Shown here: in pieces, positions 1 to 64,000 of the stretch
How positions within the stretch are numbered: the stretch's first letter is position 1
Layout: each line of letters opens with the position of its first letter
NCBI RefSeq assembly: GCF_900119895.1
Contig: NZ_FQLR01000004.1
Span: forward strand, 558,001 to 622,000
DNA length: 64,000 nt
Origin: Collinsella phocaeensis
Lineage (GTDB): Bacteria; Actinomycetota; Coriobacteriia; Coriobacteriales; Coriobacteriaceae
Reading direction: 5' to 3'
Position numbers and translations under genes: made by a program
The notes under the pieces: generated by a model
The model's input: the letters and a program-made list of their open reading frames with translations, nothing else
Databases searched by the model: none
Told to the model about the DNA's origin: nothing

Positions 1-473
1 GCCACGGAGATCACGGCCTCGGCCTCGCCGCCCCAGACCTCCTCGACGCGGCGCAGCGCCGCGAGCGCGTTCACGTGGTAGAGCAGGCACCCCCGCTCCG
101 TCGCGCCCGCGTCAACGTCGCCGACCGCCCAGCGCGTGTGCGCGAGGACCGCCGCCAGCGCCTCGGAGGCCGTCTTGGCCACCAGCTGCTCCTCCTCGAC
201 GAAGTCGCCCAGCAGCTCGCAGAGCGAGGACTCCGCGTAGACGTGCGCGGGCCCGCCCAGAGGCTCGTCGGTGCGCACCACCACGTGCTCGCGCCACACG
301 CCGTCCGTCGGGTCGCGCCACAGCAGCCGCTCGCCCTTCTCGGGGGCGGCCAGGCAGTCGAACTCGATCGTGTCCTCGCCGCCGACCTCCTCGACGTGCG
401 CGATCCCGCCCACCGTAGGCAGGATCCCCAGCCGCTCGTCGAAGCGGTCGAAGAGGTAGAGCGTCGGCACCAT
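1..473 (-). CDS. Phage tail-tip (endopeptidase-type) protein, N-terminal part, runs off the window
   Basis: An open frame starts at ATG 473 and continues through position 1 without a stop, so only about 157 residues are visible. The start overlaps the stop of the distal tail gene by one base (TGATG). It begins MVPTLYLFDRFDERLGILP and continues with a beta-rich segment. This resembles the N-terminal region of prophage tail endopeptidase/minor structural proteins, which normally follow the distal tail protein in siphophages. The assignment rests on gene order plus this N-terminal style; no catalytic part is in view. Confidence 0.6.
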   Translation of the reverse strand, partial: MVPTLYLFDRFDERLGILPTVGGIAHVEEVGGEDTIEFDCLAAPEKGERLLWRDPTDGVWREHVVVRTDEPLGGPAHVYAESSLCELLGDFVEEEQLVAKTASEALAAVLAHTRWAVGDVDAGATERGCLLYHVNALAALRRVEEVWGGEAEAVISV

Positions 474-1189
474 CAGAGCCACCTCTCCGTCCACGCCACC
501 GTGTGCGCCGAGCACCCGGAGAAGGCCAGGGAATGAGACCCCGGGGAAAGCGGGAAGAACGTGCTCTCAACCGCCACGTCGGCTGACGCGTCAGTCCCGT
601 CCACCGTCACGGCCTCGGCGGCGAAGTCCATCACCACCACGTCCCCGGCGGCGAAGTCGCGCTCCACGAGCACGTAGCGCCCCAGCTCGTCGGTCACCTT
701 CATCGACGAACCCGCGAGTGCCGTCAGCGTCGCCACGGGCCACGTCGCCCACGTTCCGCCCACCGTCAGCGTGCTCGCCGCGCTCGACTTCCCATCGCCG
801 TACGCCACCGGGTCGAAGCACGTGAACTCGACCTCGCAGGAGCCGCCCTCGAAGAGCGAGTCCCAGTCGGACACCCCGGTCACCACCGCGTCGCGCCACG
901 TCAGAGCGGGCTCGCCGGTGAGCGCGAGCTCCGCGCCCATGGGCGCGACCAGCCACCCGTACATCTCGTGCCGGATCGCGCTGCGCTCCTCCGCCGTGAG
1001 CGTCGCGCCCGCGTCCAGGAAGAGGCGCACCTTCAGCGCCCTCGGCGGCAGCTCGCACCCCAGCAGCGCCGCGCCCGGCCGCCCCGGCACCGCGAGCGCG
1101 CGCGGCGAGAGCGCGTGACCGGCGGGCTCCACCAGTTCCGCCGTCACGTGCTCAGAGAAGTCGTGCCCGTTGTAGGTGAGCGCGCTCAC
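473..1189 (-). CDS. Phage distal tail (Dit-like) protein
   Basis: The 238-residue product begins MSALTYNGHDFSEHVTAEL, the kind of opening seen in Sipho_tail/Dit proteins. It has the family-like middle with 'FDPVAYGD' near residue 130, where the N-terminal ring domain passes into the galectin-like domain. Dit forms the hub between tail tube and baseplate. It lies immediately upstream of the tail-tip gene, as expected. Directly upstream is only a 61-codon gene and then the tail terminator, so the tail-tube, chaperone and tape-measure genes that should intervene are missing. Confidence 0.72.
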   Translation of the reverse strand: MSALTYNGHDFSEHVTAELVEPAGHALSPRALAVPGRPGAALLGCELPPRALKVRLFLDAGATLTAEERSAIRHEMYGWLVAPMGAELALTGEPALTWRDAVVTGVSDWDSLFEGGSCEVEFTCFDPVAYGDGKSSAASTLTVGGTWATWPVATLTALAGSSMKVTDELGRYVLVERDFAAGDVVVMDFAAEAVTVDGTDASADVAVESTFFPLSPGSHSLAFSGCSAHTVAWTERWL

Positions 1190-1371
1190 AGCCGCCCCCG
1201 CGCCCGCCCGTAGGCGGTAGCGCGCCGCTGCTGCTCGCGCCCCATGCGGTCGGTCTCCGCAGAGCCCGCGCGCGCCATCGTGGCGTCACGTGCCGCCTGC
1301 TGCAGCGGGCTGCTCTTGCGCACCACGTCGCGGTCGTCCATGCCGCGTCCCGCGCGCACCTTGTCACTCAT
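1186..1371 (-). CDS. Small phage-region protein of unknown function
   Basis: This is a 61-codon frame starting at ATG 1371 behind a GAGGGA ribosome site. An earlier in-frame TTG at 1386 is less likely. It overlaps the stop of the tail-terminator gene by 8 bases and the start of the distal tail gene by 4. The product is very basic and polar, with no membrane segment. I do not recognise it. It occupies the place of the whole tail tube/tape-measure block, so it could be the 3' scar of a deleted gene rather than a functional protein. Confidence 0.4.
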   Translation of the reverse strand: MSDKVRAGRGMDDRDVVRKSSPLQQAARDATMARAGSAETDRMGREQQRRATAYGRARGRL

Positions 1372-1822
1372 CGAAATCCCTCGCAATCGTCAGGTGTGCG
1401 GCAAGGCTCCAGAGCCAGCGCCCGGAACCGTTGCGCCCGAGCGGGCGCGGCGCCGCCGTGTCCACCGCGACGACGTTCACATGCCACCCGGTGTCCTCGC
1501 CCGTCCAGTCCGCGAGGCGCAGGTCGCGCTCCACCGCGTGCGCCGTCGCCTCGGCGTCGCGCGGGTCGTCGCAGCACACCGTCACGCCCACCGGAAGCGT
1601 GCCGCGCTCCGTGCCGTCCACCTGCCGCGTGTCACGGACGAACTCGCCCGCCGCCAGCACGATCGGCTCGGCGCAGAGGCTCGCCGCAGGCGGCGCGGTG
1701 AACACGTTGGCGTAGCCCAGAGAGCGCAGAAGCGCGGCCGCCACATCCGCCGCGCCGCCGCCCGCCGCGTCCCGGGCAGCCCTGTCCGCGCTGCCGGAGA
1801 CGCCGAACTCGAACCTCGTCAT
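1364..1822 (-). CDS. Phage tail terminator / minor capsid protein
   Basis: The frame of 152 codons begins MTRFEFGVSGSADRAARDA at ATG 1822 and overlaps the upstream stop. Longer open readings in this frame run antisense-like through the preceding gene and are rejected. Size, alpha/beta composition, and position after two head-completion genes match Minor_capsid_3/tail-terminator proteins, which cap the tail and join it to the head. The family call is from context and length rather than a diagnostic motif. Confidence 0.55.
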   Translation of the reverse strand: MTRFEFGVSGSADRAARDAAGGGAADVAAALLRSLGYANVFTAPPAASLCAEPIVLAAGEFVRDTRQVDGTERGTLPVGVTVCCDDPRDAEATAHAVERDLRLADWTGEDTGWHVNVVAVDTAAPRPLGRNGSGRWLWSLAAHLTIARDFDE

Positions 1823-2151
1823 CAGCCCACCTCCAGTTCCCAGTGGTGAACGACCCCGCGAATGACGCAGCAGCGCTTGCACGACCGCACGAACACGCTC
1901 GGCCCCGCGCCCACGAGCACGCGCGAACCCGCAGGGATCTCGAAGGCTCCCTCCGAGTTCACCGCGTCCACGATCACGAGGCCCGCGCCGCCGTCGGCGC
2001 TGCGATGCGCGTCGGCCACGGCGCTCTCGCGCCGCTCGAAGCGCACGTGGCGCACCAGCACGGCCTCGCCGAACGACCCGTCGCCGGTAGCCGGCCACAC
2101 CATCATGTCGTCGGGAAGGAGGCGTCTCGGTATCGGCCTCAGGTAGCGCAC
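1822..2151 (-). CDS. Phage head-closure / minor capsid protein
   Basis: A 109-residue product whose N-terminus MRYLRPIPRRLLPDDMMVW matches the 'RPIPxxLL' opening of Minor_capsid_1 head-closure proteins in Firmicutes and actinobacterial siphophages. It is followed by a small beta-barrel-like sequence. It lies directly after the connector gene and overlaps the tail-terminator start by one base (TGATG), consistent with one morphogenesis operon transcribed on the minus strand. Confidence 0.62.
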   Translation of the reverse strand: MRYLRPIPRRLLPDDMMVWPATGDGSFGEAVLVRHVRFERRESAVADAHRSADGGAGLVIVDAVNSEGAFEIPAGSRVLVGAGPSVFVRSCKRCCVIRGVVHHWELEVG

Positions 2152-2535
2152 CTATCTCACCCCCGCGAAGCAGAGGCCCGTCCCCGCGAGCTCCGCGAGC
2201 GCGGCCTCCCGCGCCACCTCCGAGCCGGTCGTGCCCTCGTCGCGGTAGTTCGTCACCGAGAAGGACCCGATGGAGAAGCCGCCCACGCGCCCCTCGCCGT
2301 ACTCGGCGAAGGCGTCGGCAGCCGCGCACACGGCGCGCCGCCAGGCGTCCGCGTCGCCCTCGTCCCACTCATCGCGCACGTCGCGCACCCCCGTGAGCGC
2401 GCCCACGCACCTCAGCGCCGCCGGCAGCGCCTCCGCGAAGGCGTCCGCCGCCAGCGCGCCGCCGTACCCGTCCTGGTAGAACCCGTAGGAGACGGGCGCG
2501 GGGCCGCAGCCGGCCGCGCCCGTCGCCACGTCCAT
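2152..2535 (-). CDS. Phage head-tail connector-like protein
   Basis: A 127-residue, acidic, Ala-rich and mostly helical product beginning MDVATGAAGCGPAPVSYGF. Position immediately after the major capsid gene (sharing base 2535) and before the head-closure gene is where gp6/gp15-type head-tail connectors lie. No specific motif is recognised, so the call is mainly positional. Confidence 0.5.
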   Translation of the reverse strand: MDVATGAAGCGPAPVSYGFYQDGYGGALAADAFAEALPAALRCVGALTGVRDVRDEWDEGDADAWRRAVCAAADAFAEYGEGRVGGFSIGSFSVTNYRDEGTTGSEVAREAALAELAGTGLCFAGVR

Positions 2536-3551
2536 CAGGCCAGCGGCGTGCAGGAGACGTGCACGCCGTCCAGCTTGTTGTCCAGGAGCTCCACGATGCC
2601 GTACTTGCGGTACTTCATCATGTAGCTGTCCAGGTTCTCCAGCTCGTCGGGCGAGAAGACCCTCGAGGCCACGTGCTTGTCGAACTTGATGACCGCCGAG
2701 CGCTCCACCACCATGAAGTTGATCGGAGCGCCCGCGCCCACCAGCTCGTAGTAGCTGGAGAGGCTGCCCGCCGCAGGCGAGGACACCTTGGTGTAGGTGC
2801 CGGAGCTCTCCGTGTAGTACGTCTTGCCGGGCGTGACGCTCGTGTCCTCGGTCTTCACGTAGCTGCCCTTGGCGCGCGAGTACCCGAACTGGTCCCCGTC
2901 GCCGGAGTTGAGCGCGATCGCGCTGTAGAAGCGCGTCTGCGGCACTTCCACGATGCGGGAGAAGCGCTCGAGCACGCGGTTGCTGCGCGCCGGGTTCGCG
3001 AGCGAGAAGTCGTCCAGCACGCCCTTGAGCGTCGGCGTGATGAAGAGGATGCGGCTCCCGGTCGTCACCTCCGCCTCGTCCATCGCGTTCGTCGCGGCGC
3101 GCAGGCTCGCCAGCACGTCCTCGGCCTCCGCGTCGGCGAAGTCCTCCGTCTCGGGCGTCACGCCCTCGTGCCCCGCGATCTCGGAGAAGGTGAAGGCGTC
3201 CGCCTCCGGCGCCACCTGCGTGCGCTGCAGCTCGGAGCCCGCCGCCACGAAGCAGTCGAGGACGCCCGCCTCCTCCACGTCCATGACGTCGGCGAGCAGC
3301 CTGATGCCGCGGTCATAGTTGAACGTCTTGGTCTCGAACTCGTAGGTGATCGAGCCGGTTTTGTACCCCACGTTGCGGGTGTAGTCGCCGAGGCCCGTCA
3401 CCTCGATCTTGGGGACCATGATCTCCTTCGCGTTGCGCCCCGCGCGCGCCATGCGGCGGGGGCTGTTCAGGCACGTCGAGCACGCGGCCCTCTTGTAGAC
3501 CTCGTCCAGGACGGCGGTGTAGTTCTTGGTGTACGCGACGCTGTTTGCCAT
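2535..3551 (-). CDS. Phage major capsid protein
   Basis: A 338-residue protein directly after the scaffold gene (3-base gap). It carries capsid-like features: an N-terminal arm, 'YKTGSITYEFETKTFNYDRG' near residues 63-82, and a C-terminal domain with 'AVIKFDKHVASRVFSPDE' around 286-303. It would build the icosahedral head. Residues about 230-270 form a Tyr/Thr/Gly-rich stretch containing 'PGKTYYTESSGTYTKV' and ending 'SSYYEL', which looks like an inserted decoration module recurrent in phage structural proteins. The reading frame is intact. Confidence 0.75.
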   Translation of the reverse strand: MANSVAYTKNYTAVLDEVYKRAACSTCLNSPRRMARAGRNAKEIMVPKIEVTGLGDYTRNVGYKTGSITYEFETKTFNYDRGIRLLADVMDVEEAGVLDCFVAAGSELQRTQVAPEADAFTFSEIAGHEGVTPETEDFADAEAEDVLASLRAATNAMDEAEVTTGSRILFITPTLKGVLDDFSLANPARSNRVLERFSRIVEVPQTRFYSAIALNSGDGDQFGYSRAKGSYVKTEDTSVTPGKTYYTESSGTYTKVSSPAAGSLSSYYELVGAGAPINFMVVERSAVIKFDKHVASRVFSPDELENLDSYMMKYRKYGIVELLDNKLDGVHVSCTPLA

Positions 3552-3554
3552 CAG

Positions 3555-4085
3555 TTACTCCTCGCTCTCGGGAAGGCCGGCGATCCTGCGCCAGCGGCTC
3601 ATCTGCGCGGACTCGTCGGCCCCGGCGGCGCCGGCGCTCGGGAGTCCCGTCGCGCCGGCCGGCGCGGGGGCGGCGGGTGCCGAGAAGAGCCAGGGCTCGG
3701 CGGCCTTGAGCTTCTCGATGTCGCCGTCGTGGTCTGCGAGGAGGGCGCGGGCGGCCTTGACGTTGCGCGCCCCGGCGAGCTGCAGCTCGAAGCCGACGCG
3801 CTCCTCGTCGCCCTTCCGGCGCAGCTCGTCCATCTCGGCGCGCAGCTTCTCCGCGCCCTCGGCGGTCTTCGCCGCCTCGGCGATCTCGCCCTCGAGCTCC
3901 GCGATCCGCGCGTCGCGCTCGGCGAGCGCCGCCTCATAGTCCTTGTGCGCATGGGCAACCGCGGCTCCGCCTTCGCCAGCGGAGACTACCTGCGCCTGCG
4001 CCGCCTCGCCCTGGTCGTCGCGCTGCGTCGTCTGCTGCGTCGATCCCTCGTCGCCGAGCTTCGTTTCGTCCTGCAAGCCATCCAT
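3555..4085 (-). CDS. Phage capsid scaffolding protein
   Basis: A 176-residue protein with a predicted long coiled coil at about residues 45-105 rich in Glu, Ala, Arg and Lys ('ALAERDARIAELEGEIAEAA'). An Ala/Pro/Gly linker and a short C-terminal segment (MSRWRRIAGLPESEE) follow. This is the standard architecture of GP20-type phage scaffolds, which template capsid assembly. GGAAAGGA upstream is a good ribosome site. Its upstream neighbour should be a minor head protein and the portal, but the defence cargo intervenes. Confidence 0.68.
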   Translation of the reverse strand: MDGLQDETKLGDEGSTQQTTQRDDQGEAAQAQVVSAGEGGAAVAHAHKDYEAALAERDARIAELEGEIAEAAKTAEGAEKLRAEMDELRRKGDEERVGFELQLAGARNVKAARALLADHDGDIEKLKAAEPWLFSAPAAPAPAGATGLPSAGAAGADESAQMSRWRRIAGLPESEE

Positions 4086-4105
4086 CTGCCCGTCCTTTCC
4101 ATAAG

Positions 4106-4126
4106 GCGGGCAAAGAAAAAGCCCGC
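4106..4126 (-). terminator. Hairpin upstream of the scaffold gene
   Basis: GCGGGC (4106-4111) pairs with GCCCGC (4121-4126) around an A-rich loop. It lies in the short gap before the scaffold gene and could end or attenuate readthrough from upstream minus-strand phage genes. It also lies within 120 bases of the phage-to-cargo junction. Confidence 0.35.
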
Positions 4127-4240
4127 ACCCAAACGATGGGTACAGGCTATGGGCGTGTCACAAGATGAGCTCCATATCGTCGGTATCCGTTGCGGGTAAT
4201 TCATGCTCATGCGAAAATAGACGAAACAAAATGTTGCATT

Positions 4241-6790
4241 ATGGTGCAGAAGGTTGTGATCGAAACGGCAGATAGGCTAAGCAAAGGAACATTCAAGAAA
4301 TGCGACATGCATCTTCATTCGAGCTCCTGCTACAGCAGGAACTACAGCAAGTCGGATTTCTTTAGCGCCCTATCGAGCGGCGACCTTGATGTGGTAGCCG
4401 TAACGGATCACAACAGCGTGGATGTTCAGCTCCTGTCAGAACTGCAGGCAGTGTTGACAGAAGAAGGCAAAACGCTGATAGGCGGAGTCGAGCTGAACGT
4501 CAAGCTTCAGCCTGAGACAATAAAACGTCACCACCTAAAGTTGGGCAAAGGCTCGAAAGGCGAGTACTTTCACGCCATAGTGTGGTTCTCGATGGATGAC
4601 GCTGCAACGATGGCGGAGGTGGTCACTCGTCTGTTTAAGAAGTGCCTGCTTTCTGAAATAGGCGCATCCATTGGAAGCGAATCGGCAATCCAATCGCAAT
4701 CTCCAAAGTCTTTCTCCAAGATGACCGAAGGAAAAGCAATCTTCCTTGAGGAATTTCAGAAAGAAGCCACTGCGATACCGCACTTCTTCATTCCGCACGA
4801 GAACAAGGATCGAAGTCTGTCTGCCTATCTACCGAACAATTGCCCGGAGAACCTGGCGTATAAAGATCGTCTCTTCTACTACAGCCATGCCATGGCGGTT
4901 GAAGGAGGGTCCAAAAGCAGAAAAAGTATATCGGCGGGTATGGCTAAGGAACTTCGCACAACAGTGGCTGCTTTGTTCTTCAGTGATGCAGAGTCAGAAG
5001 AAGAGATAGGATCCCGCTTTACATGGATTGATTTCGATGGTGACTTGGATTCGTTGCTGCTCGCTATCAGCGATCCTGAAAGCCGCATCAAGACATCTGA
5101 CGAATACTTTGAACCTCCCCAGACAAACACTAACTCATTTCTAGAATCGGTAACATTTAATACTTGCGTCGAAGGAGATCCGACAGCAGGGAAGACTGTG
5201 GAACTTCGATTTTCGCCAGGGTACAACGGCATCGTTGGCTCGAGAGGAAGCGGGAAAACCATGCTCGCATGCCTTCTCGCGGATAGGGGGCTCGACACCT
5301 ACTCTAACTTCGTAGAAACAGGCAGCGTGAGATACAAATTGCGCGATGGCGTTCCTACAGGCAACCGACCTCAGTGTCTCTACCTTGGACAGGGCGAGCT
5401 AGAAGAGATTTACAGGGGAGGTAAGTACGAGGAAATACATTTCTTGGGCGAGCGAGTCTCCCCATTGAAAGAGAAGGCGCAAAAAGAATCGGAACGAGCG
5501 TCCAAGAGGCTAGGCGAACTACTCGACCTTTCCAAAAGCCTAGTCATGGCGTTTTGTTCAAAGTACAGCGCTGTGCTCCGCATAGACCATCTCGACATTG
5601 CAACACCATCGGGAATCACTGTGGAGAAACCCTTCCTGCCACAAGCGGACATGCCGCAAGTTGAAAAGGCAAAGGATTCTCTCGAGGGGGTTGCCGACGC
5701 GCTATCCACAGCATCACAAGTATCCTCCACAGTCTCTTTCAAGGCATCATATCCTGAGAACGAGATACTGTTTGAAGCGCTTGAGATGGAAGCACGCGCT
5801 ATCCAGCGTGACGTTCTTGCTATTGCGGATCGCGCTAACAGGTTCTCGAAACTTCTGGGGGAAATTGAACCATCTTGGTTCGCAAGTCGCGATGAGCTCG
5901 TCTCTCTATGCTCGGAGATACTGAAGAAGCACAATAGAACTGACGGCTCTGCGACACTCGCCCAGTATGAAGAGCAGACAGAGCGCGCCGCTGAGTTCCT
6001 AGACGATTTGCTTGCGCTTCGAATTTTTCTCAAGCACATAGATTGTGAGGCTCGAGAAGAGTACGGAAAAATACACAAGCCAATCAGCCCAATGAAACTG
6101 TGGAACGGCGAAGAAACCATCGAAGTCGCGCTCTTTTATGAAGACGACTCCTCATATGATGACCTGATTGAAGGTCTCATCGGGTCATCATCCAACAACG
6201 ATTCCCAGGTACTTGTCGAAGCATTTCTCAGTCAATCCGATGGCAAACGAATGCATAAATGTTTCGATGGGAGGAAATTCAGATCCTGCTCAACATCAAG
6301 TCTTATTGAGCACTACCAGAAATTCTATGAATTAGCCAAGTCTTCGATAGCCAACGCCGGCGCTTTGAAAACATTGGTTGCAATTGACGGAGAGCCTATA
6401 GATGAAATGTCTCCAGGAATGAAGGCTCAGGCGCTTCTGAAGCTCTTTCTCAACGACGGCATCACTTCAGGGAGATGGACATATATCGTCCTCGACCAGC
6501 CGGAAGACAATCTCGATGTTGCAACCATTAAGGAATTCCTTATCGATCGACTAAAGAGCCTAAAGCTTAACGTTCAATTCTTCGTAGTTAGCCATTCTGC
6601 GCCCGTCATTGTAAACGGAGACGCGCGAACTGTTGTAGTGTGCCACAACGATAATAAGAGGATTGACTATGCCTATGGTCCGATGAACGACGGGGATATC
6701 AAGCAGTCCATAGCAGACGTTCTCGATGGTGGGGAGCGGTATCTGAAAATGCGTTTAAATAAGTACAACTTTCAGGTGGGAGATAGCTGA
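4241..6790 (+). CDS. TrlF-like protein: PHP phosphoesterase domain fused to SMC/ABC-type ATPase
   Basis: I place the start at ATG 4241 because the earlier in-frame TTG (4190) lacks coding character; the product is then 849 residues. The N-terminus has the PHP metal motif DMHLH (residues 22-26) and 'VAVTDHN'. A Walker A GSRGSGKT lies at about 333-340, followed by a helical/coiled middle, an ABC signature-like MSPGMKA (about 723) and Walker B LDQPEDNLD (about 751). This PHP+ATPase order matches the TrlF family found beside restriction systems. A PHP nuclease or phosphoesterase gated by ATPase sensing is inference. It overlaps the next gene and is AT-richer than the flanking phage genes, suggesting acquisition. 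Confidence 0.72.
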   Translation: MVQKVVIETADRLSKGTFKKCDMHLHSSSCYSRNYSKSDFFSALSSGDLDVVAVTDHNSVDVQLLSELQAVLTEEGKTLIGGVELNVKLQPETIKRHHLKLGKGSKGEYFHAIVWFSMDDAATMAEVVTRLFKKCLLSEIGASIGSESAIQSQSPKSFSKMTEGKAIFLEEFQKEATAIPHFFIPHENKDRSLSAYLPNNCPENLAYKDRLFYYSHAMAVEGGSKSRKSISAGMAKELRTTVAALFFSDAESEEEIGSRFTWIDFDGDLDSLLLAISDPESRIKTSDEYFEPPQTNTNSFLESVTFNTCVEGDPTAGKTVELRFSPGYNGIVGSRGSGKTMLACLLADRGLDTYSNFVETGSVRYKLRDGVPTGNRPQCLYLGQGELEEIYRGGKYEEIHFLGERVSPLKEKAQKESERASKRLGELLDLSKSLVMAFCSKYSAVLRIDHLDIATPSGITVEKPFLPQADMPQVEKAKDSLEGVADALSTASQVSSTVSFKASYPENEILFEALEMEARAIQRDVLAIADRANRFSKLLGEIEPSWFASRDELVSLCSEILKKHNRTDGSATLAQYEEQTERAAEFLDDLLALRIFLKHIDCEAREEYGKIHKPISPMKLWNGEETIEVALFYEDDSSYDDLIEGLIGSSSNNDSQVLVEAFLSQSDGKRMHKCFDGRKFRSCSTSSLIEHYQKFYELAKSSIANAGALKTLVAIDGEPIDEMSPGMKAQALLKLFLNDGITSGRWTYIVLDQPEDNLDVATIKEFLIDRLKSLKLNVQFFVVSHSAPVIVNGDARTVVVCHNDNKRIDYAYGPMNDGDIKQSIADVLDGGERYLKMRLNKYNFQVGDS

Positions 6791-7116
6791 TGATCACATG
6801 TGGGGCCAACGGAAACGTCGTCGTTCAAAATGGTGCGGAGTCCTTCGACTTGTCTTCTTCTGACGATTATTCCAATCTTGTTCTGAAACTAACATCTCCT
6901 GATGAAAGGGAGCACTTTCCTGCGGAGTTGTTCGAAGTTGATAAGGGTTTGACTGGTGACGAAAGAGCTAAGGCCGAGAGGTATTCTGAGTTCTTTTCCG
7001 ATTTTATAAATAGAAGGGCAGCCAAACTAGAAGAGATTGACGTCCCGACGTTTGAGCAGCGTGAAGCTTCAATAAGGGCATTTATTGAACGCCTAAGGCG
7101 GGAGAACGATAGGTAG
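6790..7116 (+). CDS. Small partner protein of the TrlF-like ATPase, unknown function
   Basis: A 108-residue acidic product whose ATG overlaps the TGA of the TrlF-like gene (TGATG), so the two are translationally coupled. It starts with a short beta-like segment (MITCGANGNVVVQNGAESF) and ends in charged helices with 'RRAAKLEEIDVPTFEQREAS'. I do not recognise a family. The coupling suggests it is a subunit, inhibitor or substrate adaptor of the ATPase. A perfect hairpin terminator follows at 7260. Confidence 0.6.
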   Translation: MITCGANGNVVVQNGAESFDLSSSDDYSNLVLKLTSPDEREHFPAELFEVDKGLTGDERAKAERYSEFFSDFINRRAAKLEEIDVPTFEQREASIRAFIERLRRENDR

Positions 7117-7259
7117 AAGTTCTACAATTGCTGTCTTCTGTAATTATTGCCGACTTATTGTCTCTAGAATATCGCCCGCACCACAGCTAGTCCAATGTCA
7201 GGGGTCGAGGAGAAAACTCGCTCCTGCAACTCTCGAAATAACTGGTGCTTTTTAATAGA

Positions 7260-7303
7260 GCCGCATGGTCTTTTCGAATTTCCCCTCGAAAAGACCATGC
7301 GGC
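7260..7303. terminator. Bidirectional hairpin between convergent genes
   Basis: A perfect 18-bp inverted repeat (7260-7277 with 7286-7303) and an 8-base loop ATTTCCCC. It contains TCTTTTCGA/TCGAAAAGA, so both strands carry a short T-rich arm. It separates the plus-strand TrlF-like pair from the minus-strand NotI-type endonuclease and probably terminates both. Confidence 0.7.
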
Positions 7304-7312
7304 ATAAGCCAT

Positions 7313-8155
7313 CTATTCAAAGAGGTTGAACCTATATTCTGGTGTCGCCCGTTCAAGAATTCTGGCGTTTATCACTTCAAGCTCATGATTGCTGTTAACA
7401 TCCGCCCCCATGATTCGCTCAACACCAGCCAAATCAGCACCGAGTTGACGCGCAAGGGTGAGCTCCATTTTAGTTTCAGAACTTAGATAATCATACGCAT
7501 GTAGGTTAAACACGTCAGTTGACCTTTGCTGGTGCACCTCAGAAAAGTCAAAGTTCTCCTGCATATAGTCAAGCAGGGGTGTTTGGCATATCAGCACAAG
7601 CTTGCGGTTCATACCTGCAAACATCTGCGTCTTTTGAATCATTTGGGCAAGAATCGTCTTGGCGGTCATTTTCCAATTCACGCCGGCCTTACGGCCGCGT
7701 GATACAACATGGTCAGCGAGCTCATAGTCGGCCAGCATGTTTTGTCGTTCATCCCATATCGTTCCTACGGTGTCCATCGTTTGCAATTCGATGGCAACAA
7801 AGTCTTGAACTTTGTCGCCATTGACAACAGCAAGAACATAATCGATGGATCCAACAGCTGTCTTGACCTCTGGGATAAGATAGAGCTCCCCGCCGGTAAC
7901 ATGAACATACTGAAGACAGTCGAGAAAAATCTTCTTACCCTCTGTTAGCCGATCGGGGCAAATGAGCAAAGGCTGTTCGCAAGTATTGAATACAAGTGAG
8001 CAGGTGCCAATTTTCGTATCAGGGTCACTCTTTCTCATTTTCGTACATATCCCAGAGCGATTGAAGGGACAGACTTGAGTAGATAAAACAATACTCAAGT
8101 CAGGAAAGACCGGGCCATTGGTGTAATATCCGAACATTTCGTTCACTGCGTACAT
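7313..8155 (-). CDS. NotI-family type II restriction endonuclease
   Basis: A 280-residue product with four early cysteines (C29, C37, C52, C66), suiting the iron-cysteine metal site described for NotI. They are followed by a PD-(D/E)XQ nuclease core: 'IPEVKT' (E96), 'SIDY' (D105) and 'AIELQ' (E123, Q125). These match the catalytic arrangement of NotI, which cleaves a long GC-rich site. The gene lies downstream of, and overlaps by 13 bases, a DNA methyltransferase gene. The frame is intact and somewhat AT-rich. Cleavage specificity cannot be read from the sequence. Confidence 0.78.
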   Translation of the reverse strand: MYAVNEMFGYYTNGPVFPDLSIVLSTQVCPFNRSGICTKMRKSDPDTKIGTCSLVFNTCEQPLLICPDRLTEGKKIFLDCLQYVHVTGGELYLIPEVKTAVGSIDYVLAVVNGDKVQDFVAIELQTMDTVGTIWDERQNMLADYELADHVVSRGRKAGVNWKMTAKTILAQMIQKTQMFAGMNRKLVLICQTPLLDYMQENFDFSEVHQQRSTDVFNLHAYDYLSSETKMELTLARQLGADLAGVERIMGADVNSNHELEVINARILERATPEYRFNLFE

Positions 8156-9222
8156 AGCCGCTCCTCAGCAGTCTCCAAGTATTCACGACCCAAATCAATT
8201 CCGATAGATCTTCTTCCCATGTCACGAGCAACTTTGCATGTAGTTCCCGTTCCGACAAATGGGTCTAGCACTATTCCCCCTTGGGGGCAGGTAAGAGCAA
8301 TTGGGTTCTTTACAAGATCCTCTGGATATGGGGCATAATGACTTTTGCGGTTTTGAGTGTCTTCGGGAATGATGTCCCAAACGTCAGAGATATTAGCGCC
8401 CTTATTGCTGTACTTAAGAAAGTAAAATCCCTTTTCAGCAAGCTCCTTGGCGCGGCCACTTAATTTTGTGGAGTCCCCGTGGGTAGTACGCGAAGCGCCT
8501 CTGATTACCATTCGGAAATCCGGAACTTCACCCTTCTCGACCTGTAACAACATATCTTCAAGCGCCCTCATCGCGCAAGATTTTTCCTCATCGGTGAGTT
8601 CCGTTGAAAGTTCGATTTTGCGACGATACCTCACACCGGATACGCCTGTTGCAGAGACAACCGCACCATGCTTCGTGCTCTTCGCTTTACGTGGCGGTTT
8701 ACGAGCTGCATCTATATCATAAAAGTATCCATTGGGTGATTTTGTCAAAAAGAAGACGCTTTCCCAGAGGGTACGCATCTTATCCTTAGCATTGTCAGGA
8801 GCGCCTTTAAGTTTGTTCCAGACAACATGATTCCTGAGCGTAAAGCCAACGTCATCTGTAAGCCGTATGGCGACACGTTCAGGAACCATTATGAGAGATT
8901 TATCCTGATAAGAATCCCCGATATTTAGCCAAAAAGATCCTGCAGGCTTAAGAACTCGATAGACCTCAGCGCAGATCGCGACAAGGTTATTAACGTACTC
9001 CTGCCAGGTATCTTCAAGCCCGATTCCACCACCGGAATACTCTCGCTTCATGTAATACGGTGGGGAAGTAATGGCGCAATCGATGCATTCGTCAGGCAAA
9101 GATTTCAAAATATCAAGCGAATCCCCTTCGACTAAGAGGGGGTCAAGAGCCGTATCAGAAATGTATTGGGCTAACACGCCCGTATCCCGTGTAATCAAAG
9201 AAGGGTTCCCTTCGTCTAGCAA
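8143..9222 (-). CDS. DNA methyltransferase of the NotI-like system (beta class, SPPY type)
   Basis: A 359-residue product with the catalytic TSPPYY at residues 52-57 and the SAM-binding DPFVGTG at about 320-326, in the catalytic-first order of beta-class enzymes. The Ser-Pro-Pro-Tyr form is typical of N4-cytosine methylases, though N6-adenine cannot be excluded. It is cotranscribed with, and precedes, the NotI-like nuclease (13-base overlap), so its role is to protect self DNA from that enzyme. Several basic inserts between residues 180 and 250 may be the target-recognition region. Confidence 0.82.
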   Translation of the reverse strand: MLDEGNPSLITRDTGVLAQYISDTALDPLLVEGDSLDILKSLPDECIDCAITSPPYYMKREYSGGGIGLEDTWQEYVNNLVAICAEVYRVLKPAGSFWLNIGDSYQDKSLIMVPERVAIRLTDDVGFTLRNHVVWNKLKGAPDNAKDKMRTLWESVFFLTKSPNGYFYDIDAARKPPRKAKSTKHGAVVSATGVSGVRYRRKIELSTELTDEEKSCAMRALEDMLLQVEKGEVPDFRMVIRGASRTTHGDSTKLSGRAKELAEKGFYFLKYSNKGANISDVWDIIPEDTQNRKSHYAPYPEDLVKNPIALTCPQGGIVLDPFVGTGTTCKVARDMGRRSIGIDLGREYLETAEERLCTQ

Positions 9223-9891
9223 TGATTCCGACTTTTTATTATCCCATTAGTGGAAGCTTCACACGATCGGATGGGATTGGATGACGACAAATTACAAACA
9301 ACAGGTAGATTGGCCACACCCCACCACCACCCGCTACTCATCGAGGGCCGTCCGCAGCCCACCCGCCTCCGCTCCGTTGCGCGCACGGCTCGGAAACCGC
9401 CCCGCCCTGCGCATGAAAGCGATACTCACGGCCATGCCCGCCGCTCCGGCTGTGTATTGCTCCGCGGCTCGGGCCAGCCAGCTTCGCCTACGTGTTGCTC
9501 CCGGCTCAGGTCAGCCGGCTGCGCCGTCTGCCCTTCGCGGCGGTCGCACACTCCGGCTACGCTGTCTGTCCCTCGCGGCGCTGCGCATACACAGCCTACG
9601 CTCTGGGCATGGCCTGTTGGGAGTTTGACGTGCGCAGGTCGGGTCGGTTCCTCGCAGCGGCGCGCACTCCGCTACGGCAGATGGGCTGCTGCCCTTTCGC
9701 TCTTGTTCGCGGGTGGTGGTGGGGTGTGGCTGTCCTCGCAGCCCTCGCCGAGGGGCAGCGAGCGCGACCCTGCGGCGACGTCGCCCCGGGCTTCCGCACG
9801 GCCGTCACGCGCTCAAGAGAGGCGCCCCGGATCCCCGAGGGAGCCGGGGCACGCGACGACGTCCCGCAGCCGCCTGCGGCGGCATCGGGGC
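9223..9891. other. 669-bp GC-rich non-coding stretch, phage/cargo junction
   Basis: No credible gene: open readings here have composition typical of random GC-rich frames and no ribosome site. AT-richer cargo sequence ends near 9290 and phage-like GC content resumes. The normal gene between portal and scaffold, a minor head protein, is absent. A block of degenerate tandem repeats lies inside at 9454-9602. Confidence 0.5.
9454..9602. repeat. Degenerate ~38-bp tandem repeats
   Basis: Four units start at about 9454, 9492, 9526 and 9564 (spacings 38, 34, 38). Each opens with GTnTTGCTCC or GTCTGnCCnTCGCGGCG and the clearer ones end CTACGCT; the last two are easiest to align. A weaker fifth unit may follow near 9635. 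They are non-coding and lie beside the prophage portal gene. Confidence 0.45.
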
Positions 9892-11394
9892 TCACCTGAC
9901 CTGATGCGACCCGCCCGCGACCCCTCGGCGCTTCGCGGTCGCCTCGTCCTCGCCGCGCCACTTGGCGCGGTACTCCCACGGCTCCATGAGACCGGCAGCG
10001 ACCTCGTCCATGTCCTGCCGCTTCTCGGCCGTCGTGTCCGTGATGATGCTGTCGTCGAACGTCACGCGCACGAGCCCCTCGTCGGGCAGCTCGACGCCCA
10101 GGCGCCGCTCCGCCGCCAGCAGCGCCCGGCAGATGCCCGCAATCGCGCCCTCGAGCGCGCGCTCGTGTCTCCGGATGTTGCGCATCAGCGCCGAGTTGTC
10201 CGCCGACACCTCCGTGGCCGTCTTCACGTAGCCGACGTTCTCGAGGTCGAAGTAGTTGATGCCGAACCCGCAGAGGTCGCCGAGCGTCTGCAGCGCGACC
10301 CTGAACGCCCGCGCCCGCGCCTCGGTCCTCAGCGTAGGCGCGAACTCATGGATCGTGTCCTCCGTGCTCATGACCTTCCTGAACACCGTGCAGTCCTGCC
10401 GCCCGAAGGGGATGGAGACGCGCCCGCCCCTGCCGTCGCGCTCCGTATCGAACATCACGTCCGAGAGGAAAACGCGCATCTTGCCGTTGTCGATCTCCGA
10501 CATCATCGCGTCGTAGCACAGGTCGACCGCCTGAATGGCGTCAACCGCGTCCGCGAACACCGACTGCCCGTAGGGCGACATGTCCACCCGCGTGTTGTCG
10601 ATGGCCGGCCTCACAAGCGAGAACGTCGGCCACGGCGAGCCCGTGTCGTACACCGGGCACACGCCCTCCGGCTTGACGCGGTTCCCGTCCCGGTCGAAGC
10701 ACGCCGTGACGATCCGATACGTGCCCTCGCCCTCACCATCCGTTAGGCGAGAAGGACCCGCGCCCGCACTCTCTCCAAGAGATTCGCTTGGCGAGAAGAA
10801 CGTGCCGTCAGCACCCTTCAAGTGCAGCTGCACCTGGTCGACCGCGCGCCCGCGCCAGAACGCCCGCGTGACGAACGCGCACTCGGTCACGCCCTCCTCG
10901 TCCCACGTGAGCGGCACCACCATCCGCGCGTCGTAGCGCCGCGCGCGCACCTCGCCCGCACCCGCGTCAACCCAGAGCGCCCACGCGCCCGTCCCCAGGC
11001 CGAACGCCCGCACCACGCACTCCTGCGCCGAGGCGAGAAACCCGGTCCGCGCCATCCACGCCGCGAGCCAGTCCGTGCACGCCTGCTCCTCGCACGCCAC
11101 CTGCGTCCGGTCGTTCAGCAGCAGCGACCCCCACTCGCGGCACACCCGCATGGCGGGGTGGATCGAGCGCCTGTGAACCTCGTACACCCGCCCGACCCCG
11201 TCCGTGTCCCGGTAGTCGTAGAAGTCCCCGAGCGCCCGCATCCACCGGTCCCAGGCGCGAATATGAGGCTCCATGTCCTCCAGCGGCAGCGAGAACCCGA
11301 GCCCCCGCAGCCAGGCCCGAACATGCTCCGGCACCCAGTACTCGTCATCCAGCCCCTGCACAGCGCACCTCCCGCCTCGTCCGAACACGCCCAT
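9892..11394 (-). CDS. Phage portal protein
   Basis: A 500-residue product of the size of SPP1 gp6-like portals. It opens 'MGVFGRGGRCAVQGLDDEYW' and has the family-like early segment 'NDRTQVACEEQACTDWLAAW' near residue 95. A long helical stem and a C-terminus rich in 'EYRAKWRGEDEATAKRR' follow, a characteristic portal ending. The portal is the dodecameric channel for DNA packaging. The gene is complete, but it is separated from the scaffold gene by 5.8 kb of defence cargo, and no terminase lies upstream. Confidence 0.75.
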   Translation of the reverse strand: MGVFGRGGRCAVQGLDDEYWVPEHVRAWLRGLGFSLPLEDMEPHIRAWDRWMRALGDFYDYRDTDGVGRVYEVHRRSIHPAMRVCREWGSLLLNDRTQVACEEQACTDWLAAWMARTGFLASAQECVVRAFGLGTGAWALWVDAGAGEVRARRYDARMVVPLTWDEEGVTECAFVTRAFWRGRAVDQVQLHLKGADGTFFSPSESLGESAGAGPSRLTDGEGEGTYRIVTACFDRDGNRVKPEGVCPVYDTGSPWPTFSLVRPAIDNTRVDMSPYGQSVFADAVDAIQAVDLCYDAMMSEIDNGKMRVFLSDVMFDTERDGRGGRVSIPFGRQDCTVFRKVMSTEDTIHEFAPTLRTEARARAFRVALQTLGDLCGFGINYFDLENVGYVKTATEVSADNSALMRNIRRHERALEGAIAGICRALLAAERRLGVELPDEGLVRVTFDDSIITDTTAEKRQDMDEVAAGLMEPWEYRAKWRGEDEATAKRRGVAGGSHQVR

Positions 11395-11763
11395 TGAACC
11401 CGCCCGTCACAAAGGGCAAAGAACAAAGAGCGCCAGGCGAGAAGAACGCCCGAGATTCAGCACCCAACTGAATTGCGCTTTGGGCGAGAAGAACGAGCGC
11501 GCACGCACCTACACCAGCGCCTTTCCACATTCTCGCGAGAGGCTGTCGATAACCTCCCGGCGCTCCGCGCGTTCCGTTGCCCAGCGTTCCAAAGCGTCTC
11601 ATGCCGAGAAGAACGTGCCGTGGGCCCGATGTGGAAAACTCCCGCATGCCGCCCGTATAATGGGGCGTACGGGACGAGAAGAGCCGTGCGCCCATGCGTC
11701 GGCCCAGGCTCGCGGGAGCCTCCAACGGCGCGGCCGGGCAATGTCCCCGTCGAAAGGATCAAG
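11395..11763. other. Intergenic region with dispersed CGAGAAGAAC motifs
   Basis: No gene is seen. The motif (G/C)CGAGAAGAACG occurs at 11437, 11484 and 11604, with a variant at 11674; a further copy lies inside the portal gene at 10791. A TATAAT box at 11656-11661 is a plausible -10 for the hydrolase gene, although no good -35 is seen. Terminase genes expected here are missing. Confidence 0.45.
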
Positions 11764-12501
11764 ATGGTCACTCATACGCTCGGCACGGGCACGCGGACGG
11801 CGGTGCTCCTGCACGGGGGCGGCCTCTCGTGGTGGAACTACCGGGCAGTCGCCGACCTGCTCGCCGCCAACGGGTACCGCGTCGTGCTCCCCGTGCTCGA
11901 CGGGCACGCCGGCTCGGACCGCCCGTTCACCTCGATCGAGGACAACGCCTCCGAGCTCGTGGCCCTCATCGACCGCGCGCTCGGCGGGCGCGTCGACGCG
12001 CTCGGCGGCGTCTCCCTCGGGGCGCAGGTCGCTCTCGAGGCCCTTGCGCAGCGGCCGCAGATCGCGGGGCGCGCCGTCATCGAGAGCGCGCTCGTGCTCC
12101 CCATGCGCGCTGCCCGCGCCCTCGTCGCGCCCGCCGTCGCCCTGAGCCACCCGCTCGTGCGGCGCCCCTGGTTCTCGCGGGCGCAGTTCGCAAGCCTTCA
12201 CCTCCCCGAGGAGCTCTACGAGCCCTACTACCGTGACAGCTGTGCCATATCGAAGCGGGACATGATCGCCTTCATGCGGGAGAACAGCTCCTACCGGCTG
12301 AAGCCCGAGCTCGCGGGCTGCGGGGCGCGGGCCACCATCCTCGTCGGCGGGAAGGAGCCCCGCATCATGGTGCGCTCGGCGCGCGCCCTGGCTGAGGCCA
12401 TGCCGGGCAGCACGCTCGTCGAGCACCCTGGCTGGCGGCACGGCGAGGCGAGCTTGTGGTATCCCGAGGTCTATCTCGAGGCGTTCGAGGGTCGCCCATA
12501 A
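11764..12501 (+). CDS. Alpha/beta hydrolase family protein
   Basis: The ATG at 11764 follows AAAGGA and gives 245 residues; the longer upstream frame is non-coding. It has the oxyanion-loop HGGG (17-20), the nucleophile elbow GVSLG (82-86, Ser84) and a late His in 'HPGWRHGE' near residue 219, the expected catalytic order. The likely role is a cytoplasmic esterase, lipase or similar; the substrate is unknown. The gene is alone, followed by a hairpin at 12529, and has GC content like the flanks. Confidence 0.75.
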   Translation: MVTHTLGTGTRTAVLLHGGGLSWWNYRAVADLLAANGYRVVLPVLDGHAGSDRPFTSIEDNASELVALIDRALGGRVDALGGVSLGAQVALEALAQRPQIAGRAVIESALVLPMRAARALVAPAVALSHPLVRRPWFSRAQFASLHLPEELYEPYYRDSCAISKRDMIAFMRENSSYRLKPELAGCGARATILVGGKEPRIMVRSARALAEAMPGSTLVEHPGWRHGEASLWYPEVYLEAFEGRP

Positions 12502-12527
12502 GCAAGTTTTCCTGGATAAGAAAAAAA

Positions 12528-12571
12528 GGAGGCTTCGTGATCCCTACCCACACGAACTCACGAAGCCTCTT
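12528..12571. terminator. Rho-independent hairpin after the hydrolase
   Basis: GAGGCTTCGTGA (12529-12540) pairs perfectly with TCACGAAGCCTC (12558-12569) around a 17-base loop. An A-run upstream gives the U-tract on the minus strand and a weaker TTAG on the plus strand. It probably terminates in both directions. Confidence 0.6.
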
Positions 12572-13102
12572 AGTTATGGGTATAAATCGTTTAGATGATA
12601 ATGAATACCTCAATAAACCTCTAATTTGATATACCGGCCTTTCACTCTGATTAAGGACAACTATCCCAAGTGCCTGTTGACACGAAGCGACCCCATTCAG
12701 CAAAGGGATGGCATCATTCATGCCAACATCCCCGAGTTCATGCGGGAAGAGAGGACATTCTAGGAGGGCAATGCCTCCTTTCGATACCCGCCTGCGTGCG
12801 GCTGATCTTGAATGGGCGCCTTTGGCCTTCATTTGCTTTTATGCGCCTGCTGCATCGATTCAACGCATATTGACCTGGCGATGACAGGATTGATAGCAAG
12901 CGGACAATCTGATCGTCGAGGCCCCGCCGCCCGGAAAGTGTGCAACGCGCGAGAAAGGGCCCAGCGACGATTTCTTCGGGATGTCTCGGTGCTAATCCTA
13001 GGCCGCGATTGGGAGGCGCAACCGCTTCCGGGCGCACGCGCGCGCCGGCGCGGCGAGGGACCGCAGGTGCGATGCGCGGGCGACGAAGACAATCAAAGGC
13101 AG
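12572..13102. other. Non-coding stretch before the AbiE operon
   Basis: I see no gene with credible codon use or a ribosome site here. It starts with TTAGTTATGGGTATAAA (12570-12586), a motif recurring in variant form at 29203 and 33763. Confidence 0.4.
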
Positions 13103-13136
13103 TTTGATGAAAAAGATATATACTATTTTCATCAAA
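13103..13136 (+). promoter_or_regulatory. Palindromic operator/promoter of the AbiE operon
   Basis: TTTGATGAAAA (13103-13113) and TTTTCATCAAA (13126-13136) form a perfect 11-bp inverted repeat. A -10-like TATACT (13119-13124) lies in the 12-base spacer, and AAGGAGG immediately follows at 13137-13143. AbiEi antitoxins are known to bind inverted repeats and repress their own operon, so this is the likely site. Confidence 0.7.
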
Positions 13137-13149
13137 AAGGAGGAGCGCT

Positions 13150-13767
13150 ATGACAGAAGCAGAGGCCATCGCTAAGCGCATAGAGAGCTTCGGCGCCGGC
13201 AGGGCCTTCACAGCCGCCGACTTCTCCGACGTCGCAGGCCGACGCAACACTGCCAACGCGCTCGGGCGCTTGCATGCAAAGGGAGGAATCGCCCGCGCCA
13301 TCCGCGGCGTCTACTACGTGCCGGAGCGCAGCGCGCTCATGGGCACCGAGGTGCCGGCCAGCGCCGACGAGGTCGTGCGCGCCATCGCCCGTGCCAACAA
13401 GTGGATCGTCGCACCGTCCGGCGACGCGGCGCTCAATGCGCTGGGCCTCGACACGCAGGTGCCCGCAAAGCTCGTCTATGTTAGCAGCGGTCCGTACAAG
13501 CGCTACGAGTACGGGCCGTACGATATCGAGCTCCGGCACCGCGCCAACCGCGACCTGCTCGACTGCTCGCAGATCACCTGCACCATCGTGCAAGCCCTCA
13601 AGGCGCTCGGACGCGAAAATGTGGGCGACGAGGAAATCAGAACGCTCGCGCGCAACCTCACGGAAGGGCAGGCCGGCGCGTTCCTGGAAGAGTCGGCGGG
13701 GCTCACCTCCTGGGTTGCCGACGCTGCGAAGAAGATATGGGAGGCGAAGCATGGACAGGATCGCTAG
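13150..13767 (+). CDS. AbiEi-like type IV antitoxin / repressor (DUF6088 type)
   Basis: A 205-residue product starting six bases after a strong AAGGAGG. Residues 1-65 look like a winged helix-turn-helix ('TAADFSDVAGRRNTANALGR'), followed by 'GVYYVPERSALMG', typical of AbiEi/DUF6088 antitoxins. The C-terminal half holds 'APSGDAALNALGLDTQVP', also characteristic. It would repress the operon through the 13103 palindrome and neutralise the downstream nucleotidyltransferase toxin. It overlaps that gene by 17 bases. Confidence 0.8.
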   Translation: MTEAEAIAKRIESFGAGRAFTAADFSDVAGRRNTANALGRLHAKGGIARAIRGVYYVPERSALMGTEVPASADEVVRAIARANKWIVAPSGDAALNALGLDTQVPAKLVYVSSGPYKRYEYGPYDIELRHRANRDLLDCSQITCTIVQALKALGRENVGDEEIRTLARNLTEGQAGAFLEESAGLTSWVADAAKKIWEAKHGQDR

Positions 13768-14746
13768 GGCCTCGACTGGCGAGCGCAGGCTGGTCTTCGA
13801 GGCCGCCGCGCAGAGGATGGCGCTTGCGCCGGCCGTCGTCGAGAAGGACTTCTGGGTGTGCTACACCTTGGACCACCTTTTCCACAGAAGCGGCTTCGCC
13901 GAGTCCATGGTGTTCAAGGGCGGTACGAGTCTGTCGAAGGCTTTCGGGCTCATCGAGCGCTTCTCGGAGGACATCGACCTCATACTCGATTGGCGACTCC
14001 TGGGCTACGGCGAGGACGAACCGTGGGAGCCGCGCAGCAACTCGGCGCAGGAGCGGTTCAAGGCCGACAGCATCGAGCGCACGAACGCCTTCCTGGCCGA
14101 CGCCTTCGTCCCGAAGCTCAGGGCTACGCTCTCCGAGTCCCTCGGCACCGAAGCGTCCGTTAGGTGCGGGGTCGAGGAGGAGACCGTGTACTTCGACTAC
14201 CCGCGCTCCTACGAGTCTGCGGGCACGCTCGACACCATCAAGCTGGAGATAGGACCCATGGCGGCATGGTCGCCCTCCGAGGAGGCGGCGATAACCCCGT
14301 ACGCGGCGGACGTGGTTCCGTTCGGGCCCGAGCTGTCGACCACGGTGCGCACCGCGAGTCCTGTGCGCACGTTTTGGGAGAAGGCCACCATCCTGCACCA
14401 GGAGGCCAACAGGCCCGAGGGCAAGGCTATGCCCAGGCGCTACTCCCGCCATTACTACGACATGTACCGCCTTGGCCACTCGTTCGTGCTCGGCCGCGCT
14501 GTCGCGCAGCCTGGCCTCCTCGAACAGGTCGTCAGGTTCAAAGAGAAGTTCTACCGCACGCCGTGGGCCAAGCTGGCCGACGCGAGGCCCGGCACGCTCA
14601 GGCTCGCCCCTCCAAAGGGCAGGCTCGACGAGTTGGCGGTCGATTACGCCTCGATGAGGCCGATGCTGTTCGGCAGCTACCCGAGCATCGATGAGATAGT
14701 CGCCTATATGGCGGAGCTCGAGGAGACCATCAACGGGCTAAGCTGA
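13751..14746 (+). CDS. AbiEii-like nucleotidyltransferase toxin
   Basis: Started at ATG 13751, it gives 331 residues. It shows 'VEKDFWVCYTLDHLF' (30-44), the nucleotidyltransferase motif KGGTSLSK (56-63) and EDIDL (73-77) with the metal-binding acidic pair. These are the hallmarks of AbiEii toxins, which transfer nucleotides to tRNA or other acceptors and arrest growth during phage infection. The frame and all visible active-site residues are intact. An IS3 remnant begins 54 bases downstream. Confidence 0.85.
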   Translation: MDRIARASTGERRLVFEAAAQRMALAPAVVEKDFWVCYTLDHLFHRSGFAESMVFKGGTSLSKAFGLIERFSEDIDLILDWRLLGYGEDEPWEPRSNSAQERFKADSIERTNAFLADAFVPKLRATLSESLGTEASVRCGVEEETVYFDYPRSYESAGTLDTIKLEIGPMAAWSPSEEAAITPYAADVVPFGPELSTTVRTASPVRTFWEKATILHQEANRPEGKAMPRRYSRHYYDMYRLGHSFVLGRAVAQPGLLEQVVRFKEKFYRTPWAKLADARPGTLRLAPPKGRLDELAVDYASMRPMLFGSYPSIDEIVAYMAELEETINGLS

Positions 14747-14800
14747 TCAAGGGCGCCCCAATTCCGGGCGCCTGCCGGAATCGAAGAGGCGGAACGGGCA

Positions 14801-15034
14801 ACGCGAGGTGCGAGGGCTTCTTCGGGAGGCTGAAGATAGAGTTCTTCCACGGCTGCGACTGGACCGGGGTTACACTCGAGGAGTTCATGGGGATGCTCGA
14901 CGCCTACCTCAGATGGTACAGGGATGTCAGGATAAAGGGCGACCTGGATTACAGGAGCCCCATGCAGTACCGCAGGGACTTGGGTCTGCTAGCAGCGTAG
15001 GATGGATTTGGTCCAGGATCACCACCGCAGTCCC
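14801..15034 (+). mobile_element. 3' remnant of an IS3-family element
   Basis: These bases match, as far as I can read without difference, the end of the complete IS3-type element at 30196-31870. They include the codons for 'CEGFFGRLKIEFFHG' to the stop at 14998 and the terminal repeat ending CACCACCGCAGTCCC at 15034. The transposase 5' part and the other end are gone, so the element is dead. It is joined on the left to the AbiE flank and on the right to the middle of a response-regulator gene. Confidence 0.8.
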
Positions 15035-15461
15035 GATTGGTGAAAAATGCATTGACGGTATCAATCCGCACCTCTCCGAAGGAGAGGGCGTGCGAGCGCG
15101 GCCGGCGCTCACGGCGTAGATGGGCCGCGACCTTGGCGCGCAGCTCCGCGGCCCCGAAGGGCTTGCGGACGTAGTCGTCGGCGCCCAGGCCGTAGCCGGC
15201 CACGGCATCCTCCTCGGCCACGCGAGCGGTCAGGAAGATGATGGGCCCGTCGAAGTCCGGGCGGATCTGCCGCACGAGCTCGAAGCCGTCGAGCCCCGGC
15301 ATCATGACGTCGCAGAGCACGAGGTCGAAGCGCGAGAGGTCCATCCCCGGGACCGCCGTCGGGTCCGCCGCCCTGACGACCTCATGGCCGTCGCGGCCGA
15401 GGACGCGCGCGAGCGCGTCGAGGATCGCCCGTTCATCATCCACTGCCAGTATCCTCGCCAT
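14949..15461 (-). pseudogene. Response regulator truncated by IS3 insertion
   Basis: Residues 1-116 form a complete receiver domain: 'AVDDE' acidic pair, phospho-acceptor D51 in 'LCDVMMPGLDGF', T/A switch and K100. The OmpR-type DNA-binding domain starts at 'ALSFGEVRIDTVNAFF' and is cut after residue about 142 at the IS3 end (15034). The frame then runs 28 codons of antisense IS sequence. Lacking its DNA-binding domain, it cannot act as a normal regulator. Context says it once controlled the lantibiotic-immunity-like ABC genes upstream. The partner kinase is absent. Confidence 0.8.
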
Positions 15462-15506
15462 GTTAGACCTCCTGAAATTCCCGTCGGAATTGTACTAGTG
15501 CCGCGC

Positions 15507-15908
15507 TCAGCGGTCCAGAGCCCTGCGCGCAGCCGCGGGCGTCTCGGCCGCGTCGCACGCGCGGTAGCGCACGCCCGAGCCGCCGCGCGCCTCGATCTCG
15601 AGCCAGCCCTCGCCGTCCGACTCTCGCCCGAAGAAGATGAGCTGGAGCTCTCGGACATTGCCCCTGTCGTCCGCCGCGTCCACTAGGTAGACGTAGTTTG
15701 CCCCCGCTCCGGTGGCGTCGGCGTAGGAGCTCGCGTGGCTGCCGGGCTCGGGCGCGGGCGCCCACATGGCGATCTCAGGGTTGGGCAGCACGCGGTCGGC
15801 GATCGAGCGCAGCGCCGATCCCCAGCCGGCGTCGAGCAGGGCATTCCCGCCCAGGACGAGCGCTGCGGAGAGGAGGGCGAGCACGGCGGCGAGCGGCTTC
15901 CTACGCAT
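15507..15908 (-). CDS. YxeA-like secreted/anchored protein of the ABC immunity locus
   Basis: A 133-residue product with one N-terminal hydrophobic segment (about residues 6-22, signal or anchor) and an extracytoplasmic domain containing 'YVYLVDAADDRGNVRELQL' and 'YRACDAAETP'. This looks like YxeA/DUF1093 proteins, which often sit between lantibiotic-type ABC permeases and a two-component system. It overlaps the permease gene by eight bases. The exact role is unknown; assistance in antimicrobial-peptide immunity is inferred from neighbours. Confidence 0.55.
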   Translation of the reverse strand: MRRKPLAAVLALLSAALVLGGNALLDAGWGSALRSIADRVLPNPEIAMWAPAPEPGSHASSYADATGAGANYVYLVDAADDRGNVRELQLIFFGRESDGEGWLEIEARGGSGVRYRACDAAETPAAARRALDR

Positions 15909-16716
15909 CTGCTCTCCCGTCCTCGAAGCGGCAGAACCAGGCGATAAGGACGGGGGCGGCTGCCAAGGTGAGCACGAGGCCAGCGAGCGCAGTCGCGAGG
16001 AGAGGGCCCGCCGCGCGTGCGGCGTCGATGAAGGCCTCCACTCCGAGCGACCCCAGGCGCGCGGGCCAGACGAGCGGCACCCAGCTCAGGGGCGTCGCCA
16101 GGGCACCGGTGAGCTCGCCGGTCATGAGGCCGTGTGCAAGTCCGCCCACTGAGAAGAACGCGAGGAGCATCCCCGCCGCGCCGGCGCCGATGGCGGCGTT
16201 GCGGCCGAGGCACAGGGCCGCGCCGAGCCCCAGCGCGTAGAGGGGCAGGCTGCCCAGCACGATGCCCGCCCAGGCGGCCGCAAGCGGAGCGGGCCCGAGC
16301 GGCAGGCGCCCGGCAACGGCGAGCACAGCCCCGAACACGCCGAGCGCCACGGCCAGCGCGGCGGCGCCGAGCGCCGCAAGGGCGAGCAGCTTCGCCGCGA
16401 CGGCGCGCCCGCGCGAGGGAACCGCCGTGAGGTTGGCGAGGCGCCCGGCAGCGCGCTCCTCGTCCACGGCGAGCCCGCAGACGATGGCGGACATGAGCGG
16501 CATGAGGGCGCCGAGGAACTGGACGTAGGCGTCCGCGCCCAGCGCCGGGTCCCATCGGGCTACGGAGAAGTACTCGCCGCAGGCAAGACCGGCTGCCAGG
16601 CCGCAGACGAGGTGCACCGCCGCGAGCGGGGAGCGCGCCAGGCGCAGGGCCTCGGAGAGCAGGGCCCGCGGGAGAGTCATGCGCGGCGTCGGGTCGGAGA
16701 GTCGTGCCATGGTCAT
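15901..16716 (-). CDS. ABC transporter permease, lantibiotic-immunity type (MutG/NisG-like)
   Basis: The ATG at 16716 overlaps the upstream permease stop (ATGA) and gives 271 residues; longer openings in this frame are antisense artefacts. About six hydrophobic helices are visible, with a cytoplasmic N-terminus and 'DEERAAGRLANL' in the first loop, a coupling-helix-like segment common in MutG-type permeases. It would pair with the MutE-like permease and the ATPase to expel or remove peptide antimicrobials from the membrane. Confidence 0.7.
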   Translation of the reverse strand: MTMARLSDPTPRMTLPRALLSEALRLARSPLAAVHLVCGLAAGLACGEYFSVARWDPALGADAYVQFLGALMPLMSAIVCGLAVDEERAAGRLANLTAVPSRGRAVAAKLLALAALGAAALAVALGVFGAVLAVAGRLPLGPAPLAAAWAGIVLGSLPLYALGLGAALCLGRNAAIGAGAAGMLLAFFSVGGLAHGLMTGELTGALATPLSWVPLVWPARLGSLGVEAFIDAARAAGPLLATALAGLVLTLAAAPVLIAWFCRFEDGRADA

Positions 16717-17482
16717 CACCTCTCCTCGGAGCGCGCGAACCAGGCCGCGCCCGCCGCCGTGAGCGCGGCGAACGCGAGCGCGCAGACCGCAAGGCCCGCC
16801 AGTGTGAGCATGCCGTCCGCCGTGAGCGCCCCGCCGAGCGCCATGTCCGCCGCGAGTGGCTCGCCGCTCGGCAGCACGGGGATGAAGCTCGTGGGGATGA
16901 CCATGCTCGCCGACGGCGGAAAGAGCTGCGGCAGCGGCACCAGCGACCAGGCGAACCCACCCACGAGTTGCGCGGCGAGCGGGCAGAAGATGCCCGCGAG
17001 CATGCCGAGCCGCGCCGTGAGGAAGAGCCCTGCGGGGATCATCCACGCCGCGGTCACCGTGTTGGCGAGTGCGCAGAGGAGCATTGTGAGCGTGCCCGCG
17101 GCCGTGAGGCCCTGCGAGGAGAACGCCGAGCCCGCGAGGTAGATGCCGAAGACCACGAGGTTCGAGAGCGTGCAGAGCGCGAGGCACCAGAGCGCCTTGG
17201 CCCACCAGGCGCGCCCGAGCGGGAGGCCCAGGCCTAGAAGCCCCCGCATCCGCGTGCGCGCGTCCGCTCGCGCGACGCAAGCCACCACGAGCGAGAGAGC
17301 CACGGGCAGGAAGAGCGCGTACCAGTAGTTCCACGCGCTGAAGATCTGCGCGCCCCGGTAGGGCATCGCGCCGAGCAGCGGCATCGGCAGCGCCATGAGC
17401 ACGGCCAGGCGAACCGGTGCCGCGTGGCGCGACTTCAGGGCCTCAGCGCGCAGACCCGCGAGCAGGCCGCCTTTCTCGCCCG

Positions 17483-17486
<4 letters not shown>
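16716..17486 (-). CDS. ABC transporter permease, lantibiotic-immunity type (MutE/NisE-like)
   Basis: A 256-residue membrane protein with six predicted helices and an N-terminal 'LLAGLRAEALKSRHAAPVRL', the usual amphipathic start of MutE-type permeases. It overlaps both neighbours by a few bases: the ATPase stop (17483) lies in its start and its own stop overlaps the next permease. The operon order ATPase-permease-permease-YxeA matches LanFEG-type immunity modules. Confidence 0.7.
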
Positions 17487-18211
<725 letters not shown>

Positions 18212-18377
18212 GGGTTTATCCTTTCTCTTCCGGGCGCGCGGGCCGAGTCGCCGTGCCCGCGCGCCTTACCTTTCGGGTTCACCATCCATGGTGGGGCGCG
18301 TTTCTAACGAAGCCGTAACGGCCGTTGGGCTCTTTTGGCGCCAGCCCTTCTCGACCCGTACGCCACTCATGGTATGT

Positions 18378-18389
18378 TTATCGCGATAA
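18378..18389. promoter_or_regulatory. Perfect palindrome, likely TetR operator
   Basis: TTATCGCGATAA is a perfect 12-bp palindrome between the ABC operon start (18211) and the truncated TetR gene start (18407). Its position suits a site controlling both directions. With the repressor truncated, the ABC operon may now be derepressed. Confidence 0.5.
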
Positions 18390-18406
18390 TAAGGACGGAG
18401 GTGCCC

Positions 18407-18508
18407 GTGGCACGCAATAAGTACCCGGAGGAGACGGTCGAGAAGATTCTCGACGTTGCCGAGCGGCTCCTCGTGGAGCGCGGCTACGAGCACACCACGA
18501 TGATCTGA
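18407..18508 (+). pseudogene. TetR-family regulator, truncated after 33 codons
   Basis: GTG 18407 opens a frame reading MARNKYPEETVEKILDVAER then 'LLVERGYEHTTMI' and TGA at 18506. This is the first helix and part of the helix-turn-helix of a TetR regulator, where 'TTMxDIxxxxGxSKG' should continue. After 'TTMI' the sequence changes abruptly to unrelated coding-like sequence. DNA binding must be lost. Confidence 0.7.
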
Positions 18509-18655
18509 GACAAGCCCGTCTGGCAGCTGTCCGATAGGCTTGGTCGCAACAAGCTGAACAAGTTCGTCAGCGACTGGAACTTTGCCTGGGTTGAGCTGCA
18601 GAACACCAGCGACAGGGACGCCTGCCAAGATTGGAAAGGCCATTACGAGGGGTAA
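18509..18655 (+). pseudogene. Orphan 3' coding fragment fused to the TetR scar
   Basis: Reading in the same frame after the TetR TGA gives 48 codons beginning 'DKPVWQLSDRLGRNKLNKFV' and ending 'DWKGHYEG' before TAA 18653. Its composition is protein-like, so it is probably the C-terminus of an unidentified gene brought here by the recombination that cut the TetR gene. No start is visible. Confidence 0.4.
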
Positions 18656-18660
18656 GCTAT

Positions 18661-19767
18661 ATGAGCGAAAACGAGCCAGACGCGATATCTTTTAGACAGG
18701 ACTTCCCGGCGCTCGACATTCCCAGCGAAGAGCTGATTGGCTACAAAAGGACAATGTCGGAGTTCAATAAAACCGCCAAAACCGAAGCAAAACCTGATTC
18801 GTGTTACATATGCGGAAAGCCCATGACGAGTTTCTGCAATTCTCACACCATCCCCCAGTATTGCCTTAAGGAAATCGATGTTGATGGCAAACTATTGACC
18901 ACAGCCGCATTGATAGGCGGAAACCTCATCGACTCCGAAGTCGGAATTGCTGGAGCAGCAACTTTTAAACGAGTTTGCAGACAATGTGACTCGGAATACT
19001 TCAAGCTCTACGAGACACCGGAAACACTTCTTTCCGAGCCTACATCTCAGGTTTTGGGTCAAATTGCAGCAAAGAATCTTCTTCGCGAAATTTCAAAAGG
19101 CAGGCTTGAGCTAGGCTTGCATACCGCCTTGGGTGAGCGATCGAACCCTGAGTTCGACACAATGATGGCAGTTAGAGCTGTTGATATGAAAGAAGACGAG
19201 AAGGCTTTTAAAACGGCCGTTAGGGTCGGCGGAAGCGAGAAGCCATCCAAGGCATATCATTTGGTCTACTACAAGCTTCTTCCATACGTTGTCCCATTTG
19301 CCTTCCAACAAATGATTAGTCCAATGGCAGACTTCAATGGCGGGCTTATCAACAACTCATACAATCCCAGCACCAACTACAAGATGGAGCCTATCCATAT
19401 ATGCATCTTGCCATCCAAGGGTGCCACTGCAGTACTAATGTTCCGCAGCGAAAATGCCAACAGATACAGAAAATTTGAACAGCAATTCAGGAGCTTGAGC
19501 GAGCAGGCCAAGCTGCTGTCGATCGTCAAACTCGTGTTTGCCTATTCTGAAGACGTCTTGTTGTCGAAGAAGCTCCCGCAGTCTGTGCTTAAAAATGAAG
19601 AATTGACTTATCTTGCAAGGATGAACCATAACTACTTTGGTTTTGCTAATAGCCCAAATGATTACAAGAAGCACATCTATGAAACAGCCTTGGAAGACCA
19701 TGCAATTAACAACCTGCCCGACCCTCCAAATCTTCTTCTCGAGGAGTACGCTCTGGGAAATCTATAG
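18661..19767 (+). CDS. Uncharacterised protein with HNH-like zinc finger
   Basis: I start it at ATG 18661, behind GAGGGGTAAG, giving 368 residues. It has a treble-clef-like pattern: C48-x2-C51, H62 in 'CNSHTIPQYCLKEI', then C106-x2-C109-D in 'VCRQCDSEYF'. This layout is seen in HNH-type nucleases and related zinc proteins, but a complete HNH active site is not evident. The remaining 250 residues are mixed alpha/beta and unrecognised. The gene is clearly AT-richer than its flanks and follows a recombination scar, suggesting recent acquisition. A defence role is speculation. Confidence 0.6.
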   Translation: MSENEPDAISFRQDFPALDIPSEELIGYKRTMSEFNKTAKTEAKPDSCYICGKPMTSFCNSHTIPQYCLKEIDVDGKLLTTAALIGGNLIDSEVGIAGAATFKRVCRQCDSEYFKLYETPETLLSEPTSQVLGQIAAKNLLREISKGRLELGLHTALGERSNPEFDTMMAVRAVDMKEDEKAFKTAVRVGGSEKPSKAYHLVYYKLLPYVVPFAFQQMISPMADFNGGLINNSYNPSTNYKMEPIHICILPSKGATAVLMFRSENANRYRKFEQQFRSLSEQAKLLSIVKLVFAYSEDVLLSKKLPQSVLKNEELTYLARMNHNYFGFANSPNDYKKHIYETALEDHAINNLPDPPNLLLEEYALGNL

Positions 19768-20185
19768 CTGGTTCCCAAATGGTTTCTAAATCCTGAAACC
19801 TCGGTGTTAGCAGGGACTGCAATTTGTCACAAGATGGCACCAGAAACCAACGGATATAGGGATTGACGATTGAGCGGGAGTAGGCTGACATGGATTTGAC
19901 CTGCACTCTTGAGCGCCGCACTGTATCGCTGAGTTTCGTTTCGTACGTGAGTCACGGCAAAGCCACCAGCGACGGCGGTGAGTAAATACGATAATCTGGC
20001 CTCCGTTCCCGCGTTGGGACGGAGGCTTTTTCTTTGTCGTTTCACTCCTTTTACCTGCGATTATTTTCATTTGGGAGCTTGCGTGCTATCCAGGAGTGAA
20101 AAGACCCGACAGCGGTCTGATATTGAAAGCCCCACGCCCCCAGCGTGGGCCGAGCGTAGCTTTTGCAAACCCTCCCGATATTAAG
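19768..20185. other. Intergenic region with two hairpins
   Basis: No gene is visible. A strong terminator lies at 19999-20031. A second hairpin, CCCACGC/GCGTGGG, lies at 20134-20151 inside a larger AAAGC/GCTTT arm (about 20127-20163). Confidence 0.45.
19999..20031 (+). terminator. Rho-independent terminator
   Basis: GCCTCCGTTCCC pairs with GGGACGGAGGC (one bulge) and is followed by TTTTTCTTT. It would end transcription from the HNH-like gene some 230 bases upstream. Confidence 0.75.
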
Positions 20186-20224
20186 TTGACAGCTGAATAT
20201 AGCTGTTTACCTCGGGGTTATAAT
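20186..20224 (+). promoter_or_regulatory. Promoter/operator region of the 216/510-aa operon
   Basis: TATAAT lies at 20219-20224 and a consensus TTGACA at 20186-20191, but 27 bases apart, too far for a normal sigma-70 pair. Between them ACAGCT-GAATAT-AGCTGT forms a perfect 6-bp inverted repeat (20190-20207). A repressor or activator probably acts here. Confidence 0.4.
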
Positions 20225-20260
20225 CGCCTCAACCATTAATTTCCTCTAGATAGGTTACCC

Positions 20261-20911
20261 ATGATGTTCAATACCGCCGAATCGCTTCTTATTGTCGAGG
20301 CCGGAAACACCGGCAAGTTCTCCAAGCTTCTCTACAACATGATCGGAAAGAACGATGATACAGAGGCTGGTCCGACCGGCCCCGTCGACGGCAGCGTCGA
20401 TGCCTCCATCTTCAACGAGGACCAGTTCGCTCAGACCGCCATCTCGTCGAGCCAAAAGGTCGTCTTCATCGGCTGGCCGGAAGGCGCCGGAGACTACATC
20501 GACGCGATTCGGCTTGACAACCCCGAAGCCATCGACGAGGAAGGCGTCTACATCGGCGTGAGCGGGAACCACGCCTGCATCACGGTGAATACCGAGCCGC
20601 CTTCCAAGGGGGACTATTGGAAGTTCCTCGAAAGAGCGAGGGAGCACGGCATGGAGTTCGATGACCTTCTCGCAGCCCTGCGTCCCGAAGAGGAGGCGGC
20701 GGAACCCGAAGAAAGCAATGATTCCAATCCCTTGCTTGGTTTTGCCAAGATGCTAGGCAAGACCATCGGGAGGGCTGCCGCCGATGGCGCGAACGGCATC
20801 AACCAGGCCGTCGTCCTCCATCAGAAGGCGGGCGAGATCCGCGACCAGCGCTACCAGTACGCTGTGAAACGCTTCTACTACGAGAAGCTCAAGGGCTTCG
20901 TCGAGGCGTAG
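20261..20911 (+). CDS. Unrecognised protein, first gene of a two-gene operon
   Basis: A 216-residue product starting at ATG 20261 (a second ATG follows). Residues 1-135 look like a compact alpha/beta domain with 'SSQKVVFIGWPEGAGDYIDA' and 'EEGVYIGVSGNHACITVNTE'. Then comes an acidic linker (EEEAAEPEES) and a helical tail (about 160-216) rich in Lys, Arg and Tyr. No signal peptide or membrane segment. It is two bases upstream of the 510-residue gene and surely cotranscribed. I cannot name a family; an antitoxin, chaperone or substrate-adaptor role is possible. Confidence 0.6.
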   Translation: MMFNTAESLLIVEAGNTGKFSKLLYNMIGKNDDTEAGPTGPVDGSVDASIFNEDQFAQTAISSSQKVVFIGWPEGAGDYIDAIRLDNPEAIDEEGVYIGVSGNHACITVNTEPPSKGDYWKFLERAREHGMEFDDLLAALRPEEEAAEPEESNDSNPLLGFAKMLGKTIGRAAADGANGINQAVVLHQKAGEIRDQRYQYAVKRFYYEKLKGFVEA

Positions 20912-20913
20912 GG

Positions 20914-22446
20914 ATGAACGATTTCGACAAGGGGTTCGAGTTCTCCGCGCGCCATGTCGCTGCCGTGCCCGCTGGGATGGATGCCACGAGCTGGGTGAAC
21001 AGCGTGGAGGCCGCCATCGAGGAGCTGTACTCCGCGATGAACTCCTACGACCACTACAAAAACAGTAAGGCGGCGCAGGACTCCCTCAAGGGATTCCTAG
21101 CGGAGGAATGGGCCTTTGGGACGGCGAACGTCGACGCTGCCGTTAAGAGGGTCGACGCCAAGGGTATCAGGCTCGACTCGCACGACCTCGGGTCTGCGGA
21201 TGTGGCCTGGGGCGCTGATCAGTACCAGCTCAAGTTCCTGATCGACCCAAAGAACATCGCGCGCAAGCTCGCGACGACGCTTCGCGATTCGTACAACGGC
21301 AGGTCGAAAAAATATGCGGATCTCTCTTTTGACGAGTGGGCCGTTGAGAAGGGCTTCGCGGGCAAGACCCCAGACGACTTGCTCTACGGCGACATGGGAG
21401 GCCTGATTCCGTCGGACAAGCTTGAAGCAGCCAAGCAGTACACGCTGATGCGCATCGAGCGCGCGAAAGGCCGCGGCTTGGACGAAGAGGTGCGGCGCTG
21501 GACGAAGGTGCGCGACAATCTGACGGACCGAATCAAGACCCCTGAGGGCGTTGAGGGCAGGCTCGCCACGAACGAGGAGATGCGCCGAAAGGCGGCCGAC
21601 GTTTCGAACAAGAAGAAGCTCGACCCTGCGGACGACGGCATGACCACGTCCCAACTAATTGCTGCAAGCGACATGGTGAAGCAATCGCTCAAGGCCGGTG
21701 GCACAGCCGCCGCCCTGAGCGCCGCCCTGAGTGTTGCCCCCGAGATCTACCGCGCCATCGATTACCTGATCGCAGAAGGAGAAATCGACGACGAGCACTT
21801 GAAGTCCATCGGGACGGCGGCATGCGCCGGCGCCGCCAACGGGTTCGTGTCCGGATCAGCGACCGCGGCAATCACGGCCGCCGCAGCAAAGGGCACCTTC
21901 GGCGAGACGGTAAAGGCCGCCGCAATGGGATCGAGGGGCGCAAACGTCATCGCGTCACTCGTCGTGCTAACCATGGAGACGTGCCGAAACTCCTATCTCG
22001 TGGCGTCGGGGCAGATCGAGGCCGTCGAGATGGCGAAGAACATGGGCCAATCCGTGTTCTCAACCGTCATGATGCTTGGCGGGGCAGCTGTCGCGACCGC
22101 CTTGACAGGCGGGGCAGCTCTCCCTGTGCTCATCGGGTCCTTCGTCGGCGGAGCGGCGGGAAGCATGGCGTTCAAGCCCGTCTCGTCTTGCGTCATGAAG
22201 GTGTGCGTCGATTCTGGTGTCACGTTCTTTGGCCTCGTCGAGCAAGACTACGAGGTTCCCAAGCGCCTGCTTTCGATGCTCGGCATCAAAGGGGCGAGCA
22301 TTAAAACGGCAAAGATAAAGACAGCCGCCGTTTCGGCGGCGCCCCGGCTCTCTGTGCCATCCGTGAAAACGGTGTGCCTGCACACCGCAGACGTCGTCTT
22401 CTTTGAGCGAGGACTCGTCGGAGTCAACAAGGTCGCCTATTCGTAA
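20914..22446 (+). CDS. Possible nuclease-fold / glycine-zipper membrane effector, unrecognised
   Basis: A 510-residue product. The N-terminal part has 'LAEEWAFGTANVDAAVKRVD', then 'GSADVAWGADQYQLKFLID', which has the E...D...(Q)xK spacing of PD-(D/E)XK nucleases; this is inference. A charged helical region (about 130-250) follows. Two Gly/Ala-rich segments (about 285-325 and 388-420, with 'GGAALPVLIGSFVGGAAGS') look like membrane-inserting glycine zippers. Combined with the upstream small gene, this suggests a toxin/effector pair, but no function is known to me. GC content and codon use match the flanks. Confidence 0.55.
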   Translation: MNDFDKGFEFSARHVAAVPAGMDATSWVNSVEAAIEELYSAMNSYDHYKNSKAAQDSLKGFLAEEWAFGTANVDAAVKRVDAKGIRLDSHDLGSADVAWGADQYQLKFLIDPKNIARKLATTLRDSYNGRSKKYADLSFDEWAVEKGFAGKTPDDLLYGDMGGLIPSDKLEAAKQYTLMRIERAKGRGLDEEVRRWTKVRDNLTDRIKTPEGVEGRLATNEEMRRKAADVSNKKKLDPADDGMTTSQLIAASDMVKQSLKAGGTAAALSAALSVAPEIYRAIDYLIAEGEIDDEHLKSIGTAACAGAANGFVSGSATAAITAAAAKGTFGETVKAAAMGSRGANVIASLVVLTMETCRNSYLVASGQIEAVEMAKNMGQSVFSTVMMLGGAAVATALTGGAALPVLIGSFVGGAAGSMAFKPVSSCVMKVCVDSGVTFFGLVEQDYEVPKRLLSMLGIKGASIKTAKIKTAAVSAAPRLSVPSVKTVCLHTADVVFFERGLVGVNKVAYS

Positions 22447-22766
22447 GACGAACCGGATGTGCAGCCTTTTATAACCCAGCGATCTCTGAAGAAGCGCTTC
22501 CATTGAGCAACTGGGGCTGTCGTACGGGCATTCGGAATGGGGCTAATAGCGTATTGCCGCTCATGCTCCAAAGGCAATCTGCTGCTGCGCGTGAAACGGA
22601 CCTACTGCTTTGCAAATCAATTGAGTCGTTCCAAAATCGTGAACCGAGGGGTTGATTCGTCTAAGTCGCGTACGAATCAACCCTTCGGCGTGGTGCGACA
22701 CGCAACGGCAGCGCTCGTATTCAATTAGTCAAAGAGCGGGAACGTCGCGTTGGATTCGATTACGGG
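22447..22766. other. Intergenic region with a strong inverted repeat
   Basis: No gene is supported. GGGTTGATTCGT (22649-22660) pairs perfectly with ACGAATCAACCC (22672-22683) around an 11-base loop. It lies downstream of the minus-strand small-peptide gene and after the plus-strand 510-residue gene, so it may serve as a shared terminator, although no long T-run follows. Confidence 0.45.
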
Positions 22767-22862
22767 CTAAAGCCTGATATGGATGATGCCGATGCTGCTG
22801 GCGATCAGAACAAGAGCTATCAAGGCCACAACGGCTGCCAAAACTACGTGCAACGGCTTCAT
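22767..22862 (-). CDS. 31-residue hydrophobic membrane peptide
   Basis: ATG 22862 opens 31 codons encoding MKPLHVVLAAVVALIALVLI followed by 'ASSIGIIHIRL'. This is a single transmembrane helix with a basic start and charged end. A strong GGCAGGAGA ribosome site sits seven bases upstream, which is the main reason to accept it. The gene is too short for standard annotation. Such peptides are typical of type I toxins or small membrane regulators. It overlaps by three bases another hydrophobic frame upstream. Confidence 0.5.
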   Translation of the reverse strand: MKPLHVVLAAVVALIALVLIASSIGIIHIRL

Positions 22863-22945
22863 TTATGTCTCCTGCCGAATATGATAGAAACGATTAAAAC
22901 AGCTGCTGATAAAATACCACCAGCAGCTAAACTACCCAACAGCAT
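22859..22945 (-). CDS. 28-residue hydrophobic peptide coupled to the next small gene
   Basis: ATG 22945 opens 28 codons: MLLGSLAAGGILSAAVLIVS then 'IIFGRRHK', a single membrane helix with a basic tail. Its TGA overlaps the ATG of the 31-residue peptide gene, and the ribosome site of that gene lies within it. Its own ribosome site is weak, so translation is less certain. Two consecutive overlapping hydrophobic peptides are unlikely by chance in this GC-rich DNA. Confidence 0.35.
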   Translation of the reverse strand: MLLGSLAAGGILSAAVLIVSIIFGRRHK

Positions 22946-23124
22946 GAACGAGGCTTGTTTTGGAACAGGACAAACACGAAGAGGGCGTTCGACACGGATT
23001 CGCCTCCGAGCACGACGAGCGCCAAGGGCGATCTCTAGAAGAGGCGGCCCAGAAGAAAAAAGGGCGAGGCAAGAGTGTCTTCGGCTTTTTAATATGAGTT
23101 GAACATTGTCAAGTGGCAAAAAGG

Positions 23125-23159
23125 CCCTGCCCTCCGCGGAGCTACCGCGGAGGGCAGGG
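23125..23159 (-). terminator. Perfect 15-bp hairpin terminator
   Basis: CCCTGCCCTCCGCGG (23125-23139) pairs perfectly with CCGCGGAGGGCAGGG (23145-23159), loop AGCTA. On the minus strand it is followed by CCTTTTTGCC, so it should terminate transcription arriving from the transposase side. Confidence 0.7.
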
Positions 23160-23401
23160 TCCATCTATCTTCACCCGGTGGCCGCGCCGCTTGAGGGCGT
23201 GTCTGCTCGACGCACGTTCGGCACTCTAATATCCGCGGGTCGGAACCGCATCTCGTTGCTACGGCTGGGGGCCTCCGCTCGGTCGCAGTCTCGTGGCGGG
23301 CGTGGCGGTCTCCCGCCGCCCAGAAAAAGGACTGGAACGGCCTCCCAACGGCCTCGAGCGCGGCGAGCCCCCGGGGTCGGACTCCTATGGGGCCGCGGGC
23401 G
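23160..23401 (-). ncRNA. Candidate bridge/seek RNA region of the IS1111-like element
   Basis: The long non-coding segment lies 3' of the transposase, where IS1111-type elements are known to carry their guide RNA. It is rich in self-complementary segments (for example GGCGGG with CCCGCC near 23300-23325) and is bounded by the terminator at 23125. Loop guide sequences cannot be assigned without folding and comparison of element ends. Confidence 0.35.
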
Positions 23402-24505
23402 CTACCGGGCCATGAGCGCTATCGCCCAGACCCAGCAGGCCATCTCGCGGGCCGTCGCGCAGTTCGCCACGCACGGCCTCTTCCCCGCCTGGGACATGGC
23501 GTCCCGCCTGTCCTGCAGGCGGCGGTTGCACTTCGCGGCGTGCCTCGACACGGCCGGCGCGACCCCGTGGCCCGGCCTCGGCTTCTTGGGGTGCCTCGTC
23601 GACATCGGGACGTGCCAGGACGCCTCGACCAGCGCGCGCCGGACGTGGCCGTTACCGGCGCGGGTGATCCCGCCGCGCGACTCCGTCTCGCCGCTCGAGC
23701 GCTCCGAGGGGGCCAGGCCGCACCACGAGGCGAACGACGGCGCGGTCGGGAACCTCGAGAAGTCGCCGGCCTCGGCGGCGAGCAGGAAGGCACTCGCGAC
23801 GTCGATGCCCTTCACCAGGCAGAGCGCGTCGACGACAGGCGCCCACTCGGGGCGCGCGGCGGCCTCCTCCACCTTGCGCTCGAGCTCCCTCTTGGCCTCG
23901 GCGCAGCGCTCCACGGCGTCCATGTAGTGCTCGTAGGCGGCCGCGTCGTCGGCCTCGCCGAACTCGATCGACCTCGCCCACCTCCAGTACGCCTCGGTCC
24001 AGTTCGACCTGCGGCGCCCGGCCGGCGTCGTCTCGTCGAACACCAGGCCGTGCCTGAGCAGGAACTTGGACATGCGCTGCCTGGCGCGCTGCAGGTCGTC
24101 GCGGGCGTCCTCGAGCGCGCGGGAGAGGTCCCGGGCGGCCTCGGTGCGGTCATCGGGCACCCACACCTCGACGACGTTGCGGCAGGCGAGGAGCCTGGCC
24201 AGCCACTCGGCGTCGCGCCGGTCGTTCTTGCGGCCCCGGTCGGCCGCGGGCCGGTGCATCTTGGAGACGGCGCCCACGGCGCAGTCGACGCCGAGGGCGC
24301 GCAGGGCGCGGCACAGGTGGAAGCCGGTCGGGCCGCTCTCGTACACCGCCTTGGGCGACTCGAACCCCAGGACCCACTCGGCGACCGACGCCGGGTCGTA
24401 GCCGAACCTGGCCCGGACCACCTCGCCGGTCATGGGGTCGAAGGCGCATGCGGAGATGCTCCTCGCGTGGACGTCGAGACCGATGGCTGTGACATAATTG
24501 GACAT
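23402..24505 (-). CDS. IS110/IS1111-family transposase (DEDD recombinase)
   Basis: A 367-residue product. Residues 1-165 form the RuvC-like DEDD domain, with 'IGLDVHARS' (first Asp), Glu near 'YESGPTGF', and 'KNDRRDAEWLA' containing the paired Asp residues. A coiled-coil region (about 195-235) follows, then the Transposase_20 domain with 'LVKGIDVASAFLLAAEAGDF' and 'SWCGLAPSE', including the probable catalytic Ser in 'SSGETESRGG'. The gene is intact. Such enzymes recombine DNA under guidance of an element-encoded RNA. Confidence 0.87.
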   Translation of the reverse strand: MSNYVTAIGLDVHARSISACAFDPMTGEVVRARFGYDPASVAEWVLGFESPKAVYESGPTGFHLCRALRALGVDCAVGAVSKMHRPAADRGRKNDRRDAEWLARLLACRNVVEVWVPDDRTEAARDLSRALEDARDDLQRARQRMSKFLLRHGLVFDETTPAGRRRSNWTEAYWRWARSIEFGEADDAAAYEHYMDAVERCAEAKRELERKVEEAAARPEWAPVVDALCLVKGIDVASAFLLAAEAGDFSRFPTAPSFASWCGLAPSERSSGETESRGGITRAGNGHVRRALVEASWHVPMSTRHPKKPRPGHGVAPAVSRHAAKCNRRLQDRRDAMSQAGKRPCVANCATAREMACWVWAIALMAR

Positions 24506-24603
24506 GGCGGGCCCCTCTCCGTCGCATGTGGCGCGCGGCCACGGTTGGCGTTACGACCATTGTCGCCCGACCCACGATAGAGCTACAAGGGGAGGGGCTC
24601 CCA

Positions 24604-25221
24604 ATGTTCAACTCATATCGTCTCGGAAAGCTCTCACTCAAAGCCAAGCTCGCCGTGTTTGTCGTAGCCGCAGTGATCGCTTTCGGCTTCTTCGGCTTCG
24701 CCCTTCCTTGGATGGCAGACAACCACGAGACGCAGTATCTCGCGACATCGGACCTCAAATCGGCTGTCGACATCGACAGCCTCTCCACGATCGACTACAC
24801 CTACCACGGCATCGCCGAGAAGCACGGTAAGTTTCTCTGGCAGGATCGCGTGGACTATCGCGTTAAATACGAGGCTCACATCCGCGCATCCTACACGCTG
24901 AGCGACATTCAGTTTGAGATCGACGAGGATGATAAAGTCGTCACTGCCTATCTCCCCAAGGCGCAGATTGGCGACCCCCAACTCGACAACAGCAAGTTCG
25001 GCTACCTTCCCGAGGGCGCAACAGCGGACATGAAGGACGTCATCGCGCTTTGCCGCGAAGACGCCACAAACGATGTCGACAAGAAAGAGATAAAGGAGCA
25101 GGCGGAAGCGAGCCTGGAGGACACCGTCAAAGCGCTGACCCTGCCGCTTATCGGCGATGAATACCAGCTCGAATTCAAGCCAATCGCCGAGTACAACGAG
25201 GAGGCCGATTCCAATGCGTAA
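24604..25221 (+). CDS. DUF4230-like membrane-anchored protein
   Basis: ATG 24604 follows AAGGGGAGGGG and gives 205 residues. One N-terminal membrane helix (about residues 17-38, 'AVFVVAAVIAFGFFGF') anchors an extracytoplasmic domain: 'SLSTIDYTYHGIAEKHGKFL' then 'KYEAHIRASYTLSDIQFEID' and 'VTAYLPKAQIGDPQLD', the pattern of DUF4230 proteins. The C-terminal half is helical. It overlaps the start of a second, similar gene (25215) that an IS256 element has split; the two were probably partners. Function unknown. Confidence 0.6.
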   Translation: MFNSYRLGKLSLKAKLAVFVVAAVIAFGFFGFALPWMADNHETQYLATSDLKSAVDIDSLSTIDYTYHGIAEKHGKFLWQDRVDYRVKYEAHIRASYTLSDIQFEIDEDDKVVTAYLPKAQIGDPQLDNSKFGYLPEGATADMKDVIALCREDATNDVDKKEIKEQAEASLEDTVKALTLPLIGDEYQLEFKPIAEYNEEADSNA

Positions 25222-25278
25222 ACCATGGCTTGCCTGCCTCGCCCTTGCAGCAGCGCTGTCGCTCTCCGCGCTTTCCAG

Positions 25279-26697
25279 GGACGCGTCCCGAAAATTGGTG
25301 TAGCCGGCATCCCGGCCGGCGCCCGAAAGGGCGCGGCCGTTCCCTAGAATCGTAGTCACCACAACAGACGGTTCTGGAGAAAGGAACGACCGCTATGGAC
25401 ACTGTACACGAGGAGGCGCTCGCCGCCGCCGGCGTCCGCGCCGACGGCACGATCGACATCAACGCCGCGCTGAGGTCCCTGCTGGAGGGGCTGCTGAACG
25501 CGGTCATGGACGAGCAGGCGTCCGAGCTCGGGGTGCCGCGCAACGGCTACCGCGAGCGCTCGCTCGACACCTGCGTCGGGCGGGTGACGCTCAGGATCCC
25601 CAAGCTCAGGGAGGGGACGTACTTCCCCGAGGACGTGGTCGCGCGCTGGTCGCGGACGGACACGGCCCTCGCCTCGGCCGTGTGCGACATGTGGGCGGCG
25701 GGCATCTCGACCAGGAAGGTCGAGGCCGTCGCCTCCGACCTGGGCCTCGAGTCGATGGGCCGGTCCCGCGTGTCGCGGCTGTGCGAGGGGCTCGACGGCG
25801 AGGTGGCGGAGCTGCGGGGCGCGGACCTCTCCTCCGAGGAGTGGCCGTACCTGTGGCTCGACGCCACCTACGTGCCGTGCCGCGAGGCCGGCGCGCCGAG
25901 GTCGGTGGCGCTCGTCACCGCGGTGGCCTGCTCGGGCTCGGCGCGCAGGCGCGTCGTGGGCATAGAGTGCATCGACACCGAGTCCTACCTCTCCTGGCGC
26001 GGCTTCCTGCTGTCGCTCAGCTCCCGCGGGCTCTCGGGCGTGCGCCTCGTCGTCTCGGACGCCCACGAGGGCCTCGTCCGGGCCGTCCGCGAGGCCCTGC
26101 CCGGCGCCGCCTGGCAGCGCTGCATCGCGCCCCTCGAGCGCAACGTGCTGGAGCGCTGCCGCAGGAAGGGCGACGGCTCGGCCGCCGTCGCGGCCCTCAA
26201 GGCCGCCTTCGCCGAGGCGGACCCGGCGCTCGTGAGGGCGGGCTACCGCCGCGCCGTCGACCTGCTCGCCGCCGTGGACGAGCGCGGCGCCGAGCTCCTC
26301 GAGGAGGCCGCGCCCGCGGCCCTCGCCTACCTCGCGTTCCCCCGGGAGCACCGGCACTGGGTGAGGACGAACAACGTCCAGGAGCGCATGAACTGCGAGA
26401 TCAAGCGGCGCACGAGGGTGGTCCAGGTGTTCCCGTCGGCGGAGTCCCTCGTGCGCCTGGTCGGGGCGGTGTGCTGCGACCAGAACGACGCCTGGGCGTG
26501 CGAGCGCAACTTCATCGACAGGAGGAGCCTGGAGCCCGGCTACGAGCGCGAACCCCTGCCCGAGGAACCCGGCGGCGAGGAGAGGGTGCTCAGGCTGGTG
26601 GAGGAGGCGTTCGACAGGAAGAGGAGGGCGGCGTAGCATACGGGGCGGGGCTGCGACCCCGGGGGAACGGCCCTACACCACTTTTCGTGACGCGATA
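25279..26697 (+). mobile_element. IS256-family element, copy 1
   Basis: The element is 1,419 bp with imperfect terminal repeats sharing CGCGTCnCGAAAAnTGGTGT at both ends. It is flanked by an exact 8-bp target duplication CTTTCCAG (25271-25278 and 26698-26705). It carries one transposase gene and is the same length as copy 2. The intact duplication indicates a simple, fairly recent insertion into the lipoprotein gene. Confidence 0.92.
25395..26636 (+). CDS. IS256-family (mutator type) transposase, copy 1
   Basis: A 413-residue DDE transposase. The catalytic residues are D in 'LWLDATYVPCR', D in 'VVSDAHEGL' and E in 'NNVQERMNCEIKRR'. It differs from copy 2 at three residues: LSSRG for LRSRG, REALPG for RESLPG, and IAPLERN for IAHLERN. 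The last change replaces the His of the conserved mutator C-x2-H motif with Pro (CAC to CCC near 26130), so this copy may be impaired. Confidence 0.93.
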   Translation: MDTVHEEALAAAGVRADGTIDINAALRSLLEGLLNAVMDEQASELGVPRNGYRERSLDTCVGRVTLRIPKLREGTYFPEDVVARWSRTDTALASAVCDMWAAGISTRKVEAVASDLGLESMGRSRVSRLCEGLDGEVAELRGADLSSEEWPYLWLDATYVPCREAGAPRSVALVTAVACSGSARRRVVGIECIDTESYLSWRGFLLSLSSRGLSGVRLVVSDAHEGLVRAVREALPGAAWQRCIAPLERNVLERCRRKGDGSAAVAALKAAFAEADPALVRAGYRRAVDLLAAVDERGAELLEEAAPAALAYLAFPREHRHWVRTNNVQERMNCEIKRRTRVVQVFPSAESLVRLVGAVCCDQNDAWACERNFIDRRSLEPGYEREPLPEEPGGEERVLRLVEEAFDRKRRAA

Positions 26698-27253
26698 CTT
26701 TCCAGTTGCGCCAAAAGCAGCGAAACGCCCGATTTCTCGGGTTATACCGAGATTGCGGAGCTTGCCACTGTCGAGTGCACGTTCCACAACGTCGCCGAAG
26801 TCTACAACGACGGTACGAACATGCTGTTCGGGATAAACGTGGGATACAAGAAGGCTTGGTTCGAGTGCGACGGAACGGTCCAGCTGGGCGTCGATGTCTC
26901 CAAAGTTCGAATCGACGGGCCGGATACGAACAACGTCGTCACCATTACGGTTCCCAACGCGCAGGTTATCGGCCAGCCCCAGGCTGACGAGAGCACCTTC
27001 TCCGATATCCACAGCGACACCGGGCTGCTGACCCCCATTACGACGGTTGACCAGTCCATCGCGCTTGAAGAAGCGCAAAAAGAGATGAAGGAAAGCGCTG
27101 AGGCCAATTCGACGCTGATGAACGGCGCCCGCGAAAGGGCGAAAACACTTCTAAGCCAATACGTCACAAAGATCGGCGACCTGCAAGGAGTAAAGTACGA
27201 GGTCCAGTTCAGGGATGCCGAATAGGTTGGCTTTATAACTGAGTCGATCTTGA

Positions 27254-27285
27254 GAGGGGCTGCGAAAGCGGCCCCTCCTTTTTCA
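27254..27285 (+). terminator. Rho-independent terminator after the split lipoprotein gene
   Basis: GAGGGGC and GCCCCTC close a short GC stem capped by a GAAA-type loop, followed by CTTTTTC. It lies about 30 bases after the stop at 27225. Confidence 0.8.
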
Positions 27286-27429
27286 GTTGCCAACTGATTT
27301 GCGGGGAGCTTGAGATAAAACGGCGAGCAAGACTCTCTAGCCCGGTTCTTTCGCTCGGTTTCTAAAGCGCTTTGGGGCCGTGCATGAGGTCGAAATAGAA
27401 GCCACCTGTAACGATTCTTTCAGTCATCG

Positions 27430-28848
27430 TATCGCGTCACGAAAAGTGGTGTAGGGCCGTTCCCCCGGGGTCGCAGCCCCGCCCCGTATGCTACGCCGCC
27501 CTCCTCTTCCTGTCGAACGCCTCCTCCACCAGCCTGAGCACCCTCTCCTCGCCGCCGGGTTCCTCGGGCAGGGGTTCGCGCTCGTAGCCGGGCTCCAGGC
27601 TCCTCCTGTCGATGAAGTTGCGCTCGCACGCCCAGGCGTCGTTCTGGTCGCAGCACACCGCCCCGACCAGGCGCACGAGGGACTCCGCCGACGGGAACAC
27701 CTGGACCACCCTCGTGCGCCGCTTGATCTCGCAGTTCATGCGCTCCTGGACGTTGTTCGTCCTCACCCAGTGCCGGTGCTCCCGGGGGAACGCGAGGTAG
27801 GCGAGGGCCGCGGGCGCGGCCTCCTCGAGGAGCTCGGCGCCGCGCTCGTCCACGGCGGCGAGCAGGTCGACGGCGCGGCGGTAGCCCGCCCTCACGAGCG
27901 CCGGGTCCGCCTCGGCGAAGGCGGCCTTGAGGGCCGCGACGGCGGCCGAGCCGTCGCCCTTCCTGCGGCAGCGCTCCAGCACGTTGCGCTCGAGGTGCGC
28001 GATGCAGCGCTGCCAGGCGGCGCCGGGCAGGGACTCGCGGACGGCCCGGACGAGGCCCTCGTGGGCGTCCGAGACGACGAGGCGCACGCCCGAGAGCCCG
28101 CGGGACCTGAGCGACAGCAGGAAGCCGCGCCAGGAGAGGTAGGACTCGGTGTCGATGCACTCTATGCCCACGACGCGCCTGCGCGCCGAGCCCGAGCAGG
28201 CCACCGCGGTGACGAGCGCCACCGACCTCGGCGCGCCGGCCTCGCGGCACGGCACGTAGGTGGCGTCGAGCCACAGGTACGGCCACTCCTCGGAGGAGAG
28301 GTCCGCGCCCCGCAGCTCCGCCACCTCGCCGTCGAGCCCCTCGCACAGCCGCGACACGCGGGACCGGCCCATCGACTCGAGGCCCAGGTCGGAGGCGACG
28401 GCCTCGACCTTCCTGGTCGAGATGCCCGCCGCCCACATGTCGCACACGGCCGAGGCGAGGGCCGTGTCCGTCCGCGACCAGCGCGCGACCACGTCCTCGG
28501 GGAAGTACGTCCCCTCCCTGAGCTTGGGGATCCTGAGCGTCACCCGCCCGACGCAGGTGTCGAGCGAGCGCTCGCGGTAGCCGTTGCGCGGCACCCCGAG
28601 CTCGGACGCCTGCTCGTCCATGACCGCGTTCAGCAGCCCCTCCAGCAGGGACCTCAGCGCGGCGTTGATGTCGATCGTGCCGTCGGCGCGGACGCCGGCG
28701 GCGGCGAGCGCCTCCTCGTGTACAGTGTCCATAGCGGTCGTTCCTTTCTCCAGAACCGTCTGTTGTGGTGACTACGATTCTAGGGAACGGCCGCGCCCTT
28801 TCGGGCGCCGGCCGGGATGCCGGCTACACCAATTTTCGGGACGCGTCC
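27430..28848 (-). mobile_element. IS256-family element, copy 2 (inverted)
   Basis: 1,419 bp, nearly identical to copy 1 but in opposite orientation. It is flanked by an exact 8-bp duplication AGTCATCG (27422-27429 and 28849-28856). It inserted in intergenic DNA 732 bp from copy 1. The independent duplication shows it arose by its own transposition rather than by inversion. Confidence 0.92.
27491..28732 (-). CDS. IS256-family (mutator type) transposase, copy 2
   Basis: A 413-residue transposase with the same DDE triad as copy 1. It retains the conserved motif 'WQRCIAHLERN', so this is the more probably active copy. Its start codon lies about 115 bases inside the element end, as in copy 1. The gene is intact. 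Confidence 0.93.
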   Translation of the reverse strand: MDTVHEEALAAAGVRADGTIDINAALRSLLEGLLNAVMDEQASELGVPRNGYRERSLDTCVGRVTLRIPKLREGTYFPEDVVARWSRTDTALASAVCDMWAAGISTRKVEAVASDLGLESMGRSRVSRLCEGLDGEVAELRGADLSSEEWPYLWLDATYVPCREAGAPRSVALVTAVACSGSARRRVVGIECIDTESYLSWRGFLLSLRSRGLSGVRLVVSDAHEGLVRAVRESLPGAAWQRCIAHLERNVLERCRRKGDGSAAVAALKAAFAEADPALVRAGYRRAVDLLAAVDERGAELLEEAAPAALAYLAFPREHRHWVRTNNVQERMNCEIKRRTRVVQVFPSAESLVRLVGAVCCDQNDAWACERNFIDRRSLEPGYEREPLPEEPGGEERVLRLVEEAFDRKRRAA

Positions 28849-29428
28849 AGTCATCGCTCTCGTGTATCCCATCTGACCTGCGGAAATGCAAGACGATAAA
28901 GCCGCTGGCTACGATTCACTTTGCTAAACAGGTAGCCAAGAAGAGAATCGGCCGTTTTTGCATCCATTTCGGTCGGTTTTGAGCCACAAAACAAGCCCGT
29001 TTTTGTCCCCAGGACAAAAACGAAACTGCGGGCTCCCGTTTCAAAATAGTTCGCGGTTTTGTCCCAGGGTTTGTCCCAAACGCCTACGCGAGGACACGCG
29101 GAGGGATTCGGCGGCAAGGTGGATAAAACCGACAACCAAACTAGACCTGACTGGATTGTCGCCACGGCAAACGAGCGTGAAAGAGTGGGAATAGGAAATT
29201 CTTTAGTTATGGGGGTATAAATTTGATTCCCTTTAGGATAAACTCCCCCCATGACTATATGAATTGACCTGCTGACTCCAATGTAGATTGGAGGGTAACG
29301 GCCAGGGGTGACGGCCCAGCGAGTGTTATTTTGCGAGCTATGCGCATTGAAAGCGACCTTTCGTGGTATAAACTACTTGCCGGAAGCCGCGGCTTTCAGA
29401 GTACGGCTTACGTGTACGTTTAACCTCC
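28849..29428. other. Non-coding region with inverted repeats before the ToxN-like gene
   Basis: No gene is supported. CGTTTTTGTCC-CCA-GGACAAAAACG (28998-29022) is a perfect 11-bp hairpin with T-runs on both strands. TAGTTATGGGGG (29204-29215) pairs with CCCCCATGACTA (29246-29257), one G-U; its TATAAA is a possible -10 for what follows. CTCCAAT/ATTGGAG hairpins at about 29276-29294. A further TATAAA lies at 29367. The leader RNA of the downstream toxin probably begins in this region. Confidence 0.45.
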
Positions 29429-29522
29429 GTGGGCGACGGGGTGCCGCAAGGCGTAGAATATCGCCCACCTGTAGGGGCCTGCAGCGATGCGGGCCCCGCT
29501 TCGTATGAAGGGGGCGTAACCG
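29429..29522 (+). promoter_or_regulatory. Structured leader with mutually exclusive hairpins over the ribosome site
   Basis: GTGGGCGA (29429-29436) pairs with TCGCCCAC (29461-29468). GGGGCC (29474-29479) pairs with GGCCCC (29492-29497). Those same C residues (29494-29497) can instead pair with GGGG (29511-29514), reinforced by CTTC/GAAG (29499-29502 with 29507-29510). The alternative pairing hides the ribosome site AAGGGGG (29508-29514) of the toxin gene at 29523. This is either an antitoxin RNA or a translational switch. Confidence 0.5.
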
Positions 29523-29972
29523 ATGAAGATCGTATCCATCTCCCAGGACTTCTTCGACCTCGTCGATGGCGACCGCGAGCTCATGCTTAAGCACAATCGC
29601 CCCTGCATCGTGGTGGTGAGGCTGCGTTTCCGCGGAAAGCGCAGGGACTTCGCCGTGCCGCTGCGTTCCAACATTGCCCCCAACGTGCCCAAAGACCAAT
29701 ACTTTGCACTGCCACCCCGCCCCACGACGCGCCCCGGCTGCCGCCACGGCATCCACTACATCAAGATGTTCCCCATAACCAAGGCCTACCAGCGCCGCTT
29801 CAGGACCGAGGGCTCGGCCTACTACGAGACGCTCCAGCGCATCATTGACGGCAACACCAAGCGCATTGTCTCCGAGTGCCAGGCATACCTCGACCGCTAC
29901 GAACGCGAGGGAAGGCCTCGCTTTGCCGTCGACATCGACCGCATCGTGGGGCTGCTGGAGGGCGAGAAGTAG
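29523..29972 (+). CDS. ToxN/AbiQ-like endoribonuclease toxin (type III toxin-antitoxin)
   Basis: A 149-residue product. The order of segments resembles AbiQ/ToxN: 'MKIVSISQDFFDLVDGDREL' at the start, a beta segment 'CIVVVRLRFRGKRRDFAVPL' with the Pro-Leu followed by Ser, 'IKMFPITKAYQRRF' and a C-terminal helix 'IIDGNTKRIVSECQAYLDRY'. Such toxins cleave RNA and are held inactive by a repetitive RNA encoded upstream. No clear tandem repeats are seen upstream, but the leader is strongly structured. The similarity is by eye, so a related but distinct family is possible. Confidence 0.6.
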   Translation: MKIVSISQDFFDLVDGDRELMLKHNRPCIVVVRLRFRGKRRDFAVPLRSNIAPNVPKDQYFALPPRPTTRPGCRHGIHYIKMFPITKAYQRRFRTEGSAYYETLQRIIDGNTKRIVSECQAYLDRYEREGRPRFAVDIDRIVGLLEGEK

Positions 29973-30195
29973 GGCACCTCGGCTCAGTCTCGAGCCATGC
30001 GGAGTCGCTCCGCATTTTTGAACGCCGCGTGTGCGTCCCAAATACTTGAGAAACAAGCTGTGAAGTGCGGTGGCGCGCCCGTGCCCGTGCATAGCCGTCA
30101 CCATCAGCGTCTACGCGGCGTCGGCTTCAAGTGGAACTGGCGCCGCTGCTGTATATGGTTTGCCTTGCGCAAATAGCGATCAATGCCCGCGGGTT
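29973..30195. other. Short non-coding segment with a possible regulator scar
   Basis: No intact gene. Bases around 30095-30150 read 'LRGVGFKWNW' in one frame, like the C-terminal 'GVGYKW' of OmpR-type response regulators, with a frameshift just upstream. This may be a decayed regulator fragment beside the IS3 element; the evidence is weak. Confidence 0.25.
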
Positions 30196-31870
30196 TGGGA
30201 CTGCGGTGGTGATCCTGGACCAAATCCATCCTACGCTGCTAGCAGACCCAAGTCCCTGCGGTACTGCATGGGGCTCCTGTAATCCAGGTCGCCCTTTATC
30301 CTGACATCCCTGTACCATCTGAGGTAGGCGTCGAGCATCCCCATGAACTCCTCGAGTGTAACCCCGGTCCAGTCGCAGCCGTGGAAGAACTCTATCTTCA
30401 GCCTCCCGAAGAAGCCCTCGCACCTCGCGTCGTCGGGGCTGCATCCCTTCCTCGACATCGACCTGACCAGGCCGTTCTCATCGCATATCCTTATCCATCC
30501 CGGCCAGCGGCAATGGCAGCCGCGGTCCGAGTGGATCTTGGGGTGATCGCCCTCATTGAGCCACTTGCACGCGCCGAGCAGCGACGAGTTCGCCATCTCG
30601 GCGTCGGGCGAGGTCGATACCGGCCAGCTCAGCGGCATGCCGTCGAAGCAGTCCACGATGGGCGAGAGGTACGCCTTGCCGGCGGGGATGCGGAACTCGG
30701 TCACGTCGGTTATCCAGAGCTCGTTCGGCTTGTTCGAGCGGAAGTGATGCTTGCCCCGGTCATCGCGCAAGAGGTTGGTCGGCGCCTCCGAGATCTCGCC
30801 CTCGTAGGGGCTGTACCGGCGCTTCTTCCTGGCGGCCCTCGCGACCAGGTTCTCCTCCTCCATGATGCCGCGGACCGTCCACTCGCCGATCGCCGCGCCG
30901 TCCCCCGCATCGGCGTTGACCTGGGCGCACGCGCGCCTGTAGCCGTAGGTGCCGCCGCTGGCCTCGAACGCCTCGATCACGGCCTTGCGGGCGGCCGCGT
31001 GCCCCTCGGTCTCGCCCTTGGCCTGGGCGCTCCTCGCGTACTCGTAGCTGCTCTTGGCCATGCCCACCACGGGCAGGACCTCGCAGAGCTTGTATTCAGC
31101 CCTCAGCGCCTCCACCATCGCCGCCTTCTCCGCGTTGGTCAGCAGCCCCGGTTCGGCGCCCTGGTCTTTTTTTACTATCTCGAGGGTCGCCTGGCGCACG
31201 TCGAGCTCGAGCTGCACCTTCCTGAGCTGCATCTTCGCCTCTCGCAGCATGTCCTGCAGCACCTCGATGTCGTCGGGCAGGTCATCGTATTCCCTGCTCA
31301 CGGGAACGCCTTTCTCTTCGGTGTCCCCGACATCATCGCCCATCATCTCCCTTCGCCAGACGTAGGGCGCCGTCCTCGACACGCCGTGCTTCTCCGCGAC
31401 CTCCGCAGCGGTTCCGCTGCGGGACCCGGGCTCGGCCACCGCCTGCATCTTCTCCGCGAGCGGGACAGGACCCGCTTTCGGGCTCGGCCCCCTGTATTTC
31501 CTCTGCCCGGGGGCGAGCTCGTCGATCCAGCCGCGCAGCGTGTCGCTGCCCTTCGGGTAGCCGAGCGCGCGCATCGTCCTGCTCAGGCTCTTGCCGTGGC
31601 CGAGGTAATGCTCGACCGCCTCTCGCTTCTGGTCATCAGAGAACCTGGGCTCTCGGATCATCTTGCCCACGGGGACTTCTCCGGTCTCCCTGTATTCCCT
31701 CCGCCAGTTGTTCAGCGTGTGCCTGTTGGGGTAGTCCAGCTCGGCTATCGTGTCGGCGTAGCTGTGGTCGAATCTGATGAAGGTCTCGATTGCAATCCTT
31801 CGTTGTTCGGTGCTGAACATGCGGCTTCCTTCCTGTCCCGTTTTGGTCCAAGATTCCCGCCGCAGTCCCA
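30196..31870 (-). mobile_element. Complete IS3-family element
   Basis: About 1,675 bp, bounded by TGGGACTGCGG...CCGCAGTCCCA. The terminal repeats read GGGACTGCGGTGGTGATCCT at one end and GGGACTGCGGCGGGAATCTT at the other, each continuing with GGACCAAA. One transposase gene is inside. No convincing 3-4 bp target duplication is seen (left GTT, right TTC). The end also occurs as the remnant at 14801-15034. Confidence 0.85.
30231..31820 (-). CDS. IS3-family transposase, single-frame
   Basis: I take ATG 31820 (MFSTEQRRIAIETFIRFDHS), giving 529 residues; upstream extension would run through an IS21 remnant in a wrong frame. Three helix-turn-helix segments in the first 170 residues bind DNA. The integrase core has D in 'LWITDVTEF', D in 'IHSDRGCH' and E in 'ARCEGFFGRLK'. 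Unlike most IS3 elements, OrfA- and OrfB-type regions are in one frame, so no programmed frameshift is needed. The gene appears intact. Confidence 0.88.
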   Translation of the reverse strand: MFSTEQRRIAIETFIRFDHSYADTIAELDYPNRHTLNNWRREYRETGEVPVGKMIREPRFSDDQKREAVEHYLGHGKSLSRTMRALGYPKGSDTLRGWIDELAPGQRKYRGPSPKAGPVPLAEKMQAVAEPGSRSGTAAEVAEKHGVSRTAPYVWRREMMGDDVGDTEEKGVPVSREYDDLPDDIEVLQDMLREAKMQLRKVQLELDVRQATLEIVKKDQGAEPGLLTNAEKAAMVEALRAEYKLCEVLPVVGMAKSSYEYARSAQAKGETEGHAAARKAVIEAFEASGGTYGYRRACAQVNADAGDGAAIGEWTVRGIMEEENLVARAARKKRRYSPYEGEISEAPTNLLRDDRGKHHFRSNKPNELWITDVTEFRIPAGKAYLSPIVDCFDGMPLSWPVSTSPDAEMANSSLLGACKWLNEGDHPKIHSDRGCHCRWPGWIRICDENGLVRSMSRKGCSPDDARCEGFFGRLKIEFFHGCDWTGVTLEEFMGMLDAYLRWYRDVRIKGDLDYRSPMQYRRDLGLLAA

Positions 31871-31927
31871 TTCCACCAACGCAATCGCGCCGATCGCGCC
31901 AACGCATCCCCGCCGTTTCCGCCGACG

Positions 31928-32289
31928 TCAGGCGCCGTTTCCGGCGTCCCGGTCCGGCGCGAGGCCCTTCTTGCGGTAGGACCTCCCGGTGATCTTCAGC
32001 ACCGTGCAGTGGTGGCACAGGCGGTCGGCGATGGCACTCGCCACCACCGGGTCCCCGAACACCTTCGCCCACGCGCCTATCCCGACGTTCGCGGTCGCTA
32101 TGGTCGACCTCCTCCCGTAGCGCCTCGACACCAGCTGGAACAGCAGGTCCGCCCCCTCTTTGTCGACGCCCGGGTACCCGACCTCGTCCACGATCATCAT
32201 ACGGCAAGTGAACAGCGGTCCTCTGTCCGGCTCTCCGCTCGATTCGTGCTTGCGGCCAACGAGCCAATCCAGCATGTCAGCCCAAGTGC
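31928..32289 (-). pseudogene. IS21 helper ATPase (IstB) C-terminal remnant
   Basis: The frame has the IstB C-terminal half: Walker B-like 'RMMIVDEVGYPGVDKEGADL', 'FQLVSRRYGRRSTIATANVG', 'DRLCHHCTVLKITGRSYRKK' and a natural stop. The N-terminal part with Walker A is missing, with homology ending near 32289 ('TWADMLDWLV'). No IstA is present. The IS3-type element lies just downstream of this scar. Confidence 0.75.
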
Positions 32290-32428
32290 GCTATGCTGCG
32301 GGCATCGATTCCGGCATGGTCGCAACCAGCTGGTAGGGTGCAGCCTCCATCAAAGTAACGCCGACGAGGTTTGACCGTTCATTCTGCTCCTTGATAGAAT
32401 CGGGCAAAAACCCAGGCAGGAGGAAGAA

Positions 32429-32887
32429 ATGATTGGGCAGGTTTATCACGTCGGGTTGACTGTCAGCGACTTGGATCGTTCGGTAGCTTTTTACCGCGAC
32501 ATCTTGGGGCTTCGCTACGAGGGCGAGCTGTTGATGGAAGGCGGAGAGACCGAGGCGATGTTCCAACGGGGAAATTGCAGGGCTCGTGTCGCGTACCTGA
32601 ACGGGTCGGACCAGCTGAATATGCCGCCCGTGGAGCTGATCCAGTTCGTCGGCGACGAGGTTGCCCACAAAGCAGCCGACCTCTTCACCACTTCCATCTC
32701 GGAGCTTTGCTTTTACGCCGACGACGTCGACGCGGTGTATCAAAAGCTGATGGAGCAGGGCGTGGAGTGCCTCTCTTCGCCACAGGAGTTCGATTTTCGC
32801 CACGATGGCTTTGGCCGCAGCCGTGCTTTCTATTTCCGCGATCCTGATGGGATCATCCTAGAGATCATGCAGCCACTGGACGATTAA
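32429..32887 (+). CDS. VOC-superfamily (glyoxalase/dioxygenase fold) protein
   Basis: A 152-residue product behind GGCAGGAGGAAG. It has two beta-alpha-beta-beta-beta modules: 'HVGLTVSDLDRSVAFYRDIL' at the start (metal-ligand position His7) and 'FYADDVDAVYQKLMEQGVEC' in the second, ending 'FYFRDPDGIILEIMQP' with a Glu ligand position. Such enzymes include lactoylglutathione lyases, dioxygenases and antibiotic-binding proteins; the substrate is not evident. A terminator follows at once. Confidence 0.8.
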   Translation: MIGQVYHVGLTVSDLDRSVAFYRDILGLRYEGELLMEGGETEAMFQRGNCRARVAYLNGSDQLNMPPVELIQFVGDEVAHKAADLFTTSISELCFYADDVDAVYQKLMEQGVECLSSPQEFDFRHDGFGRSRAFYFRDPDGIILEIMQPLDD

Positions 32888-32898
32888 TAGGCGAACTG

Positions 32899-32937
32899 CC
32901 TCCCATTTCTTGGTGCCTGGGAAATGGGAGGTTTTCT
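32899..32937 (+). terminator. Rho-independent terminator after the VOC gene
   Basis: CCTCCCATTTC (32899-32909) pairs perfectly with GAAATGGGAGG (32921-32931), followed by TTTTCT. Confidence 0.85.
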
Positions 32938-32938
32938 C

Positions 32939-33145
32939 ATGCTCATCGATCTCAGGGTGAAGCACGATGTCGGGGCGTGGGGACATCCCGTCGTTCTATT
33001 CGATTTCGGCATGGGCTGCTGGGTTGTCTCGTGCGCCAACAGCCTCCGAATTCTCATCGCTCGCACGAGGCATGAGCCCTATACCCGGGAGGGCGTTCTC
33101 GTGCTGGACCTCGCGAGGTGGCTGCTCGGCGAGCAGGTGTTCTGA
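32939..33145 (+). CDS. Small uncharacterised protein
   Basis: ATG 32939 opens 68 codons starting MLIDLRVKHDVGAWGHPVVL and ending 'LVLDLARWLLGEQVF'. The GGGAGG of the terminator's 3' arm could act as its ribosome site (spacing 8). Codon use is protein-like. The composition is mixed, with no membrane segment or known motif. It may be a real small gene or a fragment. Confidence 0.35.
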   Translation: MLIDLRVKHDVGAWGHPVVLFDFGMGCWVVSCANSLRILIARTRHEPYTREGVLVLDLARWLLGEQVF

Positions 33146-34009
33146 GCGTCATGCGGGGATATCGCGCGATAGGGCACGCGGGTCCGTTCACGCCCGCATG
33201 GGAAACGCCGTCGCCGTATGGGCGGCCAGTCGCATCCGATAGGCCTTTTGTTAAACAGGCCTATCGGATGCGCACGAAGCGATCGCGCCAACAACGAAGC
33301 TCCAACCTGCTCGTCAACTCATGGGCAAGCAACCTGAGACTACTCATTTCTCCTACTGGCAATGAAGGCCCGCGACCTGCAGTTTTGCAAACTGCTTGAA
33401 AGCCACCCGCGCTGATTCACTTACGGTTGCAGCTGGCGGCTAGCAGGCAAAAGGGTGCTTGAGTTTCAAAACGGGTGTTCTCGGCGCTATCGAGTCTCCA
33501 AAGGCGGCCCGCCGCACCCTTTGAGACAAAAACAAAAACTCAAAGCCTTGAGTTTGAAAAAAGTTTTTGAAGTTGTCCCGATTTTCGACCCCGAAGCCGA
33601 CGAAACACGACACGGCGTTACCTGACGGCACTCGATTCGAGACGGCACCGAAAACTGGATGCAACTGAAATGACGGGACGTCAGAACCGATGCCATCGAG
33701 TGGGAGTGAGGGTTAAGAAGCCAACTTTTGCAAAATCGAAAAAATAAGTGTCTTAACTGACGATTATGGGGGCATAAGCTAGCGGATTGGGAAGATATGC
33801 CCTCATACCGGGACATATCCACGTCACGAGCAAACCGTCCTGCGCAGGTCGTTGACACCGGGCTCGGCGCTTGCAAAAATTGAATCTGATAACGCCCGCA
33901 CGGTATGTATTTCACCTTCCGCGGGCGTCTTGCCCTTCTGCCTCCATTTGCCCGCATGCCTGCGGCTTGGCGTTGGGTGCCATCGAAATGCACCCAGTTA
34001 GGAGCTCAT
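33146..34009. other. 864-bp non-coding stretch with several inverted repeats
   Basis: No gene is supported. Besides the 16-bp hairpin at 33231, AAACTCAA/TTGAGTTT forms a small hairpin near 33526-33545. TATGGGGGCATA (33765-33776) pairs with TATGCCCTCATA (33796-33807), one G-U. The last is preceded by a TTATGGG motif shared with 12571 and 29203. GC content is lower than in neighbouring genes. Confidence 0.4.
33231..33272. repeat. Perfect 16-bp inverted repeat
   Basis: CGCATCCGATAGGCCT (33231-33246) and AGGCCTATCGGATGCG (33257-33272) flank the loop TTTGTTAAAC. It is a very stable hairpin with no T-run after it on either strand, so a terminator, an IS target or a protein-binding cruciform are all possible. 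Confidence 0.6.
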
Positions 34010-34957
34010 ATGTCCTCGCAAGCACCGGGTGTCGAGTTTAGCCGCGTGATCAGCTTTCTCAAGCGCCGTTACCCCGGCTTCGCGGAGACGGCGTATCAGG
34101 AGTTCATCGCTCACGTCGAGCCTGATTTTGATGAGCTGTCATATGAGCATGCCGAGCGTCTCCATGAGCTGGCGTTGGAGTGGGCCATTTTCGACAAGCC
34201 CTTGGAGGGCGGGCTCTCGGGCATCGAGCTGTACTGCGAGGAGAATCCCGATCGGCGCGGAAACGGCTACTTGAGCCAGCTTCGCGAGGCTGTGAATAAT
34301 CAATTCAGCAGTATGTTTCCCGTCGAGCATGTCGATATTGCCGCGCATCGTCTCGAGTTGCTGGATGTTTACACGGGCGAGATGTTTTGGGTGCGTGACT
34401 ACTCGCTTTCTGAAGGGCTTTTCCGCGAGGGCGAGCAGGGGCCATGCGGGGTCATCGTGGCACGCCTTACAAAGTCGGGCGGCGCATGGTTCTTTCCGGG
34501 TAACGTGGTCGCCTTCTATCCGGTTGTTATGGCGGACCATATGAAAGAGGTTCTTAGGGAAGAAGGCGGCGAGCGCCCCTCGTTCTTGGAGCTGGTGCGC
34601 CAGACGTACGGGCCCCGTGGGGGCGTGGTGAGTGGATCGCTCGAGGCGCAGTTCCCCGACGTGGACTTCGAAGATCCAGAGCAGCTTGCCGATTTCCGCG
34701 TCCAGCTGGCGGATCGGTACCGCGAGCTCGCGGACCGTTTCGCCCTCAAGGCGACATGGGAGAGCGTCGTGTTCGACATTGCCCATGAGGATGGGAAGAT
34801 CATGCCCACCGAGCTGATGAAGCGCTCCCTCGGGGATTTGGAAGAGACGCGCGTGAGTACGGTGGAAGACCTCGACGAGATCCTGGGCGTCTGGATGGCC
34901 GCATGGAACGTCATGCCGCATGACGCGCTGGGCGGTCGCGCACCGGCGGAGTCATGA
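34010..34957 (+). CDS. Uncharacterised protein, 315 aa
   Basis: ATG 34010 follows TAGGAGC; the earlier in-frame ATG at 33905 is in non-coding sequence. The first 80 residues look helical and acidic ('FAETAYQEFIAHVEPDFDEL'). A mixed domain with 'LSEGLFREGEQGPCGVIVAR' and 'AWFFPGNVVAFYPVVMADHM' follows, and the C-terminus is helical. No signal peptide or clear membrane helix. I do not recognise the family. It is monocistronic as far as visible. Confidence 0.6.
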   Translation: MSSQAPGVEFSRVISFLKRRYPGFAETAYQEFIAHVEPDFDELSYEHAERLHELALEWAIFDKPLEGGLSGIELYCEENPDRRGNGYLSQLREAVNNQFSSMFPVEHVDIAAHRLELLDVYTGEMFWVRDYSLSEGLFREGEQGPCGVIVARLTKSGGAWFFPGNVVAFYPVVMADHMKEVLREEGGERPSFLELVRQTYGPRGGVVSGSLEAQFPDVDFEDPEQLADFRVQLADRYRELADRFALKATWESVVFDIAHEDGKIMPTELMKRSLGDLEETRVSTVEDLDEILGVWMAAWNVMPHDALGGRAPAES

Positions 34958-35337
34958 CGCCCCTGCGACCATGCGGAGTTCGGTGGGTGCCTTGCGCTTG
35001 TCGGGAGTGCGGGTGGGGCCATAATGCAGCGCACCTTTGGCAAGCCCTCCATCTGAGATGCCTGGCCACCAGGTTTTCGTGCGGATGGGGCAGTACGAGT
35101 GGACGAGCAAGAGTGCATCCTCAGCTTGAGGCAGATGGCGTAGGCGAAGCCGTCGTGCCAAAGAATCTGAGAGAGCAGCTCGCAAGGGGAACCGTCGCTG
35201 CTCATGATGCGTTCGAAGACTAGGTCTTGCCCGCAGGAGAGATGGCAGGTCTTGCCGTCAATCCTGTCTGACATGGAAAGGGAGAACCCCGTGAAGGCCG
35301 CCCCTTTGCATCAAGGACCGTCCATCGGCAATCGCCT
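34958..35337. other. 380-bp intergenic stretch
   Basis: No gene with a ribosome site is seen. A minus-strand frame from 35274 reads protein-like for its first 50 codons ('LLSQILWHDGFAYAICLKLR') but then runs into sequence antisense to the 315-residue gene. It may be a decayed fragment. Confidence 0.35.
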
Positions 35338-36723
35338 TTAGCGATACAGCTCCTCGATGCTGAATAGCCTCAGCTGCTTGCTCGGATCGACATCTCCGTC
35401 AAAGCCGGAACGCGAAAAGAACCCGTAGGCGTAGCAGTCGAGCCCCGTTGAACGGACCTGCTCGATCTCCTCGTCGATCATCTCCTGCGTGACGGGCGTA
35501 CCTCGGAACTTCGCCTCATAGAACACGTAGCCATGCGGGTCGTGCGTCACCACGTCGAATTCGCCATTCGTCTTGTTGGCGGGGTCGTCGTACCAATAGC
35601 GGCCAATATCGTCGAACAGTTCGGGCAGTTCTCCCGATCGATTCTTTCGGATGAGGAACTGCCTGCACACCTCCGCGAAGGCATGGGGAACGTAGTTCGT
35701 CTCAAAATCCTGCGAGATGTACCGGTCGTAAAAGACCTGTGGGTCGAGGAAGGTGCGCTGCGAGGCGTATCGAAAGACATAGCGGTAGTAGAACAGCGAC
35801 AGCCCGTCGATGATCTGGTAGCTCGATTTCTTCTTGTTGAGCGGATCGTTGATGGGGGCTTGTTTTTGCACGAGTTCCATGCGGATGAGCCGGTCGAGGA
35901 CATCGACCATGGTGGGCCCGCTGGATACGTGCGACTGGGAGAGGATATCCCGATACTTAGAGTATCCGTCGGCAAGCGCCCCGAAGACCTCGTTGGCGTT
36001 CACGATCTTCGAGATCTCCGAGTTGAGATACATCGAGACCTCGTTTTCCAGACGTGCGCCCGGCTCCGATATGAGCTCGATGATGTTCTCCCGTACGGAG
36101 AGGTCCGGATCGATGAGGCGCGTGTAGTACGGAATGCCACCGAACACGCTGTATAGACGCACTTTGTCTTCGGCGGAAAAATCGGGGTAGAAACGCGCCG
36201 CGTCGTAATAGTTCATCGGCTTGAGGTCGATGGTGAGATCGATGCGCCCGTACAGGGGATTCTCGCGCTCAAGTAGCGATTTCATGACCTCGACGAACGA
36301 TCCGCAGAGAATGAGCGTGAGGTGGGATGAATCGCGATGGCGATCCAACAACGACCGCAGGATGCTGTCGAGCCCTTTGACCGTTTTGCGCAGGTACGGG
36401 TATTCATCGAGGACAAGCGTAAGGGGTTCCTGGACGGACAGAGTAAAGAGGTGGTTGAGAAGCGCCTCGAGATTGCCGAAGCCCAAGGGTGGGAGGTCGA
36501 AGACCTCGGATACGAGGGCGGAGAGGCTCTCGAGGTTGTTCTGCTCGGAGGTCTCCTTGCATTCGTAATAAATGCTGCGGCAGTTGGTTGTCGACAGCGA
36601 CTGCTTGATGAGCTCGCTTTTGCCCACGCGTCGGCGCCCGTACACGAGTATGGCGCTCTGGCCGTCCGATTTGATTTCACGCTCAATGCGGGCGAGCTCA
36701 CGCTCGCGACCAAAGAAATCCAT
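35338..36723 (-). CDS. AAA ATPase with C-terminal DUF234-type nuclease-like domain
   Basis: Started at ATG 36723 behind AAAGGA, giving 461 residues beginning MDFFGRERELARIEREI. Walker A is GRRRVGKS (about 30-37) and Walker B 'LVLDEYPYL' lies near 105-113. A winged-helix region sits at about 250-300. The C-terminal domain has 'NGEFDVVTHDPHGYVFYEAK', a D...ExK pattern of PD-(D/E)XK folds (DUF234). Such archaeal-type ATPases are common mobile orphan genes in anaerobes; their role is not settled. Confidence 0.78.
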   Translation of the reverse strand: MDFFGRERELARIEREIKSDGQSAILVYGRRRVGKSELIKQSLSTTNCRSIYYECKETSEQNNLESLSALVSEVFDLPPLGFGNLEALLNHLFTLSVQEPLTLVLDEYPYLRKTVKGLDSILRSLLDRHRDSSHLTLILCGSFVEVMKSLLERENPLYGRIDLTIDLKPMNYYDAARFYPDFSAEDKVRLYSVFGGIPYYTRLIDPDLSVRENIIELISEPGARLENEVSMYLNSEISKIVNANEVFGALADGYSKYRDILSQSHVSSGPTMVDVLDRLIRMELVQKQAPINDPLNKKKSSYQIIDGLSLFYYRYVFRYASQRTFLDPQVFYDRYISQDFETNYVPHAFAEVCRQFLIRKNRSGELPELFDDIGRYWYDDPANKTNGEFDVVTHDPHGYVFYEAKFRGTPVTQEMIDEEIEQVRSTGLDCYAYGFFSRSGFDGDVDPSKQLRLFSIEELYR

Positions 36724-37089
36724 ACTCGGTCCTTTCCGACTCGGTTTCAACCGAGTAAAAGTTTAATGATATAGGGCGGCTATTTCAATAATCGGCCAGT
36801 CTGGGGGCTCCGCCCTCTCGTTTTCGCTGCCCCATGCCCTGCTGTGTCGCCGCTCCTGCGCGATGATGCGGTTCGCTCGCTCGCCCTCGTCGTCCTATCA
36901 GGGGTTATGGGGCCTCGTGTAAGTGAGTTGGGTTTCGCGTAGCAGCAGATTGCGTAGCTGCGCAAGTTCGCCTCGAGTGGGCTCGATGCGTCTGTTGGGA
37001 GGTTTGTCGGTCGTGATTCCCCAATCGCCTCTGCCGAGAAGCTCGGCGCCTAATCGAGCGCACCTGTCTCAAAGACCGTCTCCTCATAT
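36724..37089. other. 366-bp stretch without an intact gene
   Basis: It holds the promoter region of the AAA ATPase gene (near 36725-36770) and probably the decayed 5' part of the ATPase fragment at 37090, but no coding frame is readable. Confidence 0.35.
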
Positions 37090-37527
37090 GTGACGGCATT
37101 CGAGGAGGCATTCCTGTTCTACCGCGCCGCACGCTACGACCTGCATGGCAAGGCGCTTCTCAAGACGAACCCCAAAGAGTACATCGTCGACACCGGTTTC
37201 AGGACTTGGATGGCAGGATACAGAGTCACGGATATTGGTCGCCTGTTCGAGAATGCCGTATATTTCCAGCTACTCTACGAAGGATGGAGTGTGCATGTGG
37301 GCAAGCTCTACGGCAAGGAGGTCGACTTCGTCGCAACGAAAGATGGGCGCGCGCTCTACGTGCAGGCGACAGACGAGATGTTCGCCAGTGAGATCAGGGA
37401 ACGCGAGATTGCTCCTCTGAAGGCGATACGGGACAATCATGAGAAGATCGTGGTCGTGAGGCAGGGTTCCTATGATACTGACATTGACGGCATTCGCATT
37501 GTGAGTGCGAGGGACTTTTTCCTTTAG
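37090..37527 (+). pseudogene. C-terminal fragment of a DUF4143-type AAA ATPase
   Basis: A 145-codon frame from GTG 37090 carries the C-terminal half of a DUF4143 protein: 'KTNPKEYIVDTGFRTWMAGY', 'GRLFENAVYFQLLYEGWSVH' and the nuclease-like 'KEVDFVATKDGRALYVQATD'. The N-terminal ATPase domain (Walker A/B and linker, normally about 250 residues) is absent, and no ribosome site precedes the GTG. It is best read as a relic. Confidence 0.7.
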
Positions 37528-37554
37528 AGGGAGGAAAGCGGCTAAAACGGTATG

Positions 37555-37592
37555 GCCGCAGCTCCCGCGGAGGGATGCGCGGGAGCTGCGGC
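37555..37592. terminator. Perfect 15-bp hairpin between convergent genes
   Basis: GCCGCAGCTCCCGCG (37555-37569) pairs with CGCGGGAGCTGCGGC (37578-37592) around GAGGGATG. It lies just after the parC stop on the minus strand and probably terminates the parE-parC transcript. Confidence 0.75.
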
Positions 37593-37606
37593 TGGAGGTG
37601 CCGCTC

Positions 37607-39847
37607 CTAGTCAAACAAACTCGGCATGTCGTCTTCCTTCATGAGCGCGCCGGCGCAGGGCAGGCTCTGCGCGGTGAACTTCTCCGTCGAGACGCCCGCG
37701 CCCAGCACCTCCTCGGTTGTGCTCACGGATGTGACGATGCGGCCCTTCTTGGCGGTGAACGCCTGGACGCCCTGCGTGCTGGTGGTCGTCTTGGTCTTGA
37801 GCAGCGACGTGTTGAAGTTCATCAGGCGGTAGTCGTTGGAGACCAGCGCGATGTCGCGCTCCTCCTTGAGTACCTGCGCGTAGAGCAGCTTGGAGCCGCC
37901 GTAGATCGCGTTCTTGAGGCGCTTGCGGTTGGTCTTGGTGACGTATCCCGCCAGCGCGACGCGCACGGCGCGGCCATTCTCGAAGATGAACAGCGCGTCG
38001 GCCTTGTAGTCCTCCGGGTCGAGGACCCAGATCACGCTCTCGTCGGGCTCCATCTCCAGATCGGTGGGCAGGTAGGAGCCCAGCTGCGCGGATTTGGTGT
38101 CCTCGAACGCGGCGACCTTGCACTTGTACACCTGGCTCTTGTTGGTGAACACCAAAAGCTCGTGCGTGTTGGCGGACGGGAACTCGATGAACGGCTCGTC
38201 GCCGTCCTTGTATTTGAGCGCGGCTCCCTTGCGCAGCACACGGTCCGTCATCTTCTTGAGGTAGCCCTCGCGGGAGAGCATGATGGTGACCGGGTACTCC
38301 TCGACCTCGGGCTCCAGGCTCACCTCGATCACGTCGGACGGCTCGATGCGGCCCGTGCGGCGCGGCATGACGTACTTCTTGTTGACCGCCGCCAGCTCGT
38401 CGCGGATGACCTTCTTGATGTTCTCCTCGCTCGAGAGGATCTCCTCGAGCTCGGAGATCTCGCCCTCGAGTTTGGCGATGTCCTTGGTGCGGTTGAGGAT
38501 GTACTCCTCGTTGATGTTGCGCAGCTTGAGCTCGGCGACGAACTCGGCCTGGGTCTCATCGATGTCGAACCCGCGCATCAGGTTGGGAACCACCTCGGCC
38601 TCGAGCTTGGTGCCGCGGATGATGGCGATGGCCTTGTCGATATCGAGCAGGATCGCCTCGAGGCCGTGCAGCAGGTGCAGGCGCTCGGACTTTTTGCCCA
38701 AATCGAAGTTCACGCGGCGGCGCGTCGACTGGACGCGCCATGCGACCCACTCGTGAAGGATCTGGCGCACGCCCATCACGCGGGGGTACCCGTCGACCAG
38801 CACGTTGAAGTTGCACGAGAACGAGTCCTGCAGCGTGGTGGTGCGATAGAGCTTTGCCATGAGCTTCTCGGGGTCCACGCCGCGCTTGAGGTCGATGGCG
38901 ATGCGCAGGCCGGAGAGGTCGGTCTCGTCGCGGATGTCGGCGATCTCGCGCACCTTGCCCTCCTTGGAGAGCTTGACGATGCGGTCGATGATCACGTCGG
39001 TCTTGGTGGTGTAGGGGATCTCGTAGACCTCGATGATGCGCTCTTCGGGGACCCACCGCCAGCGCGAGCGGATCTGGAAGCTGCCCAGGCCCGTCTCGAT
39101 GATGCGCTCCATCTCCTCGCGGCGGTAGATGATCTCGCCGCCGGTGGAGAAATCGGGCATGGGCATGTATTCGAGCAGGTCGCAGTCGGGGTCCTCGAGA
39201 TAGTGCATGGTGGCGGTGCAGACCTCGTTGAGGTTGAAGCCGCAGATGTCGGAGGCCATAGCGACGCCGATGCCCTTGTTGGCCGACACCAGGATGTTGG
39301 GGAAGGTAGTGGGCAGCAGGCGCGGCTCCTTCATGGCGCCGTCGTAGCTGTCGACGAAGTCGACCGGATCCTTGTCGATGTCCTTGAAGATCTCGGCGCA
39401 GATGGGGGAGAGCTTGGCCTCGGTGTAACGCGAGGCGGCGTAGGTCAGGTCGCCCGAGTAGTACTTGCCGAAGTTGCCCTTGGACTCGACGAAGGGCGCG
39501 AGCAGCGCCTCGTTGCCCGTGGCGAGGCGGACCATCGTCTCGTAGATGGCGGCGTCGCCGTGCGGGTTGAGCTTCATGGTCTGGCCCACGATGTTGGCGC
39601 TCTTCTGGCGCTCGCCCTTGAGCAGGCCCATCTTGTACATGGTGTAGAGCAGCTTGCGGTGCGAGGGCTTGAAGCCGTCGATCTCGGGGAACGCGCGCGA
39701 GACGTTGGTGCTCATGGCATACGGCATGTAGTTGGTTTCGAGCGTCTCCGTGATGGGCTGCGCCGTGACCTCCGAATGCAGGCCGATGACGTTATCGGCG
39801 TTGACCTGCTTCTTCTTGTTTGGGGTGCTGGTTTTCTTCTTAGCCAC
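37607..39847 (-). CDS. parC: DNA topoisomerase IV subunit A (ParC-type)
   Basis: A 746-residue type IIA topoisomerase A subunit. The active-site tyrosine is Y141 in 'AASRYTEAKL', the DNA-gate helix reads 'HGDAAIYETMVRL' (about 96-108), and a coiled-coil arm is at about 400-480. The C-terminal beta-pinwheel lacks a GyrA-box, so a ParC-type decatenase is more likely than gyrase. The protein breaks and rejoins one duplex to unlink daughter chromosomes. It lies 77 bases after the B subunit gene and is cotranscribed with it. The first 15 residues are unusually Lys-rich. Confidence 0.88.
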   Translation of the reverse strand: MAKKKTSTPNKKKQVNADNVIGLHSEVTAQPITETLETNYMPYAMSTNVSRAFPEIDGFKPSHRKLLYTMYKMGLLKGERQKSANIVGQTMKLNPHGDAAIYETMVRLATGNEALLAPFVESKGNFGKYYSGDLTYAASRYTEAKLSPICAEIFKDIDKDPVDFVDSYDGAMKEPRLLPTTFPNILVSANKGIGVAMASDICGFNLNEVCTATMHYLEDPDCDLLEYMPMPDFSTGGEIIYRREEMERIIETGLGSFQIRSRWRWVPEERIIEVYEIPYTTKTDVIIDRIVKLSKEGKVREIADIRDETDLSGLRIAIDLKRGVDPEKLMAKLYRTTTLQDSFSCNFNVLVDGYPRVMGVRQILHEWVAWRVQSTRRRVNFDLGKKSERLHLLHGLEAILLDIDKAIAIIRGTKLEAEVVPNLMRGFDIDETQAEFVAELKLRNINEEYILNRTKDIAKLEGEISELEEILSSEENIKKVIRDELAAVNKKYVMPRRTGRIEPSDVIEVSLEPEVEEYPVTIMLSREGYLKKMTDRVLRKGAALKYKDGDEPFIEFPSANTHELLVFTNKSQVYKCKVAAFEDTKSAQLGSYLPTDLEMEPDESVIWVLDPEDYKADALFIFENGRAVRVALAGYVTKTNRKRLKNAIYGGSKLLYAQVLKEERDIALVSNDYRLMNFNTSLLKTKTTTSTQGVQAFTAKKGRIVTSVSTTEEVLGAGVSTEKFTAQSLPCAGALMKEDDMPSLFD

Positions 39848-39924
39848 GTTGTTCCTCTTGGTGCTTCTCTTGGGGCCGTCGTGCCGTGATGCGGGCGTGT
39901 CCGCCCGATGGTGGTTGGTGGACC

Positions 39925-41922
39925 TTACTGCAGGTCAAGCTGGTCGAGATACTCCTTGCCGTGTTCGGCGATATGGCGCTTGCGGCCGGCCTCGTCGTTG
40001 CCCAGCAGCAGGTTGAACATGGTCTCCATCTTGGCCACGTCCTCGGGCTCCACCTTGATCAGGCGGCGCGTCTCGGGGTTCATGGTGGTGAGCCACATCA
40101 TGTCGGGGTCGTTCTCACCAAGACCCTTGGAGCGGTTGATGGAGCACTTCTGGTCGCCGATCTCGGCTAGGATGTCGTTCTTTTCGAGCTCGGTGTAGGC
40201 GAAGTAGGTCTTCTCCTTGCAGTTGATCTCGTAGAGCGGCGACTCGGCGATGTAGACGTAGCCCTCGTCGATGAGCGTGGGCACCAGGCGGTAGAGCATC
40301 GTCAAGATGAGCGTACGGATGTGGTAGCCGTCGACATCGGCGTCCGTACAGATGATGACCTTGCTCCAGTTGAGGTTGTCCAGGTCGAAGGCGCCCAGGT
40401 TCTTGATGCGCTTGTCCTTGATCTCCACGCCGCAGCCCAGCACGCGCATGAGGTCCATGATGACGTCGGACTTGAAGATGCGCGGGTAGTCCTCCTTCAG
40501 GCAGTTGAGGATCTTGCCGCGGACGGGCATGACGCCCTGGAACTCGGCATCGCGCGAGGTGCGGATGGCGCCCGCCGCCGAGTCGCCCTCTACGATGTAG
40601 ACCTCGCGGCGAGTCTTGTCCTTGGAGCGGCAGTCGATGAACTTCTGCACGCGGTTGGCCATGTCGGTCTTCTGCTGCAGGTTGGTCTTGATGCTCTGGC
40701 GCGTCTTCTCGGCGTTCTCGCGCGAGCGCTTGTTGATGAGCACCTGCTCCATGATCTTGTTGGCGGCGTCCTTGTTCTCGATCAGGTAGGTCGAGAGGCG
40801 CTCCTTGAAGAACGCCGTCATGGCCTGCTGGATGAAGCGGTTGTTGATGGCCTTCTTGGTCTGGTTCTCGTAGGACGTCTGGGTGGAGAAGCAGTTGGTC
40901 ACCAGTACCAGGCAGTCCTGGACGTCCTGCCACTTGATGGAGCTCTCGTTTTTGTTGTACTTGCCCTGTTGCTTGATGTAGGCGTCGATCGCGCTGGTCA
41001 GCGCGCTGCGGGCGGCCTTCTCGGGCGAGCCGCCGTTCTCTAGCCACGAGGAGTTGTGGTAGTACTCCTGCATCTGGAAGGTGCGCGAGAAGCACAGGCA
41101 GGCCGTGATCTTGACGTTGTAGTCGGGCAGGTCCTCGCGGTCGCGGCCGCGGCGGTCCGCCTCGATGAAGAAGGGCTCGGTGAGGTAGTCGGCGCCCACC
41201 TTCTCGAGCACGTAGTCCTCGATGCCCTTGGGGTAGCAGAAGTCCTCTTCGGTGAACTCGCCGTCGTCGCCCTCGATGCGCAGGCGGAAGGTCACGTTGG
41301 CGTTGACCACGGCCTGGCGGCGCATGGTCTCGCGGTACCACTCGTGCGGGATGCTGATCGAGGTGAAGACCTCGAGGTCCGGGCGCCACTTGATGGTGGT
41401 GCCGGTGCGGTGCTCATCGGTGGGCTCGATCTCGAGCGCCTTCTTCTTGGCGCCCACGACCTTGCCCTTCTTGAAGTGGAGGGAGTATTTGTTGCCGTCG
41501 CGCCAGACCGTGACGTCCATGTACTCGGACGCGTACTGGGTCGCGCACGAGCCCAGGCCGTTGGTGCCCAGCGAGAAGTCGTAGTCGCCGCCCTCGTTGT
41601 TGTTGTACTTGCCGCCGGCGTAGAGCTCGCAGAAGACGAGTTCCCAGTTGAAGCGCTTCTCGGAGGGGTTCCAATCGAGCGGGCAGCCGCGGCCGTTGTC
41701 CTCGACCTGGATGGAGCCGTCGCGGAAGGCGGTGAGGGTGATCAGGTTGCCGTAGCCCTGGCGCGCCTCGTCGACGGCGTTGGACAGGATCTCGAAGGCG
41801 GCGTGCGCGCAGCCGTCGAGCCCGTCCGAGCCGAAGATGACGGCGGGGCGCAGGCGTACGCGCTCCTCGTCCTTGAGCTGACGGATGCTGTCGTTGCCAT
41901 AGTTTGCGGTGTTCTTTGCCAT
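39925..41922 (-). CDS. parE: DNA topoisomerase IV subunit B (ParE-type)
   Basis: ATG 41922 gives 665 residues; the longer frame upstream is non-coding. The GHKL ATPase motifs are 'EILSNAVDEA' (44-53), DNGRGCP (75-81) and 'LGTNGLGS' (near 118-125). A transducer domain follows, then the TOPRIM domain with EGDSAAG and 'DADVDGYHIRTL' coordinating magnesium. It supplies ATP-driven strand passage to the ParC-type subunit. Without comparison, a second gyrase-like pair cannot be fully excluded. Confidence 0.9.
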   Translation of the reverse strand: MAKNTANYGNDSIRQLKDEERVRLRPAVIFGSDGLDGCAHAAFEILSNAVDEARQGYGNLITLTAFRDGSIQVEDNGRGCPLDWNPSEKRFNWELVFCELYAGGKYNNNEGGDYDFSLGTNGLGSCATQYASEYMDVTVWRDGNKYSLHFKKGKVVGAKKKALEIEPTDEHRTGTTIKWRPDLEVFTSISIPHEWYRETMRRQAVVNANVTFRLRIEGDDGEFTEEDFCYPKGIEDYVLEKVGADYLTEPFFIEADRRGRDREDLPDYNVKITACLCFSRTFQMQEYYHNSSWLENGGSPEKAARSALTSAIDAYIKQQGKYNKNESSIKWQDVQDCLVLVTNCFSTQTSYENQTKKAINNRFIQQAMTAFFKERLSTYLIENKDAANKIMEQVLINKRSRENAEKTRQSIKTNLQQKTDMANRVQKFIDCRSKDKTRREVYIVEGDSAAGAIRTSRDAEFQGVMPVRGKILNCLKEDYPRIFKSDVIMDLMRVLGCGVEIKDKRIKNLGAFDLDNLNWSKVIICTDADVDGYHIRTLILTMLYRLVPTLIDEGYVYIAESPLYEINCKEKTYFAYTELEKNDILAEIGDQKCSINRSKGLGENDPDMMWLTTMNPETRRLIKVEPEDVAKMETMFNLLLGNDEAGRKRHIAEHGKEYLDQLDLQ

Positions 41923-42147
41923 GCTCGCTCTCTCGGTGTGTCCTCTTGGGCGTCTAGGAAGCCATGTGAATGAATACCGTAGCATAGCCCGGGCCGCGTG
42001 CGGTGCTGTCCAAGCGAAATACATCGAACAAATGTTCGTCTCATATGTGCACCCGTTTGAGTTGTCTTTGCCATGAACCTCTTTCATGTGCATGTTGCGC
42101 GCATGGTCCCGGCGCTATTCCTTTAGGTGCGAAGCCTGCTGTATTTT
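41923..42147. other. Divergent intergenic region between parE and the RelB/YafQ pair
   Basis: No gene is seen. It should contain the parE promoter on the minus strand, but no strong consensus boxes are evident by eye. Confidence 0.35.
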
Positions 42148-42184
42148 GTTTTATACAGGTATACAATGTCATACAAAGTACGAC
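42148..42184 (+). promoter_or_regulatory. Promoter/operator of the RelB/YafQ pair
   Basis: TTTTATACAGGTATACAATG contains two TATACA copies (42152 and 42160) usable as -10 boxes, and GTATACAATGTCATAC carries inverted GTAT/ATAC half-sites. It lies 20-55 bases before the antitoxin start, where RelB-type antitoxins bind. Confidence 0.45.
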
Positions 42185-42204
42185 AAAAGAGCAAAGGGGA
42201 AGTC

Positions 42205-42489
42205 ATGGCCGTCTCTGTTGCATCTGAATCAATCTCTGCCAAGCTTCGCAAAGACGAGAAGAGCCGCTTTACTGCCATCTGCGACGAAATTGGCACGTCG
42301 CCGAGCAATGCAATCCGCATGTTCGTATCTGCCTTTAATCGTCGGGGCGGCTTCCCGTTCGACCCTTCGAATCCCTATGGGTTCAACTCCGAGACCCTTG
42401 CCGCAATGGATGACGCTGCAACGGGCCGCAACCTCTCTGGTCCCTATCGGACGGTCAAGGAGGCGATGGCTGCGCTCGACGAGGAGTAG
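42205..42489 (+). CDS. RelB/DinJ-family antitoxin
   Basis: ATG 42205 follows AAGGGGAAG and gives 94 residues. The ribbon-helix-helix N-terminus 'SISAKLRKDEKSRFTAICDE' and 'IGTSPSNAIRMFVSAFNRRG' is the DinJ/RelB signature. The C-terminal tail would wrap the toxin. It represses its own operon through the upstream repeats and neutralises the YafQ-type nuclease encoded three bases downstream. Confidence 0.87.
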   Translation: MAVSVASESISAKLRKDEKSRFTAICDEIGTSPSNAIRMFVSAFNRRGGFPFDPSNPYGFNSETLAAMDDAATGRNLSGPYRTVKEAMAALDEE

Positions 42490-42492
42490 GCC

Positions 42493-42771
42493 ATGCTGGA
42501 GTTGAGGTTTACGTCGAAGTTCAAGAAGGACTATAAGCGCCTCAAGAGGCAGGGCAAAGATCTTGCAAAGCTTGAGATCGCTCTCGAGATGCTCGTGCGC
42601 GGAGAAGCCTTATCGGAGTCGATGCGCGATCATTCTCTAGGCGGGACGTATCGAGGTCATCGAGAGTGTCATATTGAGCCGGACTGGCTCCTTATCTATC
42701 GCATCGATGAGGGAGGCTTGGTCCTCGTTGCTACGCGCTCGGGGAGCCATAGCGATCTGTTGGGGCTGTAG
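42493..42771 (+). CDS. YafQ-family mRNA interferase toxin
   Basis: A 92-residue RelE/ParE-fold toxin. It reads 'LRFTSKFKKDYKRLKRQGKD' at the start. The YafQ signature 'RGHRECHIEPDWLLIYR' and the C-terminal 'SGSHSDLLGL' contain the His and Asp residues used for ribosome-dependent mRNA cleavage. The gene is intact and coupled to the antitoxin. Confidence 0.88.
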   Translation: MLELRFTSKFKKDYKRLKRQGKDLAKLEIALEMLVRGEALSESMRDHSLGGTYRGHRECHIEPDWLLIYRIDEGGLVLVATRSGSHSDLLGL

Positions 42772-42903
42772 GCCTACGTATTTCGCCGAGGACGAGAGGG
42801 CCATTCGTCGACGGCGGCCACGAGGACCCTGCTGCGATATGGTCCCCTCCCATCGACGTATGGCGCGTTGACGAGGATCGAGAGCCGATAGGAAGTGGTA
42901 TCC

Positions 42904-43470
42904 ATGACCGATGCGCGACATGTGAGAGCGAGCAAGATGCTCGCGTGCGCACTGCGGCATAAGCCGGGGGAGTTTGGCATAGAGCTCGATGCACACGGTT
43001 GGGCGCAGGTCGGCCCCCTCGTGCGCGGTATGAAGGGCAAGGTGGAGTTTTCCCGCGATATCTTGGAGCATATCGTGGCGACCGATCCGAAGGGTCGCTA
43101 CGAATTCGATGCCCGCCGCACGCGCGTTCGGGCGCGGCAGGGGCACTCCGTCCCGGTGGATGTGGAGCTTGAACGGCGAGAGCCGCCCGCTGTCCTGTAT
43201 CACGGCACGGCCATGAAGTATCTCGACAAGATCATGCGGGAAGGGCTCGGGCCCATGAGGCGGCTGTACGTCCACCTGTCGCCGGACCGGCAGACCGCGC
43301 TCAAGGTTGGCTCGCGGCACGGCGAGCCTGTCGTGCTTAAGGTGGACGCTGCGGCGATGGCGGCCGAGGGCAGGGAGTTCTATCTGTCGCGCAACGGCGT
43401 GTGGCTCGCGGGCCCGGTGGAGCCGCGGTTCCTCGAGGTGGCGACTTGGGCGGAGGATGATGCGAGATGA
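42904..43470 (+). CDS. kptA: RNA 2'-phosphotransferase (KptA/Tpt1 family)
   Basis: ATG 42904 behind AGGAAG gives 188 residues. The conserved motifs are present in order: 'LACALRHKPGEFGIELDAHG', 'RVRARQGHS', the NAD-site 'YHGTA', 'LYVHLS', 'GSRHGEPVVLKVDA' and 'FYLSRNGVWL'. These enzymes use NAD to remove a 2'-phosphate from RNA; bacterial members may act in RNA repair or ADP-ribosylation. It overlaps the next gene by four bases, a metallophosphoesterase, so the two probably process a common substrate. Confidence 0.88.
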   Translation: MTDARHVRASKMLACALRHKPGEFGIELDAHGWAQVGPLVRGMKGKVEFSRDILEHIVATDPKGRYEFDARRTRVRARQGHSVPVDVELERREPPAVLYHGTAMKYLDKIMREGLGPMRRLYVHLSPDRQTALKVGSRHGEPVVLKVDAAAMAAEGREFYLSRNGVWLAGPVEPRFLEVATWAEDDAR

Positions 43471-44168
43471 TCTACGTTACGGGCGACCTGCATGGATTCG
43501 TCGGCCTATCGCGGCTCAAGGATTGGAATGAGGGGCGCGCCGGCGACTACCTCATCGTGGCGGGCGACTTCGGCTATCCGTGGGACTTTTCGGAGGAGGA
43601 GAGCGCCGAGATCGCCTGGTTGGAGTCCAGGCCGTATAGGGTGCTCTTCGTGGACGGGAACCACGAGCGCTTCGACCATTGGACCGCGCGCCCAGCAGAG
43701 CCCTGGGGCGGCGGCATGGTCCAGCGGCTGTCCGACGGCTCGCCCATCATGCGCCTCATGCGCTCCGAGGTCTACGAGATCGATGGCGCGCACATCTTCA
43801 CGCTGGGCGGCGCCGCGAGCATCGACCGGGCGTACCGCACGCCGTATGTCGACTGGTGGCCGCACGAGGTCCCGATCGAGCAGGACCTCGACCAAGCCCG
43901 CGCCAACTTGGATACCGTGGGCTGGAAGGTCGACTACGTGATCACGCATACGTGTCCCAAGCGCCTGATGGCGCGCACCCTCCATCCCGCGCTGCCCATA
44001 CCGGGCCTTCCGGATGAGCAGCTGACGAGGTTTTTGGACGAGGTGGACGCGCGCCTGGACTTCAAGCACTGGTATTACGGGCACTTCCACGGGGACAGGG
44101 ACATCGACGAGCGGCATACGCTGCTGTTCGAGCGCATCGTCCCGATCGGCGCGGGCGTGGACGGCTGA
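43467..44168 (+). CDS. Metallophosphoesterase coupled to KptA
   Basis: A 233-residue calcineurin-like phosphoesterase. Metal-binding motifs: 'VTGDLHGF' (D-x-H), 'VAGDFGY' (GD), 'VDGNHERFD' (GNHE), 'VITHTCPK' (H) and 'YYGHFHGDRD' (GHxH). All ligands are present, so it should be active. The ATG overlaps the kptA stop (AGATGATC). A role hydrolysing a phosphate or cyclic phosphate left during RNA repair is inference from the coupling. Confidence 0.85.
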   Translation: MIYVTGDLHGFVGLSRLKDWNEGRAGDYLIVAGDFGYPWDFSEEESAEIAWLESRPYRVLFVDGNHERFDHWTARPAEPWGGGMVQRLSDGSPIMRLMRSEVYEIDGAHIFTLGGAASIDRAYRTPYVDWWPHEVPIEQDLDQARANLDTVGWKVDYVITHTCPKRLMARTLHPALPIPGLPDEQLTRFLDEVDARLDFKHWYYGHFHGDRDIDERHTLLFERIVPIGAGVDG

Positions 44169-44174
44169 AGCGCG

Positions 44175-44213
44175 CCCACCTCAATTCAGGGACTGTCCCC
44201 AAATTGAGGTGGG
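44175..44213. repeat. REP-like nested palindrome
   Basis: CCCACCTCAATT (44175-44186) pairs with AATTGAGGTGGG (44202-44213); the loop itself contains GGGACTGTCCC (44189-44199), a second palindrome. The GGGACTGTCCC core looks like a dispersed REP-type unit and sits at the 3' end of the phosphoesterase gene. Confidence 0.6.
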
Positions 44214-44350
44214 AAATACTCTTCGAGGATCGCATCGAGCCGTGCACGAATCGCCTCGAACGTTTGGTCTAGGTCGAGCGCCCGCACGCCGATGCGGTTG
44301 CCGCTCATGAGATGGATGCCGCTTGGCTGTACCTCCTCGTCGGTTCCCGC
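44186..44350 (-). pseudogene. C-terminal gene fragment, unidentified
   Basis: On the minus strand, reading to the stop at 44186, the frame gives protein-like sequence 'SGIHLMSGNRIGVRALDLDQ' and 'TFEAIRARLDAILEEYF', then enters the REP-like palindrome. It has no ribosome site or full domain and seems to be the 3' end of a lost gene truncated by the repeat. I cannot name the family. Confidence 0.3.
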
Positions 44351-44427
44351 AAAGTTGCTAGGGACAGGGCTCTGCCGGGTTGACGTCGCCTTGTCTTGAA
44401 GACCTCAATACCGCCGGTATGCGGTCG

Positions 44428-45474
44428 CTACATGCGCCGTCTATAGGCCGTCGCCCTTGCCGCGCCGATCTTCTCGATCACGCCTTCCTGCTGCAGCTTC
44501 GAGAGGATGCGCTCGAGCGTGCGCTGGCTCATCCCCGGGTTGGCGTCCAGGATCTCCCGTTTCGTGACCGATCCGATCAGTCGGTCGAAGAACGCGCGGA
44601 CAGCGTCTTCGTTGCTCGCGGGGACGCCTGCAAGCGAGAACCTGTTGGCGAGTTCCCGGTAGCAGGCGTCAATGATGCCGAGCATGTAGGTGACGAAGGG
44701 GGCGTAGTCGCCCTTTCCCTCCCGCCAGCCTTGGGAGCTCGCGGCAAGGGCTTCGTAGTAGGTCTCTTTTGTGCGCTCGATCTCCTTCTCGATCGAGACG
44801 TACTTTCCCACGTCGTAGCCGGCTCGATGCATGAGCAGCAGCGTGAGCAACCTGCTCATGCGTCCGTTGCCGTCGTTGAATGGGTGGATACTCACAAAGT
44901 CGAATGCGAACACAAGGGACACCAGCAGGGGATCGTACGTCCCGGCATCCATCTGATTGCGGTATTCCTCGCAGATGGTTTCGACGGCGTCGGGCGTCAT
45001 GGCGGTTGGCGTGGGAGCAAAGCGCGCGACGAGCTCGCCTTGCGCGGTGTGCTCCGCGATCACGTTGTCTGAATCCTTCCACGTGTCCGCGTGGGAATCG
45101 CTCGAATAGCGGTACAGGTCGCGATGGAGTTGCAGGATCACGCCGGGTGTGATCGGGATGTCATCATGGCTCTCGTGGATGAGGTTCAGAACAAAGCGAT
45201 AGCCGGCGATCTCGCACTCGTCACGGTTTCTTGGTTCGGCCTTTTCGAGCATGAGTTCGTGCAGGCGCTTGTCGGAGGTCGAGATGTTCTCGATCCTGTT
45301 CGATGCGCTCGTGCTCTGGATCTTGGCCACTTCCACCAAAGCGGCGAAGTGGTTGGGGTGGGCGCTGGCGAGCAGGGATGTTTTGCCCTTGTGTTCGCGG
45401 ATGTTCCCAAGAGCGGAGACGACTTCTGGGGTCATGAGGCTGCTGAGCACTCGGTTGTAGTCGAATTGGGTCAA
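44428..45474 (-). CDS. Fic-domain AMPylase with C-terminal winged helix
   Basis: I favour the TTG at 45474 (reading MTQFDYNRVLSSLMTPEVVS) behind GCGAGGA, giving 348 residues; ATG 45435 is the alternative. The Fic motif HPFNDGNGRMSR (about 197-208) is complete. An N-terminal inhibitory helix motif S58xxxE62N63 in 'SNRIEN' predicts autoinhibition. The last 70 residues ('SVTKREILDANPGMSQRTLE') form a winged helix-turn-helix. It would transfer AMP to a target protein and probably binds the repeat array overlapping its own start. Confidence 0.85.
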   Translation of the reverse strand: MTQFDYNRVLSSLMTPEVVSALGNIREHKGKTSLLASAHPNHFAALVEVAKIQSTSASNRIENISTSDKRLHELMLEKAEPRNRDECEIAGYRFVLNLIHESHDDIPITPGVILQLHRDLYRYSSDSHADTWKDSDNVIAEHTAQGELVARFAPTPTAMTPDAVETICEEYRNQMDAGTYDPLLVSLVFAFDFVSIHPFNDGNGRMSRLLTLLLMHRAGYDVGKYVSIEKEIERTKETYYEALAASSQGWREGKGDYAPFVTYMLGIIDACYRELANRFSLAGVPASNEDAVRAFFDRLIGSVTKREILDANPGMSQRTLERILSKLQQEGVIEKIGAARATAYRRRM

Positions 45475-45580
45475 AGTATCCTCGCCATCTACGTAGTATC
45501 TTCGACAAGTATAGTATGAATGGCGAAGATATTCGAGTGTTGGCGAGGATACTTGAGCGTTGGCGATGCTGCTTAGAGGG
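45474..45580. promoter_or_regulatory. Ordered 20-bp operator array at the Fic gene start
   Basis: On the plus strand TGGCGAAGATATTCGAGTGT (45521) and TGGCGAGGATACTTGAGCGT (45541) are adjacent 20-bp repeats with a third partial copy TGGCGATGCT at 45561. On the minus strand TGTCGAAGATAC (45507 downward) and TGGCGAGGATACTT (45487 downward) are also 20 bases apart. The two sets point outward from a centre at about 45511-45520 that holds TATACT on the minus strand. One helical-turn-pair spacing suggests cooperative binding by the Fic winged helix. Confidence 0.6.
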
Positions 45581-45616
45581 ACCGCGCACCCAAGGCTCAT
45601 CCCATGGGAAGACTCT

Positions 45617-46357
45617 CTACGCCGGCCACCAGATGCGGGTGAGCGGGAGAATGCTTCGGGCCTCGTCGTCGGCCTTGTCGTAGACCTCCACGTAGTGGCG
45701 GACAAAGGAGTCGAGGTCGAGCAGGCGCACGGGGACATTGGCGCGGTCGGCCTCGTAGCGGCCCTCCTTGGTGAAGCCTCCGGCGGACCCGCAGAGCCCG
45801 CGATCGCCTGCGCGAAGCCCGCCGATGAACGAGCGCACTGCAGGCGCGCCCATGGCTCCCTCGCGGTGCTTGACCTCCGCCACGATGCGCGGAGACTCGA
45901 GCCCCAGCGCGTCGGGGGAGGCGATCACGTCGCGTCCACCATCGGGGCCCCTGGGTGTCACGCGTGCGCAATAGCCCATCGCCTTGAGCATGCCCGCCAC
46001 CAGGCGCTTCATGTCTTCCCAGCTGAGTTGACTCACACGGTCCTTGATGAGCTCGATGCCGTTGTCGTATGTGGCGGTGAGTGCCTCGTCGTCACTGGAG
46101 GAGTCGTCCCTGGAATCTTGGCCCGGCTCGTTCGGGTTGCAAGCGAGCCCGGCGCTCGCCGCCGGGCGCTTGTGGGCGGCTGCCGATTCCAGGTCGGCCA
46201 TGACCTCGATAGAGATGGCGAAAACGGTCTGAATGCCGCCGAGCGAGCTCTTGGAAGACTGCGAGAGGGTGATTAGTTCCAGAATGTCACCTCCAAGTCG
46301 AACGCCAGGGTCGTCTCGGTTACGACTGTATGTCGCTTGTATTCTGATTTGGGACAT
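45617..46357 (-). CDS. Mrr-like restriction endonuclease
   Basis: A 246-residue product. The C-terminal Mrr catalytic domain starts at 'LSWEDMKRLVAGMLKAMGYC' and has the nuclease core 'GPDGGRDVIA' (Asp) and 'IVAEVKHRE' (Glu-x-Lys). 'FIGGLRAGDRG' follows, where many family members have QxxR. The usual N-terminal winged helix is replaced by a low-complexity region. Mrr-type enzymes cut modified DNA. It sits at the end of a minus-strand defence cluster, 88 bases after the broken effector gene. Active-site residues look intact. Confidence 0.72.
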   Translation of the reverse strand: MSQIRIQATYSRNRDDPGVRLGGDILELITLSQSSKSSLGGIQTVFAISIEVMADLESAAAHKRPAASAGLACNPNEPGQDSRDDSSSDDEALTATYDNGIELIKDRVSQLSWEDMKRLVAGMLKAMGYCARVTPRGPDGGRDVIASPDALGLESPRIVAEVKHREGAMGAPAVRSFIGGLRAGDRGLCGSAGGFTKEGRYEADRANVPVRLLDLDSFVRHYVEVYDKADDEARSILPLTRIWWPA

Positions 46358-46445
46358 CGAGCGTGTGGCTGGGATCGGGTTTATGGCGTTTGGGGATAAA
46401 GCAGCGGATCGTCTGCTTCAGGACCGGACCCTTGCGCCCGAGAAG

Positions 46446-47201
46446 CTAGAACGGGATATACCAATCGTTCCGCTCAAGGATGGTTCTTATCCGGCTCGAC
46501 AAGCGTTTCCTGAGAGATTCGCGGCCAGCTTCGTTGTTTTCATATGCGAGCACGCGGTGATGCCTGACGTCAAATGGGACATCATCAATGGACTGGGAAA
46601 CCGGGATGACTTCCTTTCCCAGGGCATGTGCTACGCCGGTCTCGTACATTACGTTGGGGTTCTTGTCCGAGAAATCGACGATTACAATGCACGCTGCTCG
46701 AATCAGATTCATAATGTCGTTGATGAGGATAGATTCCTCCCAGACGTCATCTGCGGCCTTCAGCGTTAGGTGATTTTCTCGGCAAGCCTGAGCCATGGTG
46801 TTTCTGACGTCAACGAATTGTGGGGTGAAGGGGATCATCACCGCAGCCATTGAGATGTCGATATTTGAAGTGGCAGATGCTGCGTTTAGGGGCTCTTTGT
46901 TCGCGGTGTTCGTGGTTGCGGGGTGGGATTCGATTTCTGCGCTCTTGTCGGCAAGCATCTTCTCAACCAGTGCCAGTGCGGCAGGGTCTTTGTTGTAGAG
47001 CTGCCCAATGACGGAAGCGACGCATGACGGATAGTCTTCGTCTCCAAAATAAAGGCTCCTCAGGAGCCTGTCGTGGCCAGTGATAATCGTGCCGCAATCA
47101 CCTAGCTACATGGCAAGGAGCTGCCAATCACCGTTGTCGAAGGTGGCTGTGACCTTTCTTACGACTCGATCGATAAGTTCAACGTGCTTCATGTCAATCA
47201 T
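46446..47201 (-). pseudogene. Nucleotide-binding (TIR/deoxyribosyltransferase-like) effector with in-frame amber codon
   Basis: ATG 47201 follows GGGGGAAG. The frame reads 'MIDMKHVELIDRVVRKVTAT' to 'WQLLAM', hits TAG at 47106-47108, then continues uninterrupted for 220 codons. The N-terminal part looks like a helical adaptor ('HDRLLRSLYFGDEDYPSCVA'). The C-terminal domain has 'DKNPNVMYETGVAHALGKEV' and 'DDVPFDVRHHRVLAYE', a pattern of predicted nucleotide- or NAD-binding effectors related to TIR/nucleoside deoxyribosyltransferase folds. A single nonsense change seems to have inactivated it, unless TAG is read through. Confidence 0.65.
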
Positions 47202-47236
47202 TAGTACTTCCCCCAAGATCGTTTCATCGGGTCCAT

Positions 47237-48778
47237 TCAATTTACCGACAGTCCGCGAATAATCAGTCTTCCCTCAAGCAGCAGCTTGTGCATAAGGTTC
47301 TTGCCATGATCCGAGTTGTCCATGGTTGCTCCATAGGCAACCAGCAGATTGTTGATAGAGTTTGTGAGCATCGAGCGGCGCTCGTTATTGATTATCTCCG
47401 GGTTATCGGAGCTGTCCAACGGGAAATAGAAGACTAACACTGTCTCGCTTTCGTAAAGATCCACGCCGTCGAATATTGATTGGAAGTAGGAATAGTCTGC
47501 CTTGCCGAGTGAGTGACCATAGAACTTAATCACATCGGTTGCATCTTGAAGGTTTGAACTGTTTGCGGTGTTTATCAGGCCGCCGGTCCTTGATCCGCCG
47601 CGCAGCATGAGGCGGTATGTCTTGGTGAACGGGACTGCGACGGGGTTGTCCATACAGTCCTTGCCATCTATGCCGAATATGATGTTTTCCCCAAGCTTTC
47701 CGTGGATGTTGACGAATACGCCGTTCTTGCCCATGTCGAAATGGTCGTCGGCAACGCTTGTGTAGTTGAAGCTCAGAACTGAAGTCGACACGCAGAAGCC
47801 CTCGTCACTTTGCTTGCCGTCCTCGTCAATCGTCCGACAGAGGTTCTTGCATTTCTCTACATACCCGTCGTTGCCGTCAACCTCCTTGGATAGATAAGTA
47901 CCGAAAGCCTGCTCGAGTTTCCCTAAGTCTCGTTTAAGCAGATCGACGAACATTTCTGGAGCGTGCCCCTCGCCGGTTGGTTCGGGGCTGATCGTCAGGA
48001 TGTAGCGAGCGATGTTGCAAAAAAGATGAGTTTTGTCGTCTTCCTCGCCTGCAAGGCGATTTCCGCCTTTGCACCACACAACGTAAGGCATCCCGTCCGT
48101 AAACAAATCCGTCCGTTTTGTTGTTTCAAGCGCGCCCCAAAACAACGACGTTTTAGGGTTTTGGTCAGAGAACGAGAGAACCCAACTCTCTATTTCACCT
48201 TCGACGTCGCACCATGCATCGTCTATATTCGCCTCAAGAATAAAGTCCCAAAGAGTCAGATCAGAATTATCCAAGGTATTTTTCCAGGCTGCCCTGCTAT
48301 AGCTTCCGATGTTGGCAATCATCTCGAATCGGGGCTTGAAGAAGTCGCCGAATCTCGAGTGAAGCCCGCACTGAAGGTCGAAGCCGTTTCCCAGGATGAC
48401 GAGCTGCTGCCAGCTGGACTTGAAGTAGGAAGGGTTATCGAGGCTCCTGAGAGTATGATCGGGTATCGTGTAATTTGGAGTCACATTCTGAAGTGCTTCA
48501 GCCAGATTGTAATCTGGCAGCCTCAGCGCGGAGGCGTCAAAAGACTTTGCCACCTCGCTTGCTAGCGAAGACGAGAGTGAGTTGGACAAGGGCTTGAAGT
48601 TTATGCCCGCAAGAGCATCTCGGAAGGGGGTCGCTGCTGAGATGTCTATGTCTGCCAGTTTTGCCGCCTGACCGATTGCTGAACTGCCTATTTGGGGAAT
48701 TCGGGAGATAGTCGCCTCCATTGCGTCTGATGACTGCCTTAGCTCTTCGTCTGCCTGATTCAAACTGCCTCCTAGCAC
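47237..48778 (-). CDS. abiH: AbiH-family abortive infection protein
   Basis: A 513-residue product from GTG 48778, overlapping the restriction-subunit stop by seven bases. From residue about 125 it matches AbiH: 'LVILGNGFDLQCGLHSRFGD', 'DFILEANIDDAWCDVEGEIE', 'SVLSFNYTS', 'VNIHGKLGENIIFGID' and 'KFYGHSLGKADYSYFQSIFD'. The 120-residue N-terminal extension is Ser/Ala-rich and helical and is not typical of AbiH, so a start at internal Met20 is possible. AbiH proteins abort phage infection by an unknown route. It is part of the mod-res-abiH operon. Confidence 0.82.
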   Translation of the reverse strand: MLGGSLNQADEELRQSSDAMEATISRIPQIGSSAIGQAAKLADIDISAATPFRDALAGINFKPLSNSLSSSLASEVAKSFDASALRLPDYNLAEALQNVTPNYTIPDHTLRSLDNPSYFKSSWQQLVILGNGFDLQCGLHSRFGDFFKPRFEMIANIGSYSRAAWKNTLDNSDLTLWDFILEANIDDAWCDVEGEIESWVLSFSDQNPKTSLFWGALETTKRTDLFTDGMPYVVWCKGGNRLAGEEDDKTHLFCNIARYILTISPEPTGEGHAPEMFVDLLKRDLGKLEQAFGTYLSKEVDGNDGYVEKCKNLCRTIDEDGKQSDEGFCVSTSVLSFNYTSVADDHFDMGKNGVFVNIHGKLGENIIFGIDGKDCMDNPVAVPFTKTYRLMLRGGSRTGGLINTANSSNLQDATDVIKFYGHSLGKADYSYFQSIFDGVDLYESETVLVFYFPLDSSDNPEIINNERRSMLTNSINNLLVAYGATMDNSDHGKNLMHKLLLEGRLIIRGLSVN

Positions 48779-51399
48779 CCAAGTACCCCGCTGCTGAATT
48801 CCGCCAGCGTGAGCGAGTTCGCCATGTCGAGCTTCTGGTTCTCGAACACCATCACGTAGCGGTACTCGCGCCCGGCCATGTCCGCCCAGCGGGTGCCGAG
48901 CCTGAGCTTAGCCTCGGAGTCCTCGCCGATGAGGTGGCCGCCCTTGGTCTCGATGGCCAGCACCACGCCGTCGGTCGTCTGCGCGAGGAAGTCCGGGTAG
49001 TGGTTTATGAACCCGTTGATGCAGAACTCTCCCTCGCGGCGCTCAGCCACGCGGTGCCACCACCTGATGCGGCCGCTGTTGGAGAGCAGGTCGGCCATCT
49101 TGAGCTCAATGCCGTCCAGGCCGCCCTCCTCGGCCTCGTAAAGCGTCTGGGCGTAGCTCGTGTTTGGCCTCGCCAGCCTGAACGAGTCGGGCAGCTCGTA
49201 GGAGGGCTCGCAGACGATCGACCCGTTCGTGAGCATCATCTCGAACCGCGACTCGCAGTGCTCCGACGCGAGCTCCCTCACGGCGTCCTGGACGCACGTG
49301 GCGACGGATGCCACGCTGTCGAAGCACACCTCCACGGTGGCCTGGTCCATGTCGTCGACGATGCGGCGGATGTACGCCCGCATCTGCTCCTCGCCGAAGG
49401 TGCGGCGGAACTGGGAGGTCGTGGCGGAGAGCACGAGCGCCACAAGGCTGTCGCGCTTCCCCTCGTCCGAGAGCGTCGAGAACAGCATGCGCATGTTGTT
49501 GCGCACGTCCTCGTCGAGGCGGCGGATCTTGTAGGCGTCGGAGTCCTCCACGAGGTCCACGGCACGGGCGTCGGAGAACGCGGTGACGTCGATGTGCACC
49601 CGGTCGATGCCGAGCTTGGAGAGCTTGAAGTCGCCGAGCAGGTTCTCGCGTTCGAGCGGGACGTACTCCTCGTCGAGTGTGAACAACCCGCCGTCCACGC
49701 GCGCGAGGAACCTCGGGATCCTCAGCGCGCGGGCGGCGCCCGCGACGGACTCGCGCATCCCGTGGACCCCGGCGTCGCCGCCGAGGCTGCAGTAGACGCC
49801 GCCGACTGTGCCGATATTGCAGTCGAGGCCCTCGTAGCTCTCCTCGAGCTCGCCGCCGCGCGCCATGATCTCGTCCACCCCGCCCGCCGGGACCTCGTCT
49901 TCGCTTCCAACGGGTGCGTCAGCACCGGACAGGTCCAGCGCCCCGATGGCCTCGCCGCCATCCTCGTCGGGCTGGGCGTCCCCGCCGGGCTCGAACGCCG
50001 GCTCCTCGGGGGAGGGGCCGGTGCCGGCGGAGCCCCGCTCCTCGACAACGTCGCGCCGAGAGAAGCCCGAGCCGTTGAGGCCGTCGACGACCTGCTGCAC
50101 GGTGCCGTCGAAGTCGGCGGAGGACGTGAGGACGTAGGCGATGTTCAGGCTGCGTGAGCTCGCGCGACAGGCGCGGGGCTGGCGCAGCACGCGGCCCACG
50201 ATCTGTTCCACGCTCACCTTGGAGCTCTTGTTCGCCACCGTCGCGAGCACGTAGGCGAAGGGGCAGTCCCACCCCTCCGCAAGCGCCTCCACCGTGATGA
50301 TGAAGCGTATGGGGCAGTCGCGGGACATGAGGTCGGCGCCGCCGATCTCGTCGACGTCGCCGGTGCGCACGGCCACCTGCTCGGGCGGTATGCCCGCCTC
50401 GACGAGGCGGTCGCGCAGCAGCTCGTAGGTCTCCGCGCCGGCGGAGTCGCGCCGTTCAGCCTGGAAGAGGGCGATCGGGCGGATGTAGCGGCCGGTCCTG
50501 CGCTCGTCGGACTCGGCGATCGCCTCCAGCCTGCGCTGGAGCATGACGGCGTCCTGGATCACGGTGCGCTTGTCGGGGCGGCGGTACACCACTACGGGAA
50601 GCTTCACCATCTCCTCGCGCTTGAGCTGTCGCGCGGTCGCCTGGGCGATCACGTTGGTGCGGCGCGCGTCGGGCGTCGCGGTGAGCTCGAGGACGAAGCG
50701 AGGGTTGAGGTTGCGTAGCATCTCCACCGACAGACCGCTGCCCGCGTGGTGGCTCTCGTCCACCACCACGATCGGGTTGGAGCCCGCGAGCGCCGTGATG
50801 AGCGCGGTGTCGTCGGCGCCGTCGACGTCGAAGGCGGTGCCTCCCGCGCGCTGGAGCTCGGTGAGGCCTGCGAGCGCGGAGTTCTCCGCGTAGGCGCGCC
50901 TGCCCTCCTTGTTCTTGAACGAGTCGTAGGACAGCACGAACACCGTGAGGCCGTCGCCGACCGTGTTAGCGTTGAAGCCGCGCCCTGCGAGGCCGTCCTC
51001 CTTCGAGAGCACCTCGACGCGCCCAGCGAAGTCGCGGTCGAGCGTCTGGCGCAGGAAGTGGTCGGGGTCCCGCAGGTTCCTGATCGTCTGGTTGAGGATC
51101 TCCCTGCGCGGCACGAGCCACACCACGACCTCGTCGTGGGCGGGCAGGGCGTCCGCGATGATGTCGATCGCCGAGGCGCCGATGAGCGTCTTGCCGCCGC
51201 CGGTGGGGACCTTGGCGCACACGCGCGGCACGCCCGAGAGGTCGTCGTGGTAGGCCGGCATGCCGTCCTTGCCGGGTGTGAGGCCGGCGGCGCCGAGGAA
51301 CACGCCGTAGGCGGTCGCCGCGTCGCCGAGCATCGCGTAGGTGCGCGCGTAGCGGCCGATTTCCTTCAATACGTCGCGCTGGTAAGCCTTGAGCTCCAT
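48772..51399 (-). CDS. Type III restriction endonuclease subunit (Res), DEAD-box
   Basis: ATG 51399 gives 875 residues beginning MELKAYQRDVLKEIGRYART. Helicase motifs: Q-motif near the start, Walker A PTGGGKT (65-71), DESHH (about 216-220), 'ELTATP' (motif III), 'TVEALAEGWDCPFAYV' and 'QIVGRVLRQP' (motif VI). The C-terminal nuclease region has 'YPDFLAQTTDGVVLAIETKG', a D...ExK core. It cuts unmodified DNA after translocation with Mod. Three bases separate it from mod upstream. Confidence 0.88.
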   Translation of the reverse strand: MELKAYQRDVLKEIGRYARTYAMLGDAATAYGVFLGAAGLTPGKDGMPAYHDDLSGVPRVCAKVPTGGGKTLIGASAIDIIADALPAHDEVVVWLVPRREILNQTIRNLRDPDHFLRQTLDRDFAGRVEVLSKEDGLAGRGFNANTVGDGLTVFVLSYDSFKNKEGRRAYAENSALAGLTELQRAGGTAFDVDGADDTALITALAGSNPIVVVDESHHAGSGLSVEMLRNLNPRFVLELTATPDARRTNVIAQATARQLKREEMVKLPVVVYRRPDKRTVIQDAVMLQRRLEAIAESDERRTGRYIRPIALFQAERRDSAGAETYELLRDRLVEAGIPPEQVAVRTGDVDEIGGADLMSRDCPIRFIITVEALAEGWDCPFAYVLATVANKSSKVSVEQIVGRVLRQPRACRASSRSLNIAYVLTSSADFDGTVQQVVDGLNGSGFSRRDVVEERGSAGTGPSPEEPAFEPGGDAQPDEDGGEAIGALDLSGADAPVGSEDEVPAGGVDEIMARGGELEESYEGLDCNIGTVGGVYCSLGGDAGVHGMRESVAGAARALRIPRFLARVDGGLFTLDEEYVPLERENLLGDFKLSKLGIDRVHIDVTAFSDARAVDLVEDSDAYKIRRLDEDVRNNMRMLFSTLSDEGKRDSLVALVLSATTSQFRRTFGEEQMRAYIRRIVDDMDQATVEVCFDSVASVATCVQDAVRELASEHCESRFEMMLTNGSIVCEPSYELPDSFRLARPNTSYAQTLYEAEEGGLDGIELKMADLLSNSGRIRWWHRVAERREGEFCINGFINHYPDFLAQTTDGVVLAIETKGGHLIGEDSEAKLRLGTRWADMAGREYRYVMVFENQKLDMANSLTLAEFSSGVLGC

Positions 51400-51401
51400 G
51401 G

Positions 51402-53186
51402 CTACATCCTCGCAATCTGGGATGGGATCTGCTTGAACGCGACGCCCGCCGCCTCGAGCTGGTTGGGCGAGAGCGCGCACCGGTTCGCGTAGACCACGGT
51501 GGGCGACCCCTTGACGGGGAATCCCCTGAGCAGGTCGTAGTCGAGCACCGTCTCCTCGCCGGGGACGTACACGAGGTAGTAGGCTGCCTGAGCGTGCTCG
51601 CCGAGCAGCCACGGGCACTCCCCGGTGCGGTCGACGTACTCGGCGCGCGTCTCGGTGTGCCAGACGTAGCGGCGCACGGCATCGGCGGGCGCGTCCGCGT
51701 TGAGGGAGATCATCGGGGAGGCGGACCTGCTTGCGATCGGAGGCTCCTCCACGTCGAACAGAGCGGGGCCGAGCTCGTAGTAGGAGAAGCCCGAATCGAT
51801 GCCGGCCACGGCGTTCTTGCCCTCGCCGTAGCCGGAGATGACGCGGCGCACGCGCTCGGCGGTGACCGTGTCGGCGTAGTCGCTGAGCTCGATGAGGACG
51901 TACCGGCGGTTTCCGCCGTCTCCCTGGTTCAAGCGCATCGCGGCGTGGGCCGTCGTGCCCGATCCGGCGAAGGAGTCGAGGACGAGGGCGTCATCGCCCG
52001 CCGCGACCTGCAGGACGCGTTCAATAAAGCGCGTTGGTTTAGGCGTGTCGAACGGGGCCTTTCCGCCGAAAATCGCCTTGAGCTCCTTCTTCGCTTCGTC
52101 AGTGTGTCCGACCTCGGCGTGCGGCCAGAAGTTGGTGGGTAGGCGACCCCCGACGCTATCGAGGTAAGTCTTGCGTCGAATGCCACCTTTTCCATTACGG
52201 GTGAAGTAGAGTCTCGGCCACGGTCCAGTGTCCTGAACGTGTTGGGCGATGCGCCTGGATTCGTCAATCGGCTGGGCAAGCATGATCGCCTTCACGTCCG
52301 CGCGCACCTCGCCGCCCTGCAGCCCGCAGACCTCTGCCCTGCGCCCGGCGTCATCGATGTCGACGAGCTCGTAGGGACACCAGCCGTTCATGTATTCGAG
52401 CATCTGGTCCTGCTGATAGCGCCAACAGGAGCCGTTGTAAGGGTAGAGCAGCTCACCGGTGAATGGGTGCTGTATCGCGTAGACCATGCCCTGGTGCGTT
52501 GCGGCGCCGGGTGCGAATGCATCGCTGCTCGTCCAAGGCGTGATGTCGTTATCCGGGTTCTTGTACTTCGAATCCATCTCCGCGGTGCGAGGCAGCTTCC
52601 TTGGCTGCCATCCGGCCTGTTTCCCGTATGCGAGGAGATGCTCGACCTCAGCCGGGATTCCCTTGGAGTCGTTTCTCGTCGAGTAGGTCCGCTGCCAGGA
52701 TATGTCAGCGGCAAAGCAGGGGGCTCCGAAGATCTCGTCGCACATTATTTTGAGATTGGCATACTCGTTATCGTCGATGCTGATGAAGATCGCGCCGGTC
52801 GGCGCGAGCAGCTTGCGCAGGAGCTGGAGGCGCGGGTACATCATGCACAGCCATTTGTCGTGGCGGGAGAAGTCCTCGCCCTCCTTGCCCACGACCTGGC
52901 CGAGCCATTTCCTGATGCGCGGGTCGTTCACGTTGTCGTTGTAGACCCAGCCCTCGTTGCCGGTGTTGTACGGCGGATCGATGTAGATGCAGTCGACTTT
53001 CCCCTCGTACTCCGGCATCAGGGCTTTCAACGCCTCGAGGTTGTCGCCGTGGATGATCATGTTTCCGCAGTCGGAGCCGCGGCTGTCCAGCACGCCCTTC
53101 TCGGGTACCCGTTCGAGCACGCGGAAGGGGACGTCCCGGTGGTGGTTGGCGACCTTTTCCTTGCCCATCCAGTTCAATGTCGGCAT
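51402..53186 (-). CDS. Type III DNA methyltransferase subunit (Mod)
   Basis: I start at MPTLNWMGKEKVANHHRDVP (ATG 53186), the typical Mod opening, giving 594 residues. The adenine-methylase catalytic motif DPPYNTG is at 70-76 and the SAM site 'LDSFAGSGTTAHA' near 395-407, in beta-class order, with the variable target-recognition domain between. It methylates N6-adenine in an asymmetric site and guides Res. First gene of the minus-strand operon mod-res-abiH-(broken effector). Confidence 0.9.
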   Translation of the reverse strand: MPTLNWMGKEKVANHHRDVPFRVLERVPEKGVLDSRGSDCGNMIIHGDNLEALKALMPEYEGKVDCIYIDPPYNTGNEGWVYNDNVNDPRIRKWLGQVVGKEGEDFSRHDKWLCMMYPRLQLLRKLLAPTGAIFISIDDNEYANLKIMCDEIFGAPCFAADISWQRTYSTRNDSKGIPAEVEHLLAYGKQAGWQPRKLPRTAEMDSKYKNPDNDITPWTSSDAFAPGAATHQGMVYAIQHPFTGELLYPYNGSCWRYQQDQMLEYMNGWCPYELVDIDDAGRRAEVCGLQGGEVRADVKAIMLAQPIDESRRIAQHVQDTGPWPRLYFTRNGKGGIRRKTYLDSVGGRLPTNFWPHAEVGHTDEAKKELKAIFGGKAPFDTPKPTRFIERVLQVAAGDDALVLDSFAGSGTTAHAAMRLNQGDGGNRRYVLIELSDYADTVTAERVRRVISGYGEGKNAVAGIDSGFSYYELGPALFDVEEPPIASRSASPMISLNADAPADAVRRYVWHTETRAEYVDRTGECPWLLGEHAQAAYYLVYVPGEETVLDYDLLRGFPVKGSPTVVYANRCALSPNQLEAAGVAFKQIPSQIARM

Positions 53187-53508
53187 ATGCAGCACGTCCG
53201 TTCAAATCCGATTAGAGCCAGGATCAAGCATACCTGCGCTATCGGCGCGAGGAGTGCATCTGGGCCTTGCGGCGTTGCAGCAATTCTATCAAACGGAGCA
53301 TCAAACAAAGGATGCTGGGCTCTTGGAAGATTAATGAGGGACGTTAGCTCGCCGTCGTGTGTGCCCTGATTTCTCATTCGCTTTTGCCGTTATCCCGCAG
53401 TACGGCGCCGTCACGGGGCAATCACGGTTCCATTCGCCCGTGAGGACCGCTTCTGGTTTGGGCGCTACGAGACCATGGTGTCACCTGGACGAATTCGCCC
53501 TCTGTCCT
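53187..53508. other. Intergenic region between divergent mod and TacA
   Basis: No gene is supported. It should carry the promoter of the mod operon on the minus strand; no strong consensus is visible. Confidence 0.35.
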
Positions 53509-53539
53509 TATACTTGTACGTAGTAATTCCGTACACAAG
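53509..53539 (+). promoter_or_regulatory. Promoter/operator of the TacA/TacT pair
   Basis: TATACT (53509-53514) is a good -10. CTTGTACG (53513-53520) and CGTACACAAG (53530-53539) form a near-perfect inverted repeat overlapping it, a likely antitoxin-binding site. Confidence 0.5.
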
Positions 53540-53562
53540 CTACTCCGCAAGAGGAGGACGAC

Positions 53563-53835
53563 ATGGCAACGCCTGCTTTGGAAAAGCCTTGCAGGATGGA
53601 CCTGAGGCTCACGGGCTCCCAACGGGCCAGTTATGAGGAGGCGGCGGCTCTCAAGGGTCAGACGCTCACGCAGTGGTCGACCTCCAAGCTCGATGAGGCG
53701 GCGGCGGCAGATATAGAGGCCGCACGTCTTACGCGGCTCACGGGGCCAGCGTTCGAGGAGTTCTGCTCGATGCTCGACGCTCCGCTACCGGAGTCGACTC
53801 GCGAGCTTCTTGCCCGTGAGGAGATCTGGGTATGA
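53563..53835 (+). CDS. DUF1778/TacA-type antitoxin
   Basis: A 90-residue product. The ribbon-helix-helix part 'MDLRLTGSQRASYEEAAALK' and 'GQTLTQWSTSKLDEAAAADI' is characteristic of DUF1778 antitoxins. The C-terminal segment, ending 'PESTRELLAREEIWV', should block the toxin active site. ATG 53563 follows AAGAGGAGGAC. It overlaps the acetyltransferase toxin gene by four bases. Confidence 0.85.
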   Translation: MATPALEKPCRMDLRLTGSQRASYEEAAALKGQTLTQWSTSKLDEAAAADIEAARLTRLTGPAFEEFCSMLDAPLPESTRELLAREEIWV

Positions 53836-54308
53836 CGGCTAGCTTCTCCCGGCCCGTCCAGCTCGCGGCGGGGGAGGGTATAGAGGGCTTCCATTGCAGC
53901 GTCGAAATCGTTGACTCGTGGGCCACGCGCCATGCCGCAACCGCCCGCGCTCGGGGCACGGCCGTGGTTTACGTGTCGCGCTGCGCCGGGCGCGTGGTGG
54001 GCTTCTATACGCTGAGCACGCATTCTGTTATGCGGTCCGCCGTCGGTGGAGGATGGCTCGCCCGCAACGCCCCCTCCCAGGTCCCCGCCGTGCTTCTGGG
54101 GATGCTGGGCGTGGACGACGACTTCAAGGGCATGGGTCTTGGCGCCGCCCTTCTACGCGATGCAATCATCAACGCCTCCAAGGTGGCGGCGATTGCCAGC
54201 GCACGGGCGCTTGTGGTTGATCCCGCGGACGATTCGGCCGCGGCGTTCTATACCCGTTTCGGCTTCAGGCACATAGGCGAGTCGGGGCGCATGGCTATCA
54301 GGCTGTAG
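53832..54308 (+). CDS. GNAT-family acetyltransferase toxin (TacT-type)
   Basis: A 158-residue GNAT protein. Motif A 'LLGMLGVDDDFKGMGLGAAL' has the acetyl-CoA P-loop (K/R-G-x-G-L/G), and 'DDSAAAFYTRFGFRHI' provides the tyrosine usual in TacT toxins. These toxins acetylate aminoacyl-tRNA to stop translation. The overlapping ATGA start and the DUF1778 partner make the assignment firm. Confidence 0.87.
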   Translation: MTASFSRPVQLAAGEGIEGFHCSVEIVDSWATRHAATARARGTAVVYVSRCAGRVVGFYTLSTHSVMRSAVGGGWLARNAPSQVPAVLLGMLGVDDDFKGMGLGAALLRDAIINASKVAAIASARALVVDPADDSAAAFYTRFGFRHIGESGRMAIRL

Positions 54309-54381
54309 GTTGCACGCCGAATTGTGCAATAGCTATTGCACTCTAGACCGCGGTAGCCTTGCCCAAAGCTGGCAGACGGGT

Positions 54382-55559
54382 CTTTCGTCCTGAAAAATGT
54401 TGAACTCAACACTTTTACGTCGGCGAATCCTTAGAGCAAGTGCAACGACTGGCGGTGGTAGACCTCCCAGGGGCACTTCCACTTGAGACGCTTGCGTGGT
54501 CTCCGGTTGAGTGAATCGTATACCTCCCGCACCTCGCTGTCGCTGACATCGTCGAGGCTCTCGCCCTTCGGGAACCAGTCCCTGAGAAGGCCATTGGTGT
54601 TCTCGTTGGTGCCCCGCTCCCATGGATGGTGGGGATGGCAGAAGTAGACCGGCGCTCCCAGCGCCTCCTGGAGGCCCTCTGCATCCGAGAACTCCTTGCC
54701 CCTGTCGAGAGTGACGGTATGGACGGCCTCTCCCTCGAGCGCCCTCTCCGTGGCCTCGTTGACCTCGGCATGGGCCTTCCTGGCGGCCTTGCCGCCGACA
54801 AGGTATCCGCTCATCCTGTCGACCTGGGTGACGAGGCATGCACCGCCCTGCCTGCCGGCGACCGTATCGCCTTCCCAGTCGCCTGTCCGGCTCCTGGACG
54901 ATGCCTCTTCCGGCCTCTCGGAGATGTCATGGGTTATGCGCACCTTGCCCCTGCGCTCCTGGCTTCCCTTCCTGTGCCTGCGCTTTCCATGGTGCCTGAG
55001 CAGCCTTGCGGCCTTCCTGTGCCCCGGAAGCCCGCAGTCCAGGGATCCCGACTCCACGGCACGGTAGATGGCGGAATCGCTCACGGCGAGGTCGGGCCGC
55101 TCCTCCGAGATGCGGCCCGATATCTCCTCCGGGGACCAGTGCTCGTCCCGCATGAGCCTCACGACCAGCGAGCGCCTCTCGGGCTCGTCCATGGGCCTGG
55201 GGCGCCTGCAGCGCAGCCTCCTCCTGCCCGCCTTCCTCTGTGCCGTAGACGCGCGGTAGCGGCGCCCTGCAGGGCCCTGCCAGCCGTTCCGCCTGATCTC
55301 GCGGGATATGGTCGACTTGTCCCTGTGGAGCTCCCTCGCTATCTGGCTGACCCCCTCATGGCCCTTCCAGCGGACCATGATGTCCTCGCGCTCCGCGATG
55401 CTAAGATGGCTGTAGCCGTCCATGGTGCCTCCAATGATGCATGTCTCCGCAAGCATCATCATGGGTCGTGCCTGGGCGGCTACCTCGTAATATCCTGTTG
55501 CACTCGGAGTGAGGATTCGCCTCTTAAAAATGTGAAGTCCAACATTTTAAAGGACGAAA
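54382..55559 (-). mobile_element. IS30-family element
   Basis: The ends share CTTTCGTCCT/AGGACGAAA flanks, AAAATGTTG and GGCGAATCC in inverted orientation: 54382-54430 against 55511-55559. These form an imperfect terminal repeat of about 45 bases. One transposase gene lies inside. Outer limits are set by the last visible symmetry and could be off by a few bases; no target duplication could be fixed. Confidence 0.75.
54431..55423 (-). CDS. IS30-family transposase
   Basis: ATG 55423 (MDGYSHLSIAEREDIMVRWK) gives 330 residues. The N-terminal helix-turn-helix 'GVSQIARELHRDKSTISREI' is typical. The DDE core has D in 'GDWEGDTV', D in 'TLDRGKEFSD' and E in 'ERGTNENTNGLLRDWFPKG'. The gene is intact. 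Confidence 0.92.
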   Translation of the reverse strand: MDGYSHLSIAEREDIMVRWKGHEGVSQIARELHRDKSTISREIRRNGWQGPAGRRYRASTAQRKAGRRRLRCRRPRPMDEPERRSLVVRLMRDEHWSPEEISGRISEERPDLAVSDSAIYRAVESGSLDCGLPGHRKAARLLRHHGKRRHRKGSQERRGKVRITHDISERPEEASSRSRTGDWEGDTVAGRQGGACLVTQVDRMSGYLVGGKAARKAHAEVNEATERALEGEAVHTVTLDRGKEFSDAEGLQEALGAPVYFCHPHHPWERGTNENTNGLLRDWFPKGESLDDVSDSEVREVYDSLNRRPRKRLKWKCPWEVYHRQSLHLL

Positions 55560-55644
55560 CCTGCAGGCGGACGTTGCCGGCGGCATGTCACGAGGCTCCC
55601 GAATCGCGTATCATTGCGGGCGAACAAGCGATAAGGAGAACCCC

Positions 55645-56700
55645 ATGAAAGCCCTGGTACACGACGGCAACGGACATATCGCGCTCGAGGATCGCCCGGA
55701 GCCGCAGCTGCAATCTCCAACCGACGCCATCGTCCGCGTCACACGCTCGACCATCTGCACGAGCGACCTGCACATCATCCACGGTGCCGTGCCGCGCGCC
55801 ACGCCCGACACGGTGCTCGGCCACGAGTTCGTGGGCGTCGTCGAGCAGGTGGGGGAGGGCGTGCGCGTCCTCCATCCCGGCGATCGCGTGGCCGTGAGCT
55901 GCGAGACCTTCTGCGGCGAGTGCTTCTACTGCGAGCGCGGCTGGGTGAACAACTGCATCGAGGGCGGTTGGGAGCTCGGCTGCTGCGCGGACGGCTGCCA
56001 GGCGGAGCTCGTCCGCGTTCCCCAGGCGGACCGCACCTGCGCGCCCATCCCCGCGGACGTGACCGACGAGGACGCCCTCTTTCTGGGTGACATAGTGGCC
56101 ACGGGCCACTGGGGCGCCCAGATCGCCCAGATCGAGCCCGGCTCCACGGTCGCCGTGATCGGCGCCGGACCGGTCGGCCTCACCACCATGATGTGCGCCC
56201 GTCTGCACAACCCCGCCCGCATCATCGCGATCGACATCGACCCGCAACGCCTCTCCCTCGCCCGCGAGCGCGGCTTGGCAGACGCTGCGATCAACGCCCG
56301 CGATATGGACCTTGCCGCCGTCGAGGCCGCCGTGCGCGAGCTCTCTCACAATCGCGGTGCCGACAGCGTGATCGAGGCCGCCGGCGGCTCCAACACCTTC
56401 GAGATGGCCTGGCGCATCGCCCGGCCGCACGGCGTGGTGGTGCTCTCCGCCATGTACGAGGGCCCGCAGACGCTGCCACTGCACCAGATGTACGGCAAGA
56501 ACCTCGTCTTCAAAACCGGCGGCGTGGACGCCTGCAACATGGGCGAGACCATGCGCCTGGTGCAGGAGGGGCGCATCGATACGAGCTGCCTCATCTCGGG
56601 CCGCTATCCGCTCAACGACATCGTGGAGGCCTACCGCGCGTTCGAGGCCCACGAGGACGGCTGCCTCAAGCTCGTCATCACGCCCTGGGAGGACCGCTAG
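55645..56700 (+). CDS. Zinc-dependent alcohol dehydrogenase family protein
   Basis: ATG 55645 follows AAGGAG and gives 351 residues. Catalytic zinc motif 'CTSDLH' (Cys38 region) and 'GHEFVGVVEQVGEG'; structural-zinc cysteines 'CGECFYCERGWVNNC'; nucleotide site 'VAVIGAGPVGLTT'; 'VIEAAGG' beyond. It most resembles NAD(P)-dependent secondary alcohol or polyol dehydrogenases. Its stop lies 80 bases from the convergent LacI-ribokinase gene. The substrate is not evident. Confidence 0.85.
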   Translation: MKALVHDGNGHIALEDRPEPQLQSPTDAIVRVTRSTICTSDLHIIHGAVPRATPDTVLGHEFVGVVEQVGEGVRVLHPGDRVAVSCETFCGECFYCERGWVNNCIEGGWELGCCADGCQAELVRVPQADRTCAPIPADVTDEDALFLGDIVATGHWGAQIAQIEPGSTVAVIGAGPVGLTTMMCARLHNPARIIAIDIDPQRLSLARERGLADAAINARDMDLAAVEAAVRELSHNRGADSVIEAAGGSNTFEMAWRIARPHGVVVLSAMYEGPQTLPLHQMYGKNLVFKTGGVDACNMGETMRLVQEGRIDTSCLISGRYPLNDIVEAYRAFEAHEDGCLKLVITPWEDR

Positions 56701-56781
56701 TGGAAGTGGGTCTGCGGAAAGGCGCCCGCTGCGCGGACGGGCACGGATCGACAGCGGCGATGACGCCGCCCTCCCTCCGCG

Positions 56782-58647
56782 CTACGCGTTCGCGCACTCC
56801 AGGCCGAAGCGGTCGATGAGCGCCTGCGCAACTCCCTGGCGAGTGGTGCTGTAGCCCGCCGCGTAGTTGGCGAGCTCGATGGCGCGCACCAGGTTGTCGC
56901 CAGACATGAGGCGCGCCGCAAGCGCGCTGATGAAAGCGTCGCTCGCACCGGTCGTGTCGACGGCATCGAAGTCGGCGGCGGGGAAGTGGCGGCGGAGCTC
57001 TGGGCTGTGCAGGTAGCATCCGCCCGCACCGAGCGTGACGATCACGGTGCCACCGCATCGCTCGGCGAGCTGGGCCGCTCGCTCTTCGATCGTGCCTGGC
57101 CCGGGGACTATGGTGTTTAGCTCGGGCAGGTTGGGAACGAGGATGTCCACTCTCTGCAGGATCTCGTCAGGCAGCACGTCGCATGCCGCCGGCTTGAGGA
57201 TCGTCTTCGCGCCGTGGTGCCGGGCAGTGCGGAGCGCTGCGAGCACGGCGTCGAGGGGGATTTCAGTTTGGACGAGGCAGTACTGGGCGCCTTCGAACAG
57301 CTGCTCGCGTGCGGCGAGGTCGTCTGCACTGAGAAAGGCGTTCGCGCCGGACAGGACGGTGATCATGGACTGGCCCTCGGGATCTACGAAGATGTATGCC
57401 TTGCCGGTCTCCACATCCGCCTTGCGGTACACGCCGGTGGTGTCGACCTCCCAGTGCTCGAGCGTTCGATACACGACATCGGAAGAGGCGTCCGCGCCGA
57501 CATCTCCGACGAGGGCGACGCGGTGGCCGAGCTTTGCGAGCCCAGCTGCCTGGTTCGTGCCTTTGCCGCCGGGGTAGACGAGGGAGCGGTCGGTGGTGAC
57601 CGTCTTGCCCTCGTCGGGGAGCGTCGGGACGGAGAGGCGCGTGTCGATGTTGATGCTCCCGACGACGACGGCGTGCTTCGACCGGCTGGTCGGCGGATTG
57701 CCGAGGGAGTTCGTGTTGTTCAGCTTCAGTCCATCGAAATGGTCACCGGCTGCGGGCTTCCCGGTCATCTTTCCGATGAGGCGCTCGCATGCGAGGCGCC
57801 CGAAATCGGAATTTTTGATCGTGTAGGTCGAGATGGCGTCGCCGGGGTCGTCGATCCAGGAGGTGCCAGAGTCGTTGCGCAGGGAGACGATGGAGACGTC
57901 ATCGGGCGTATGGTAGTGCAGCGTCGCCAGGCGCTCGTGAAGCTTCTTGGCCATTTGGTAATGCGAGCAGACAATGCCCGTGAGCTCGCCGCTGCCGATC
58001 TTGCCAAGAAGGTCGGCGCTGACCTCTGTGTGGATGAGCGATTCGGTGAACGCCATGCCGTGTTCGAAGAGGCAGCGCTTGAACCCCTGGATGAAATCGG
58101 GCGTGCGTCGTCCTTCGGTTACAAGGCAGCCGATGCGGCAGTGATCGCGCCCGATGAGTTCGGCGGTGATCTCGTACGTCGCCTTTTCGTAGGGGATCAA
58201 CAGGGAGAGGTCGCCCCCGTTTGCCCCGATGGTCACGACCTTCGCGCCCGATGCGTCGAGGATACCCCGGTATGAGAGGCTTTCCCCATTGACCGGTTCC
58301 CAGATCACGCCGGCGGCACCCGTGCTCTTGAGGGCTTCGAGGTTCTTGCGCTCTTGTTCGAGATCGAGGTTGCTGTTGAGGACGAGGGGGGCATAGCCGG
58401 CTCGCTGGGCGACGTTGAGGATGCCGTCGAGGGTGGAGTCTAGGGAGATGGGCGAGCGAAATACGACGCCGATGAGCCAGTCTTTGGTGGCGCGCGATCG
58501 TGAATAAGGCGAGTAGTGGTACTCGCGGACGATCTTGAGCACGCGCTCCCGTGTGGCGTCGCTGATGCTGCTGTCTTTATGGTTTATGACTTTCGAAACC
58601 GTGGAGGGGGATACCCCGGCGAGTTTGGCGATATCGCTGATATCCAT
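56782..58647 (-). CDS. LacI-family repressor fused to a PfkB (ribokinase-like) sugar kinase
   Basis: A 621-residue fusion. Residues 2-22 are the LacI headpiece 'DISDIAKLAGVSPSTVSKVI'. A periplasmic-binding-like sensor domain runs to about 310. From about 325 a ribokinase domain begins: 'VVVGSINIDTRLSVPTLPDE', 'PGGKGTNQAAGLAKLG' (substrate) and 'DTTGASDAFISALAA' (catalytic Asp, with Ser in place of the usual Gly of GAGD). It is divergent from the ECF/nucleoside operon and probably represses it while phosphorylating ribose or a related sugar. The junction is in frame with no internal stop. Confidence 0.88.
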   Translation of the reverse strand: MDISDIAKLAGVSPSTVSKVINHKDSSISDATRERVLKIVREYHYSPYSRSRATKDWLIGVVFRSPISLDSTLDGILNVAQRAGYAPLVLNSNLDLEQERKNLEALKSTGAAGVIWEPVNGESLSYRGILDASGAKVVTIGANGGDLSLLIPYEKATYEITAELIGRDHCRIGCLVTEGRRTPDFIQGFKRCLFEHGMAFTESLIHTEVSADLLGKIGSGELTGIVCSHYQMAKKLHERLATLHYHTPDDVSIVSLRNDSGTSWIDDPGDAISTYTIKNSDFGRLACERLIGKMTGKPAAGDHFDGLKLNNTNSLGNPPTSRSKHAVVVGSINIDTRLSVPTLPDEGKTVTTDRSLVYPGGKGTNQAAGLAKLGHRVALVGDVGADASSDVVYRTLEHWEVDTTGVYRKADVETGKAYIFVDPEGQSMITVLSGANAFLSADDLAAREQLFEGAQYCLVQTEIPLDAVLAALRTARHHGAKTILKPAACDVLPDEILQRVDILVPNLPELNTIVPGPGTIEERAAQLAERCGGTVIVTLGAGGCYLHSPELRRHFPAADFDAVDTTGASDAFISALAARLMSGDNLVRAIELANYAAGYSTTRQGVAQALIDRFGLECANA

Positions 58648-58781
58648 CTGGTCTCCTCGTGCGGTGCTGGCGTGTTAGGTGCGTCCTATAGTACCCAACC
58701 ATATCCGGAATCCGCTTACGGGCAAAGACTGACCGTTTGCCGACGGTTTGCGGCAACTGTTTAGCCAGTGTTAATATTCGC

Positions 58782-58814
58782 TTAGGAAAACGAATTAGGA
58801 AAATACTTTCCTAA
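58782..58814. promoter_or_regulatory. LacI-type operator upstream of the ECF operon
   Basis: TTAGGAAAATACTTTCCTAA (58795-58814) is an inverted repeat with 8-bp arms; a further half-site TTAGGAAAACG lies at 58782-58792. It is between the divergent LacI-PfkB and ECF genes, about 50 bases before the latter. Confidence 0.65.
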
Positions 58815-58865
58815 CGAAACGCATACGACTTGCATACGGTAGGGCAACCTTGAGAGGAGAACATC

Positions 58866-59591
58866 GTGTCGGAAAAGGCCTCCTTTGCGCAGAAGCTCAA
58901 AGATCAGTTTTCGACTAAGTCCCTCGTGCTCATTCCCATCGCGGTGGGCATCAACCTCATCGGTGGAACGCTGTGCTCCATGCTCAAGCTCCCCTTGTTT
59001 CTGGACACTATCGGCACCCTTGTCGTCGCCTGCCTGTCCGGCCCCTGGGTCGCTGCGCTCACCGGCCTCCTGACCAACGTCTTCTTGGCCATCGTCGCCA
59101 ACCCGGTCAACTTCCCGTACGCCATCGTGAGCGTGCTCGTCGGCCTCACCGCCGGCTACATGGCTCGCGCGGGCTTCTTCAACAAGAAGTCCGGCATCGT
59201 TGCCGTCTGGCTCGCCGTCACGCTGGTCAACGCGGTTTCTGCCTCCCTTATCACTTCCTTCGTCTTTGGCGGCGCGACCGGTATCAACGGCACGTCAGTC
59301 GTCACCGCGGCGTTCGTTGTCGCCCTGCAGGACGTGCTGCTTTCGGTGTTCTCCTCTGCGATTCTCGAGAACCTGCTCGACAAGGGCATCTCGGTTCTCA
59401 TCGCTTACACCATCTGGCGCAAGATCCCGCGCCGCCTCGTGAGCCAGTACGCGATGGCCGGCATCGCCGATGGCGAGGCCCCCGTGGGCCCTGGCCGCGA
59501 TGAGCTCGACGACAAACTCGAGGACGATGATCTCGATTTCGACGACGAGGATGAGGATCTCGACCTCGGTTTCGACGACGAGGACCTTTAG
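58866..59591 (+). CDS. ECF transporter S component
   Basis: GTG 58866 follows GAGAGGAGAAC; 241 residues. Six hydrophobic segments lie between about 18 and 185, with 'NLIGGTLCSMLKLPLFLDTI' and 'GPWVAALTGLLTNVFLAIVA', the usual S-component pattern. The final 35 residues are almost all Asp, Glu and Leu, an unusual acidic tail. With T and A components downstream and a nucleoside hydrolase in the cluster, the substrate is probably a nucleoside, nucleobase or ribose-like compound. Confidence 0.78.
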   Translation: MSEKASFAQKLKDQFSTKSLVLIPIAVGINLIGGTLCSMLKLPLFLDTIGTLVVACLSGPWVAALTGLLTNVFLAIVANPVNFPYAIVSVLVGLTAGYMARAGFFNKKSGIVAVWLAVTLVNAVSASLITSFVFGGATGINGTSVVTAAFVVALQDVLLSVFSSAILENLLDKGISVLIAYTIWRKIPRRLVSQYAMAGIADGEAPVGPGRDELDDKLEDDDLDFDDEDEDLDLGFDDEDL

Positions 59592-59614
59592 CGCGTCCCG
59601 TGCCACCCCCTTTG

Positions 59615-59638
59615 GCGGAGGGGCGAGAGCCCCTCCGC
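59615..59638 (+). terminator. Hairpin between S and T component genes
   Basis: GCGGAGGGGC (59615-59624) pairs perfectly with GCCCCTCCGC (59629-59638) around GAGA. Only TTGT follows, so it probably reduces rather than stops transcription, giving more S component than transport module. Confidence 0.6.
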
Positions 59639-59694
59639 TTGTATCAGGCAGACCGCATCGTAGATGCATCGACAAGAGGAGAAGGGAGAGCAGG

Positions 59695-60495
59695 ATGTCA
59701 CAGCGTCCCGTCGCCGATGATACCGCCCGCGACGCCTGGCTCGTCGCCCTCAATCCGACCGCCAAGGTAGCCAGCGTGCTCGTGCTCGGCCTGGCATCCA
59801 TCGTGTTTCCTAGCCCGATCCTCGGCGCGCTCATCGTCGTCGCCCTGTTCGCCCTCGCTGCCGCCATGGGATACTTCAGGCCGTTCGCAAAGTTGATGAT
59901 CGGCTTCGGCATCCCGGTGACCTTGATGCTCTTGCTTATCCAGGGCTGCTACAGCCCGCAGAACGTGACCGTGATCGCCGATCTTGGCTTTGCCCGACTC
60001 GGGCTCGAGGGCACATTGTACGCCCTCTCCACGGTCGTTACGCTCCTGACCTTCCTCGGCGGCTTCTACCTCATGAACCGCACGACCTACACCGGCGAGC
60101 TCGTCGCCGACCTTACCGAGCGCGGCCTGCCGCCCAAGGCCGGCTACCTCGTGCTCGCGAGTTTGAACGTGGTTCCCCAGATGAAGCGCCGCATGGCGAC
60201 CATCCAGGAGGCCCAGGTCGCCCGCGGCCTGGACATGGGCGGCGACATCATCTCCCGCGTCCGCGCCACCGTGCCGCTGCTCGGCCCCGTGGTCATGTCC
60301 TCGCTCGCCGACGCCGAGGAGCGCTCGATGATGCTGGAGACCCATGGTTTCCATCTCAACGAGCGCGCCCACACCAGCTACGTCGTCGTCCGCCATGCGA
60401 CGGCCGACAAGCCGCTGGTCATCGCGAGCGCCGTCGTCCTGGTACTTTCCGTCGCCGCCCGCATCGCGAGCGTTGCCGGCGTGCTGCCACTGTAA
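59695..60495 (+). CDS. ecfT: ECF transporter T component (EcfT)
   Basis: ATG 59695 after GAAGGGAGAG gives 266 residues; the longer upstream frame is out of context. Five or six membrane helices, and the coupling motif 'AQVARGLDMGGDI' (A-R-G) that docks on the ATPases, followed by 'VPLLGPVVMSSLADAEERSM' with a second Ala-rich coupling helix. It links the S component to the two ATPases. Confidence 0.83.
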   Translation: MSQRPVADDTARDAWLVALNPTAKVASVLVLGLASIVFPSPILGALIVVALFALAAAMGYFRPFAKLMIGFGIPVTLMLLLIQGCYSPQNVTVIADLGFARLGLEGTLYALSTVVTLLTFLGGFYLMNRTTYTGELVADLTERGLPPKAGYLVLASLNVVPQMKRRMATIQEAQVARGLDMGGDIISRVRATVPLLGPVVMSSLADAEERSMMLETHGFHLNERAHTSYVVVRHATADKPLVIASAVVLVLSVAARIASVAGVLPL

Positions 60496-60507
60496 GGGGG
60501 TTTGCTC

Positions 60508-61359
60508 GTGGATTCCATCATCAAGGTCGATGACTTCTCCTTCCGCTACCGCGATGCCAAGCGCTGCGCGGTGCGCCATCTGGACTTCGAGGTGCCCGAG
60601 GGCGGCTTCCTGTGCGTCGTCGGCCCCAACGGCTCGGGCAAGTCGACGCTGTGCAACGCGTTGGTGGGCCTGGTCCCGCACCACTTCAACGGCAAGGGTC
60701 GCGGCAGCGTCCGCGTCCTCGGGCAGAAGGTGGCCGACCAGACGATCGCCCAGATCTCGTGCAACGTCGGCTTCGTGTTCCAAAACCCGTTCAACCAGCT
60801 CTCCTACACCGCCGGCACCGTGGCGGAGGAGCTTGCCTACGGCCTGGGCAACCACGGTGTCCCGCGTGACGAGATGGTCCGCCGCATCGAGCAGATCGCG
60901 GGCCCGCTCCACCTTGAGGGCCTGCTCGACCGCAACCCGCTGGAGCTCTCCGGCGGCCAGATCCAGCGCGTCGCGCTGGGCTCCACGCTGATCATGAACC
61001 CCCGCGTCCTGGTGCTGGACGAGTGCACCACGCAGCTCGACCCGCTGGGCAGCGAGGAGATCTTCGACATCGTCAAGAAGCTCAACGAGGACGGCATGAC
61101 CGTCGTCATGGTCGATCACGACATGGAGCGCGTCGCCCGCTGCGCCGACCATGTGCTTGCGCTCAGCCGCGGCAACCAGGTCGCGTTCGGCACCCCCGAG
61201 GAGGTCTTCGGCGACCCCGCTCTGGAGGAGCACGGCGTCGATATCCCGGATTACGTGCGCATCTCGCGCACCCTAGAGGATGAAGGTCTTGCGAGCGGCC
61301 CGGTGACCCTCACCGAGGGCGCCTGCGCGGAGCGCGTTGGAAAGGCGTTGGGACGATGA
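60508..61359 (+). CDS. ECF transporter ATPase, canonical subunit
   Basis: GTG 60508 lies seven bases after AAGGGGG, so it is preferred over TTG 60502; 283 residues. Walker A GPNGSGKST, Q-loop 'VFQNPFNQL', signature LSGGQIQRVALGS, Walker B 'VLVLDECTTQLDP' and switch His in 'VDHDME'. All motifs are standard. It overlaps the second ATPase gene by four bases and would form an asymmetric dimer with it. Confidence 0.87.
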   Translation: MDSIIKVDDFSFRYRDAKRCAVRHLDFEVPEGGFLCVVGPNGSGKSTLCNALVGLVPHHFNGKGRGSVRVLGQKVADQTIAQISCNVGFVFQNPFNQLSYTAGTVAEELAYGLGNHGVPRDEMVRRIEQIAGPLHLEGLLDRNPLELSGGQIQRVALGSTLIMNPRVLVLDECTTQLDPLGSEEIFDIVKKLNEDGMTVVMVDHDMERVARCADHVLALSRGNQVAFGTPEEVFGDPALEEHGVDIPDYVRISRTLEDEGLASGPVTLTEGACAERVGKALGR

Positions 61360-62165
61360 AGATAGAGATCAAGGACCTGGTCCACGAGTACCTGCCGGGC
61401 ATGCGCGCCCTGGACGGCGTGAACCTCACGCTGGACGGCACGGCCCCCGTCGCCATCATCGGCCAGAACGGCGCCGGCAAGACAACCCTCGTCAAGCACT
61501 TCGACGGCATCCTGCGCCCCACGTCCGGCCAGGTGCTGCTCGACGGCCACGACATCAACGAGCGCAGCTGCGCCCAGTGGTCCGCGCACGTGGGTTACGT
61601 GTTCCAGAACCCCGACAACCAGCTGTTCTTGGAGAGTGTGCGCCATGAGCTCGAGTTCGGTCCCCGTCAGCTCGGCGTGAGCGAGGCGGCGATCGCCAAG
61701 CGCGTCGAGCGCGTGGCGAAGCTCGTCGGCCTCTCCCGCAAGCTCGACGTGAACCCCGCTGACCTGACGCCCGCGGAGAAGAAGTTCTGCGCCATCGGCT
61801 CGGTCCTCACCATGAAGCCCGAGGTCGTCATCTTCGACGAGCCGACCTGCGGCCAGGACCTCGCCGGCAACGCCCGCCTCGAGCGCATCATCCGCGCGCT
61901 GCGCAAGTCCGGGCGCCTGTGCATCACCATCTCGCACGACGTCAAGTTCGTGTGCAAGTGCTTCGAGCGCGTCGTGGTCATGTGCCACGGCAGGGTGCTC
62001 GTCGAGGGCTCGGTCGAGGAGGTCTTCTCCCAGCCCGAGCTGCTCAAGCAGTCCTACGTCATTCCCGCCCCCGTGACGCGCGTCGCGTCCGCGGCCGGCA
62101 TGAATAAAGTCGTGTTCGATGTTGACTCCCTCATCGAGGGCGTCAAAGCAGAAAGGAGCTCATAG
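61356..62165 (+). CDS. ECF transporter ATPase with degenerate signature motif
   Basis: A 269-residue ATPase. Walker A GQNGAGKTT, Q-loop 'VFQNPDNQLF', Walker B 'VVIFDEPTCGQD' and switch 'ISHDVKF' are intact. The ABC signature is 'LTPAEKKFCAIGS', with Thr-Pro-Ala in place of Ser-Gly-Gly. In the dimer this weakens one ATP site, while its own Walker site should be completed by the partner's LSGGQ. Start overlaps the partner stop (ATGA). Confidence 0.87.
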   Translation: MKIEIKDLVHEYLPGMRALDGVNLTLDGTAPVAIIGQNGAGKTTLVKHFDGILRPTSGQVLLDGHDINERSCAQWSAHVGYVFQNPDNQLFLESVRHELEFGPRQLGVSEAAIAKRVERVAKLVGLSRKLDVNPADLTPAEKKFCAIGSVLTMKPEVVIFDEPTCGQDLAGNARLERIIRALRKSGRLCITISHDVKFVCKCFERVVVMCHGRVLVEGSVEEVFSQPELLKQSYVIPAPVTRVASAAGMNKVVFDVDSLIEGVKAERSS

Positions 62166-62867
62166 ATGAGCGACGTCATTGTTCAGATCTACGGTATCCG
62201 CACCGTCGAGGACGCCAGGATGGTCGTCGGCCACGGCGCCAAGCACATCGGTGTCTCCTATGGTCACATCAACCACACGCCTGGCCAGCTGAGCTGCGAG
62301 CAGGCAAAGGAGATCTTCGAGGGCGTGCAGCCCGAGGCCGTCCGCATCGGCCTGACCTGCTCGACCGACATCGATGAGATCTCCGAGGACCTCCGCGCCG
62401 CCATGCCCGACGTCCTTCATCTCTCCGGCGACATCGATGGCATCTCCCCCGAGCAGGTCGCCGAGCTCAAACGCCGCTTCCCCGGCCTCGAGATCATGCA
62501 GGCCATCCCCGTTCTCGCCGGCGTTCCCCTCGATGAGCAGCCCGTTATGGACTACGTTCGCGCCTACGAGCCCGTATCTGATTTCTTCCTGATCGACACC
62601 AAGGCCCCCACCGCCGGTGACATCGGTGCCACCGGGCTCACCCATGACCGCGCCATCGACGCCGCGATCGTCGCTGCGACCGACGTCCGCTGCATCATCG
62701 CCGGCGGTCTTGACGAGCACAACGTCACCGAGGCGATCCATGAGACCAAGCCCTACGGTGTCGACTCCTACACCCATACCAACTACGACGACGAGCGCGC
62801 CAACACCCTGCACTGCAAGGATGAGGCCAAGGTCATCGCGTTCTGCGAGGCGGCCAGGAATGCCTAG
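62166..62867 (+). CDS. TrpF-like (beta/alpha)8-barrel protein
   Basis: 233 residues. It begins 'VIVQIYGIRTVEDARMVVGH', like phosphoribosylanthranilate isomerase, and has 'DFFLIDTK' and 'IIAGGLDEHNVTEAIHETKP' at the C-terminal phosphate-binding end. The first conserved residue of true TrpF, Cys in 'KICG', is Tyr here ('QIYG'). With no other trp genes nearby and a nucleoside cluster around it, it more likely isomerises another phosphoribosyl or sugar phosphate. Confidence 0.72.
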   Translation: MSDVIVQIYGIRTVEDARMVVGHGAKHIGVSYGHINHTPGQLSCEQAKEIFEGVQPEAVRIGLTCSTDIDEISEDLRAAMPDVLHLSGDIDGISPEQVAELKRRFPGLEIMQAIPVLAGVPLDEQPVMDYVRAYEPVSDFFLIDTKAPTAGDIGATGLTHDRAIDAAIVAATDVRCIIAGGLDEHNVTEAIHETKPYGVDSYTHTNYDDERANTLHCKDEAKVIAFCEAARNA

Positions 62868-63813
62868 AGTCGTCGTCGCGGGTGACGCCAACGTTGACAT
62901 TGTGGTCCAGTTCCCCCGCCTCGGCGCGGGCGAGAACGGCGCCACCATCTGGCCCAACCCCGAGGTCGTCGGCGGCGGAACGTCTTCCAACACCGCCGCG
63001 GCCGCGGCCCGGCTCGGACTCGACGTCCTCTTCGTCGGAACGGTCGGAGACGACCCCTACGGCGCCTTCGCCTCCCGCGACCTCGCCGAGCGCGGCGTCG
63101 ACGTCTCCGGGCTCGTGTGCGACCGCGAGCTCAACACCGTCGGCGTGTTCGCCTTCGTCGACGAGGCGGGCGAGCGCTACCTGTGGGGCTGGCCCCGCGA
63201 GAAGCAGTCCTTCAAGGTGATCGACGAGGACCGCGTCGACTTCGAGGCCCTGCGCTCCGCCGACTGGTTCCACTCCTCGGGCATGTCGCTGGTGTACGAC
63301 ACCTCCGCCCGCTCCACGATCACGCGCATGTACCGCGAGGCGCGCGAGGCCGGGGTCCCGACCTCGCTCGACTTGAACCTCCGCGTCGACGACGGCGTGC
63401 TCGACCCCGAGTTCGCGCGCGCCCTCGAGGCCGTCATGCCCTACGTGGACTACCTGCTCGGTTCCGGTCCGGAGGAGTTCGCCTACCTCGGCGAGGGCAC
63501 CTGGCGCGAGAACGCCCGCGCGCTCGCCGTCGACGGTCGCGTCGTGGTCGTGCGCGACGGTGCCAACGGCTCGGTCGCCATCAGCGGCACCGACGTCTTC
63601 GAGGCCCCGGCCTTCAAGGTTGAGGTCGAGGACACCATCGGCGCCGGCGACGTGTACAACGCCGGCTTCATCGCCACGCTGCTGGAGGGCGGGTCCCTCC
63701 AGGAAGCCCTCGAGAAGGGCAACGCCGTCTCTGGTTACACCGTCGCGCGCCAGGGCGCGCGCAACACTCCGACGCCCGATGAGCTCGCGGAGTTCATCGA
63801 TTCGTTCAACTAA
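62860..63813 (+). CDS. PfkB-family carbohydrate kinase
   Basis: ATG 62860 overlaps the TrpF-like stop; 317 residues. Substrate motifs 'VVAGDANVDIVVQFPRLGAG' and 'GGGTSSNTAAAAARLGLD', and the anion-hole/catalytic 'EDTIGAGDVYNAGFIA' are all intact. It is a ribokinase-like enzyme, probably acting on a sugar or nucleoside from this pathway, and is the second kinase of the locus besides the LacI fusion. Confidence 0.85.
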   Translation: MPRVVVAGDANVDIVVQFPRLGAGENGATIWPNPEVVGGGTSSNTAAAAARLGLDVLFVGTVGDDPYGAFASRDLAERGVDVSGLVCDRELNTVGVFAFVDEAGERYLWGWPREKQSFKVIDEDRVDFEALRSADWFHSSGMSLVYDTSARSTITRMYREAREAGVPTSLDLNLRVDDGVLDPEFARALEAVMPYVDYLLGSGPEEFAYLGEGTWRENARALAVDGRVVVVRDGANGSVAISGTDVFEAPAFKVEVEDTIGAGDVYNAGFIATLLEGGSLQEALEKGNAVSGYTVARQGARNTPTPDELAEFIDSFN

Positions 63814-63830
63814 GCAAGAAAGGCTACATC

Positions 63831-64000
63831 ATGGAGAAGAAGAAGGTCATTCTCGACTGCGACCCCGGACACGACGACGCGTTCGGTATCATGCTCGCCG
63901 TCCAGCACCTGGACGTCCTGGGCATCACCACCCTCGGCGGTAACTGCACGCTCGAGAACGTCACCCGCAACGCCATCAAGACCCTCGAGGTCCTCGGCAA
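63831..64000 (+). CDS. Nucleoside hydrolase, N-terminal part, runs off the window
   Basis: ATG 63831 follows AAGAAAGG, 17 bases after the kinase stop. The 56 visible residues include the calcium/ribose-binding signature 'VILDCDPGHDDAFGIMLAVQ' (D9, D11, D15, D16) and 'GITTLGGNCTLENVTRNA', typical of inosine-uridine-preferring nucleoside hydrolases. It would split nucleosides into base and ribose, giving the ribokinases their substrate. Confidence 0.9.
   Translation, partial: MEKKKVILDCDPGHDDAFGIMLAVQHLDVLGITTLGGNCTLENVTRNAIKTLEVLG

Follow-up and report, generated by a model that had tools for sequence, protein, structure and literature searches.

Defence hotspots are already known in the P2 and P4 phages, for which the sections of Rousset et al. 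(2022; PMC9122126) on these loci describe a short, high-turnover, defence-rich locus between two conserved phage genes; the P2 hotspot adjoins cos, between the replication gene and the portal gene, and spans about 1-5 kb. In the treatment of polymorphic toxins by Jamet et al. (2017; PMC5576092), as far as it concerns MuF minor-head genes, the accessory toxin domains vary. Capsid-forming PICI and cf-PISP, as far as the text of PMC13230959 sets them out, have their own head genes and no full tail, and one has a recombinase between portal and adaptor.

The locus reported here lies in a 64,000-nucleotide window of Collinsella phocaeensis DNA (all coordinates are positions in this window) and resembles the P2/P4 hotspots, as those sections present them, in its two conserved flanking genes, its turnover and its abundance of defence genes; the P2 hotspot is also beside the portal gene. 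It differs from them in its position inside the head operon, between the portal and scaffold genes, in its size (4.7-16 kb) and in its edges, which are a rod-like hairpin (at most loci) and a terminator-like leader. At all 17 measured loci the slot is flanked on both sides by conserved genes of a single phage family, as in the P2/P4 account, but 16 of the 17 gaps are longer than 5 kb, outside the range of about 1-5 kb beside cos given there. With the MuF genes of the published description the slot shares its place, directly 3' of the portal gene; unlike them, it has no MuF protein that sequence searches could find and holds whole multi-gene systems instead. Like the capsid-forming PICI and cf-PISP of that text, the lineage encodes its own head but not a full tail; unlike the PICI described there it has tail-tip, fibre and endolysin genes (Dit, Tal and fibre in the element L145). 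The Eggerthella phage PMBT5 (NC_048022), whose capsid is 36% related to the capsid here, has a 3.8 kb MuF-scaffold interval with accessory genes including a Lar-like restriction-alleviation gene; unlike the lineage studied here it has MuF and tape-measure genes, its accessory genes are short and collinear, and no rod stands out in it, its depth of 113 lying within the range of the controls (up to 121). What is new is the position of the slot and the rod.

The anchors of the slot in the window are the portal protein gene (9892-11394, minus strand; PHROG 533, 2.2e-82), which has many relatives at 89-95% identity in Collinsella/Olsenella and others, and the scaffold protein gene (3555-4085, minus strand; PHROG 31118, 2.9e-48, with a weak Pfam Phage_scaffold match). 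Also on the minus strand are the genes for the major capsid protein (2535-3551; PHROG 422, 1.2e-68), head-tail adaptors 1 (2152-2535; PHROG 541) and 2 (1822-2151; PHROG 793) and the distal tail protein Dit (473-1189; PHROG 202, Pfam SPP1_Dit). An earlier note on this DNA had described the portal gene and the scaffold-capsid genes (2535-4085) as complete and on one strand, separated by 5.8 kb of AT-richer DNA. Both statements held: the open reading frames are complete and their PHROG matches agree, and the gap of 5,806 bp has a computed G+C content of 50.2% (45.5% in its lowest 1 kb) vs 69.5% for the portal gene and 73.8% for the scaffold gene, its neighbours being at about 70-74%.

Two convergent cargo modules occupy the gap. 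The first has a gene for a TrlF/Ppl-like SMC-type ATPase (4241-6790, plus strand; NCBIfam TrlF_fam_ATP 8.2e-65, AAA_21 and SMC_N), whose open frame begins at 4190 and has an ATG at 4241, and a small partner ORF of 108 aa taken from the ORF list (6790-7116, plus strand). With 220 bits vs the curated NF045780 cut-off of 350, the ATPase is, by the cut-off rule, classified as a relative of the TrlF family and not as a member; its N-terminus has a weak PHP-like metallohydrolase match, and homologues were found in 7 of 247 genomes. The partner matched no family in Pfam, PHROG, PADLOC or NCBIfam profile searches. The gap does hold the "TrlF-like pair" of the earlier note. The second module, on the minus strand, consists of a DNA methyltransferase (8143-9222; Pfam N6_N4_Mtase, 6e-47) and a candidate restriction endonuclease (7313-8155; PADLOC REase_II, 1.5e-7, and a PHROG of unknown function). 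The candidate endonuclease matched no Pfam family up to E = 1, had one weak, unrelated match only among PDB sequences (E 0.11) and no confirmed relatives in IMG/VR, and its AlphaFold2 model (pLDDT 36) was unusable. It may have a D..ExQ pattern and NotI-like Cys spacing. Where the earlier note had named a NotI-type restriction system there is a methyltransferase with a candidate restriction enzyme; the Pfam and PDB searches did not confirm the label "NotI-type". Between the two modules an inverted-repeat search located an 18-bp perfect inverted repeat (7260-7303, no strand assigned), which may be a two-way terminator.

The portal-scaffold junction was searched in related prophages, as the earlier note had proposed, and was gapped at every measured locus, with distances of 4.7-11.0 kb in the window and 16 other loci and a gap G+C content below that of the portal gene in 16 of the 17. 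Five further gaps were of 9.6 kb (L181), 12.7 kb (L184), 10.1 kb (L182, portal broken), 16.2 kb (G043) and 14.7 kb (G018). The count of 17 leaves out 47 of 67 portal loci that had no scaffold gene on the fetched stretch (including L037, L048, L053 and L054), many of which end at a contig edge or at the 10-kb flank, and, for want of a portal gene, 10 scaffold loci out of 20. As the 15-17 kb fetched upstream of these 10 contain no portal, larger slots or portal loss also happen. Portal-scaffold adjacency was seen at none of the loci with a close portal and no empty site was found, which makes "insertion" an indirect reading.

The contents of the slot vary and include restriction-modification, Abi_2, TrlF-like and sugar-polymer genes. 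By Pfam, N6_N4_Mtase cargo is present in the window, L041, L047, L056 and L063, while others have a C5-methylase (L046), ResIII (L045), EcoRII-C (L062), Eco57I (L061), HsdR (L064) or Abi_2 (L043). Single Pfam scans of 20 cargo proteins left 6 without a family, and the two cargo proteins of L042 are AAA and Radical_SAM proteins, with no defence families. Tallied with Pfam and PADLOC over 85 cargo proteins alone (83 of 121 called cargo ORFs and two from L133, with duplicates of one phage and antisense-looking frames left out), the cargo is rich in antiviral systems. Turnover between close relatives is high, with the exception of L047 and L172, which have cargo in common; a cargo of 7.6 kb is common to L056 and L093, and L092 has only its type III module in common with both.

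The 17 loci and the five further ones, with their differing contents, point to a lineage-wide slot and not a one-off, and by this comparison the 5.8 kb in the window are the contents of a cargo slot found throughout a phage family of Collinsella/Olsenella gut bacteria. That host defence genes landed once in the dead phage DNA of a dying prophage is hardly credible: the window prophage does lack the genes from integrase to terminase nearby, but relatives with integrase, primase, terminase and lysis genes bear cargo at the same place, and the 17 gapped loci rule out an accident of one decaying prophage for the lineage. The earlier note had left the choice between a novel integration hotspot and a replacement, and each is supported in part, by the differing contents of the gapped loci and by the MuF-like gene of distant relatives. 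Related intact phages carry different genes here, not the same ones; a lack of relatives with a contiguous portal-scaffold arrangement, which had been named as speaking against the idea, was found within the close lineage but not among distant relatives.

The minor head gene reported as missing was indeed not found in the window gap by profile searches. A MuF-like gene follows the portal gene in all four distant relatives (L049-L052, portal 34-45% identical; L052 was the source of the query), and the phages A118 and Fontainebleau have a compact gene order. From these gene orders, a single replacement of the minor head gene most likely came first, and the site turned into a hotspot later.

The scaffold-side edge of the slot is the scaffold leader (4086-4164, minus strand), in which CTTGTGAC is followed by a terminator-like hairpin (4120-4148) and a U tract. 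Across the loci, TTGTGAC recurs on this side together with a terminator-like hairpin, which is present in 23 of 27 loci (folds read by the author) with differing arm sequences; the leader alignment (A5) comprises 19 of the 27 leaders. A terminator scan of the window gave sites no more numerous than in shuffles. The hairpin is likely a transcription terminator, its conservation being the sole support. TTGTGAC was also considered as a -35 box and rejected, as no shared -10 hexamer was seen by eye.

At the portal-side edge is the rod, a fold-back hairpin of about 418 nt (9313-9730, no strand assigned) recognized by its folds, paired changes and copies, and separated from the portal stop by a conserved non-coding spacer (9731-9891, minus strand; blastn 90% to L042 across spacer and rod). 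Its ends are a 22-bp perfect inverted repeat (9313-9334/9709-9730) with sharp edges; its portal-side flank is common to the window, L042, L092, L102 and L124, and its cargo-side flank differs. The rod is present at the portal-cargo edge in most loci, was not found in L041, L047 and L121, and is borderline in L172, the depth limit of 125 having been fixed after values were seen. Its inversion in L062/L163 and L066 indicates that the orientation relative to the portal is not fixed. Second copies or pieces of the rod were detected in L096, L036, L163, L160 and L040, while L155 has two copies of the leader.

In an alignment of 19 rods (A3; partial and near-identical copies left out), 98.6% of cells were paired vs 95.5% in shuffles and 24-47% when slid, and 21 pairs had changed on both sides vs 12.7 in shuffles; the count of pair types was no higher than in shuffles (217/500). 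An alignment of diverged rod tips (A4) lost its register beyond the tip itself. That the rod acts as DNA rather than as a functional RNA, being a fold-back element of the MITE kind or a site for recombination or packaging, is a serious possibility, if somewhat short of an even chance; its paired changes would then have arisen through switching of the template from one arm to the other. In palindromes such switching can look like covariation, DNA-level causes of the rod are possible, and the inverted-repeat ends, sharp edges, inverted copies and the second copies that flank single genes are all as expected for such an element. It is harder to reconcile with the greater RNA stability of one strand in all 25 copies (which are related), with 27 G-U vs 10 A-C cells on the 94 pairs that the folds of the two strands share, with the single copy of the rod in its own genome, or with the rods found 3' of the portal in L045, L046, L161, L063, L064 and L119 despite no blastn similarity. 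Tentatively, and with less confidence than an even chance would warrant, we suggest that the rod may be a phage RNA of a new class: a continuous hairpin of about 420 nt with one strand under selection in Coriobacteriia phages, which at the portal-cargo edge would part head-gene messages from cargo and anchor the exchange of defence cassettes in a lineage that would have lost its tail tube and tape measure.

Other identities for the rod were rejected. The single copy in its own genome rules out a spread host repeat; one lone partial copy was located among host genes, in G003. A protein-coding origin was dismissed since the short-type lengths (400-418) differ by numbers not divisible by three and every frame meets a stop in at least one of the 19 copies. 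A described RNA was ruled out by Rfam searches (4,227 models), which gave none at the gathering score in the window, L041, L042 and L045, and none at E up to 1 in window positions 9200-11800. An exact search of IMG/VR with the 22-nt rod end gave 0 matches.

From the slot, turnover, two recurring edges and paired rod changes that were observed, we infer, with a probability of about 0.7, a slot for accessory genes that a temperate phage lineage of Coriobacteriia keeps permanently, with insulating edges and contents exchanged by recombination. In this reading the late operon is split, its first half closing with the portal gene and, at most loci, the rod-like hairpin of about 420 nt, and its second half opening with TTGTGAC and the terminator-like hairpin, then scaffold and capsid. 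DNA of foreign origin lies between these edges, mostly restriction-modification, abortive-infection and TrlF-like genes, with transcription in either direction. Since the edges would insulate the cargo, its defence genes could be read in the lysogen while the head genes stay off, and the cargo would guard the lysogen; after induction, an antiterminated late transcript would read through the slot. Contents would be swapped and stacked via recombination in the shared edges. In the genome of the window the remaining prophage has decayed, with the slot and its anchors persisting.

By its gene content the window prophage is classed as a remnant: searches with integrase, primase and terminase genes from two of its relatives gave no credible match in the window or the 38 kb to its left, the only trace being an integrase piece of 28% identity (L005, 16102-16548). 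Behind Tal, the fibre region is truncated (L005). In the window, Dit follows the adaptors with too little space between for a tail-tube and a tape-measure gene. Neither gene lies between adaptors and Dit in the four elements whose capsid-to-endolysin stretch was read (L129, L133, L143 and L145), nor in L130 and L131, read up to the fibre gene. PHROGs names none of the nine structural and lysis proteins of L145 as tail-tube or tape-measure protein, and L145 has a primase-helicase. These features would suit phage satellites that make their own head and tail tip but rely on a helper for the tail tube and the tape measure, the slot being satellite cargo as in P4. We consider this unlikely, as L145 has Dit, Tal, fibre and endolysin genes, whereas capsid-forming satellites are described, in the relevant text of PMC13230959, as without tail genes. 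A helper search confined to the PhageMin_Tail family had no match in six carriers (G043, G044, G050, G018, G059 and G052), and thus gave no sign of a resident helper in them; in carriers G048 and G002 a match lies on another contig.

The slot is a case of a head-morphogenesis operon that is split and serves as a cargo site. Its two anchors, both conserved, and its pair of recurring edges make it easy to find by search, so that position can be used to catalogue unknown defence systems in gut Actinomycetota, and the rod raises the testable questions of whether a giant hairpin RNA is kept by a phage and whether it acts in cargo insulation or exchange.

Upstream (5') of the portal gene, a conserved non-coding stretch (11395-11760, minus strand) is 85-87% identical to L036, L041 and L044 and has repeats of GAGAAGAACG. 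An alpha/beta hydrolase gene (11773-12501, plus strand; Pfam Abhydrolase_6, 5.3e-18) is the cargo of a second, smaller site in the terminase-portal interval; the same gene is at the same site in L041 and L062, as judged by eye.

In the Collinsella phocaeensis window (558001-622000 of a 1.59-Mb contig), the portal (9892-11394), scaffold (3555-4085) and capsid (2535-3551) genes are all on the minus strand, as are two head-tail adaptor genes and a Dit gene at the left end. The portal and scaffold genes are separated by 5,806 bp with a G+C content of 50.2%, versus 69.5% for the portal and 73.8% for the scaffold, in keeping with an earlier note, made from sequence alone, that AT-richer DNA parts the portal from scaffold-capsid genes on the same strand. 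This gap contains two convergent modules with an 18-bp perfect inverted repeat between them. On the plus strand, a TrlF/Ppl-like ATPase is paired with a small protein of 108 aa; on the minus strand, a candidate endonuclease accompanies a DNA methyltransferase. These modules correspond to the defence cargo described in that note, whose label "NotI-type" for the restriction system is presumptive. With queries from two relatives, no credible match to an integrase, primase or terminase was found in the window or in the 38 kb leftward; the window prophage is a remnant. Just past its portal side is an AbiEi/AbiEii pair (13150-14746; PADLOC 2.4e-57 and 1.4e-94). A second, smaller variable site, of terminase-portal position, was noted in the window (11395-12501) and in three fetched loci of relatives (L041, L042, and L062); it combines conserved non-coding DNA with individual genes, e.g., an alpha/beta hydrolase. 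The motif GAGAAGAACG occurs five times in the window (0.17 expected), four of them in or just before the portal gene (10793-11615); by eye, it is also present at cargo edges in relatives.

Portal relatives were identified in 17 of the 65 genomes of the family, at 37 loci in the named genome collection, chiefly from Collinsella, Olsenella, and Atopobiaceae/Coriobacteriaceae that are uncultured, and at nine loci in IMG/VR. Comparison of the portal-scaffold junction, as the earlier note had suggested, was made at 17 distinct loci, including the window, where one fetched stretch spanned both the scaffold and a close portal, and in all 17 the two genes were 4,670-11,023 bp apart. The G+C content of the gap was below that of the portal in 16 of them (the exception being L040). 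Further gaps were of 9.6 kb (L181), 12.7 kb (L184), 10.1 kb (L182, whose portal is broken), 16.2 kb (genome G043), and 14.7 kb (genome G018). Both origins proposed for the arrangement, hotspot and replacement, find partial support in this comparison, and the slot is a prophage hotspot of the P2/P4 kind, in a position and with edges that are new. No cargo-free locus was found among the close relatives, so that insertion into an empty site is presumptive. As described by Rousset et al. (2022; PMC9122126), the P2/P4 hotspots are about 1-5 kb and adjoin cos, and further hotspots are situated close to the integrase or repressor genes of Vibrio and Bacillus prophages. The present slot differs in its portal-scaffold position and its edges. 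In a limited literature search, which is no proof of absence, neither a defence slot between portal and scaffold nor an edge hairpin such as that described below was seen.

The restriction-modification cargo varies by locus (type III, type I, EcoRII-like, Eco57I-like, and C5-methylase genes), and other slots hold Abi_2 or TrlF-like ATPase genes. The Pfam tally for 85 cargo proteins was N6_N4_Mtase (7), ResIII (7), DNA_methylase (3), Abi_2 (3), and SRAP (3); six of 20 cargo proteins scanned singly had no Pfam family. Of the order's 247 genomes, seven have TrlF homologs, and in both C. phocaeensis and G147 the gene adjoins the scaffold, pointing away from it. The same 7.6 kb of cargo is present in L056 and L093, with only the type III module common to both and L092, a sign of exchange. 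Turnover is not universal, since L047 and L172 share cargo. The 14.7-16.2 kb cargo of G043 (L039/L133) and G018 (L043/L134) includes Abi_2, resolvase, and glycosyltransferase genes. By eye, it also has flippase, polymerase, and NusG-like genes, two of which were tested and had no Pfam match. In the Olsenella SW781 slot (L061), two genes at 5277-8345, one judged by eye to encode an MFS transporter and the other an ABC-F-like protein (Pfam ABC_tran, ABC_tran_Xtn), are reminiscent of a macrolide efflux/protection pair; restriction-modification genes adjoin them. An SRAP (YedK-like) gene is near the scaffold, on the opposite strand to its leader, in L036, L041, L056, L060, L062, L093, and L154, and by eye in L138.

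At the portal-side edge, window 9313-9730 forms a single end-to-end hairpin, the rod, with 22-bp perfect inverted-repeat ends and RNA-fold z-scores of -8.2 and -12.2 on the two strands. By blastn the rod is present in 14 of 65 family genomes (weakly in G048 and G052) and is single copy in C. phocaeensis. Its portal-side flank is common to the window, L042, L092, L102, and L124, and its cargo-side flank differs. RNAalifold of 19 aligned copies gave 126 pairs, of which 24 had both partners changed; since the structure was derived from the same aligned sequences, pairing is partly expected but both-side changes are not. With three pairs excluded, 98.6% of cells in these copies were paired (95.5% in shuffles, 24-47% for slid partners) and 21 pairs were changed on both sides, versus 12.7 in shuffles; the number of pair types showed no excess over shuffles. 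In all 25 copies compared, which are related to one another, the more stable strand was the one that is portal-sense in the window; 94 pairs shared by the folds of the two strands had 27 G-U versus 10 A-C cells. There was no Rfam match to the rod. A lone partial copy is situated amid ordinary host genes in L142 (G003, about 9541-9691), with no phage genes seen nearby.

Deep hairpins were also found by scans that do not depend on sequence similarity. Depths 3' of the portal were >130 in 10 of 13 loci, with shuffles reaching at most 104 except for L040, whose depth of 133 does not stand out from its own shuffles (maximum 132). A second scan exceeded 125 in 10 of 16 close loci, versus maxima of 121 in 24 control stretches and 113 in seven distant or isolated phages. 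The scans overlap in phages (L061 and L162 are the same, as are L093 and L155). Both scans were negative for L041, L047, and L121, L172 was borderline (120), and the rods of L160 and L036 were located outside the scanned 2 kb. The z-scores were -14.8 (L063), -5.5 (L061), and -3.6 (L046). Rod tips of L045, L046, L061, L064, L119, and L161 match that of the window (GCAGAC and a GC-rich stem); the L063 tip differs.

The scaffold-side edge is a leader with YTTGTGAC directly 5' of the scaffold (variants CTGTGAC in L046 and TTTGCGAC in L168), a constancy partly by construction as the octamer was in the search pattern. In 23 of 27 loci, as judged from the folds, the motif is followed by a hairpin of at least 11 pairs and in many cases then by a U-rich tract; the leaders of L045, L046, L156, and L168 have other folds. 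In an alignment of 19 leaders the hairpin is kept while arm sequences differ between loci. In the window itself, a general scan for terminators gave no more than expected by chance. We propose that the late operon has been split into terminase-portal and scaffold-capsid halves with an accessory slot between. The edges would insulate cargo from head-gene transcription in the lysogen, keeping their transcripts separate, and recombination in the shared edges could exchange and stack cargo. Signs of stacking are the additional rods, or parts of rods, that flank single genes in L096, L036, L163, L160, and L040, and a second leader in L155.

The minor head gene, which the earlier note regarded as missing from this site, was sought with a MuF query from L052. 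L052 belongs to a set of four more distant loci (L049-L052), with portals of 34-45% identity, in which a MuF-like gene comes after the portal, and the same query gave no match in the close loci. Replacement of the minor head gene at this site would fit, because MuF genes are described as placed directly 3' of portal genes (Jamet et al., 2017; PMC5576092). The portal, minor head, and scaffold genes are close together in Listeria phage A118 and phage Fontainebleau. In Eggerthella phage PMBT5, MuF is followed by 3.8 kb of accessory genes (one Lar-like) and then the scaffold, possibly an early stage of the slot.

Neither a tail-tube nor a tape-measure gene was seen from capsid to endolysin in L129, L133, L143, and L145, or in L130 and L131 followed up to the fibre gene, and PHROGs gave no such name to any of the nine L145 proteins of structure and lysis. 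PhageMin_Tail had no match anywhere in six genomes carrying an element of this lineage (G043, G044, G050, G018, G059, and G052), and matched on another contig in carriers G048 and G002. The lineage would thus be either a siphovirus derivative with a short tail, which we tentatively prefer, or a satellite that has a tail tip of its own. In L129, L133, L143, and L145, and in part L130 and L131, the adaptors are followed by Dit and Tal, and no chaperone gene was seen with them either, so that this siphovirus derivative may be tail-less or short-tailed. Among the 20 scaffold loci retrieved from the order, 10 lacked a portal within 15-17 kb upstream, and for L166, L168, L169, L171, and L173 a terminase or portal match was also absent in a further 20 kb; such loci may be remnants or other elements. 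In L166 (G135) and L168 (G229, reversed), with their upstream stretches L174 and L175, an integrase and large cargo genes precede scaffold, capsid, adaptors, and Dit, with no terminase or portal match across about 35 kb upstream, and these elements may be remnants or satellites, retaining just the genes for shell and tip.
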